Position numbers and translations under genes: made by a program. A stretch of 64,000 nt of DNA from Chondrosia reniformis. Lineage: Eukaryota; Porifera; Demospongiae; Chondrillida; Chondrillidae. The notes beneath the pieces were generated by a model. It was given only the letters and a program-made list of their open reading frames with translations. It did not search any database and had not been told where the DNA came from. Position 1 is the first letter of the stretch. Each line of letters begins with the position of its first letter. The DNA lies in the NCBI GenBank assembly GCA_947172415.1, contig OX359201.1, positions 5,692,501 to 5,756,500 of the forward strand. Direction: 5' to 3'. Below are positions 1 through 64,000 of this stretch, one piece after another.

Positions 1-3000
1 ACTCCATCAAACAGCAAGATGTGAAGCCAATACTTGATGTCAGCATTCACAGACATGTATGAATCATTTCCAGAGAGTTTTAGAAATTTCAATTTTTGTT
101 CATATTTGCCCTATCTCTCACCATACATTAACTTTGTGTGGGAGATTTTAATGTACATTAAGGGTCGTAACTCCATCAAGCAGCAAGATGTGAAGCCAAT
201 ACTTGATGTCAGCATTCACAGACATGTATGAAACATTTCCAATGAGTTTTAAAAGTTTTAATTTTTGTTCATATTTGCTCTATATATCTCTCACCATACA
301 TTAACTTTGTGTGAGAGATTTTAATTTACATTAAGGGTCGTAACTCCAACAAACAGCAAGATGTGAAGCTAAAACTTGATGTCAGCATTCATAGACATGT
401 ATAAAACATTTCCAAAGAGTTTTAGAAGTTTTAATTTTTGTTCATAATTGCCCTATCTCTCACCATACATTAATTTTGTATGGCAGATTTTAATGTACAT
501 TAAGGGTCGTAACTCCATCAAGCAGCAAGATGTGAAGCCAATACTTGATGTCAGCATTCACAGACATGTATGAAACATTTGCAAAGAGTTTTAGAAGTTT
601 CAATTTTTGTTCATATTTGCCCTATCTCTCACCATACATTAACTTTGTAGAGCAGATTTTAATGTACATTAAGGGTCGTAACTTCATCAAACAGCAAGAT
701 GTGAAGCCAATACTTGATGTCAGCATTCACAGACATGTATGAATCATTTCCAAAGAGTTTAAGAAATTTCAATTTTTGTTCATATTTGCCCTATCTCTCA
801 CCATACATTAACTTTGTGTTGGAGATTTTAATGTACATCAAGGGTTGTAACTTCATCAAACAGCAAGATGTGAAGCAATACTTGATGTCAGCATTCACAG
901 ACATGTATGAAACATTTGCAAAGAGTTTTAGAAGTTTCAATTTTTGTTCATATTTGCCCTATCTCTCACCATACATTAAGTTTGTGTTGGAGATTTTAAT
1001 GTACATTAAGGGTCGTAACTCCATCAAACAGTAATATGTGAAACTAATACTTGATGTCAGCATTCACAGACATGTATGAATCATTTCCAAAGAGTTTTAG
1101 AAATTTCAATTTTTGTTCATATTTGCCCTATCTCTCACCATACATTAACTTTGTGTGGGAGATTTTAATGTACATTAAGGGTCGTAACTCCATCAAGCAG
1201 CAAGATGTGAAGCCAATACTTGATGTCAGCATTCACAGACATGTATGAAACATTTGCAAAGAGTTTTAGAAGTTTCAATTTTTGTTCATATTTGCCCTAT
1301 CTCTCACCATACATTAACTTTGTGTTGGAGATTTTAATGTACATTAAGGGTAGTAACTCCATCAAACAGCAAGATGTGAATCCAATACTTGATGTCAGCA
1401 TTCACAGACATGTATGAAACATTTCCAAAGAGTTTAAGAAGTTTCAATTTTTGTTCATATTTGCCCATCTCTCACCATACATTAACTTTGTGTTGGAGAT
1501 TTTAATGTACATTAAGAGTCGTCACTCCATCAAACAGTAATATGTGAAACTAATACTTGATGTCAGCATTCACAGACATGTATGAATCATTTCCAAAGAG
1601 TTTTAGAAATTTCAATTTTTGTTCATATTTGCCCTATCTCTCACCATACATTAACTTTGTGTGGGAGATTTTAATGTACATTAAGGGTCGTAACTCCATC
1701 AATCAGCAAGATGTGAAGCCAATACTTGATGTCAGCATTCACAGCCATGTATGAAACATTTGCAAAGAGTTTTAGAAATTTCAATTTTTGTTCATATTTG
1801 CCCTATCTCTCACCATACATTAACTTTGTGTGGGAGATTTTAATGTACATTAAGGGTCGTAACTCCATCAAACAGCAAGATGTGAAGCCAATACTTGATG
1901 TCAGCATTCACAGACATGTATGAATCATTTCCAGAGAGTTTTAGAAATTTCAATTTTTGTTCATATTTGCCCTATCTCTCACCATACATTAACTTTGTGT
2001 GGGAGATTTTAATGTACATTAAGGGTCGTAACTCCATCAAGCAGCAAGATGTGAAGCCAATACTTGATGTCAGCATTCACAGACATGTATGAAACATTTC
2101 CAATGAGTTTTAAAAGTTTTAATTTTTGTTCATATTTGCTCTATATATCTCTCACCATACATTAACTTTGTGTGGGAGATTTTAATTTACATTAAGGGTC
2201 GTAACTCCAACAAACAGCAAGATGTGAAGCTAAAACTTGATGTCAGCATTCATAGACATGTATAAAACATTTCCAAAGAGTTTTAGAAGTTTTAATTTTT
2301 GTTCATAATTGCCCTATCTCTCACCATACATTAATTTTGTATGGCAGATTTTAATGTACATTAAGGGTCGTAACTCCATCAAGCAGCAAGATGTGAAGCC
2401 AATACTTGATGTCAGCATTCACAGACATGTATGAAACATTTGCAAAGAGTTTTAGAAGTTTCAATTTTTGTTCATATTTGCCCTATCTCTCACCATACAT
2501 TAACTTTGTGTGGGAGATTTTAATGTACATTAAGGGTCGTAACTCCATCAAACAGCAAGATGTGAAGCCAATACTTGATGTCAGCATTCACAGACATGTA
2601 TGAATCATTTCCAAAGAGTTTTAGAAATTTCAATTTTTGTTCATATTTGCCCTATCTCTCACCATACATTTACTTTGTGTGGGAGATTTTAATGTACATT
2701 AAGTGTCGTCACTCCATCAAACAGTAATATGTGAAGCCAATACTTGATGTCAGCATTCACAGCCATGTATGAAACATTTGCAAAGAGTTTTAGAAATTTC
2801 AATTTTTGTTCATATTTGCCCTATCTCTCACCATACATTAACTTTGTGTTGGAGATTTTAATGTACATTAAGGGTCGTAACTCCATCAAACAGCAAGATG
2901 TGAAGCCAATACTTGATGTCAGCATTCACAGACATGTATGAATCATTTCCAGAGAGTTTTAGAAATTTCAATTTTTGTTCATATTTGCCCTATCTCTCAC

Positions 3001-6000
3001 CATACATTAACTTTGTGTGGGAGATTTTAATGTACATTAAGGGTCGTAACTCCATCAAGCAGCAAGATGTGAAGCCAATACTTGATGTCAGCATTCACAG
3101 ACATGTATGAAACATTTGCAAAGAGTTTTAGAAGTTTCAATTTTTGTTCATATTTGCCCTATCTCTCACCATACATTAACTTTGTGTTGGAGATTTTAAT
3201 GTACATTAAGGGTAGTAACTCCATCAAACAGCAAGATGTGAATCCAATACTTGATGTCAGCATTCACAGACATGTATGAAACATTTCCAAAGAGTTTAAG
3301 AAGTTTCAATTTTTGTTCATATTTGCCCATCTCTCACCATACATTAACTTTGTGTTGGAGATTTTAATGTACATTAAGAGTCGTCACTCCATCAAACAGT
3401 AATATGTGAAACTAATACTTGATGTCAGCATTCACAGACATGTATGAATCATTTCCAAAGAGTTTTAGAAATTTCAATTTTTGTTCATATTTGCCCTATC
3501 TCTCACCATACATTAACTTTGTGTGGGAGATTTTAATGTACATTAAGGGTCGTAACTCCATCAATCAGCAAGATGTGAAGCCAATACTTGATGTCAGCAT
3601 TCACAGCCATGTATGAAACATTTGCAAAGAGTTTTAGAAATTTCAATTTTTGTTCATATTTGCCCTATCTCTCACCATACATTAACTTTGTGTGGGAGAT
3701 TTTAATGTACATTAAGGGTCGTAACTCCATCAAACAGCAAGATGTGAAGCCAATACTTGATGTCAGCATTCACAGACATGTATGAATCATTTCCAGAGAG
3801 TTTTAGAAATTTCAATTTTTGTTCATATTTGCCCTATCTCTCACCATACATTAACTTTGTGTGGGAGATTTTAATGTACATTAAGGGTCGTAACTCCATC
3901 AAGCAGCAAGATGTGAAGCCAATACTTGATGTCAGCATTCACAGACATGTATGAAACATTTCCAATGAGTTTTAAAAGTTTTAATTTTTGTTCATATTTG
4001 CTCTATATATCTCTCACCATACATTAACTTTGTGTGAGAGATTTTAATTTACATTAAGGGTCGTAACTCCAACAAACAGCAAGATGTGAAGCTAAAACTT
4101 GATGTCAGCATTCATAGACATGTATAAAACATTTCCAAAGAGTTTTAGAAGTTTTAATTTTTGTTCATAATTGCCCTATCTCTCACCATACATTAATTTT
4201 GTATGGCAGATTTTAATGTACATTAAGGGTCGTAACTCCATCAAGCAGCAAGATGTGAAGCCAATACTTGATGTCAGCATTCACAGACATGTATGAAACA
4301 TTTGCAAAGAGTTTTAGAAGTTTCAATTTTTGTTCATATTTGCCCTATCTCTCACCATACATTAACTTTGTAGAGCAGATTTTAATGTACATTAAGGGTC
4401 GTAACTTCATCAAACAGCAAGATGTGAAGCCAATACTTGATGTCAGCATTCACAGACATGTATGAATCATTTCCAAAGAGTTTAAGAAATTTCAATTTTT
4501 GTTCATATTTGCCCTATCTCTCACCATACATTAACTTTGTGTTGGAGATTTTAATGTACATCAAGGGTTGTAACTTCATCAAACAGCAAGATGTGAAGCA
4601 ATACTTGATGTCAGCATTCACAGACATGTATGAAACATTTGCAAAGAGTTTTAGAAGTTTCAATTTTTGTTCATATTTGCCCTATCTCTCACCATACATT
4701 AAGTTTGTGTTGGAGATTTTAATGTACATTAAGGGTCGTCACTCCATCAAACAGTAATATGTGAAGCCAATACTTGATGTCAGCATTCACAGACATGTAT
4801 GAATCATTTCCAAAGAGTTTTAGAAATTTCAATTTTTGTTCATATTTGCCCTATCTCTCACCATACATTAACTTTGTGTTGGAGATTTTAATGTACATTA
4901 AGGGTCGTAACTCCATCAAACAGCAAGATGTGAAGCCAATACTTGATGTCAGCATTCACAGACATGTATGAATCATTTCCAGAGAGTTTTAGAAATTTCA
5001 ATTTTTGTTCATATTTGCCCTATCTCTCACCATACATTAACTTTGTGTGGGAGATTTTAATGTACATTAAGGGTCGTAACTCCATCAAGCAGCAAGATGT
5101 GAAGCCAATACTTGATGTCAGCATTCACAGACATGTATGAAACATTTCCAATGAGTTTTAAAAGTTTTAATTTTTGTTCATATTTGCTCTATATATCTCT
5201 CACCATACATTAACTTTGTGTGAGAGATTTTAATTTACATTAAGGGTCGTAACTCCAACAAACAGCAAGATGTGAAGCTAAAACTTGATGTCAGCATTCA
5301 TAGACATGTATAAAACATTTCCAAAGAGTTTTAGAAGTTTTAATTTTTGTTCATAATTGCCCTATCTCTCACCATACATTAATTTTGTATGGCAGATTTT
5401 AATGTACATTAAGGGTCGTAACTCCATCAAGCAGCAAGATGTGAAGCCAATACTTGATGTCAGCATTCACAGACATGTATGAAACATTTGCAAAGAGTTT
5501 TAGAAGTTTCAATTTTTGTTCATATTTGCCCTATCTCTCACCATACATTAACTTTGTAGAGCAGATTTTAATGTACATTAAGGGTCGTAACTTCATCAAA
5601 CAGCAAGATGTGAAGCCAATACTTGATGTCAGCATTCACAGACATGTATGAATCATTTCCAAAGAGTTTAAGAAATTTCAATTTTTGTTCATATTTGCCC
5701 TATCTCTCACCATACATTAACTTTGTGTTGGAGATTTTAATGTACATCAAGGGTTGTAACTTCATCAAACAGCAAGATGTGAAGCAATACTTGATGTCAG
5801 CATTCACAGACATGTATGAAACATTTGCAAAGAGTTTTAGAAGTTTCAATTTTTGTTCATATTTGCCCTATCTCTCACCATACATTAAGTTTGTGTTGGA
5901 GATTTTAATGTACATTAAGGGTCGTCACTCCATCAAACAGTAATATGTGAAGCCAATACTTGATGTCAGCATTCACAGACATGTATGAATCATTTCCAAA

Positions 6001-6026
6001 GAGTTTTAGAAATTTCAATTTTTGTT
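1..6026 (+). repeat. 169-bp satellite array, forward orientation
   Basis: Head-to-tail monomers of about 169 bp (some 169-173 bp) run from the left edge of the window. Landmarks in each monomer are 'ctctcaccatacattaac', 'acattaagggtcgtaac' and 'gatgtcagcattcacagaca'. A higher-order repeat is visible: diagnostic variants recur 1862 bp apart (for example 34/1895, 1220/3082, 1557/3419, 2406/4268), equal to 11 monomers. A 1186-bp, seven-monomer period is also present (3757/4943, 4268/5454, 4437/5623). Open frames of 65 or 106 codons recur once per monomer because the period is not a multiple of three and the sequence is stop-poor. They are not genes. The array probably continues beyond the left edge. 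Confidence 0.97.
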
Positions 6027-6740
6027 GATATCTGTGAATGCTGGCATCAAGTATTGGCTTCACATCTTGCTCTTTGATGGAGTTATGACCCTTAATGTAC
6101 ATTAAAATCTGCTCTACAAAGTTAATGTATGGTGAGAGATATATAGGGCAAATATGAACAAAAATTGAAACTTCTAAAACTCATTGGAAATGTTTCATAA
6201 ATGTCTGTGAATGCTGAAATCAAGTATTCGCTTCACATCTTGCTGTTTGTTGGAGTTACGACCCTTAATGTACTTTAAAATCTACCATACAAAATTAATG
6301 TATGGTGAGAGATAGGGCAAATATGAACAAAATTTAAAACTTTTAAAACTCATTGGAAATGTTTCATACATGTCTGTGAATGCTAACATCAAGTATTAGC
6401 TTCACATCTTGCTGTTTGATGAAGTTACGACCCTTAATGTACATTAAAATCTGCTCTACAAAGTTAATGTATGGTGAGAGATATATAGGGCAAATATGAA
6501 CAAAAATTGAAATTTCTAAAACTCTTTGCAAATGTTTCATACATGTCTGTGAATGCTGACATCAAGTATTGGCTTCACATCTTGCTGTTTGACGGAGTTA
6601 CGACCCTTAATGTAAATTAAAATCTCCCACACAAAGTTAATGTATGGTGAGAGATAGGGCAAATATGAACAAAAATTGAAACTTCTAAAACTCTCTGGAA
6701 ATGATTCATACATGTCTGTGAATGCTGACATCAATTATTA
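6027..6740 (-). repeat. Satellite monomers in inverted orientation
   Basis: At about 6027 the forward array breaks in mid-monomer ('tttttgttgatatctgtg') and the same monomer continues on the opposite strand for roughly four copies. These copies show 'tgtctgtgaatgctgacatc', 'gttacgacccttaatgtac' and 'gtatggtgagagat'. They are more diverged from one another than the forward copies are and carry an extra 'atat' in places. The head-to-head junction resembles the ends of an element with repetitive inverted termini, or an inversion breakpoint. The last recognisable monomer fades out near 6740. Confidence 0.93.
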
Positions 6741-7379
6741 ACTTCATATGTTGGTGTTTGAAAGAGTTACAGCAATAAATGTGTATTAAATTTATATATA
6801 CGATAATTGTACAATACTATAAATGGCCGACCGTGAGTAGGTACCAAATGCGATACTATAATATATGTATATCCGAATAACTAGAGCGCTTCCAAAGATT
6901 TCTTATACACATGGATATGCACTGTGTAGTACTTGATTGTTGTTGAAGCAATATTTATCCACATATATTACATGGATGTCGTTAAAGTGAAATTTTGCCG
7001 ATCGACGGCCAACGAAACTCCAAAGAAAAAAAGTTGGACCATACCGAACGCTACCATCCACGACGCTCAGAGGCCGGGATCGGTGGTAACGCTCTGCCGA
7101 GTTGAGCTTTGGGTGTCACTTGCGTGAGAAGAACCAGTTCTTCTCGATATGGCCGACTCATATGAATCCTAAGATATCAGATGCCAATCCCACATTACGT
7201 GGAACCCCCCCGAAATCCGGATTATTGGTGAGCACGTCTCTATGGCACCAACCGATTAGGAGACAGCTTCAGAGTCTAAGCGCTACCAACCTCTATGGGA
7301 ACCGCAACCACCATAGAGATGTGTCCAGGTAGGCCTACTTTATAAGGTTTTGCGCTTCTATTTAAACAACAAAATTTCA

Positions 7380-7745
7380 AAAGGAAACGATTGTGGTTGG
7401 CGCTATTCCATACTTAAGAATAGGGTATTTGCGAGAAAAATGTAGTCAAATTATATCAAGTTAATTCGGGATCAGTGCATCGTTCCAAGCCATTTTAAAG
7501 GTATATCCAGTATTTGTGGTTCATCTAGAAACTGGTAAAAATGGATAGAATCCTGTAACTGTCTTGATTGGCGGAGGAGAACTACTTTTCTGGTCCCACG
7601 TAGAAACGATTTTAGCGCGATATGAAGGTAAACTAGTATAACCAGCCACACTCAATCTCAATTGCTGTAATAGTATAATGGCTACCTGCCTCTATATAAA
7701 GACCTTCTGACAGCTGCGTTCTGGACTGTCCCTGCGTGTTTCTAG
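7380..7745 (+). repeat. Dispersed repeat, internal part, copy 1
   Basis: This matches 53155-53640 in the same orientation, allowing for gaps. Shared landmarks are 'ccatacttaa', 'atggata(g/a)aatcctgta', 'ctgatccca'-like and 'gtagaaacgattttagc'-like segments, 'ccagccacactcaat', 'aatggctacctgcc' and 'gttctggactgtccc'. In the 53-kb copy the segment is flanked by pieces that look like the 169-bp satellite monomer. The two regions therefore appear to belong to one element family. No coding capacity is seen. Confidence 0.7.
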
Positions 7746-8003
7746 TTGCCCAATTCATGTCAAATCATTTTAAGTTGGTATACCGATAATTTCCATAATA
7801 GTATTGCACGATATAAATGCTAAAGTTTGTGTATCGTGACAAATGGGATTTCACATCAATATAATTTGTAGAAGAAGAAGGGAAGTGTGCTCCTCTACCA
7901 GTCCACAGCTAAGAGTGGCAAGCACGCTGATCCGGCGTGGCAGGTTGCTTGGCAAGACAACGACGTTGATAACAAGCTCAACTTCTATTCAGTGTCCTCT
8001 TAC

Positions 8004-8146
8004 GGCAGAGTACTTAGTATGGATAATAGTTAAGGTATGTGATGGCAGAGCCAGAGTACTTAGTATGGATAATAGTTAAGGTATGTGATGACAGAGTTGT
8101 ATATACGTAGTATGGATAATAGTTAAGTAAGGTATGTGATGGTAGC
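8004..8146. repeat. Imperfect ~46-bp tandem repeat, 3 copies
   Basis: The phrase 'tagtatggataatagttaag' followed by 'gtatgtgatg' and 'cagag' occurs three times at about 46-bp spacing. The third copy is altered ('gtatatacgtag'). It makes up the end of a 78-codon open frame, which is probably fortuitous. Confidence 0.85.
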
Positions 8147-8270
8147 GTTGGGAAGGTTTGTGGATGCCTATTGATCCATCTTCTACTTATGATGAGTTAA
8201 AGATGCATTATAAGAAGGAATGGTTCTAGTAGGTTGATCCTGATGGCCTAATTTAGAGGATTGAAAGCTG

Positions 8271-8326
8271 TGGAGTGATTGTTAGGCTTGGAGTGATGGT
8301 TGGGCTTGGAGTGATGGTTAGGCTTG
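8271..8326. repeat. 18-bp tandem repeat, 3 copies
   Basis: Three consecutive copies of 'tggagtgatggttaggct' with single-base variants, followed by a partial copy. Confidence 0.85.
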
Positions 8327-9301
8327 GCCTTGCATACATGTAATTAATATACATTGTGCTTGGTGGCACATTTCTCCACCTGATTTACAGAACAAGCTAA
8401 GATTTGAAGATGCAATCGTAAAGGTGTAGCTTATACGTACAAGTAATTCTTAAAACAATGAATGTCCTTTTGCTAAGGAATATACATATACGTATACGTA
8501 TGATGGATTTCTCATACATCTACATAATTATAAAAGTGTCTGCATAACTGATGTAACCACATTTCAGGTGTTGCCAGGTAGAACTCCACTAAATACGTAC
8601 CTTTTATGAACTGCCTCATAATTAGGTGCCTGGCTAACTAATTAAACAGAGATGTGCTATTTACATGCAAACATACGTATGTATTGTGTACATACGTATG
8701 TACATAAGTATGTATGTACATGCAGTATGCAGCTACCTATATACAGTGTGGAACCCTGTACTTATTCCACCATAACACTCAGTATGAATTAGTTAAGGTT
8801 GGTATATCCTATCCATTATTTATTCATTTAACTACCCATTTATCTTATTCTGACGTCATCATGATCACCTATAAATAGACCAATCTGATACCTTATACTT
8901 GTTCTATTGTAACTGATGATCAACTCTACACAGTAAAGTGATGCAGAACAAATTCAAAGTACTGCAGCAATTATAATTATCCAACACGCAACCACTCAAA
9001 AAGGAGAAGAAACTGTGAACAAGCAAGAAAAACTATACTATGTACATTGTTTTAATATTCTATCCTTTTGTATAATTGTCAAATAAAATCTTAATTGGTA
9101 ATCATAATGATGATGAATTTATTGATATAAAAATAATAAAGAAGCTATATTAATTGATTATCATAAACCATTCTATCACAAAATTATTATCTTCATTTTA
9201 CTCTATAGTAAATTATTGTGCAGCAAGTATAGTGATATAGAATTATTATATAAGCTATATAATAATATTTTTTATAGACTAAAAATGTTTTATGTGGTGC
9301 A

Positions 9302-9307
9302 TTTATT
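9302..9307 (-). terminator. Candidate poly(A) signal for crumbs
   Basis: The plus-strand 'tttatt' reads AATAAA on the minus strand, about 166 nt beyond the crumbs stop codon at 9473. It is the nearest canonical hexamer downstream. Position is the only support, because no transcript data are available. Confidence 0.4.
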
Positions 9308-9472
9308 CATTGTCCAAATAACCAGGATTTGCTATCATATGAATATAATTATACATGAACAATATACATAAATACATTGTACTACAGTAATGCATGGAGT
9401 GGACATAGAGTTAAAAATACCAGTAGAGTGCAAATTAATAAATGGATGGATTTGACAAAAGTGAAGAAAAAA

Positions 9473-12400
9473 CTAGATGAGCCGTTCCTTAGCAACTTCA
9501 TTTATAAAGTGTAATTTAGATGCAATATCTAATTCTTCCCTGCTGGGACTGTAAGCTCCAAATCTTTCTTTCTGCTTGCGCAAGCGATAAGTTATTAGTT
9601 TAATTAAGAGAAGTACAAAGAGTATAATTAAAACAAGAGCTATAATACCTGCAATGGTGATACCAGCTATACTACCAGATGCATTTGGAGTGGGGCTGTA
9701 GATGTGGCAAAAAAGACCACTATATTCCTGAGGACATTGGCACTTAAATGTGCCCAATAAATTAATGCAACTTCCACCATTTTTGCAAAGGGTTGATGAT
9801 TCATTGCACTCATTAATGTCAGTTTCGCAGAATCTTCCAGTAAAGTTTCCATTACAGGAGCAACTGTAGTTCCCTACTGTGTTTACACAGGTACTGTTAT
9901 TATCACAAAGGTGCAGTCTACTACTACACTCATTGATATCCTCCCCACAGAATTGACCGGTGTATCCTGGAGAACACTCACACGTGTAAGAGCCAACCGT
10001 GTTTACGCAATTTCCAGTATCTAATCTGCACTCATGCAAATTTAAAGTACATTCATCCATGTCACTATCACATGTTTTGCCCTGAAATCCCGTATCATTA
10101 CAGTTACAAGAAAAATCATTGACCCCGTCAGTACAAATCCCACCATTTTCACAAGGATCCAACAGGCATTCATTAATGTCTATTGAACAATTTGACCCTG
10201 TATATCCAGGAGAGCAGTTACACATATAAGCATTAATTTTGTCTTCGCAGGCACCTTCATTCAAGCATGGATTTGGAATGCAATCATTTATATCATCTTC
10301 ACATGTCTGACCAGTGTAACCAGGAGAACACGCGCACGTAAAAGCATTTATACCATCGGAACAGCTGCCATTGTTTTTACAGGGGGCGGGGTCACATTCG
10401 TCAATGTTAAGGGTACAATTTCTACCATCCCATCCAGGAACACAGTCACAGGTGTAATTGGCAACCAAATTGTTACAACTACCTCCATTTTGACAAGGAT
10501 TTATGATGCAATCATCAATATCGATGTCACAATTCCTTCCTTCATAGCCACTGCCATTAATACACAAGCAGGTATAATTGTTAACCAAATTAATACATGC
10601 TGCTCCATTTTGACAAGGTTCTAAAACCTCACATTCGTTGATATCCTGTTCACATAGACCACCTGAATACCCACTGTAGCAGCTGCAAATAAAGCCACCC
10701 ACCATATCAATACAATCTCCATTCACACAAGGGGCCATAGAGCATTCATCAATTTCTTCATCGCAAAAGGCTCCAGTGAAACCGATAACACAGTGACAAG
10801 TGAAATTGTTGAAACCATCTTCACAGATACCAAATTCTCCACAGGGATTGTTTACACAATCATTAATGTTTATTTGACATGATTCACCAGTAAATCCTGT
10901 CACACAAGAACATGAATAGTTATTGACCAAGTCAAAACAGCTGCCACCGTTTAAGCATGGATTTATGGCACATTCATCTATGTTGTTCTCACAATTAGTT
11001 CCATTGTACCCTATAACACATTGACAGGCATACGAACCAATCTGGTCAATGCAGGTGCCCCCATTCATACAAGGCTGAGGTGAACACTCATCAATATCCT
11101 CTTCACATAATTCTCCGGTGTAGCCATGGAGACAGGAGCAAGTAAAGTTGTTAATACCATCAATACAGGCTCCACCATTGAGACACGGATTAGGCTGGCA
11201 CTCATCTACATTTATCTCGCATACAAGACCACTATAACCAGCTTGACATTGGCACTTGAACCTACTCCCTTCATCTACACATGTTGCATTGTTAAGACAT
11301 GGGGACGGAGCACACAGATCTAAGTCCACTTCACATTGTAATCCAGTGTAACCAGGGTAACAGGTACATTCATATGAGGCCAATAAATCTGCATCAATTT
11401 CAGAAGTGACATTTGTTGAATTGCCAGTATTTTCACAAGTGCCATTTAGACAGGGATCCATTGAACAGGGATCAAATAAAATTTCACAATATCTTCCCGT
11501 AAAAGCAGGTTCACAGATGCACAAGAAGTCACCTTGTACATCTACACAAGTAGCCTGGTTAATGCATGGCATGTCTCCACAGTCTGGACCCAATCTCTCT
11601 GTACAATTCTGTCCTGTAAATCCATCAAAACAGTCACAACTGAATCTTCCTATTTCATCAACACACACACCATTCTGACAGGGATCTGGAACACATTCGT
11701 TAATCTCATCCTCACAATTCCTCCCAGTATATCCAACATCGCATTCACAAGTATAGTTATTAACTAGATCAATACATTTCCCCTTGTTACAAATGCTCGG
11801 CAAACACTCATTGATATCTTCCTCACAGTTAAAACCACTAAATCCATCTTCGCATACACAGTTATAAGATCCAATATCATCAATACAAACACCATTGATA
11901 CAAGGCCCGTCAATACATTCATCAATCTTGCTGCTACAGTTAAGGCCTTCAAATCCTATATCACACATACAGGTGTAGCTATTAATACCATCTGTACAAT
12001 TTCCATACACACATGGATTTGATGCACAATTGTCAATGATGGATTTGCAAGATTCTCCAGTGAAATCCTCAGCACAAACACAAGTATAGCTATTCAGACC
12101 ATCTATACAAGTACCATTTCCACAATCAACCTCTATACAATCATCAATATTAACAGTACAATTTTTACCCGTATATCCCTGAAGACATTGACACTCAAAG
12201 TCATCAATAAGGTCTATGCAAGATGACCCATTTGCACAAGGTGAAGAAAGGCATTCATCAATGTTTATCTCACAATAGTCTCCCTCAAAACCAGAAAGGC
12301 AAACACAGGCTGTCAGTGCACTAAGAGTTGCATTCCCTATATCCTCTACTGATATGCAAGTGGCTCCATTCAGACAAGTACAATTATTGCAAGTTTCAAA

Positions 12401-15400
12401 ATCCATTTCAAATTCACAAAGGTTACCATAGAAACAGTCTACACAGTCACAGCTGCCTTCAAAACAGGTTGCATTATTTTGACAGACAATGCCTGCACAT
12501 GGATCTACCACTTCATCACAAAGTACCCCAGTGAACAGAGGAGGGCATTCACAGTTAAATGTTCCATTACCAGCTGAAATGCAATTGCTGTCCCCAAAAC
12601 AGGGATTACTGAAACAAGGATTAATTATGTCCTCACACAATGCTCCGGTAAATCCACTTTCACAAGTGCAGTAGAACGAGGCTATATCATCTGTGCAGGT
12701 TCCATTGTTGAAGCATGGATCACTGTCACAGTCATCAATATTTATTTCACAGAAGTCACCAGTAAAGCCCGTAGGACAAAAACAAGCAAACGATTGAGCA
12801 GAACTAAAACAAGTTGCTCCATTTTCACAGGGATCATCAGAATCACAGGGATCAACATTTACTTCACAGATGGTCCCAGTAAATCCTGTAGGACAGTCGC
12901 AGAAGAAGGCAGAGACAAGACTAACACAGGTGGCATTATTTAAACAAGGCTGTGAAGAACACAAGTCAACAATATCCTGGCAGGTGTCGCCAGTATATGG
13001 CTGGGTACATAGACAGACGTAACCATTGGCAACATTGACACAAGAACCGTTATTTCTACATGGCAAATCACTGCAAAAATCCACCATAAATTCACAGCTA
13101 GCACCTGTATACCCAGGAATACACTGACAGATATAACCACCGTTGTCTTCTTCACAGGTAGCATTGTTTTGGCAAGGGTTAGACTCACATGGGCCAATCA
13201 CATCGCTACAGTTAGTTCCAGTGAAACCCGGAACACATGAACATATGTAGTCTTCACTTCCATTTGGTGTACAAGTACCATTGTTAAGACATGGATTAGC
13301 ATCACAAGGGGCTGTTGCTATGGTGACATTGCACAATAGTCCAGTATATCCAGCCATACATGAGCAGGTAAAGCCACCATCAAGAGTTCTGAGGCAAGTG
13401 CCATTATTGTAACATGGCTGAGATAGACAGGGATCTTGTGGAAGAAGAGACTCACAGGTTTCTCCAGTGTAGCCTTCTGAGCACATACAACTGAAATTAA
13501 TACTGTCTGGAACACAGCTGCCATTGTTCAAACATGGTCGATTATCACAAGGGTCTGTAGTGACAAGACTCTCACAGTTAACACCAGTAAAGCCTTGCCT
13601 ACAATTACAGGAGTAAGCAGGGATGGTGATTGCATCATAGAACAGTGTCAGGTTCATAATGATGGTATCATTAGTCAGACAGGTAGCACCATTTTGACAA
13701 GGAGAGTGTGAACAGTCAATAAAGAGTAACACTTCACAAAAAGAGCCTGTATATCCTACAGGGCATATGCAGGCTATATCATCACCTATTTGTATACAAG
13801 TACCATTGTTATCGCAATAGTCATTTAGACAAGAAGAAGGTGCTATCTCAACAGAACAGTTAAAGCCAGTAAAACCATTTGGACAAGCACAGATGTATGA
13901 TCCGTTTGTGGCCATGCATGTTCCGTTGTTGGAGCAGGGAGGCGGACTGCAAACATCAGGAATGACCCTAACTTCACAAGCACTGCCAGAATAGCCTTCA
14001 GAACAGCGACAAGTACCAAAAGACCCATTAACTATACAAGATCCATTATTCTGACACATTATTTCATCACATGGATCAACTGTTGTCATAGTTTCACATG
14101 ATGCTCCTGTATATCCTTCATTACACAAGCAGATTGCTACAGTACCATTAACTATACAAGATCCATTGTTCTGACACACTATTGCATCACATGGATCAAC
14201 TGTTGTCATAGTTTCACATGATGCCCCTGTATATCCTTCATTACACAAGCAGATTGCTACAGTACCATTAACTACACAAGATCCATTGTTCTGACACATT
14301 ATTTCATCACATGGATCAACTGTTGTCATAGTTTCACATAATGCCCCTGTATATCCTTCATTACACAAGCAGATTGCTACAGTACCATTAACTACACAAG
14401 ATCCATTGTTCTGACACATTATTTCATCACATGGATCAACTGTTGTCATAGTTTCACATAATGCCCCTGTATATCCTTCATTACACAAGCAGATTGCTAC
14501 AGTATCATTAACTATACAAGATCCATTATTCTGACACATTATTTCATCACATGGATCAACTGTTGTCATAGTTTCACATGATGCCCCTGTATATCCTTCA
14601 TTACACAAGCAGATTGCTACAGTGTCATTAACTATACAAGATCCATTATTCTGACACATTATTTCATCACATGGATCAACTGTTGTCATAGTTTCACATA
14701 ATGCCCCTGTATATCCTTCATTACACGAGCAGATTGCTACAGTATCATTAACTATACAAGATCCATTATTCTGACACATTATTTCATCACATGGATCAAC
14801 TGTTGTCATAGTTTCACATGATGCCCCTGTATATCCTTCATTACACAAGCAGATTGCTACAGTACCATTAACTACACAAGATCCATTGTTCTGACACATT
14901 ATTTCATCACATGGATCAACTGTTGTCATAGATTCACATGATGCTCCTGTATATCCTTCATTACACAAGCAGATTGCTACAGTATCATTAACTACACAAG
15001 ATCCATTGTTCTGACACATTATTTCATCACATGGATCAACTGTTGTCATAGTTTCACATAATGCCCCTGTATATCCTTCATTACACAAGCAGATTGCTAC
15101 AGTACCATTAACTATACAAGATCCATTGTTCTGACACACTATTGCATCACACAGGTCAACTGTTGTCATAGTTTCACATAATGCCCCTGTATATCCTTCA
15201 TTACACAAGCAGATTGCTACAGTACCATTAACTACACAAGATCCATTGTTCTGACACATTATTTCATCACATGGATCAACTGTTGTCATAGATTCACATG
15301 ATGCTCCTGTATATCCTTCATTACACAAGCAGATTGCTACAGTATCATTAACTACACAAGATCCATTGTTCTGACACATTATTTCATCACATGGATCAAC

Positions 15401-18400
15401 TGTTGTCATAGTTTCACATAATGCCCCTGTATATCCTTCATTACACAAGCAGATTGCTACAGTACCATTATCTATACAAGATCCATTGTTCTGACACACT
15501 ATTGCATCACACAGGTCAACTGTTGTCATAGTTTCACATAATGCCCCTGTATATCCTTCATTACACAAGCAGATTGCTACAGTACCATTAACTATACAAG
15601 ATCCATTGTTCTGACACACTATTGCATCACACAGGTCAACTGTTGTCATAGTTTCACATGATGCCCCTGTATATCCTTCATTACACAAGCAGATTGCTAC
15701 AGTACCATTAACTACACAAGATCCATTATTCTGACACATTATTTCATCACATGGATCAACTGTTGTCATAGTTTCACATGATGCTCCTGTATATCCTTCA
15801 TTACACAAGCAGATTGCTACAGTACCATTATCTATACAAGATCCATTGTTCTGACACACTATTGCATCACACAGGTCAACTGTTGTCATAGTTTCACATA
15901 ATGCCCCTGTATATCCTTCATTACACAAGCAGATTGCTACAGTACCATTAACTATACAAGATCCATTATTCTGACACATTATTTCATCACATGGATCAAC
16001 TGTTGTCATAGTTTCACATAATGCCCCTGTATATCCTTCATTACACAAGCAGATTGCTACAGTACCATTAACTACACAAGATCCATTGTTCTGACACATT
16101 ATTTCATCACATGGATCAACTGTTGTCATAGTTTCACATAATGCCCCTGTATATCCTTCATTACACAAGCAGATTGCTACAGTACCATTAGCCACACAAG
16201 ATCCATTGTTCAGACACATTACTGCATCACACGGGTCAACTGTTGTCATAGTTTCACATGTTGGTCCAGTAAAATTGGATGAGCAGAGACACTCAAATAC
16301 AGTTGCATTATTAATGAGAACACAGGTCCCTCCATTTTTACAGGGCTGGAGGTCACAGGGACCCAAGGCTACCTCACAGGTAGGGCCAGTAAACTGGTCA
16401 CTACATGTACAGGAGACTCCATTTTCTATTTCCATGCAAGTACCATTATTCCGACAAGGCTGGTCAGAACAGTTACTTATTAAACTCTCACAAGTTAGAC
16501 CAGTGTAAAGGGAATGACAGAGGCATTGGAAGCTCCCATTTTCAGGAACACAAGTTGCATTATTGAGGCAAGGTCTAGTCTCACAAAGATTGATAACCTC
16601 TTCACATCTATCTCCACTATATCCATATGAACAATTGCAAATCGATGTTGTACCATTAAGAGCTGTACATGAACCATTGTTTAAGCAGGGCTCCCTTTCA
16701 CAAGGACCAAATTCACATTTATCGCCAGTGAAACCTGTGAGACAAGTGCAATTGAAATAATTAACGCCCTCAATACAACTTCCACCATTTGAACAGATTC
16801 CGGGTAGGCAGTCAATAACATCATTCTGGCATTGGTCTCCCGTATATCCACTTTGACAGAGACAAGTAGCACTGTCTAATTCATTGATGCATGTTCCTCC
16901 ATTCTTACAAGGCTCAGGGTTAATCAAGGTAGCAAAATAACAGTGGTTAATATCATTGCATGTTTGTCCTGCAAGGGTTTCCTGGCAGGAGCAGAAGAAA
17001 GTACCATTTAAACTTTCACAAGTATTTCCCGGGCCACATGGATTAGAATCACAGAAATCAACAATATTTGAGCAGTCTGGCCCCGTAAAACCTGGTAGAC
17101 ATGTGCAAGTGTATCCATTAACACCATCAGTACAGTTGCCTCCATTTTGACAAGGCATGTCAGTACAATCATCAATATTAATTTCACAATTTGTCCCAGA
17201 AAAGCCTTCAGAGCAGAGGCAGGTAAAACCAGTTACATTAGCAAAGCAAGTTGAATTTACACTACATGGATTGTCAGCACAGAAATCTATTTCAGTATCA
17301 CAATAGTATCCGGTATAGCCTTCTGGACAAATGCAGCTTACATTTGTACCCGGGATGCACTCCCCTCTGATACAGGGATTTGAGGCTTCACACAGGTTGT
17401 ATACATTATCACAAGTTGTACCATTGTAACCAGGGAGACAGCTACAAATAAAGTTGTTCTGTACAAAATTTGAATCAACTGCACCATCAGTCTCATTGCA
17501 GCTGCCTCCATTCAGACAAGGCATGTGACCACACGTTACCAAGGTAACCTCACATTCATCACCAGTGTATCCATTAGGGCACACACAACTGTAACTAGCT
17601 ATCCCATCTATACAGGTAGCATTGTTCAGACACGGTTCTGAGATGCAGTCATTTATATTTATAGAACAATTTTCCCCTCTAAAACCATCAAGACACTGGC
17701 AGGTATAGCTGGTTATATCATCCACACATGTTCCTCCATTTTGACAGAGATTGGGGTGAGTACAAAAGTCTATATCTACATCACATAGGATACCAGTGAA
17801 ACCTTCCTGACACTGACAAGTAAAGGAAGCCAGACCATTCACACAGGAGCCATTTTTACATGGATCAGAGAGACATTCATCAATATCATCCTCGCAGAAT
17901 CTTCCAGTAAAACCATATGGGCAAATGCATTGGTAATTGCTAACATTGTTAGCAGCACAGGTTCCGTTGTTCATGCAGGTCACACCCTCACAGGGACTGA
18001 CTTCAGTTTCACAGAGACTACCTGAAAATCCAAAGGGACACTCGCAAGTGAAGGAATTTAGACCATCCGTACAGTTACCCTTGTTAAGACAAAGATTGGG
18101 AGAGCAGTCATCTATATTGATGTCGCAATCCTCACCAGTCAAACCAGCAATACAGGAACATTGCCTATCAAAGAATATATCCATACATTCTGTACTATTT
18201 GAAGGACAAGGTGATAGTGTACATGAATCTGGTGGATTGCAGCCAGGTCTCACTCCCATGGAGAGCACTTGAATGTTCTCTGTGTCCTGAAAGAATTTGA
18301 CTCTTATTCCAGACAACTCTACTCCCCTCATGCATCCTTTAAAGTGACTATCAGTTATAGACTCTGCAAAAGGAATTATGTTATTGTTACATTCACCAAA

Positions 18401-21400
18401 CAGATTAACTTTGAATAGCAATGTTTTGTTATTTCTTATGTTATCATAGATATTATGTTTGTTTATCATTCCGTGATAATCAACAACAAATACCAACATA
18501 CGTACATAAAAGGGAAAAATTAAAGTGATAGTTGTCGGGAAATCAGAACTATTGAATGTTACCACTAATACAAATGAAGCAATCATTTAGACTGCAATTT
18601 GAAATAATTTGTCAAACTTTTCCTAAAAGAGGACATGATCAAAATCATATTCTGTTGAATTGCCCTGATTAATCATGTAATTGGGACATGTAACTATTCA
18701 CTTTACTGAAATCTTATGCAGCTATAACATACGTACCCTGAATTCTAATGTGTTCAAAATCAGCAAATCCTCCGATGTGGATATAGGCCACACCATTCTG
18801 GTCAACATCTAGGGAAGTGAAACTCCCAGGTATCGTACCATGCTGAGGGGCTGTGTCATCGACTATTAATGAAATGTCCATCAAGCTCTGGCTCCACCTT
18901 ACTGTATGCCATTGACCGTCTGTCACATCCACATTGTGATATACTCGCCCAATGCCTATGCAGAACACATAAAGTTTTGTATTATTAAGAGAAATACTCA
19001 AATCAATTCCTGACCCATAATCATGTTATAAATAGTAATAAATACGTACATACATACAGTACTATAGTTACTGGAACAAGACAACTAAAGTTGAAATGCT
19101 AAGCAAAAGAGGTAAGCCAAAGTGAACACTCCAAATTTGATATCAGAAATGTAATAGAAGGTAACACCTTATTTGGTAACATTAGACTGTTTATTTTAAT
19201 CATTAGTGGTAAGTGTATTTCAAAAGTAGCACAGTGCCATGGTAACACTATAGGGGCTTTCCCTTTTGTTTTGTATATTATCTTAGCCAAATACTCAATT
19301 GTATCTACAGAAAAAGGGTTATATTAATATGGCCTTACTTACCACGTCCTAGGTCTACTGAAAGGACTAGCTCACTGTCGGACACTTCTAGAGAGAGAAA
19401 ATCATTTGAATCAGGCACCCCAATTGGTTGCCAGCCGATGTGAAGGAGGAGAGCCTGACTGTCCCTTGTCCTGAAACCCAATTCACCTTCACCTGTAAAT
19501 TCTTCCAGTGTCAGATCATATTGATAGCGAATGTAGCTTGCCTCTCCATCAAAGGTTATCGAGTTGGCTACACATAAAATCAATAAATAGCAGTCAGTAA
19601 TGTACCATCAACAGTTTATGTTAATATTTAATATGCCTATACGTTATATTACCCTAAGTTAACATATACGTATCTGCATCCAATTACAATTAACAATTAC
19701 CATTACTGCAACAGCAGTGATTCAGGTACGAAGCTCCACTTATATTTATTTACACAAACAAAGCATGTCAATACTTCATAAAATATCATTTACACATAAT
19801 AATTATGTATACGTACATACTTATAGTAGGATTGAAGTGATAAGAATAGCTACAGTGTAGTTGAATTCATAATTCAAAGTAGAAATTGAATGCTTTGACC
19901 CGCAGGTCATTAATTGCTGATGAAGACCTCCGAGGCTGATATGTTCAATTTCTGCTAATACGTATCTCTTTCGCTGATGCTCAAGCATTCTAATTACCAT
20001 TATAGTACAATTCCTATGTGTGGTATTATATAACAAACCAGTATTATCCTCTATATACTGGTGCATACCTTGGCTGCAGTTAATTCCAGTGTAATCCAAA
20101 GGACAGTCACATGTGGCTCCTGTCCAATCGGATAAGCAAGTACCTCCGTTAACACAGACATTGGGTGTGCAGTGATCCTCCCTTGGACAGTTGGGTGTGG
20201 CAGTGGGTGGATCATTGGAGGAAAATGGCATCCCAGATGGCATCAGTGAAACTGCCTCATTTTGAATATAGAAATCTCTGACGCAACCTCCGAAACTCTG
20301 CAGACTCGGGGGGAGAGGTATGCTAATGAATAGGCCATCCCTTTGCAGCTCTGGTACCAAGTTGGTGAGACTACCAAAGAGGATTGGTCCATATGCGGGA
20401 TCACCTGAGTGAGGTAAAGTGACATCACAGCTAGGATCCAAACATGGCTGACAATTTGAGAGTGTACAAGTGGCACTTGAATTTAATCTCATTGAGACAG
20501 AATCATCATTAAAGCTTAGAGTAACCTGATGCCAATCTCCGTTGCTAAGGTTACTCCCCACCTGACCAGAATGAGAGTCTCCAAGGGAGATATGAAGAAT
20601 CCCCATTTCCAAATAGAGCAGAAATTGGGAACTAGGAAAAGTAGCCTAAATTTGAATCAAGAAAATAAGGATGGTATGTCTAAGTCTATATTTATGTGTA
20701 GCCCTACATTCTTAGACATTACTAATAAAAGGTACTTACGTTAGCAGAATATGCTAGAATTCCATCTGACCAGAGAGTTGTAAATGAAAATATAATCTCA
20801 CTCAGCAGCTGTCCTGACGTGCTGGGGATTTGAAGAAAGCTATCATTGGCAAAGTTGGCTAGATTTTGATCTGTGCAGTTGGATCCCATGAAACCAGAGG
20901 AACACTGGCAGGAATATGTGAACCACAGATCCATGCAGATGCCATTATTCTGGCAAGGATTAGGTGCACAGACCATCTCCCTCTGTGAGCCAATGTCCAC
21001 ATTTCTGTAGCCCAGGGAACTGAAAGGGTTCAAGTCTGTGGGAATGTTATTCACCGCCAGATCCCCCACCACTCCAATGAATGTTGTTATAGGTGTAACA
21101 AGGTGACGGCTACTCTGACTGGTAGAGTAATTTAATCCTCCAATTAACAGGATACCTTGTGTGTTTAGTGACGTCAAGCTACCTCGTGATTGTGCAACTC
21201 CATAGCAGCTACCTCTTTGGCACATTCTGTTGTCCACAGCAACTTCTACTTGTTGGTTGAAGGTTCCTATCTCAAGTACATGGAGGGCTCCATCAGCCAG
21301 ACCCTCTCCAACTGTGACCTGTGCTGCTCCCCCACCTGGGTCGTACCTTACTACCAGAGCACTGTCAACAAGCTGAACTGACAGCAGATCACCATTGCTC

Positions 21401-24400
21401 TGACCAGAAATAGCCTGCATTGCAAATACAGCAAATGCCTATGTATACATGCATATGTATGTACATAGGATCATAGTTAAAGAAGTTGAATAAAGTTACA
21501 ATTCAGATGTATATGTGAGCGCCGACCTAAAAAATGTCTTTATGACAATTAGAGAACGTTTTGAAAATGTCTTTATGACAATTAGAGAACGTTTGTACCA
21601 AGTTTGAACACTATTTTTCAATAAATACCTGAGGCCATTTTCTGCAATTTCTACTGGCGGCGCTCACATATATAACTATATACGTACACAGCCAATATAC
21701 ACTTTTGACTTACAGTAACTATATAGTGTTTGAATGTTGTCACATGTACGTATTAAACTCACCCCTGGTACATAAAGTAACAAGCCGTTATCAAAGGTAG
21801 TGGCAAATTCAAATCTGATGTTGATGTTACTGGTTGCCATGACGAAAGGGAGTACAATGTATGAATCATCCCTGAATGTGAGTTGATCGACAAAGTCACA
21901 AAACAGGCCAGAAAAACCAGAGGTGCATTTACAGGAAAAAGTGTTTAAGCCATCAACGCAGGTGGCCCCATTTAGGCAAGAGCTTTGCATGCAGTCATTA
22001 ATGTTGGTTGAACAGTTGTATCCAGTATATCCACTGGCACACATACAAGAATATCCTAGCTGGGTGTCATTAAGAGGATCCGATATAGCTTCTTCCATAC
22101 AGGTGGCTCCGTTGAGGCAGTAACTCATGGCACACTCATTAACATCACTTTCACAGGCAGTGCCAGTGAAGAACTTTGGACATGCACATTCGAAACCTCC
22201 AACAATATTGATGCATGTGCCATTGTTCAGACAAGGATCTGTGGAGCACTCATTGATATCGGTTTCACAGTTCTGACCAGTATAGCCATTCAAACAGATG
22301 CAAGAGTGATTTGTTAATCCATCCATACAAGTGGCATTGTTTTGACACGGATTATTCTCACAGTAATCAATATCTGTCTCACAATTTCTACCTATAAATC
22401 CAGTGAGGCAGTTACAAGAGTAAGAATTAATGCCATCAACACACGTACCGCCAAAGTTACAAGGATTAGGAGAACAATCATCTATATTTTGATCACAAAG
22501 AGTGCCAGTATAGCCAGTGACACATTGGCATGTAACACTGCCTTTGGAACTAGTACAGGTGGCGTTATTAAAACATGGATCAGAGATACAAAGATTCACT
22601 TCTTGTTCACAAGTTGTTCCTTCAAAGCCATGTAGACATTCGCAGTGAAATGCATTTATAAGGTCTAAACACATGCCTCCATTTTGACAAGGGTCTGGAT
22701 TACACTCATCGGTGTGAAGTTCACAATTCTCTCCTGTAAAACCGGATGTGCATTGGCAGGTATAAGAAAGATGGCCGTCTACACATGTACCTCCATTTCT
22801 GCAAGGTCTAGTCCCACACTCATTCACACTAACTTGACAGTTTCTACCAGTCCATCCGGGTACACAAAAACATTCGTAAGAATTGGATGTATCTACACAC
22901 AGGCCATCATTTTGGCATGGCTGCAATAGAGTACATAACGGTATTGCATCACTGCAAAGTGCTCCTGTAAAACCATTAGCGCAAGAACACGAGAAACCGT
23001 TTACTAAATCAGTACAACTGCCTCCATTCTGGCAGGGCATTCCTGCACACTCATCCACATCCGTCTCACAGTTGGCTCCAGTGTATCCAGGGAGACATTC
23101 ACAAGTAAACGATTCAACACCATCTAAGCATGTGCCATTATTATTGCATGGAGCAGAAGAACAGTCATCCATATTCTCACACTTTGGACCATCCAGATAA
23201 AATCCAGGACTGCAGACACAAGAGAAGTCTTCACAGGTCTCAGATATTATGTTGCACGAAGGGGAGCATGCTGCACCCGAGTAACAACCACTAAAGAGCA
23301 CTGACCTAGAGGCAGAGACATCAGTAGACAAATTATAAGGTGCCACTTACGTATGTAGTATAGATATTTAAGAGCAAGATATGGTGCAGTAAAACTTGAA
23401 ACCAATATTTGTGTAATCCCTTTTCATATTTATGTGTGATTACTTGTGGTTTGCTTATCACTTTATATTGCATATAGATTTACCCACTTTCCTGTGGTTA
23501 ATGGTGGCTAGCAACCATAATTGGTTAATATGACCCCTCCCACTGAAAATGGGTTGGGTCTTTGATTAGCAACGCTTGCTGGTGATTACTTGTGACTTAA
23601 TTATATATCTCTTCAATTTACTTTTTATTATGTTACAGACACTTTTCAAGAATATATATGACACATGTAATACTTAGCTTATAAAAATAGAAGAAGTAAT
23701 TTTTAGCTTATGCTATGCTCAATTTCTGACAATTAACCAATCCATGATGCACAGCTGCTATTAAGAGTTTGGACCTTGTAGAGTAGGTTATATGTGGCTA
23801 AAGGACCATCCCACTTAATGTAAGATTAATTGATTGACCACTGTCTAATTGTTGGCCAATGTGTACATACTTAATGGGTGCAAGTTAATTGGTTAATTAA
23901 TTCTAGTCTATATGTACTTACCCATTCTGAACTGCTTCCTGAAAATTGACTGGTATAGGGGCTGTACTTGTGTCAGAAAAACCAAACTCACTCAAACACC
24001 CAACAAATGACTCTCTGGGGATAACGGGAGGTGTGAGAAATCCTACACTAAAGCCACCCACCCACAGAGGTGAAACCACACGAAGTAAGTGGGGGCCATC
24101 TGGGGAGTGATAAACAAAAAGCTACAGTCAGTCCAAAGACATATAACTCTATGCATAAATAATCTAAAACACCCATATGGGAGAGACCATGCATGTATTT
24201 GATAGCCAATGCTTCAGTTGAATATTAACATAATTATTTTGATTATATAATGATAAATGTATAACTATTTATTGAATTTATTCAAAAACAAAATGGTACT
24301 TCAACGTACATAGTTTTACTAAAAAAGATTAAAATTTGAAAATCAAATTTGTAATTGCCGCTTTGATTCAGTTGCTATCCTTGAAGTGTCTCATCATATA

Positions 24401-26037
24401 TATATACTGTATAACAACATTTTGCAGCTGAAGACGTATTTGTGTATTTGTGTATTTGTGTGCATTTGTACCTATTTGCAAACACAAATAAACAGACAAT
24501 CATACCTGCAGCTACAGCTGAAATTACTTCACTATCAACTGTAAGGGAAGCTTGATTCTGCATACGAGTAATTATTAAGCTGTGTTCCAGTCCATCAGAA
24601 TACTTAGCACTGGTCTGTACTCTGATAGTAAATTGGCTATCTCCGCCTCCAAAATTAAAATGAAGGACTACAGAGCCATTCTGAAGATAGACAGCTAGAA
24701 AATCACTGGCGCCAGTCCCACCAGGACCCATGTATAACAGTAATCCATCAGGAATCCTACAGAGCAGATAATGGATATGTCCAGAACCAAGATGTCAATA
24801 TGTAAATAATAATAATAATAATAATAGTTGTTTGTTATTGTGACATGCCATGTAAAGACAGGAATCAGTAAAGAATGACCCAACCAGATTTGGTTTATAA
24901 GCATAGGCTGTAAGCTAATATTATATACATGGCTTCTTTTTGGGGGGGGGGGCAGGGGAAATTTTCTCCCTCATAAAATTATCCCCCCTTAAAGGAAAGT
25001 TAAACTGCCTGTAATAATAAAAACACATATTGAACTATGTAGGTAGGTTTGCCCCCCAAACATTTTACCACGTTCTATTTTGTCCAGCCTATATTAATTT
25101 ATGATGTACACATATCAAGAAGGACGAACCTGGTTCTAAAGATCAATGTTAGGCCTGTGACATCAGATGTATCCCGTGTGTAGGCATTGAACCCTAAGTA
25201 TGCACTGATGTTTGTCAGTGTAACAGTCATTGCAGCTGAGCATTGACTAGCTGGACAGCCAGGTTGTACCATAAAGGAGTGATAATAAGGGGTATCTCCA
25301 TCAATCAGAGGAATGGACTTGTTGGCGGTGTGAATATAGTCAATACACAGGTCTGCAGTATTCTGCAACCTTACGGATCTCAGAGAGCCAATGTTGGGAT
25401 GGCCACCAATGTATAGGTTACCAGTATAACCACCAAAATCAAATGAAGGGAAGGTCTCTCCAACGACTTCCAGAGGTGTTGTTCCATTTTCAGTGATGGA
25501 TATTTGAGAGAAGCCTTGCCCTATGTTTCTGATACTAATTATGTGCCACCTACTTGGAGATAAGTCCGCATTAATTGTTAGTACCTAGACAGTGGATGGA
25601 GGGAGGGAGAGACGTGAATCAAGAGAAAGTATTTGCTGATCCTATTGGACAATCAGCTCATACCTCTTTAAGACCTGATGCATCCTGAAAATCAATCAAT
25701 ATGTTTGATTTATAAAGTGCAATAGCAAAGTACAAAGTCACATCTTCACTACTGGTGGCATAGAGTATCAGTCCGTCGATTTCGAAAGATCTGAATCTTA
25801 TTTCTAATAATTGTTCCGCGCCAGTTAGCTGTTCAGCTGCATTGCTGTACTGCACGTAACCACTTGATCCGAAATAAGCTGCCTCTTGACAGAGTACGGC
25901 TGCTACAAGGCCACCGAAAAACATACCTAGAAGAGACGGAGAATTTAAAGACTTTTAAAACTTCGAACACGTTCATTACATAAGTTAATAGCACGAACAT
26001 CACACTTACATATTAATGATATAGACTGCAGCTTCAT
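9473..26037 (-). CDS. crb: Crumbs, giant EGF/laminin-G transmembrane polarity protein
   Basis: Crumbs sets apical identity in epithelia through Pals1/PATJ and FERM proteins. The model is complement(join(9473..18363, 18737..18955, 19343..19567, 20069..20645, 20740..21414, 21763..23305, 23922..24099, 24506..24756, 25130..25584, 25664..25926, 26010..26037)), 4434 codons plus stop. A signal peptide ([19 protein letters not shown]) leads into laminin-G domains, an EGF block in exon 6, further laminin-G domains with an interposed EGF, then a very long EGF series in the 8.9-kb last exon. A transmembrane helix of about 25 residues follows. The 38-residue tail contains [15 protein letters not shown] (FERM-binding type) and ends in ERLI, the PDZ ligand diagnostic of Crumbs. 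Known family members are about 1400-2200 aa, so this one is unusually long. All splice phases agree. Exon 6 was started at the acceptor just after 23305, because the acceptor-like site farther upstream leads to a stop. Gene identity is very sure; exact exon edges less so. Confidence 0.93.
9488..9590 (-). other. crb: Crumbs cytoplasmic tail: FERM- and PDZ-binding motifs
   Basis: This encodes the region just after the membrane helix: a basic juxtamembrane run ([10 protein letters not shown]), then [11 protein letters not shown], and ERLI at the C-terminus close to the stop at 9473-9475. Fly and human tails read RGTYSPS or QGTYSPS at the same place and also end in ERLI, and their length (37 aa) is nearly the same. 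The threonine that aPKC phosphorylates in fly Crumbs is alanine here, and no other threonine lies in the tail. The tyrosine and both serines of YSPS are kept. Confidence 0.85.
13972..16255 (-). repeat. crb: 120-bp coding minisatellite: 19 EGF units in crumbs
   Basis: Nineteen head-to-tail units of exactly 120 bp encode 40-residue EGF modules of the form [17 protein letters not shown] followed by [18 protein letters not shown] and a CE(T/S)M link. Plus-strand landmarks such as 'ctgacacattatttcatcac' recur every 120 bp. Units differ at few sites. Two main versions are interleaved: DPCDEIMC and DLCDAIVC. The first and last units grade into ordinary, diverged EGF repeats on each side. The reading frame stays open throughout, which shows selection on the expanded array or very recent expansion. 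Confidence 0.97.
19880..19955 (+). ncRNA. Hammerhead-like fold in crumbs intron (degenerate)
   Basis: The order of elements is outer arm agaaattgaa (19881-19890), an inner GACC/GGTC hairpin, core CTGATGA (19917-19923), a CCTC/GAGG stem, then GATAT where GAAA is expected, and the outer arm ttcaatttct (19944-19953). This is the layout of a type III hammerhead ribozyme with a damaged GAAA box. Related CTGATGAAGACC cores occur at about 30256, 40217 (minus), 42260 and 50321. Family membership is an inference from the motif and the paired arms. Confidence 0.4.
21511..21671. mobile_element. Small inverted-repeat element (MITE) in crumbs intron
   Basis: The ends are the exact 14-bp inverted repeat atatgtgagcgccg / cggcgctcacatat. 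The length is about 161 bp and there is no coding capacity. Inside, a 33-34-bp unit ('tgtctttatgacaattagag') is duplicated in tandem (21531-21595). It lies in the crumbs intron between 21414 and 21763. It is probably a non-autonomous DNA transposon. The superfamily cannot be told because target-site duplications are unclear. Confidence 0.7.
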
Positions 26038-26450
<413 letters not shown>

Positions 26451-27037
26451 TTCCTCAGCTATTTCTATTTCATTTTTATTCATAAAAATGTCACTCGCAT
26501 TATTTTATTGTATGATTTGTAAATTAAAAGATATCACTAGTAATCAGTCAATATGCATATTTTGCGTTACATTTCCGTTTCGACATCGCAAAAAGATGCA
26601 TTCTTTTAATTTGAAAGTTGTGTCTGTGTTATAGCACATCTAGCAATTGCAAGCTGCGAAGGAGTTAGAAGTGTGGGCTTAGAAAGCAGGAAGGTAAGCG
26701 AGAAATAGACGTCATGAGCTCTGTGTAATTTGCATGCAGCGCGTCGCGTTTCAAGATTCATGCAACAGCAAGGGACGTGGTACATCAGCTCCTATATGCA
26801 TCAGAGAATGCCTCAACTGGTAGACTGGTACGGTCTTCTCCTGACCGTACCAGTCTACGACATAATACTGTTGCCACTGTTGATTATGAAGTCAATGACA
26901 ACTTTTGCGTTTAGGTGTAGCTATGCGAAGGAGACGTTAAAGTGTACTAGCTAAAGGTGTTCGCATGTATGGTATTGAACGCTTGACTTAGTGTTAAATG
27001 ATTGTATACATACCTTTTATTTGAATAGAGAGGGATT
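26451..27037. other. TRIAP1-CDC7 intergenic interval
   Basis: No protein gene is recognised. A possible non-coding first exon of CDC7 ends at 'gcaggaag' before 'gtaagc' (donor at 26695), with an acceptor-like 'tttgaatag' just upstream of the CDC7 start codon. This is only a splice-site guess. The interval also holds the perfect hairpin at 26820-26858. Confidence 0.4.
26820..26858. repeat. Perfect 15-bp inverted repeat (hairpin)
   Basis: gtagactggtacggt (26820-26834) and accgtaccagtctac (26844-26858) are exact reverse complements separated by 9 bases (cttctcctg). The stem is about half G/C in an AT-rich setting. It sits roughly 180 bp upstream of the CDC7 start codon. Function is unknown. Confidence 0.9.
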
Positions 27038-32488
<5,451 letters not shown>

Positions 32489-32659
32489 AAAGTGTTTTCA
32501 TATGTATTCTTGAATGATTATATTGTGTTTTTTTAATTCAAAAATTTAATTCAATTAATTAATGTTACATAAATAAACTTCCTAACCTAAAATAATTCCC
32601 AAAAACAATTAATGTTGTCAAAGATTGTTAACAGCTGGAAGAGTGCAAAGGTCATGCAG
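32489..32659. terminator. Convergent CDC7/ADK 3' ends
   Basis: The stop codons of CDC7 (plus) and ADK (minus) are 171 bp apart, tail to tail. A plus-strand AATAAA at 32572-32577 can serve CDC7. ADK has only minus-strand ATTAAA-like hexamers near 32530-32550, inside the CDC7 3' region, so the two 3' UTRs very likely overlap. Confidence 0.6.
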
Positions 32660-33772
32660 TCAAACAAAACCACACTCGCTTGGGAACGTACAACCAGATT
32701 GCATTATAACAGTATGGGCTGTGAAATTGGCTCCCTCCATGCACCTATCAAAAGGCTGGCCCTGGACCAGCTGGCTCAGTAGACCACCCACAAAGGCATC
32801 GCCTGCACCATTTGTGTCAACAATATCTTCCTCTTTGATGGGCAGAATGGGATATTTCGTCACCTCCCCATTTCTGTATACAATCACATCGCCTGGCCCT
32901 TGAGTGATTATAACAATTCTCTCTCGATTTTTATTCTCTTTTGAGTGAGCTGCCAATCTTTTGGCTACTTCTTCCAAGTCCTTTGTGCCATAGCCAAGAG
33001 AGTCGCTGACGGCAGCTCCTTCTAATTCATTGCCAACAAGAATGTCAACATAGGGTAGAACTTCTAGCAGGGCATCCTTGAACGCCATTGGAATAAATGG
33101 AGCAGAGAGATTCAACACTAGTAGCTTGTTCTTCTCAAGAGCATGTTTGGCTATGGACATGATAGATTCAGGAGAAACTGTAAGAAAGAATCCGGCAATA
33201 TAGAAAATGTTTGCTTTCTCCACTAATGCCCAGTTTTCAGGGCTAGCGAGATGGTTGTAAGTGTAATGGTTAGCGGATCCCAGGTTAGCCACAAGTGATC
33301 TAACTTTACTGTTTATCAGTACAGCACATGTGCCTGTTGGATGCTCCTTATTCTTCAAATAGTGGACCTTCACTCCATCTTTGGTAGCAACTTCATTCAA
33401 CTTCTTCCCAAATTCATCATCTCCAATACAGCCAATGTAAGTGGCTATAAATCTCTTTTTGCTGTTGAGCATCCACTGGGCAACCCTAATTGCGTTCTGC
33501 CCAGCCCCGCCGGCCATATATTCAACCGTATAGTTGTCGACCAAGTCTTTGTATATAGGCAAATGCTTCTCCTCAGCTAAAATGGCGTCGTTGTCTTTCA
33601 GATCATATTTTAGCAAATAAGCACCATCTACTTCTGTGGAAATATCTAAGAGTGGGTTGCCAATGCAAAACAGCGCGCCTTCTTGAACAGCCATTGCCTC
33701 TCCTGTATCAGCTTTCCGCCTTTTCGCTTGTGAATCCACAACGTTACCACCTTGCTCCGCCATTTCCTTCAA
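32660..33772 (-). CDS. adk: Adenosine kinase, single exon
   Basis: Adenosine kinase phosphorylates adenosine to AMP in purine salvage and keeps the S-adenosylmethionine cycle running. The 370-codon frame is unbroken. It shows the PfkB/ribokinase features: GNPLLDISTEVD near the N-terminus, YMAGGAGQNAIRVAQWM (substrate lid region), HPTGTCAVLI, NELEGAAVSD, and the anion-hole and catalytic-base motif DTNGAGDAFVGG at 319-330, with Asp325 the expected base. Human ADK is 345 or 362 aa. The start at 33772 gives MKEMAEQGG; Met at 33763 is a close alternative. The basic AKRRK stretch near residue 16 resembles the nuclear signal of the long vertebrate isoform. The lack of introns is unusual beside intron-rich neighbours and could reflect a retrocopy that replaced the parent gene. 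Confidence 0.95.
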   Translation of the reverse strand: MKEMAEQGGNVVDSQAKRRKADTGEAMAVQEGALFCIGNPLLDISTEVDGAYLLKYDLKDNDAILAEEKHLPIYKDLVDNYTVEYMAGGAGQNAIRVAQWMLNSKKRFIATYIGCIGDDEFGKKLNEVATKDGVKVHYLKNKEHPTGTCAVLINSKVRSLVANLGSANHYTYNHLASPENWALVEKANIFYIAGFFLTVSPESIMSIAKHALEKNKLLVLNLSAPFIPMAFKDALLEVLPYVDILVGNELEGAAVSDSLGYGTKDLEEVAKRLAAHSKENKNRERIVIITQGPGDVIVYRNGEVTKYPILPIKEEDIVDTNGAGDAFVGGLLSQLVQGQPFDRCMEGANFTAHTVIMQSGCTFPSECGFV

Positions 33773-34584
33773 AGATAGGATGACGTAATAGATCTATACT
33801 ATGAATTTCGTTTCCATATAAACGTGTGGCAAACCAAAAACCATAGACCAGATTCACGCAAAAGGAATTCCAAGGCAAACTGAATTGCTTGCAGTTTTCC
33901 TGTTGTAACTAGTGAAGAAAACAACCTGATAATTATTCATTCCTCAGATAAGATTATCTTGAAGATAACAATGGCTGGAGGAAGGAGGCACACACAAATG
34001 GCAGAAGCAATAGTGAATCATTTCGGGACACCAGAGCTTGGAAGGAAAATGAAGAAAAGACACTGCAGGTTCGTTTAGTTTTCTCTATTCAGTGGTATAG
34101 TCTGATCTTAAAAGGCTTTAATCATTATTTCAATGGTAGCCCGTTGACGAAGTGCAAGCGGAATCCGGTTTCCGATGATTTATCTTCTGTAAAATAGTCT
34201 GAATACGATATACCAGCCTACGTGTTTATTAGGGATGCTAATTGATATTCGAAAACAGTGTTTTAAACTTGCTGCCGTGTGAGCTGTTGCAGGTCGACTT
34301 TGATGTTTTACGTTCCATACCAGTTTTTAAGGCTTCGAAATCAAATTCACCGAGCGTATATTTTGTCGACATTGACTGACAGTTAGTGGGAGTATTTCGA
34401 TCCTACGGTTATCGTAGGAACTCATTGTCACCAGTAGAAGTGTTCATTTGTCAAGTTATTAACGCGGTCATATTGATCTATAGAAGGGAAGTAAGGAAGT
34501 AAGAGTTGGGTGACCACAGTCTGGCTTCAGAGGTAGTCAGTTTTGGAGCGTTGGAGCGAATCGCTATTAATTGTCTCCCCCGCT
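33773..34584. promoter_or_regulatory. Divergent ADK / GARNL3 upstream region
   Basis: This lies between the ADK start (minus) and the GARNL3 start codon (plus). It contains a short plus-strand open piece at 33971-34068, which starts MAGGRRHTQMAEAIVNHFG and ends at a possible donor (gcag|gttcgt). That piece could be an alternative first exon, but its phase does not fit the GARNL3 exon at 43358. No TATA box or other motif is evident. Confidence 0.4.
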
Positions 34585-37500
34585 ATGAGTAAATACCGTC
34601 CAAGAACTATTGTAGCGCTAGAGAGCGCAATGTGTGCTCAGAAGAGCAACTGTAGGTCGTACCGACTCCGCCGCACTTCGTCAGCAGGGCTGGCTGAAAT
34701 TGGGATGATTGAGGAGGAGAGCGAGACGACGTTCTCTGTCTTCCCCCCTAAGAGCGAGACGTTCTCTGTCTTCCCCTCCAAGACCCAGGAAGACACTGGA
34801 CCTAAGCCCGTTGCTCTCTCTCCAATTACTAGTATCGGTGACAACCTTCACGAGAGTGTTAAAAACCTGGCCCACATGAAGAATCTGGGAAAGTCATTGG
34901 ACAAGGTGAGTATGTTATTATTGTCAGTGAAAGGTTTCCAGTAAATCAAATTAAACTTTTTAGTAGAGAAAGATGGTTATATCAACTGAGGCAGTGTAGT
35001 GTAGTAATTCCTTTCAAAGTGAAGGTTGGATAGAGGAAAGGTCATATCAGTCACACTTTATTAGTTATTTAAGGCAGTATGTATATATACTATTGCAGCC
35101 TGTAACAAGTTTGAATATGTATACACATGTATAGAATAGAAAGTAATTTCTATGATTTACTAATTTGGTTATTAACTGATCTTAGGATATGTATGTTTAC
35201 AGAATGCAGTTGTGTGTGTGACGTTGGAGTTTTATAAGCTGTCCATTTTGTTGGAAATGACTCGTATGTAGTAACTGTCATAGATTCTTTATATACATAG
35301 TGTAGAGACACTGCTGTAGTAATGAACTTGGCATGTATGTTAGTAGAACTACAGCCTACAGATGAGATGGTCATCTCCGTGATAGATGAAGTACATTGTT
35401 TGAATGGCTGTTGTATAAATGTTGAGTTTTGGATTGTTAAAGGTCCATTTTGTACTACTTTTTGCCAAGATGAACATTTTATTTAAGATGATTCATCTAG
35501 CATGTAGAGACACAGTTTGTTTCTTTAGAATAAGACTTTTGTCCCTTGGGTATGCTGCGGTGTCTTTAGACACTCAAAACACTAAAGATGAACCATCTCA
35601 ATGATAAGTTTGGTGCAGTTAGGAGAAATCCCTATCATCTAATGACTGAACATTTGTAATGTGTTTCTGTAATGCCCCGTTGCTCATAAAGAATAAATCA
35701 CTTGTTGATTGGTTTAGCTAAGAGGTGTAGCATCCGGTTAACATCACATTTCTTTCCAGTGATGAAGTATACTGGCTATGTGCGAATTTGTAAATTTTAA
35801 GTGTAACTTCATCTCATGTTTACTAATAGTTGTGAAACTTGCTAACTTTCTTGCTAATAGACAACACTAATGAGTTAAGTCATGTCACATGGTACTGCAT
35901 ACATAGGTAGCATCCAGGAAATCGCCCATCACATGGCGATGCTCAATTTCTGAAGTTAGTAAACAGGAGGATTATATTTAATAATATGATATGGGAATTG
36001 AAGAGCGTGATTAGTTGTATTATCAGAAAGAAGAAAAGTATTATCATCATGCATAATATAGTGGAGAAGAAGAGAAGTAGAAGGAAAAAACTCTTGTGTC
36101 CTCATCTAAAACTCTCACTAGGTCTAGTTCCCTAGAGGCCTTTTACTCTAAATTAGAGGTAGCAAGTTGGAAAATGTTATAGATTATTTATAACATACCT
36201 ACGTACATATATGTACACATACCTATGTATTTTCTTTCAGTAACTACTTTTTCTCCATGCGTCAAGTCACAAGTAACATGGCTGCCCACACAGTCGCACG
36301 TAGTGTTGGTCATTTCTACAATCAACTTAAATGTGAATTATTTTATTTTCAGTTAACTGATGCTTTACATAGAAAACTGCACTGCTCCTGATTGAGCAAC
36401 ATTTAAACAGCTTGACTTTGATGTGGGCAGCTCTGGTATGCTTTGAACAGGTACTGGGAAATGTTAATTCTTCAACTTTGCTTTATTATTAATCTTAATT
36501 CCTGAAAACTATTACAAACTATTACAATCACTATTTAGCACCATGTATTATATTTCCTATTTTGTTGCTGAGAATAATTGAAAAAATATTAATATTAACT
36601 CGCATCATTTCTTTACCTTTTTGAACGTAGTTAGGTATATTATACATAAATCTTATATAAAACTGCTCACAAGAGATACTTACCCAAATTCCAGGAAATG
36701 ACGTGTTACATAGGTATGTATAAAAAACTAAAATACCATTTTCCTACATGCTATACCTATTCTGTAAAAGAGCCTATAGGGGAACTAAATCTGAAGAGAG
36801 CTTTGGATGAAGATATAGGAGTCTTTTCTTCCTTCTTTTCCCTTCTTTCATCTTCTCCACTGGGTCAGACAGCCGTTTCTGGGAATTCCACCCTTCATCA
36901 GTGATCCTGGGAGTCTTTTTCTTTATCTTGATCTTCTGTGAATCCTTGTATGTATGTATATGTACGTACGTACATATAAGTATATGTACATTTGATATAT
37001 ACTTATATTTTCATTTAAGTCATAGAAATAGGAAGAGTGATGTGATTAATCCTGAATCAATTACACAATGATATAGTACATAATATGAATTTGTGTAGTT
37101 TTTAGAACCTCTTTTCTTTACCTTTTGAAATGTATCTTGATAAAGTAGCATCATTAGTTTTATATTAAGAAATTGGTCATGGTACACTGTCATCACATTA
37201 CTGCACTTTTGACTTTGCAGTAAGGTATGAATTCCCATATTTTATTATGACATAACTTGTGTGTCTTAATTGAAGGTCATTGACAAAAGTAACTTAAATG
37301 TTTTTAATGGAAAAGATGCTTTTCAAGCTGTTTAGCTATACACGCAGATCTGTGGATGATGTAAAGGTTGCTGTTAACAATGTCATCAGATAATTAGTGC
37401 CTTCAAAGACTGTTCTAGTCAATCTTGGGAACTGTCTCCTTTATATTTGTATTTCATTGGTATTATTTTAACATCATGGAAGGGAGGTACGTATATACGT

Positions 37501-40500
37501 ACATATAGTAGCTGAGCTATACTGACTTGGTTTATATTTGTACAAGATACGGTGTGAAGCTTGTCTTTACGTATGTACGTACGTAAATATCTATGTAAAT
37601 ATGTATTTCTGATTTTTTAGTTTAAATTTTAAAACTTTTTTCACAAAATGTTAGATTCAAATCTTAGTGCAATGTGTAGATTTAATATACAATTTCATAT
37701 TCATACCGTTTTATAGCTTTAACCAATTATTTCAACAGTTTTTCAATGTCTTCCATACAATTTTCATATTTGCATATTCAGAACAATGCTACTATAGTCC
37801 CACACAAACTGTTGTCTTTAGCCAATGTCTGTTTGTTGTTGTTTAGCCAATGTCTGTTTGTTGTTGTTTAGCCAATGTCTGTTTGTTGTTGTTTAGCCAA
37901 TGTCTGTTTGTTGTTTAGCCAATGTCTGTTTGTTGTTTAGCCAATGTCTGTTTGTTGTTTAGCCAATGTCTGTTTGTTGTTGTTTAGCCAATGTCTGTTT
38001 GTTGTTGTTTAATGAAAATTAGCGTAACATTAGGTGTGGAACAGGACTGGGTCTGCCAAGGCCACGCCCCTCTGGGTAGGGCAAGCTTATTAAACACCTC
38101 TACAACTCAGAGCTTTTTTAACTGTATAAATTGTACGTATATACGTATACAGTGTATTCATATACATACGTACATATAGTATACATACATACGTATATAC
38201 ATACGTACAGTGTATTGTTATAAGTTAATGATACAAGGGAGAATGTGGTTTATTCTAATGGGCTTATATTTTCATTTTTCATTTAACTGAAGTTTCTTAT
38301 AATGTAATTGTCTCTTAGTTGCATTTTCAGTGTCTTTATTTAGCATCACACTCGTGCACCCATAAAAGGTATGTACATACGACCATAGTATAGCACACTG
38401 AGCAGTGGTACGTATGTACGTCATAAGACCATAAGTGGTGACCTTCCATCAAAGGATGGTATTGTATTGTCACCTGCTCGATGAATGCATATTTTAGTCT
38501 CTCTGTAACTATGCCATTATGGAAGAGAGGAGACTCCCTCTCAGTTTGAATTGAACACACAGTGAATTGAAATTCCCTATACACTAACATTCATACACTG
38601 AGCAGTCTTCATCTCACTATATGTAGCAACCCCAGTCACCTTAATATTCTATGACTAGTGGTCCTTGAGGTCTAAGAGGTTTCACTATGCATACGAATAT
38701 TACTTTATGTCAGTGTTCTTTAAAATATAATAACTGTGTATACTGTTACTGAAATAATGTATAATGTACAGATATAAATATTTGTACACAGTGTAATTTT
38801 ACATTTTACATTGATAGGCTATATATATATACGTATAACATGTGACAAATGTGGCAATTCCTCTACTTGTGACTGTTAAGTAAGGAACATCCAGAGATCT
38901 CATTGTATTCTCTTTAGTTGTTCCTTCCCAAAAAGTGTGACAGTGTGAGGCAATTCTCCATGCCTTTTAGAACTGGCATTAGTTGTCATGGTAACTGATT
39001 AATTGTACTTTGCATAAGAGGTTGACTACTTGCATATTACAATGATTTGGTTGTAACTAATGCCATTTGAAGTTGTACAGTATGACAGGATATGACATCA
39101 TCATGTGAACTTACCAAGAGTTGATATGTCATGTACATGATTAATATACGTAGCAGTAGATCAAAGTGCAAGAAGTCAATCTTCATGAAGAGAGAAATAT
39201 ATGATGAAGCAATTGTTGCGAATCAAACCCATGGCTACGGGTCTTAGTCACCTGTGTTCTGTCATGAACCCCAATCACTACACTAGTGCCCTGTTAATGC
39301 TTAAACAATTGTGCAAATAAAAATAGTAATCATTCAATATATTAGTGGTGATTCAATTATATGGTTGGTCGAGCTGGCTGTCAGAATAGCAGTGTACTTA
39401 TAACTACATGTGTATCGCTGTATCTGTCATGTGTCGGTGAAAATGTAGGATTAAGAACACATGGCAGAATTACCAGAGATGTTGACAATTAGGTTTAGAA
39501 ATATTTTGATTTTACACTGTTCTTTAAGTTTCACAACTCCCTTTAGTGGATGTTTAAGTTTCAAAGATCGGAATACATCTCCAAGCCTTCTTCTCCTGGT
39601 ACATAGCCCTCAGCATTTTTAGTTAAACTCACACATTAGAAGAGTCAGTACCTCAACAATTGGTGATATTTCACTACCTGTATCAGGCTGTCCTCTCATG
39701 TCCAGGCTGTCCTCTCATGTCCCGTCAGTCTACCACTTTTAAGTGTTCAGAGTGGAATTTCATGAGCTGATGTCCTTCATTACATACTTTCAGAAATGGA
39801 TTCCATCACACTGCATGAACTTTAATGGTTAGAATATTTTGATACATCTTAGCTTTTTAAAGTTGCATGGCTTTAGTTTGTATGCTGTATGCATATACCT
39901 ACTCTTATCAGTACCCCTGGTGCTACTAACGTAAGGATTTCTTGAGGTGAAATGGTGTATATACTTACTTAACAAGGAGTCCCACTTTTCTCTCTTTTGA
40001 AAGATCCTTGCTTAATTCCCTCATTCACCTATTTTTAACAACTAAGGAGGGTAAGAGCCAGAGCTATTCTAATGTTGTCATACTCCCCTGGTGTTCTACT
40101 TACATAATTCATAAACGATATACATGGACATGAAGTGCCAAAGGGTACTACGTAGTTTGGATCATTATGCTTGATGATTATTTTGAGACTTCTCAGGTTC
40201 ATCCTTACGTAGGTCTTCATCAGCAATAAACCGTACATATACTTGCCGTATATGTAACCTTCCTATCTGGAAATCTTTTAAATGTGTATATGGCCTTACA
40301 GCTGCAACTCTATTGGCTAGTATTCTTTGACAGCTGGTTAATATTTGTATGTTTTGATACTACCAGCTGTCTAATGAAACTTATCTGTATGTATACAATA
40401 CAATTTGTATAGAAGCTGTCACAAAATAGAAAGAATTTTCCCCATTTCAAAATGGCTTCTTTTGTCTGCTTATAAGGAATGCATGAATGAAGGGAATTTA

Positions 40501-43500
40501 GATCAGTTCTTATCTTGAAATGCTGAACAAATTCTCTTCACACTAATTGGTTCGAAAATATATGTGTTATGAAGGATCACTCTACTACTTGTGGTTGACC
40601 TAAAGACCATTCCATCTTTGGACCATTGACTAGAATAGACCAGACACCATTCTCCGTGGCGTATTGACACATGTACGTATGAGGCTAGTTAGCTGATGAA
40701 TGAAAGTAGTACTGCTCGACTCGTGTTTTATAGGGTAAGTCTTTGGATGAGGATGCAACAGACTTGTGCTCCTTCTTTGCTGGGCCACCATCTTTCATCA
40801 ATGATCCAGTGGAATCTTTGCCTTATTGGTCCTTTAAGAGTTCTGTATATAGCTGTGAATGGTGCATACAGTGTTGGGTGTGAATGAAGTTTTCTTCTCT
40901 TTCTTCTTATTAGCCAATTCTTTCATAAAACTTAAGTATATTTGTCATACAAATGTGTGTACATACGCTACATACGGAAATGGCATTTCCATTCGAAGTT
41001 CGACTGAAGTTTGACCGAAGTTACAAACAAATTCCTATATTCGAGCAAAGTGTGATCAAAGCTTGAACGAAGTTTTATTGAAGTTCGCTTGCGAAGTTTG
41101 AAACTTGGAATGGAAACGCCATTTCCGTATGTACCGTATGTCCTTATACATACACAATGTGACATTGAACTTTGTGATGCTGATGTACGCAACTTGTGCT
41201 ATTGCATAGACATTCGGTTCAAATATGAAACACTTCCTTTAATCAATAGTTTTGAAAATTACCTTCATCTGAAGTCACTCCCTGTTCAACCTAGTATAGG
41301 ATATTGTGCTAAGGAGGTGTATTGCATTATTGAACTTTGTGTACGTACTTGAGCTAACCCATAAAATGCAAGTAGGTTATGTCACATCCTCTGTATTGGT
41401 ATGATGCATTATGGATATGACCTCATGTTTCCAAATATGGTAGCCAATCTAGCAGCTGTCTCATATCACATGACAAAGGTGTACATACGTATACGTACAC
41501 TTATCATTCTTACATATAGAGTTTGAAGATTGAAACAGTTGTGGTTTTAGTATCACATTAGATATCAGATTATAGTTTCTCTATACGTACATGTATATAT
41601 ACCTACTTATATACATATAATACTACATATACTACAATATGTATGTGATTGGAATTATTATTAATATGACTTCAAAATGTAGTCGATATAACTACATGTT
41701 TTTGTGTATCTTCATGATAACTTGGTTAGACTCATTACGATGACAAGATTTACAAATTGCCCTCCAAATTTTTCCCATCAGCTGTTTTGTAACAGTTGAT
41801 GTTTTGAAATGGGCCCCTGTTCTTAAGACATCAGTTGCGATGCAGTGAGCATCCATCTATGTAACAAGGCTTGTACTTGTGTAAGCTGAGGTTTCTTTGA
41901 TGCCTTCACAAATTAGCTGCTTTATTTGAGGTCAATTATGGACACCATTAGTTCATTTGACACATTCCTTTGCTCCACTCCTCTGGTCTTTAGACAGTCT
42001 TTATCACAACCATTTATACCTGCCTTTCTGTACTGGCCGGGTGACTCTGTGGATTACAGAATTAATTTTGCAGATGGCTTCATGAAATTTCGTAATAATT
42101 ATTAAAATATATTAATTCATTAAATTAACTGTTTAGTAGAGACATGTATATGAAGCATTTTAAGTTGAATAGAATAAGGATTTCTTCTATAACTATGGAT
42201 CATCTTTTAGACTTTTAGAGTGTCTAAAGATGTAGTTTTGTTGTCTTTCTTGAGTATCACTGAAGAAGACCCTTGGGGTCGAAACGTCTGACACTCAAGA
42301 GAGACAACAAAACTGTGTCTTTAGACGTTCTAAAAGTCAAAAGATGATCCTTTCAAAAGACATTTAAGTTTGTTATAATGTAGCTAGATATTTGCCCTTA
42401 TACGTGCATGGATACATACTCTTCTTCTTGCTGGAACACCCTAACTCAGTTACATAGTACAGTAATTTAGTTAGATCCATTTGGCTATCAACCTTATCTG
42501 TTTTAGCATAGCACACATACATATGATAACCATATTTTTGGAAGAGAGTATTCCAGATTGTTCATATGTAGCTGTCTATATTTCCTTTTACTAAATGTAT
42601 TGAATGTCTCAACGCCTGTCACCAACCACAGGGGAAAGGTAATCTTATTTAATAAAGTCTTGAGGTTCTGTTTTGTCATCTTTCTGCCAAGAACTTGCGT
42701 ACTATTCTATTCACACATGAAACATACTTTTGTAGGAGTATTTGTACATTTGTACTTGAAAAGGAAACTGCCTATTAGCCACCAAAAATCTATTCTAAAA
42801 TTACAAAAAATACAATCATTCCCTCAAGGTTATAACAGCTGTAGACTTTGTTCCAACTGGACATTCTTGTGTGCCTTAGAAACTACCCCAGACTAGGCAG
42901 GCACATATAATCATCTTCAACTTCAATTATGTACTTAAAGTCATTTGTTATTGCCCAGCCAGTTGTCCTGTGTCACTGTTATTAGGTGTATCTGGACACA
43001 TTGCTACATAATTGACCTAGCCAATTTACTGTATCAAAATTGGCAGACTGTCTGCTAGTCTCTCAGCTGTATGAGCCCATTGACTCATGGAGACTGTTAA
43101 TAGATTTTAATAGAGCATGTGTATGGCCATTGTTTTGTATAGAGTTTGTCCCTTCTGTGTGGGCCCAGTGTTAATAGGTTTCCTAGGAGACCAAACAGAG
43201 AGCTCTTTAGGATAGTCTGGTCTCTTACATAGGTAGGTATGTATGTAACACTATAGTGTACACTTGGCTGGGTTCTGTTTAAATTTACGTAGGTAGAATT
43301 ACTTTATCATTGACTACTTGGTTAAGTTTGAAGAAAGATATTTGTCACCTCTTGTAGTTGAGCATAGATTCGCTGCCGTCCACATCAGAGGAGAGAGGAT
43401 TTAGAATTGAGAAAGGTCTGACTAAAGAAGAGGCAGACGAGATGGGATGTGATGTGAGTCCAACACACATCTTAGGGATTGACAAGAGTGAGAACTAATT

Positions 43501-46500
43501 GCTTGCCAATGAACGGACCTGTTGAGACATTTCCTCCTCCTCTAGCCCTTCAGTATTTCCTTCCAGGTTCAGTAGCCTGGATACACAGGAGACTTTCTAT
43601 ATAAAGAAATCCTACGTTTAACTCCTTGTTACCTACATAGTAATGTATTCACACACGTCTGTATTTAGTGTCACAATGAACAGCCAATTGACACCTGCTT
43701 TGTTGCATGTACGTATGTGTGTGTTCATTTCACCTGTAGAATGTCAGCTGCATGACCTCCCATGCTCTCCTTGAGGACCCCGAGAATGAGACCAGATGGT
43801 ACTTCAAGTTCTTCCTCGGCAAAGGTACTGCATGTTGAAAGGAATTGACTTGCTTACATATGTATTGAGTGTGTGTCTAGATATTGTACATTAGCTCAGC
43901 TTTTATGGGTTCCTACACAGAACACAGTTTAATCTTAGGTTACCATGGAAATGGTTACCATGGAGATGGATCATATTCTTAATAAATTTTAATGATGCTC
44001 TGTGAACACTATACGTATATGCATGTACTAGTAGTTCATACATATTATGTAATACGTAGCTAGGGAGAGTACGTACGTATATTATACATGTATTGTACAT
44101 ACTCACCTTTTTATTCTGGGAACATTTTTGAATCAATTTGCCCCTATTTTGAGGGTTAATGTGATAACAATAGATAAATAGCAGTTAATATATTTACACA
44201 TTAGTTACATAACTTTTGTTTCTGTTTGTGCAGTTCACCAGAATTACCTGGGTTATGATGCAGAAAGACAGCCATTCTTTCTTTCAATTGTTTTTGCTGA
44301 GGGCCTCTCTAGAGCAATTCTTTGGCAGAAACGAGTATGTCACAGTCAACCTCGCATGTTCTGAATGCCTACACTCTGGGACAGCCTAACAGAACGAGGG
44401 AAACTAATACCTATATCTACGTATCTACATGTATGTAAAAGTATTGGCCAATCAATTTTATAAAATGATTGCGCAATGATGTTTTGGTTGGACATTGGAA
44501 CTGTCTTAAAGTTACTAATTTTAGTAAATTTTCTCATTCCTTGGTGAAGATGCTTTGTACAGGTGTATTGGTCCAATGTATAGGGACACATGTGTGGGTA
44601 TGTTGTCTGGTACGTACGTATGTTGAATGTCTTTTGTGATTCATTTAGGGAAGCAAAAGATTGAGTTTAAGGCCGGGGCACAATGGAAAGCCTCCTTCTT
44701 CAAAGGCCATTTTGGAGTAAGTACTTCTGTTAAATACATGATCTCACCTTTTATCAATATGTACAAATGTAGGTACATTTGTTAAGCACATGTTTCTTCT
44801 CCTCTCCCATTTTTCAGGAAATTTGGTGTGCAGAGGTTTAGCTTATCAAAAGAAATAACAAATCCACAGATCCAGCAGGTACAGGGCAAATGCAATCTTT
44901 CTTACTTTTTTGAAGCTAGCCAGGCTAATTTGTTACAGCACAATACCTGGCTGTTATTGCACAATACTTCGCCGCTATTGCGTAATACCTGTGCTCTCTT
45001 AAGATCCCTTCTTCTGGTACCTTTCTCTTCTTAGCAACTCATCACTCTTGAGGAACAAGAGGGAGCAGTGCACTTCAAGTTTGGAGTGCTCTATGCCAAA
45101 GCAGGACAGTCAACAGATGAGGAAATGCTCAGCAATGGTGTGTAGTGCATTCTGTACTGTAACACTGTACGTGTGTGCATGTGCATGTGTGTATAGTAGA
45201 TATAGCGTTTATGATGCTCGGCAGATTTTGTACATTTTGGGGTTATGTACAGAATGTGTTATCAAAGCATTTCACTTTTAATTCTTTACATTTTTTTGCA
45301 TACTTACATGCATTCGTTTCACTTTTCTCCCTTTCTGTTTCTCCTTTAATGCGCAGAGAAAGGAAGTCCACCTTTTGAATCCTTTTTAGACCTTCTCGGA
45401 GCGAGAGTTCAACTGAAAGACTATCCGAACTACAGAGGAGGCCTGGATAATAAGAGTGAGTGCAGTGTGTGTACGTACTTTCACATCCTTGGCATTCCTC
45501 TATGGGAACAGTGAAGCAATAGAGATGCTTACATACGTACATACTTATGGATGCATGTGCACACACATGTGATTATATAACTAACTTTATGTTGAAACTA
45601 GCAAGTACGTAGGTACATAGTTGTTGGTTAAGAGCTGTGCTTATTAACCTTCTTAATTACCTGTATCATTCTTGTGATGGAATTGGGGTCTGTCTATTAG
45701 CTCATTTACACTATATTGTGTTTCATAGCTAAGTTAGTGGTACACAAGATTTGTTTGAAGGACAACCTAAATCATGCACTTTCTGTCTACATAACTTGCA
45801 TGTTTACATGCCAACCATCTGAAAGGCATCCAATCCCTGTAGCTAGGCATTCCTCAGCTACTGAAGCCTTTCAACTCTATCGTTACCTTGAAGCATTTTC
45901 AATTCTGAGTTTTCTTAGAGCTATATTTGTTTATTGTTTCTTTTGCAGATGATTCAACCGGAACACATTCTGTGTATACGACATTTGAAGGACACGAGAT
46001 TATGTTTCACGTGTCAACCCTTTTACCGTATCATCCTGAAAATAAGCAGCAGGTTAATATCTGTCCATCTCTCTACTCATCCATCCTTCCATCCATCCAT
46101 CCATCCATCCATCCATCAATCCATTCACCCATCCATCCATCCATCAATCCATCCACCCACCCATCCATCCACCCATCCATCCATCCATCCATCCACCCAT
46201 CCACCCATTCATCCCTCCATATACGTAGGTTGAAAGAAAGCGTCATATAGGCAATGATATTGTTGTCATCATATACATGGAAGATGATTCTGAAGAAGTA
46301 GCAGAAAGAGCAGCTCTCCAGTTTGATCCGCTGACGGCCATAAGATCGCACTTCAATCGTATCCTTGCCTCATGTCCAGGTCCCCCTAATCTGATTTACT
46401 GTACAATAAATATTAATATATAAGGATACATTTCATTATTAAAATATCACAAATATCAGTTGTTGCAAACATGAATGTAACATTTTGTGGTAATGTGTGA

Positions 46501-49500
46501 AATGATGACTGGTAATAGCATCAATAGTTCCAATTCCCCTTTTATCAGCCTTAACTACCTCATTTGTGGGTAACTAGGTGTATTCAGCTAAATTGTATTA
46601 AATGAGCATGACAACTAATTGGTTTAACTGCTACAATGCAAACAGTGTCTAGGGAGCTATATAACTGAAGACCTAATTCTGTCTGGCTGTGTGATTTATA
46701 TAATTTAATAGTTTCCCTTCCAAGTGACTTCACTTGAATGTAAGATTAGATTAAATGTTCACTAAATGAAAAATCCAATTAAAGGCATTGAAAGGATGAG
46801 TAGTAAAAGATTTGACTGCTAAGTATGCAGGGCCTATCCGGTATCCTAGCAACGGGAAGGAATTGTGTCATGAGCCACAGTTATGTATATGGTTTCAGAG
46901 GATGAGATTATTATACATAATACCTCTATGATAACATTTGTGTCAAGCATATCTTGTCTAATACATCCTTAACAGACTATTTTCCAGATATATTTGCCAT
47001 TATAACTCATAACAAACTGTCCAATACTTTCAAGTAAGTCATTCACAGCCTTTATATGGGCATGCAGGATAATATACAATAAATAGTTCAATATAATTGT
47101 TCTGATTGATCAGCTGCCCACTCCTCTTTTCAGTAAGGTTTTCAAATAAATTGAATTCCAAAGGTTGCTTCCCATCACTGTATCAACTCTTCATATGGCT
47201 TCTTTCAATCTGTATGTCTAATTGTGTTCAACACCATATTTGCAAACAAAACATTATGGTTATCATATACCTATGAAGCAAAGGACTTTGGACAATTTTC
47301 TTAGACTAGCAACTGGGGCGAACCTAATGTACAGTATACGTATGTGAAAAATCTAATACACCATTTTCCTACATGCTATGCCTACTCTGTAAAAAAGCCT
47401 ATAGGGAACTAAACCTGGAGAGCTTTGGATGAAGATACAGGTCCTGGAGACTTTTCTTTCTTCTTCTCCACTGGGCCAGACAGCTATGTATTTCTGGGAA
47501 TTCCACCCTTCATCAGTGACCCTGGGAATCTAATGTATATATGCATGACATTAAAGAGTCCATGTATACGTACGTATATATGTACCAAGATGGTTACTTG
47601 ACTGATTTTTAAAGGCTGCTTTTTTGTTTCTTTAGATTGGTAATCTACTCTGAGAATACAATGAGGGAATTCTCTCCTCCTCTTCCTGTCAATGGCTTGT
47701 TCAATGATCACAAATACTTCAGAGATTTTCTTCTAGCTAAATGTAAGATTTGTACGTAACTATTAGTGGCCAAGCTGTATTCAGTGGTTAAGACTCACCT
47801 GCTGATGGGTGTGTCTGCTGATGGGTGTGTCTGCTGATGGGTGTGTCTGCTGATGGGTGTGTCTGCTGATGGGTGTGTTTGCGTTTGCTGATGGGTGTGG
47901 CTGCTGATGGGTGTAGCTGCTGATGGGTGTAGCTGCTGATGGGTGTGACTTTGTAGACTTCCTATCTAATACATACATGTTATGCCTATTGGGGAACTAA
48001 ACCTGATGCATGCGCACATTCCTTAAGGCAGTCCAGTCAATGTTCAAAATATCAATGCATAAAGCCAATTGTATGTAAGACATTTTTCTATAATTTATCC
48101 AGTAATCAATGGAGAGAAAGCTACATATGCCCTTCCAGTCTTTTCAGACAAAAGAGAAAGAACACTAGATCTCCTAATTAAGGGGATAGAGCAAGAATAT
48201 AGAGTAAGATTAAGTCCGTGTCCGTGTGTTCTAGGTCCCTACTCGTATGACCCCTGGTATATGCTGCTATGCTGAAGGGATATTTGTAATCTAACTCCCT
48301 CTTAACCAACCAATGACCAACGGAGCCTGGACTTAGTATGCCTAATTGTACTTTTGTACATTGTGTAAACACTAGGTGTTGTCATGGCAACTAACTAAAT
48401 GTCATTTTTTCACAGAGTTTGAATGCCCGTAGAACATCAAGTGGCAATGTCATGTTGCTGCAAGGGAAAAAGGCACAAGAGACCAATTTTGCAGAAGTTG
48501 GACAGGTACACGTGACCATTCAACATTACATTATTACTTTATCTCAAAACTCCTGTTCAATTAAAATGTCTGAAGCTTATTCTAGCAATTTAACATAACT
48601 CACTAATTTTCTAACCAATTATAGAAACTAAAAGTGGAGAGATATTTAAAGGGAACACATCCTACCAGTGGTCGCACAACTGCCACGAGAAATAATGTGA
48701 GCGTTGCCATTAGCAACATACATGTATATGTACATCTGATATAGACTACATACATGTACAGTAAGTTAAATGTTAAGTGATTCGTAACAATGGAAAAGAG
48801 ATTCACTAGTAGCACCTAATGGATGTAATATGTACGTTTGCACTTACTGATGTCTGAAAGAAAACCTGTTTTGACCCAACCTTGGTGTCTCCGTGTGTCA
48901 TCACACCACATTGTTAACAAATACCCTTAGATTGAAAGTACATTATAATAATACTATTATACGTAAGTATAATGGTATATTAGCATGAAGAGCATTTATG
49001 CAGTTTAGAATTATACATTATTGTATAAGATCTATTGGATCCAAGTACCATATCTAAACAATAAATATAAATCAGGTGCATTTTCTTAACAATCAATGGT
49101 GTGCATTTAATGTTGTGTGTATCATTTTTAATGTGGAGTGAATGTCTTTCATTTGTTTAAATTACAGCCCTGGGAACCGCATCTCATTGTAGAAGACTTT
49201 ACTCACCCGGTCACCTGCGGGGATTTTTATGGCAAGTTCTCCCACAGGACATACGTATCTTGTGCAATTTGTTGTACTTTGACCCACAAGAACAATCATT
49301 ATTTATTTGTTTTTATTATTGTTTTGTTATAAATTTATTTACTTATTTATTTATTTTCTTGGCAGATGATACTATGATGGTAGTAGCAACACCAACAGAC
49401 GGCACCTTCTTGTTATACAGAGGTTTGTTATGTAGTTTGAAATTGTAAATTGTTGTCTAAAGAAATTTATCAAAACTAGTGTAATATGCGCCTGTGTAAA

Positions 49501-52500
49501 TGTTTACACAAATGTTTAATGACTTTATAAAGATGAAAATATAATAGTAATACATAATTAAATAACAATAATGTAAATAATTGGTAAACCTACCTTGTCA
49601 TTTACAGCATATTCATACGGGCATGTGAAATAGCATATGGCCAGTAGAGAGAAGAGAAGAAGAAGGAGAAAGCTCTTGTATCCTCATCCAAAGCTCTCAC
49701 TAGGTTTAGTTCCCTATATATAGGCCTTTACTCTAAAGTAGATGTAGCATATTGAAAAATGGTGTGTTAGATTATTCATATGAACTGAGGTGTTTTTACC
49801 CAAGTAACGTACTCATGCTATTGCTGCCTTGTAGATGGTCGGTTTTCTTTGCTAATTGACAAGTCTGTGTTAGTGGTTCAGCTTGTCATTGCTCACAAGC
49901 ATGACCTCCTCATATTCAGAACAGGTAAGACGTCCTACTCTACTGAATAAAAATGAATACCGTATATCGACATATGAATGTGAGAGTAAAAGATTGCGAA
50001 TTACGGATTTAAGTAAACATTGCGGCTAAAAGAATGCGAGATAAAGCTTAGGTGTACGGGACGTGTATATGAAATTACTGAGGTGTCAAATCAATACGTG
50101 TCAAACGATTGCGCATACAGTCAAAACTTGCAATTCACATTCTTTTGACACACGCACTCAATTCCCAATATACGGTAATATGGACCAGTGACTAGGTTAC
50201 GTATGTATTATATGAAGAAGGAATAAGGAGTGCTTGTTGCGATCATTATGAGAATAAAGTCTTATTGAGCGTCAGTCACATGAATTTACTGGTTTGTATT
50301 CCGTTTCCTCATATATATTGCTAATGAAGACCTCCGGGTTGAAACATCTGGAATTAGTAAATTCATGTTGCTGACATTCAATAAGACTTTATTCTCGTAT
50401 GTAGTGTGTGTACTCTGTTCTATTTTCCCATATGCTAGTAATTTTGAAACTGTAGTTACTAATCTATGTGTATCTCTTCAATGAAATTCAGGCAGTACCA
50501 AAGAGAACTATGTCTATATAGTTCCACTCCCGTACTTTCATGGTCGCCATGGTGACAAGGTGTTAGATAAATCAAAGCTCTCACAATTCCGAGTTTCAAA
50601 CAGTAAAGGAGTGAGCGTCTTCTGTACCACTCCTTTGGAGGAGAAGTACCTGAGACTGTTTGTGGCCGCTAAGAACAAGCTATACATGTGGATGTGGAAG
50701 CACACGGCTGACAGTGTTCCCAAGGCACTATCAGAACAGAAGATAATGGACAGTCTTCAAATGCACAGGGTCAGTTGCCAACCAAACTATAGATACGTAC
50801 ATGGTACCGAATTCATAATCACATTTATGAGCATTGCCAGTAGAAATTACAGAAAATGACAGCTACCCCCAGCTATGTTAACTTTTTTCCATTATACATC
50901 TAATCCTTAGAGGTTTGCATTGTGTACAATTCAGCATTTTCATTTTCTTCAGTTTGTGTTTTGAAGTGATGATTTATTTGTTACAGGAGACATGCCTTAG
51001 TGATGTTCCAGTGAGAATGACAATGAAGGAGGAGATCCCGTCTGGAAAGCTCTTTGTTGCCTACAAGAATGGTGCCATCGATATGATTGATGAGATCACC
51101 GTGGAAACCAAGCGCTTCCTGACGCCAGAACCCAAGAGTCACATGACCAGTTTAGCACTTACCAGTGATGGAAAAGAACTGGTCGTCGGATATAATGGTA
51201 AGGCATCGCAACCCTTGATGAGATGTGTAGTTACTGTATATAGTGAAACTCTGATAATACATACTATTAATCACAGTGCTGGCTGCTTAAACATTTAGTC
51301 AGTGAACATACAGTACATGTGATATTATATGGTAGTCAGTGACATACAGTACATGTGATATTATATGGTAGTCAGTGACATACAGTACATGTGATATTAT
51401 ATGGTAGTCAGTGAACATACAGTACATGTGATATTATATGGTAGTCAGTGACATACAGTACATGTGATATTATATGGTAGTCAGTGACATACAGTACATG
51501 TGGTATTATATGGTAGTCAGTGACATACAGTACATGTGATATTATATGGTAGTCAGTGAACATACAGTACATCCTCCCTTCTAACCTTACAGTAAATTGT
51601 CGCTTCTGTCCAATTGTACAAGACTATGAAAAAGGAACCAACTTTGAGTTGTTCTCCGAACCTCATTCACTTGGTAAGCGGGTCCGACCATCTTAGGATT
51701 AATTACACTTAGGCCATGCACATACGTACTTAAATATTCTGTAAATGCTCCATCACACTATGGATCCAATGTAGTCTAGAAAAAAAGGAATTTTCTGATC
51801 CCCTAGAAATCTTTTATTCTCCTTTCTATAGTTCATGTCAATACTTACATCTTTGCCTTCAACTCGGATAGTCTAGAAGTTCGTTTAGCCAGGAATGGAT
51901 CAATTATTCAAAACCTTCACTCCCAGGAGATCAAATTATTATCACAGAAGAGGGATATTCTCTTTGTGACTTCCCAAAGGCTTTTCATCTCCCCCGACCG
52001 ATCAAGTAGTGCTGATTTGAAGTATTTTACCTCAGATTTATCTTCCGGCACTTCCTCCAGACCTGGTTCAAGGAGTGCTAGTGTGTCTGTCACGCCTTCC
52101 TTGTACTATATTTATAAGATTAGCTATGACAGCCTCATAAAATTGAGAGGATTTGAACCAGCAAGTCGTACCATAAGTGTATCCTCGCAAATGGATGACA
52201 CAGATGGTGGAAGTGTGTATTCAGCTGATTCAAATGGTGTAGAAATACATCCTCAGGATCAACAAATGTCTTCACTAGATCCTTCTCTGAAACTCCCCGG
52301 AGACAGGTCCCGCGGCCACTCTCCAGCTAGAATGTGCATGAAGCGATTGCTTTTTTTCTCAAATGGTAAAAATGGTGGTGACCTTGGAGAAGAGGATGAT
52401 GAATTATTTCCAGTGCAAGTGGCTTCACAGCAGAGAGCACTGCTTCGATCAGTCTTCTATCAGCATGATGAATCACCAGATAGTGGTCTAGTACCCGACG

Positions 52501-52565
52501 ACTTCCCTAATGCATCAAGCCCATTGGCAAATGACTTGGAAGTGCTTCCTTTAGAAAGCAAATGA
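34585..52565 (+). CDS. garnl3: GARNL3-type Rap-GAP and CNH domain protein
   Basis: Rap-GAP domains stimulate GTP hydrolysis by Rap-type GTPases; the CNH domain is a protein-interaction propeller. The model is join(34585..34905, 43358..43453, 43740..43824, 44234..44334, 44649..44716, 44818..44878, 45035..45137, 45357..45455, 45949..46052, 46229..46358, 46988..47033, 47636..47742, 48103..48203, 48416..48505, 48625..48696, 49168..49231, 49366..49422, 49835..49924, 50492..50769, 50987..51197, 51593..51673, 51832..52565), 1032 aa (human about 1013). Matches include [69 protein letters not shown] and [14 protein letters not shown], whose Asn355 is the expected catalytic asparagine thumb. CNH starts near 529 ([11 protein letters not shown]). 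The tail after about 870 is Ser-rich. One intron uses GC-AG. The first exon is the least certain, because 8.45 kb separates it from the second. Confidence 0.9.
36040..36195 (-). repeat. Family-B dispersed repeat
   Basis: This is a minus-strand copy: 'gtggagaagaagagaagtag', 'tcctcatctaaaactctcac', 'taggtctagttcccta' and 'ccttttactctaaa'. It is similar to the copies at 49640 and 60415. Confidence 0.75.
36700..36950 (+). repeat. Family-B dispersed repeat
   Basis: This is a plus-strand copy with 'ccattttcctacatgctata', 'aaagagcctataggggaac', 'tgggaattccacccttcatc' and the tail 'cttgatcttctgtgaatcc'. It is very close to the copy at 53868-54128, so both are fairly young. Confidence 0.8.
37800..38010. 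repeat. Minisatellite, ~18-24-bp unit, about 9 copies
   Basis: Repeats of 'agccaatgtctgtttgttg' are joined by one or two 'ttgttt' spacers, so units are 18, 21 or 24 bp long. It lies in the first intron of GARNL3. Confidence 0.93.
40200..40250 (-). repeat. CTGATGAAGACC core, minus strand
   Basis: On the minus strand the order is 'ttgctgatgaagacctacg', then 'taaggatgaacc'. The CCT/AGG stem and a GATGAA sequence stand where a hammerhead has GAAA. It is a diverged relative of the cores at 42260 and 50321. Confidence 0.4.
40730..40830 (+). repeat. Family-B dispersed repeat, fragment
   Basis: The fragment carries 'gtctttggatgaggatgcaa', 'tgggccacca' and 'tttcatcaatgatccag', in the order of the complete copies but with internal losses. 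Confidence 0.6.
40961..41141. mobile_element. Inverted-repeat element (MITE), 181 bp
   Basis: The ends match as inverted repeats of about 34 bp: left 'acatacgctacatacggaaa' then 'tggcatttccattc'; right, read on the minus strand, 'acatacggtacatacggaaa' then 'tggcgtttccattc'. The middle is made of short 'gaagttcg/gaagttt' motifs. There is no coding capacity. It is a likely non-autonomous DNA transposon of unclear superfamily. Confidence 0.8.
42197..42350. repeat. Foldback repeat with hammerhead-like core
   Basis: Arms of about 60 bp (ggatcatctttt... and ...aaaagatgatcc) pair almost completely. At the top lie CTGAAGA (42260-42266), a gaccc/gggtc stem and GAAAC (42281-42285). CTGAAGA fits the hammerhead consensus CUGANGA and GAAA is intact. 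No separate stem I hairpin is obvious, so cleavage competence is doubtful. Confidence 0.5.
46070..46215. repeat. CATC-type tetranucleotide microsatellite
   Basis: This is an almost uninterrupted run of 'catc' and 'cacc' tetramers ending about 14 bp before a GARNL3 acceptor (46228). It gives fictitious His-Pro-Ser-Ile frames on the plus strand and Trp-Met-Asp-Gly frames on the minus. Its pyrimidine-rich nature may act as, or extend, the splice-acceptor tract. Confidence 0.95.
47343..47535 (+). repeat. Family-B dispersed repeat in GARNL3 intron
   Basis: This is a plus-strand copy with 'aaatctaatacaccatttt', 'agagctttggatgaagatac', 'ttctccactgggccagacag' and 'ggaattccacccttcatcag'. It lacks the longer tail of the 53-kb copy. 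Confidence 0.8.
47800..47948. repeat. 16-bp minisatellite in GARNL3 intron
   Basis: About nine copies of 'gctgatgggtgtgtct' occur with a few variants (gtggct, gtagct). It is tandem and spacerless, and has no coding value. Confidence 0.93.
49232..49365 (+). other. garnl3: GC-AG intron in GARNL3
   Basis: The exon ends '...ttttatg' and the intron begins 'gcaagt', ending 'ttggcag'. Only this GC donor keeps the frame into [17 protein letters not shown]; the next GT (49236) leads straight to a stop. gcaagt is the usual extended form of a GC donor. Confidence 0.75.
49640..49790 (-). repeat. Family-B dispersed repeat in GARNL3 intron
   Basis: This is a minus-strand copy with 'cctcatccaaagctctcact', 'aggtttagttccctata', 'cctttactctaaagtaga' and 'aaaatggtgtgttagatta'. 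Confidence 0.8.
49958..50177. mobile_element. Small TIR element (MITE-like) in GARNL3 intron
   Basis: The short inverted ends are taccgtatat (49958-49967) and atatacggta (50168-50177), with further weak pairing inside (ttgcgaatt / aattcacatt). The length is 220 bp and there is no coding capacity. Possible TA duplications at the ends would fit a mariner-type element, but this is uncertain. Confidence 0.5.
50250..50396. repeat. Foldback repeat with hammerhead-like core
   Basis: Outer arms of about 42 bp pair: 'gagaataaagtcttattga' (50250 on) with 'tcaataagactttattctc' (ending 50396). Between them lie a 30-base linker, CTAATGA (50321-50327), an acc/ggt stem and GAAAC (50341-50345). The plan is outer stem, linker, core, outer stem, as in type III hammerheads, with one core base (G to A) changed. 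It lies in the intron between 49924 and 50492 of GARNL3. Confidence 0.5.
51296..51572. repeat. ~36-bp minisatellite, about 8 copies
   Basis: Tandem copies of 'agtcagtgacatacagtac' plus 'atgtgatattatatggt' follow each other without spacers. Some units have an extra base ('gaacatac'). It lies in the last-but-one GARNL3 intron, ending about 20 bp before the 51592 acceptor. Confidence 0.95.
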
Positions 52566-53263
52566 AGCAAGAGAGATGAAAATATTGGACCCTTCTTGTA
52601 TAAATTTGTGTGGTTGTATGTGTCATTGATTGTGTTTACTACTTATCAATCATGTACCTATAAATAGCTAATTGTTGACAAACATTGACCTATTAATTAA
52701 TGTATTTTACCCCCATCCACTGTATGTCAGCATTTTAATTATTGGTAATTGCTTTTGTGTCACTTACACTGGATTGGATTGGATAGCTGATTTATTCAGG
52801 AGAAGCCTTTAGCCAATGGCTACTACACTAGGCACTTGTAAGACTGTTTGCATTTATGCATGTATTATTAATTAAATTTAAGTGCTTCATGTGCTTTGCA
52901 CACTAGGGCTATTTTGCCCCATGTAGCACTGTACAAAGATACATGGATAATTACCACATGCACGTTTTGAACTGCATAATATATGTATATATCTCTCACC
53001 GTACATTAAGTTGGTATACAAGAATTTATTAAACATTTAGGGCTGTAACTCTGTCAAATGGAATGATATCAAGCTAATACTTGGTGTTGCAGCTTATTGA
53101 ATCTGTTGAATTCTAAGCAAATTAGTGCCGAGTTGAACAGTCACAAATTTTTAAAGAAAACAATTGGTTTCCATACTTAAAGAAATTTGTGAAAATTATA
53201 ATTAATTACAGATCTGCACATCGTTTCAAGCAAACTAGGAAAAAATGGATAAAATCCTGTATG

Positions 53264-53431
53264 CAGGGTTTCATCCAGAATTTTTTGTAATTAAAGGGGG
53301 GACAAAAAATGACTTCTAAAAATTTTGCAGGGGCGGTGTCATACCTTGATAAAATAGTTATATGGCAACCTAAATCCAACTCTTCACCAAAGGGGGATGC
53401 CCCACATTGCCCCCCCCTGAATAAAACCCTG
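53264..53431. mobile_element. hAT-type MITE nested in the composite element
   Basis: The terminal inverted repeats are cagggtttcatccag on the left and, read on the minus strand, cagggttttattcag on the right. The CAGGG...CCCTG ends are typical of hAT transposons. It is 168 bp long with C and G runs near the ends and no coding capacity. The matching region of the 7380-7745 copy lacks it, so it inserted after the two copies separated. Confidence 0.7.
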
Positions 53432-53867
53432 TGCAGTATGTTTCCTCATAGGCCGAGGAGAGCAGCTTTTCTGATCCCAAGTAGAAACAATTTTAGCTAT
53501 ATAGGTGTCAATTTAATGTTTAATACTATCCAGCCACATTCAATTTCCAGTGCTGTGAAAGGATGATGGCTGCCTACTTCTATGTAGCTATCGTCTGATA
53601 GCTGCATGTGTTCTGGACTGTCTCTATGTGTTTCTAGGGGCCCCATGCATGTAAAAACTTGAGGCGTTCGGATATTTTTGCACTATTTTAATGTACATTT
53701 ACTGCTGTATATAGCTCTATCAAATGCATGGATATACGTATATGAAGCTTAAACTTGTTGTCAGCATTCCCAGACATGCATGAAACTTTTACAATGAGTT
53801 TTAGAAATATTGTGCTTTATAGATTTGCCCTATATGGTTACTATGGCATTTTGTAACTTGCACTGTA

Positions 53868-54128
53868 TATCATGAGAAATCTAATACACCATTTTCCTAC
53901 ATGCTATGCCTATTCTGTAAAAAAGCCTATAGGGGAACTAAATCTGAAGAGAGCTTTGGATGAAGATAGAGTCTTTAATTTTCTTTCTTCTTTTCCTCCT
54001 TCTTTCATCTTCTTCTCCACTGGATCAGACAGCTGTTTCTGGGAATTCCACCCTTCATCAGTGATCCTGGGAGTCTTTGTCTTTTTCTTTATCTTGATCT
54101 TCTGTGAATCCTTGGCCCTGTACGAGTA
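53868..54128 (+). repeat. Family-B dispersed repeat, most complete copy
   Basis: This about 260-bp copy shows the full order: 'aaatctaatacaccatttt', 'cctacatgctatgcctattc', 'gcctataggggaactaaatc', 'gagctttggatgaagat', a pyrimidine-rich centre, 'ggaattccacccttcatcag' and 'cttgatcttctgtgaatcc'. There is no coding capacity and no clear terminal inverted repeats. About ten copies or pieces occur in this window, in both orientations, always in introns or between genes. It splits a satellite-like segment of the composite element. Confidence 0.8.
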
Positions 54129-54873
54129 AACATCAAAATTTTAAAACTCTTTGGATAAGCTTTATGGATGTCTGTGAATGCTGATGCCACGTTTCATAAT
54201 CAGTTTCATAATCAGTTTCGTTTTTTGAATATATATATCATATGCTAGCAATTCTCTATCAAATAGACGGATATATATTATATTAATTAGTTAGAATTTG
54301 GTTGCTTAGATGGATGATCAGATTGACAATGTTTAAGAGTGTATATATAAAAGTGTGAATTTTGGGACTCAACTGAAATGGTGCTGGCTACTTTTAATTT
54401 TTATATACAATATAATTTGCAAATGCTCAATTTTACATACAAAGAAATTGTAAGATTCCAATTATGGTAATGCATGACTTTCTTGGAATATTATAATTGA
54501 TCACACAAATTCAGAGTATGTACCTACATGCCGATAAAAGGAGTTGTACTATGTAGTCATTGTATTGTATCTGTTTCCTACATACATGCTCTGTCCATAT
54601 GTATTTCCTTAATTTGACAATATCTTGGAAATGTGGTTATATTCACAAGAAGAAGATATCTGGGAAGTGGTACATGACAGCTGTGATTCAAAAGACTAAT
54701 CATAACTCCAAGTGTACTCAAATTTGTTTCCTTGTATAATCCCATGTAGTGGTTTATGAAGATCACTGTAACATAATAATACGACCTATCACACTGTAAT
54801 AATTTTATGTATATAGTAATCTAAATAAAGGGAAAGATTTCAGGAAATGACAGATAGGTTCACCTAATACGTG

Positions 54874-54882
54874 TATATATAA
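54874..54882 (+). promoter_or_regulatory. TATA-box candidate upstream of the IL-17-like gene
   Basis: tatatataa lies about 90 bp before the start codon at 54972, a plausible distance for a core promoter with a 60-nt leader. TATA-like runs are frequent in this AT-rich DNA, so weight is low. Confidence 0.35.
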
Positions 54883-54971
54883 TGTGTGTTTTTCACTCTG
54901 AAAGTCATTAATCAAGGCTCGAGTTCAGTCTACAAGAAATTTTACTGGAAGAGAACAATTGCAAGTTTTAA

Positions 54972-55481
54972 ATGTATTTACTTGTTCTTTTTGCAGTTGT
55001 GGTTGCCCCAATTCTGGGAGAACCACTGCCAATGGCGAGTCACTTTCCAGCCTGTTTAAGAGGTACTATAAATAGCCAACTGCATCAAGTAATTGTGAAT
55101 ATAAGCTATACTAGTCCACACAATGCATTTGGTGAGTTATTGAGGACACCAGGTCCAGCAAGCCAGAACTACACCGGATGTGAAGAACCTTCAGAATGGG
55201 AAGGTAGCCAGGATCATCCATACAGCCGGGCAATCTGTTCATGGAACTATGAATGTGACTATGATTATTATAGAGTACCACAGTTTATATTTCATGCCAA
55301 ATGCAGTAATGACATAATACAATTCAGGAAAAACTCAAGATTAGGACTCTGTCAGTGTAAGCCTGTGCATAGACTTATACCAGTTCTGAGGTATGTCAGT
55401 TGCGATTCTACAACTAATCAACAAGAATGGAAGATGGAGAACCAATATGTGGCTGTTGGATGTATCTGTCATTCAGCATAA
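54972..55481 (+). CDS. IL-17-like secreted cystine-knot cytokine candidate
   Basis: IL-17 proteins are secreted dimeric cytokines with a cystine-knot-like fold. This intronless 169-aa frame starts with a signal peptide (MYLLVLFAVVVAPILG). Its C-terminal half carries the family signature: W91-N, then D, R101, P103, I106, A109-K110-C111, in WNYECDYDYYRVPQFIFHAK followed by Cys. In human IL-17A the corresponding [20 protein letters not shown] followed by Cys has identical spacing from W to C. Next come C127/C129, PVHRLIPVLR (IL-17A PIQQEILVLR), C144 and the end YVAVGCICHSA (IL-17A LVSVGCTC). There are ten cysteines in all, and N-glycosylation sequons at NIS and NYT. An acceptor-like 'ctttttgcag' lies inside the signal-peptide codons, so a spliced 5' end is possible, but no upstream coding exon was found. 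Length and architecture fit the family (about 150-200 aa). Confidence 0.82.
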   Translation: MYLLVLFAVVVAPILGEPLPMASHFPACLRGTINSQLHQVIVNISYTSPHNAFGELLRTPGPASQNYTGCEEPSEWEGSQDHPYSRAICSWNYECDYDYYRVPQFIFHAKCSNDIIQFRKNSRLGLCQCKPVHRLIPVLRYVSCDSTTNQQEWKMENQYVAVGCICHSA

Positions 55482-56606
55482 GTTTAAATTTATATATACG
55501 TACATAAACATCTTCTAACTTATTATGCAGTTGTACATACGTATATACGTATCATTTTTAGACATTAGAATTTCTATATAACAATAATTTATTAACCCAT
55601 AGCATGTCTATTTTGCACAATCCATTCCCATTTAATGTACCACTAAACCTAAATGAATTTGTTAACTTATAATTATCTAAAAATGGGATAGCAGCTGACT
55701 ATCAAAACAAGACAATGATCATGTGATAAGAATTTAAGGCTCACCATAATATGGAAGTGTACATGGCATATATACTGAAATTGTGATATATAACTACATA
55801 TATACACATTATACCTCAATGGTTAGCTATATACATCATCGCTATATATCATGAGGAGAGGCAGCTAAAAGAGCTGTATGTTTATATATAAACACTGTAT
55901 ACTGAAGACAAAGCTGCAAAGATGTATATATATTAACCAGCTATAGCTATAGTGGTCTGAAAACTTATAAGTGTCAGTATATATGCTTAGTCATTTGACT
56001 GTTGACTAAGATGTGAATGGCCCAGTTGACAGGAATGTTTCCTATAGACCTGTGACTACATATGTAGATTGACTTCGACTACAGAGTTTTATGTATTTTG
56101 TAATAGGTCTATTACATTTTCCCTTGTTATCTTGTTGCTTTTATTTCACACCAGTGCACAAACTAGTCTAGATCTCTTAGTTGCATATTGTCTAAAAATT
56201 GTATATAGCAGCTGGAAAATATTATATATGTACGTACAAGAAAATTAATTTCTGAGGGGACTAAAAATTAGGACGCCATTTTTAATTAAGAGTCTTGGTA
56301 TAATTATAGAATTCTTTGTTTTCTTTTCTATTCTATAATAAAGATGTCACTAAATACTTGTGCTGTGAATATTTTATATCTAAAACATTTGTAAACTTTA
56401 AGTCATGCATAATTTATAAGAGTTTATCTAAGACACTATTATAAGTATATAGTTTGATCTGCTTCCACTACTGCAGAGAAGCTATGAACCACACATGCAC
56501 AACATAACTGTTAGCTATGCAGAAAACAGCACTGTCAACCTATCATATAATGGTAGATAGTTATTCCAAGTCCAACTGACAGACCTAGTATCACTGGCTC
56601 AATGGT
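55482..56606. other. AT-rich 3' flank of the IL-17-like gene
   Basis: No gene is seen. A plus-strand AATAAA at 56337-56342 could end the IL-17-like transcript, giving a 3' UTR of about 860 nt. The rest is simple AT-rich sequence with tacgta runs. Confidence 0.5.
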
Positions 56607-57294
56607 TTATGTAGCTACTGCAGCATCAGGCCTAGGCCTGGGGAAGTTACCACACTGAGGAAATGACTGTGGAAATGCAGGGATCTTTTCCTTACGCTCT
56701 TCAACAACCATTGCCATACCCTCTAAGAGATGTGGTTCTATATGGCAATGGAGCCTGGGTTATCATTTCTGAAGCGAATAACAACATAACCACCAGGGGG
56801 TACAATAACAGTGTCTTTCATTGGAGCAAAATCATTATTTGTATCAAATGGTCGTTTTCCATTAGTCCACTTTACATCATAGTCACACAGGTCATTTGTG
56901 CACTCCATTTCAGCATTGGTGCACACTGAATTAACATCATTGCTACAATTTCCATACCCAACATGCACTACATGGAAATGATGTCCATGAAGATGAACTG
57001 GATGAGCTTGATGCTGACTTATAGGAAGGAAATTCTGGAATACCATTTCAGTTACACCATTTTTGTTTCATATATGTGAGTGCATCTTCTGCCTCTCTCA
57101 TTTTCCATACGATTATCATGCCTGCAGACTTGTGCCTTTGCAGTACCAGTTTTAATCCATTCTTCATACTGTGGTACCAATAGACTAGAGGAAATCGTAT
57201 TCCATGCAGAATAAGGACTCTGAGCGGAAATATTCTCAAAGGGAGAGGTGAAAAGGAAAAGCAACAGGACAAGCAGCTCTCTTTTGGTCTCCAT
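56607..57294 (-). pseudogene. Laccase-like multicopper oxidase, broken
   Basis: Laccase-type multicopper oxidases bind four copper ions through HXH motifs. On the minus strand a signal-peptide-like start (METKRELLVLLLFLF, 57294) runs to 57052. A second frame then gives GVTEMVFQNF and QAHPVHLHGHHFHVVHVG, the copper-binding HPXHXHG motif of the C-terminal cupredoxin domain, and APMKDTVIVPPGGYVVIRF. After RNDNPG the frame shifts: HCHIEPHLLEGMAMVVEE, the HCH copper motif and axial-ligand region, follows in another frame, ending at a stop at 56607-56609. The residues normally between NPG and HCH are missing. The middle of the enzyme (about 400 aa) is also absent. No splice sites repair these steps, so this looks like a decayed copy with a large internal deletion, unless the assembly is wrong. 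Confidence 0.75.
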
Positions 57295-57800
57295 GGTGCT
57301 GTTGGGATCGATGGGAAGATTATGCAGCCAATTTTATAATAATAATACCCTCTATAATGTCATTCATTGTTGTTATTACTGCCAAGCTGTCTCGAGCAAC
57401 TGAAGGCGTTGCTTAATAATACAAGGCAATTCGGGGTCATTTTTTGGGACAACCTATTTATTTCAGGAAAACGTTTTTCACAATGAATTAAGCATCAATC
57501 TAACTCTAAGGGAGTGCAAAGTTACTGATTAATTTCTTTTCTGAGAGAATTGTAGCGAAAGTTATAGACTAGTGGTTATTAGTCTCGACACAGTTAGAAG
57601 AAATCCTTATTCTATTATTATTCATAGATGGAGGCTATTTCTCCATGAATAAATCTAAACCTACATAATTTGCATGATTGAGCACACCTTCTCATACCCC
57701 TTCTGGTGCCGCTTAATCATAGCAAACATGCATATCAAAGTTGTACATCTGTACAAATTTTGTATATAAAAGCATTTCTCACTAATGGGAGTAGCTATAT

Positions 57801-58092
57801 CAGGGCCGTACCTAGCTATGGGGCAGGGGTAGCAACTGCCCCCCCCAGAGAAACTGGCTTCAGAGTATAATGAAATACTATTTGTGTTCATAGCAGCTAG
57901 CTACTGAGCTATCATAGACTTACCTGCCCCAATGAGCTGCTTCAGTCGAGGTTTCGCTCGTCCGACATCCAGCTACCAGGTATATACGTACGCACAAGTA
58001 CGGTCTCGAACAATCTCAACAATAATATTAATCTGTTAGACAGTTTTCCTCCTGGTTGCCCCCCCTTCCAAAAAAAGTTATGTACGGCCCTG
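57801..58092. mobile_element. hAT-type MITE, 292 bp
   Basis: The ends are cagggccgtac (57801 on) and gtacggccctg (to 58092), with C or G runs just inside each end. The CAGGG...CCCTG form is that of hAT transposons. There is no coding capacity. Flanks are both 'tatat'-like, so an 8-bp duplication is possible but not clear. Confidence 0.75.
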
Positions 58093-58192
58093 TATATAGG
58101 AATGCATGTGGTGCTGTAGCAAGTTGGGATGAACTTTTTAAGTAATTTTATAATAATAGAGTAAATAAAAGAACATTTACAAAAATGATGTT

Positions 58193-58531
58193 AGAAGTAG
58201 GAACGGCAGTGTTCACCAGTGACTAGTACATCTGCAAAAAGTAACGAAACAAGACAGTGATTAGATAAGGCTAATCAGAAGTTGCATATATATATATATA
58301 CTGAAATTTAAGTAACTTAACCACAAAAAATTATACACTTCTGTGTTTGGGCGCACCATTCCTACTTCAGCTTGGTGCACCCAAACACAGAAGTGTATAG
58401 TTAAGTTACTTAAATTTCAGTATATATACAACTTCTGTATGATTATATAGCCTTATCACATAATCACTTTCTTGTTTTGTTACTTTTTGCAGATGTACTA
58501 GACACTGGTGAACACTGCCATTCCTACTTCT
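58193..58531. repeat. Long foldback (inverted repeat) element
   Basis: Two arms of roughly 160 bp pair along almost their whole length. The left arm starts agaagtagga, runs through 'gcagtgttcaccagtg' and 'cagaagttg', to 'ctgaaatttaagtaactta' and 'acacttctgtgtttggg'. The right arm is the reverse complement, with small gaps, ending at 58531. A spacer of a few bases around 58370 separates the arms. It lies about 50 bp beyond the FPGS stop codon, so it may be transcribed in the FPGS 3' region. Confidence 0.85.
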
Positions 58532-58581
58532 TCTTCATGAAATTTGAATAAGTGATGACAATACCTATCAAACATACTGTA

Positions 58582-61500
58582 TTATAAATGTTCAGCAGTG
58601 AACCCCAAAAGGCCAAGAACATCTCCTACCAAATGCATACTACCAGTGACAAGCACAAAAACATGTTTCTCCTGATTTAGACTATTTTTAGATCTTGAAT
58701 ATTCCTCCAGCCGGGTGATTGCACAATTAATGCAGTTTTCTTCCTTATAAGGTGTATCATTATTCTGCAGCTCTTTCCACGATTGAGCATTCAGAGACAT
58801 TTTCTGTCTCATCATTTGAGGAGTAACATTATGATATGTCTGATCTGTATTCAAATAAAGACAGAACAGTTCAAAGTTCATTGTGTATCTATATGTAATA
58901 GGTCTTTTTATAGAAGTACCGGCTGATGTTTATTCTACATAAAAATTTAAATTGCCACAATGTCAGAAAACAAACCTGCTCTGTTATCTTGTATATGAGA
59001 AACAATATTTGGACAAAAGAGGGCTTTATCAAAATGAGAGGATTTCTGTAATAATAAAAAATATAACCATTCAATGTACCTTATAAACTCACCCAATTAA
59101 AAGTAGTTCATATCCGGTAGTACTCCCTATGTAGGGATGAAACATTTTTGTTTTCCCCATACATCGGTATAGGAGCAAAATCCCGTATAGGGCCGAAAAT
59201 TGACAAAACAAGGCTATGCATAGCTAAATATACAATATACATACTCTAAATAGACCTTAAAGGCAAGCGAATATGTCCCTCTGGCGAAATAATAAACTTT
59301 AAAAATTCCCATTTTCGTTTTCTTCATATTCTTCTTCTTCTTCTCAGGGTAAAATACAAACATGAAAAGGGGGAATTTATAAGCTCTATTTGAAATTCAT
59401 TCAATGCCTTAAAACCTTGAGATTTTGAAGAACTGGAATGATATTACTATGCTAATATGTTTTGAACGTAGTCCTCATATAATGAAGCTAACACTTAAAA
59501 TCTCCAGTAGAGGCGTGGGATCTCTTCCTCCAGTCACATTGAACAATAGCACCCGGGACACCTCTCTACCAGTCTGAATCAGGGCTTTCATTTCTCTTTC
59601 TGCCTCAGTGTTATACCAAGCAACAGCTGCCTGGAGGAGACAGGCATGTAAACAAACAAACAAACAAACAAACAAACAAATATATAAGGGTCTGCATATC
59701 TATCAATCTCTACTAAAGAGACAGAGCTGTGATAATGCTGTGGTACTGCATGTGATTGGTAGTCTAATGACCCAATCAGTTAAAAGGGCATTTGACAGTT
59801 ATCTCAGACCCAATTGGTCCAGGGGGGAAAAGAAATCTTTTCTAGATCTGTGATGATATAGATTAGACTTCAAATACAGAGTTCACACATTCTGAAAAGT
59901 TTACAATCTACATGTACTCAGGAAAGTTTAAAATACACTTTTAAGGGTTTTTAGGGCTGGGGGAATGATAGAGCATTTGCCCTCCTTTGAAAAAAATCAA
60001 ACTGCCCAATTGAACTAGGTTGCCCTCACTAAATTTACTATATTGTATTTTTTCCCTCTTGGTAATGTTTTCTAAAAAACTGCTTTTTTCATAAGTGCAT
60101 GTTTTAATAGGTAAATTGTTTATTATTGGTTGCTAGGCAACAGACTCCAGCTCTCAACCAAAGGGAGGAGTCATTAGGCATTAAAATGACTACAGATATC
60201 TAACTTTGATGCTGTCTGTATTGTGAGCTCCATCCAAGAAGTATGTAACGTTATCTCTTCTGACAATCTGACTTCGACCATACCAACAAACATTCTTCAG
60301 ACCTAATAAGTGTTACACGGTAACTTCAACATATTGTAAATGAGCTGTTTAATGTTAGGAGGAGAGATATACGCAGTTTATAAAATATTAAGTATATGTT
60401 AAAATTATTCCAGAGTCACTGATAAAGGGTGGAATTCCCAGAAACAGCTGTCTGGCCCAGTGGAGCAGAAGAAGAAAGAAACGACTCCTGTGGAGAAGAA
60501 GAGAAGCTAGTAGATGAAGAAAATTCTTATATCCTCATCCAAAGCTCTGACTAGGTCTAGTTCACAATATGCCTTTTTACTCTAAAGTAGATGTAGCAAG
60601 TTGGAAATGGTGTGTTAGACTATTCATGCTAAGTTGATATTACTCAACCAAAGTGTAATAATATCTAATAATAGACATACATGTACATTGAGGCAACTGC
60701 CCTTTGTGGAGAGGTATATATACGTATATGTCTAAGAGGTATTCAAATATGGACAACATTTGTAAAACTAGGTTTTGTACAGTACCTTGGATGAACGGCT
60801 CTGTCAGTTCAAATGTGTTGCCAAGCTGCAGTTCAACTTTATTGGCTACAGTATAATTTTAAATAATCATTAGGAAATATGCTTGACCTAGATCTAGTAT
60901 ATATTCTTTGTCATCTGGGATAACTGGGAGGCAATCACTAGTTGCCATTCAGTCTCCCAACCAAGATCAGACTTTGGTCACTTGGTTGATCAGAATAATA
61001 CAGTATCTCCCAGTGGCTATTTCTATCACATCATAGCCTTTGTATTGGCTTAGTGCAATTAACTGCCCTTTTGACTTATGTACAAAAGACGATAAACATA
61101 CCTTTGCTTTGATCATTTGGTGCTGAGTTTTCCCTTTCTTCAAACCAAAGCTTGCAAATCTGTGCCGCCAGAGATGCGTTGATGGTTTGGTGGGTTCCAG
61201 ACAGGCCAAGCTCTGAAGAGTGATAGAGATATTTATAAAACGATCAAAAATGTTTCTGGAGTACTGCAGGATCTGGCATGCAGGTGACAAATTAAATAAA
61301 CAAATGAATAAAAATATTTGAAAGTTGAAACATATTATATATTATGGAGTATATTATATTATATGGGAACATATTATATGGTAACACTTACCAATGTTTT
61401 CAGGTTTGTATGTGTGTAAGGGTGGAGCTACTGCAAGGGATTTCACTCCAATCTCATTGGCTCTTTGCTTGATTGTTTCCATGGCCTCATCTACTTGTGG

Positions 61501-63753
61501 AACAGTAACAGCTGGTCTCCCGGGCTACAGAGAAGATCATCTTCAGATAAACACATATATAGACAAATAGTTTTTACACTGTTCGTTAAAGCAAGTTTAT
61601 GATAAGAAAAACCAACAATAATAGAACTGTTGTACATTATACAGGACACTCCCCCTGGGGGAGGGGCTGGTAACTTTACTGCAGTAAACAGACAGACAGA
61701 CAAAAAGCAAAGCTTTTCCTCGACTAAAGGGACTCACAACATTATTAAATAATCTCTAAAAGTAGATCTAGATGATAAATCTGGACTGTCCAGGCTTACC
61801 TTAAGTATACCTGCCTTCTGCCACGCTATCTGTGAGAGTGTGGTCCCAAGTATAGATTCATGGTCATATCCTATAACACCAATTCCACATACCCTTGGCT
61901 TCCTGTATAATATATATTATACATTATATGAGTACTGTAGTGAATATTATAATATAAAAAGACATGCTTTTATAATGTTTTGTAGGATAATGTATGTGGT
62001 ATGATAATAAAAATTGATTCATTGTTTCATGTGACCTGCATGTGATGATCAAGGATACACTGTTACAGGCACACTATCATCTCTATTTCTAACTTCATTC
62101 TTGAATATTCTTATTTATATGTACATACTTGAAATATAGCTAGTTTCAGCTATACCACAGAAGGAAGAGGACATGTGGACAGATTCCTTTAGCCTTGGAA
62201 AAGAGATAACCATTCTTATTAGTTATTAGTCCCAAGTTGGATGAATACAGACAACTTGTTGCCATATTTACTAAATTTGCTTTTATCACCTTATCACCCT
62301 TCTTTCATATTTCTTATATATTTATATGATTAAGCAAGAGTTAATTAATTATCTACCTTATGACATTAGTGCTGTCATATTGCCCTCCTATACCAACTTC
62401 TAGTACAGAGACATCAACCTACACGAATTACACAAGAAGTGGTGCTAGCTAGGGTATTCACATAGCTAAAAATACAACTGGACCTTTTTAACAATATACA
62501 AGTTATGAGAACAAAATGAAGTAATAGGAGGGTCTGGCTCTGTGAGACTTTGCCTTTAGGTGTTCTTCTTCAGATACACTCACTTTTTCTTCGATGAAAA
62601 CATGCATTGCCATTATTGTTAAAAATGCGAAATAGCCCGGCATTTCATCACTCTGTTGCAACTACACATTATGAAACGATCACATGTACCACAATAAAAG
62701 TTGCCAACATTTGCAAAACAATCTACATGTAATTTACCTGTGAAGTTTTAAGCTTCTCATACACAGTCCAGAAGTGTTTCACAAAGAGGTCTTTAGCTAA
62801 AGGCCTTCCATTTAATCTGATCCTCTCCCTGACCTCCACAAGGTGAGGTGACCTACAGATTAAGAGACAGTCCCTCTCTTGAGGCTTGAGAGGAAGGAGT
62901 CTTGCACGTACACAGAATGGAATACGAAAGTTGGTTTTTATTTACATTCAGCTAAAGACTGAACTAACGTAAAGAGTCCGGTTTTCAGATTATTATGTCT
63001 CAAAATGCTCTCACAAATTGCACAAATTGATCCCTATAAATAGAGAGCAATATAAAGCACATCCGAAAATACAGACACAGTCACATGATAATAAAACTTC
63101 ACAACTTCACAAGGTGTTCATGTTGACAAGAGACAATCTTGTAAAAATAACCATTTTACATAAAACACCTCAGCCATTGAGTTACATTGGAGAACAAGAT
63201 AGTAGACATTTCAACAAATCGTGTACACATCACTAAATGTGCAACCCCACCTTTCCCTTTGTACCAGTGATGTGTACTATCGACAACCTGTTGACATCTT
63301 CATGCTATTTGGAGAGAAATAAATGCACAAAAGTGGTGAATTCAGTATGGAGTGAGGGATTAAAGGCCTATTTCATATAACATTCATATCAATGTGACAA
63401 TCAAATATTTGTGAACTGGAAAGCGCATATATATACACATAAGTACAATAATTGCAGATTATAATTTACTGTTATTCCTGCACGTTTTAAGAATGAGTCG
63501 AGTTTTTCGCGGCGCCCTGTCGGATGAGCGTCAGCTCTAGACCTAACATCGGGGTTGGATTGCAGACTGTTTAGGGTCTTTATGCTTTCCTATTGGAAAA
63601 AGAGACGCGTAACAGTACGCATAGGGCCATAGAGCGCCATTCCAGACTTACTTCATAACGATGATTCGCTTGTGAACCAGACATGGCGTTGTAGGACGCC
63701 ATACGCCTTACCGTGATACCGTATATCTGATACAAGGTCTTCGGATGAAACAT
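58582..63753 (-). CDS. fpgs: Folylpolyglutamate synthase
   Basis: FPGS adds glutamates to folates, retaining them in cytosol and mitochondria. The model is complement(join(58582..58844, 58976..59045, 59493..59630, 60205..60294, 60781..60845, 61102..61212, 61392..61524, 61800..61902, 62357..62418, 62584..62661, 62738..62852, 62969..63033, 63251..63304, 63470..63589, 63652..63753)), 522 aa (human 587). Hallmarks in order: [24 protein letters not shown] (ATP loop, residues 85-97), [128 protein letters not shown] and C-terminal [18 protein letters not shown]. All splice sites are GT-AG and all phases agree. Two in-frame start codons (63753 and 63702) flank a basic leader. Compared with human FPGS the C-terminal part is shorter. 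Confidence 0.94.
59650..59680. repeat. (CAAA)n microsatellite in FPGS intron
   Basis: About seven 'caaa' tetramers, 20 bp upstream (on the minus strand) of the exon that begins [11 protein letters not shown]. Confidence 0.9.
60129..60141. promoter_or_regulatory. Perfect X-box-like site (RFX motif)
   Basis: gttgctaggcaac is an imperfect palindrome that fits the RFX consensus GTTGCYWRGCAAC at every position. It lies in an FPGS intron, about 65 bp from an exon. Whether it is used is unknown. Confidence 0.4.
60415..60640 (-). repeat. Family-B dispersed repeat in FPGS intron
   Basis: This is a minus-strand copy with 'cactgataaagggtggaatt', 'cccagaaacagctgtctggc', 'tcctcatccaaagctctgac', 'tttttactctaaagtaga' and 'aaatggtgtgttagactatt'. 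It is nearly complete. Confidence 0.85.
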
Positions 63754-64000
63754 ATATTCAGCAGATGGGAATCAAATTATGATTATTCCAAGTTCCGATC
63801 CCAAAATTCACTTCCGAAGCCGAACAATTTCAAATTAAATCGGAAGTCCATAACATGACAACATTATTAACTAAAAATGGCTGCTTTGAAGAGAAGGACG
63901 CCCAGTCGGAGCGGGGGCTAAGCTTGCAACTTACACCATTTGATATTTATCAGTTTGTGAAAGCGACATCTTACTTATTTAATAACAATGTTAGAATCGA
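63754..64000. promoter_or_regulatory. FPGS upstream region
   Basis: This is the 5' flank of FPGS (minus strand). On the plus strand a good-context ATG near 63874 opens a frame of only 14 codons (MAALKRRTPSRSGG) before a stop. It could mark a divergent gene continuing beyond the window by splicing, but no convincing donor is seen. Confidence 0.35.

Follow-up and report, generated by a model that had tools for sequence, protein, structure and literature searches.

A gene that we regard as almost certainly a true IL-17 family ligand gene is present in Chondrosia reniformis, a demosponge of the subclass Verongimorpha. It lies in the stretch of 64,000 nucleotides analysed here (the window; C13:5692501-5756500), in a genome that comprises 15 contigs and 117,379,552 bases (the published one, at 117.37 Mb, is described as consisting of 14 chromosomes and a mitochondrial genome: PMC12181767). 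Our overall reading, to which we give a probability of about 0.85, is that the gene encodes a demosponge IL-17 cytokine, one of at least 14, which would be secreted as a knot dimer and would act through a Death–SEFIR adaptor. The most interesting point is that this expanded ligand family and the adaptor are both in the genome, and a receptor was not found by exon search.

The main features of the gene are as follows.

54874..54880 (+), TATA-like element, 98 bases upstream of the ATG (weak, since the DNA is AT-rich; listed with no control for chance)
54972..55481 (+), IL-17 family ligand gene, single exon, 169 aa plus stop (open frame; Pfam IL17; intact single-exon paralogues)
54972..55019 (+), probable signal peptide, residues 1-16 (hydropathy only; cleavage site placed by eye)
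55233..55469 (+), IL17 domain, residues 88-166 (Pfam)

The frame, with 169 codons plus a stop and an in-frame stop directly before the ATG, is exactly that of the original prediction, which had also called its product secreted; an N-terminal hydrophobic stretch is indeed present, as judged by hydropathy only (12-residue maximum of 3.12 at residue 4, the maximum further on being 0.88). An acceptor-like sequence, cttgttctttttgcag, is found at 54981-54996, i.e. within the first codons of the frame. A reading of these codons as a splice acceptor, with a false ATG, was rejected on account of the closest paralogue (C14:914 kb), which codes homologously over the same stretch (LLVLLAVAAAPILGG vs. LLVLFAVVVAPILGE), and because of this homologous coding we prefer to read the window gene as a single exon starting at the ATG at 54972.

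Nine neighbouring frames in the window were scanned with Pfam, and four gave matches: to EGF repeats, to a PfkB-family kinase, to part of a multicopper oxidase and, below the cut-off, to a piece of CNH. The multicopper oxidase frame (56738-57046, – strand) stops early inside the domain, and the gene looks broken by eye. The EGF-repeat frame (9473-18586, – strand) is open for 3037 residues and contains many near-identical repeats in tandem, which are possibly expanding by unequal exchange.

We place the window protein in the IL-17 family because it matches Pfam IL17 and because there are PDB matches to IL-17F and IL-17A. The Pfam profile search, which the original prediction had proposed as a check, gave an E-value of 4.9e-11 and 43.3 bits (cut-off 24). 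Used singly against the PDB, the protein matched IL-25 (1.4e-5) and IL-17A (0.016), and a profile of 13 sponge members matched IL-17F (2.4e-7) and IL-17A (2e-6); 25 of the 26 matches of this profile were IL-17s, the remaining one being a RIFIN at 0.19. In a Pfam scan of 13 aligned members, which left out the C14:344 kb paralogue, all 13 matched IL17 at E up to 1 (best 1.5e-12). The motif WN-x5-D-x2-R-x-P-x2-I-x2-AKC occupies residues 91-111, and did not arise once when the protein was shuffled 20,000 times. When the protein is aligned with IL-17A, the block from W91 to AKC runs without gaps at the IL-17A spacing, PVHRLIPVLR faces PIQQEILVLR and VGCIC faces VGCTC, as had been claimed for all three. 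Among the 14 paralogues the strict motif is confined to the window protein, and a looser form, C-x-[WF]-x9-R-x-P-x2-[IM], is found in 13. AlphaFold2, run with no alignment on the whole window protein and on residues 81-169, gave mean pLDDT values of 39.0 and 41.7, respectively, which are too low for the models to be used. The proposal of an IL-17-type cytokine gene in a probable sponge has thus held, as to family by the Pfam and PDB profile searches, and as to host by the identity of the organism as a demosponge.

At least 14 loci of IL-17 type are distributed over five contigs. C14 carries nine of them (a lone one at 130 kb and two sets of four, at 342-348 kb and 914-940 kb), C3 has two, and C13, C11 and C5 have a single locus each. 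The 14 are the union of 13 matches from a genome search with the window protein and 12 from a genome search with Pfam IL17; in the latter, 11 loci passed the cut-off, one fell just below it and two (C3:2435 kb and C14:344 kb) were unlisted. A later search gave 21 matches, comprising the same 14 loci and seven weak ones that were dropped (E 0.07-0.36, internal stops), and two further genome searches for family members gave no locus beyond the 14. All 14 are single exons, open from the Met through the IL17 region, and in each the N-terminal stretch is more hydrophobic than any later one, by hydropathy only (the weakest case being the C14:130 kb gene, at 1.68 vs. 1.34 later). Core identity among the paralogues is 21-66%, save for one pair at 91%. 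Three sister pairs have dN/dS values of 0.42 (dS 0.22), 0.19 (dS 1.35) and 0.28 (dS 2.31), the last two at dS above 1 and so near saturation, and purifying selection is shown to act on these sister pairs. The paralogue tree has 11 inner branches, of which two are well supported and seven are open. Sites resembling kB were seen within 600 bases upstream of 4/14 genes, the window gene not being among these; like the TATA and ATTTA motifs, they come from a listing with no control for chance, and we attach no weight to them.

The window protein has ten cysteines (28, 70, 89, 95, 111, 127, 129, 144, 164 and 166); the one given earlier as C88 is C89, a small error of numbering. Those that concern the knot are listed here.

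55236..55238 (+), C89, facing the serine of S-P-W in the IL-17A alignment (present in 14/14 paralogues)
55356..55358 (+), C129, facing the serine of N-S-V-P in the IL-17A alignment (present in 14/14 paralogues)
55302..55304 (+), C111 of AKC, putative partner C164 at 55461-55463 (both present in 8, both absent in 6, discordant in 0/14)
55350..55352 (+), C127, putative partner C166 at 55467-55469 (both present in 11, both absent in 3, discordant in 0/14)
55179..55181 (+), C70, putative partner C95 at 55254-55256 (both present in 11, both absent in 2, discordant in 1/14)

By the usual nomenclature we take C89 to be knot cysteine 1 and C129 to be knot cysteine 4. Non-chordate IL-17s are described as having two cysteines, forming a third knot disulfide, at positions where chordates have serines (PMC4517768; PMC8353272), and the extra cysteines are thereby partly explained. 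The original prediction held that these could give disulfides not found in vertebrate members; not all of them are oddities, since C89 and C129 fit the reported non-chordate pair. C95 appears from coupled loss to pair with C70. Among the seven other aligned cysteines, 3 of the 21 possible pairs show coupled presence, with Fisher values (uncorrected for kinship or for the number of tests) of 0.0003 for C111–C164, 0.0027 for C127–C166 and 0.033 for C70–C95, the next pair being at 0.54. For C127–C166, the C-terminus of the C3:2435 kb paralogue was read ungapped; the MAFFT gap gives 1/14 discordant and a p value of 0.033 instead of 0.0027. On the weakly supported tree there were about two to three loss events per pair, and tandem paralogues share losses, which are not independent. 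The coupled losses nevertheless support these three pairings as the probable ones, and C111–C164 is a known IL-17 pair. Of the four conserved knot cysteines (two disulfides), C111, C164 and C166 are at their IL-17A places, and the cysteine that IL-17A has five residues after AKC is missing there, which suggests that C127 may do its work. C144 is missing from two of the 14 paralogues, and C28 cannot be assigned to a clear column of the alignment; a dimer link through these two, which we model on IL-17A, is speculation. A separate observation concerns the four tandem paralogues at C14:342784-348128, all of which lack both C111 and C164 and form a subgroup with a reduced knot.

The solved structures of IL-17A and IL-17F are those of the human proteins, and vertebrate IL-17 genes contain introns. 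The sponge protein shares with them the IL17 domain and the VGCxC end, and with IL-17A the WN...AKC spacing; it differs from both in having the additional C70 and C95 and in being encoded by a single exon, and from IL-17A in having cysteines (C89 and C129) in place of serines and in possessing C127 rather than a cysteine five residues after AKC. With the IL-17s of molluscs, annelids and other invertebrates, as these are described, it has in common the third knot disulfide pair, a C-P-W-like motif and tandem expansion (PMC4517768; PMC8353272), the difference being that the sponge family belongs to the phylum Porifera.

How might such a ligand signal? A search of the genome for a SEFIR-type IL-17 receptor had also been proposed, and it led elsewhere: the only SEFIR exon found (C4:8085815-8086204; E 6.5e-7 in the Pfam SEFIR search) is part of a two-exon Death–SEFIR gene at C4:8085141-8086327, which is, to judge from its sequence, an adaptor rather than a membrane receptor. 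The exon scores 35.0 bits with SEFIR (cut-off 23; 2.2e-8) and is also over the cut-off for TIR_2 (30.7 bits vs. 28; 4.8e-7), and the Death-domain exon (3.5e-6) lies upstream of it, with a frame-keeping GT-AG joining judged by eye. Neither Pfam SEFIR nor the sponge SEFIR as query disclosed a second SEFIR gene or a SEFIR membrane receptor in a six-frame exon search, which may miss split domains, and the IL-17R extracellular domains IL17R_fnIII_D1, IL17_R_N and IL17R_fnIII_D2 gave no match in the genome, in searches made without a positive control. A TIR search gave eight matches at E up to 1, five of them over the cut-off, including the C4 gene; the other four are on C7, C11, C10 and C2. On C2, Death (barely over the cut-off) and TIR exons lie about 1.5 kb apart and, assuming that they form one gene, are likely to represent MyD88. 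At C10:7515200-7519114, exons for Ig, a hydrophobic stretch and TIR occur in a row, an arrangement that we take to be like that of sponge Ig-TIR receptors. There are also three exon matches to the NF-kB RHD on C10. A placozoan protein with both domains of the C4 adaptor, Death and SEFIR, has been compared with MyD88 and with the CIKS adaptors that serve IL-17 signalling (PMC6321704); it comes from another phylum, and its likeness to the C4 adaptor concerns the domain make-up. Of three ctenophores, two are reported to have SEFIR (PMC11797021).

These observations can be assembled as follows. The protein would be secreted and would fold as a cystine knot held by C111–C164, C127–C166 and C89–C129, with C70–C95 as an outer bond; by analogy with IL-17A it may form dimers, perhaps via C28 and C144. 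It would act as an epithelial or immune messenger, the signal passing from a receptor to the Death–SEFIR adaptor on C4 and from there probably to NF-kB. We give this route through the adaptor to NF-kB an even chance.

Other explanations of the ligand genes have to be weighed against this. The fold class is common to IL-17 and to growth factors of the Spaetzle, PTTH and neurotrophin type, and from Drosophila there is a report of IL-17 domains in proteins that carry the annotation prothoracicotropic hormone (PMC8353272), so the protein might be another such cystine-knot growth factor that came to resemble IL-17 by convergence; but Pfam finds no family besides IL17 in the window protein at E up to 10, none of the four other families matched by single members in the scan of 13 is a growth factor family, and the gap-free block from W91 to AKC has the spacing of IL-17A, which together make convergence extremely improbable. 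An origin of the genes by contamination, or by horizontal transfer out of a bilaterian, would accord with the empty published searches of one other sponge, Amphimedon (PMC4517768 and PMC8353272). It is nevertheless very improbable, given that at least 14 copies, as diverged as described above, are spread over five chromosome-scale contigs, and that the cysteine pair is of non-chordate type. Also against it are the animal-like EGF-repeat protein among the neighbouring frames and the outcome in the viral and prokaryote collections (no animals among them), where 40 and 46 stretches, respectively, matched a pattern and none was confirmed as a relative.

A third alternative accepts the homology and questions the role: these could be real IL-17 homologues with a function other than SEFIR cytokine signalling, whether as antimicrobial, matrix or self-recognition proteins or as ligands of an Ig-TIR receptor. 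The failure of the exon search to find a SEFIR receptor, the Ig, hydrophobic-stretch and TIR exons that lie side by side on C10, and the paralogues that lack C111 and C164 (6/14) or C127 and C166 (3/14) all speak for this, whereas the presence of a Death–SEFIR adaptor, of a make-up likened to CIKS adaptors and MyD88 (PMC6321704), speaks against it, and on balance we think it rather unlikely. The reading of the window gene as a cytokine gene of the IL-17 family is the one that we prefer. A more specific version, which we offer as a distinctly doubtful one, is that the sponge genes have retained IL-17 in an early form: a complete six-cysteine growth-factor knot with one of its ring cysteines at C127, two positions ahead of C129, in a ligand family that works without a SEFIR membrane receptor, other receptors (e.g. 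Ig-TIR) feeding the Death–SEFIR adaptor. If this were true, the ligand and adaptor would be older than the IL-17 receptor.

A 2015 paper found no IL-17 in Amphimedon queenslandica (PMC4517768), and a 2021 paper likewise found none there, regarding Cnidaria, with 11 genes in Pocillopora and three in Nematostella, as the oldest phylum to possess IL-17 (PMC8353272); a June 2026 review, citing the 2021 paper, gives IL-17 as absent from Porifera (PMC13337447). The authors of the 2021 paper also refer to a single IL-17 domain from Amphimedon that has been deposited in Pfam and that they could not recover. Known by this description, the entry (A0A1X7VXB1, 359-442) resembles the Chondrosia protein in being a sponge IL17 domain, and differs in that its position places it within a longer protein. 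The label 'IL-17 signalling', which is used in expression studies of sponges (PMC8242945, PMC7882143, PMC9335075), names a KEGG pathway and, in the text available, no IL-17 gene. Among the matches listed in the literature searched, where subscription journals and preprints were thinly covered, we found no published sponge IL-17 gene. The sponge result contradicts what is in print, and may already sit unnoticed in databases.

The original prediction held that a ligand in a non-bilaterian would move the origin of the family to early animals. IL-17s of non-bilaterians were already in print for cnidarians (PMC8353272), and the new step is that from Cnidaria to Porifera: an expanded and constrained IL-17 family in a second demosponge contradicts the statement that IL-17 is not present in this phylum. 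If the genes were vertically inherited, the ligand would already have existed before sponges parted from cnidarians and bilaterians, and the knot with six cysteines would be the older state, lost by chordates. The IL-17 immune messenger may thus have arisen very early in animal evolution, and a sponge, as a microbe-rich animal with neither gut nor nerves, would offer a setting for studying the first role of IL-17.
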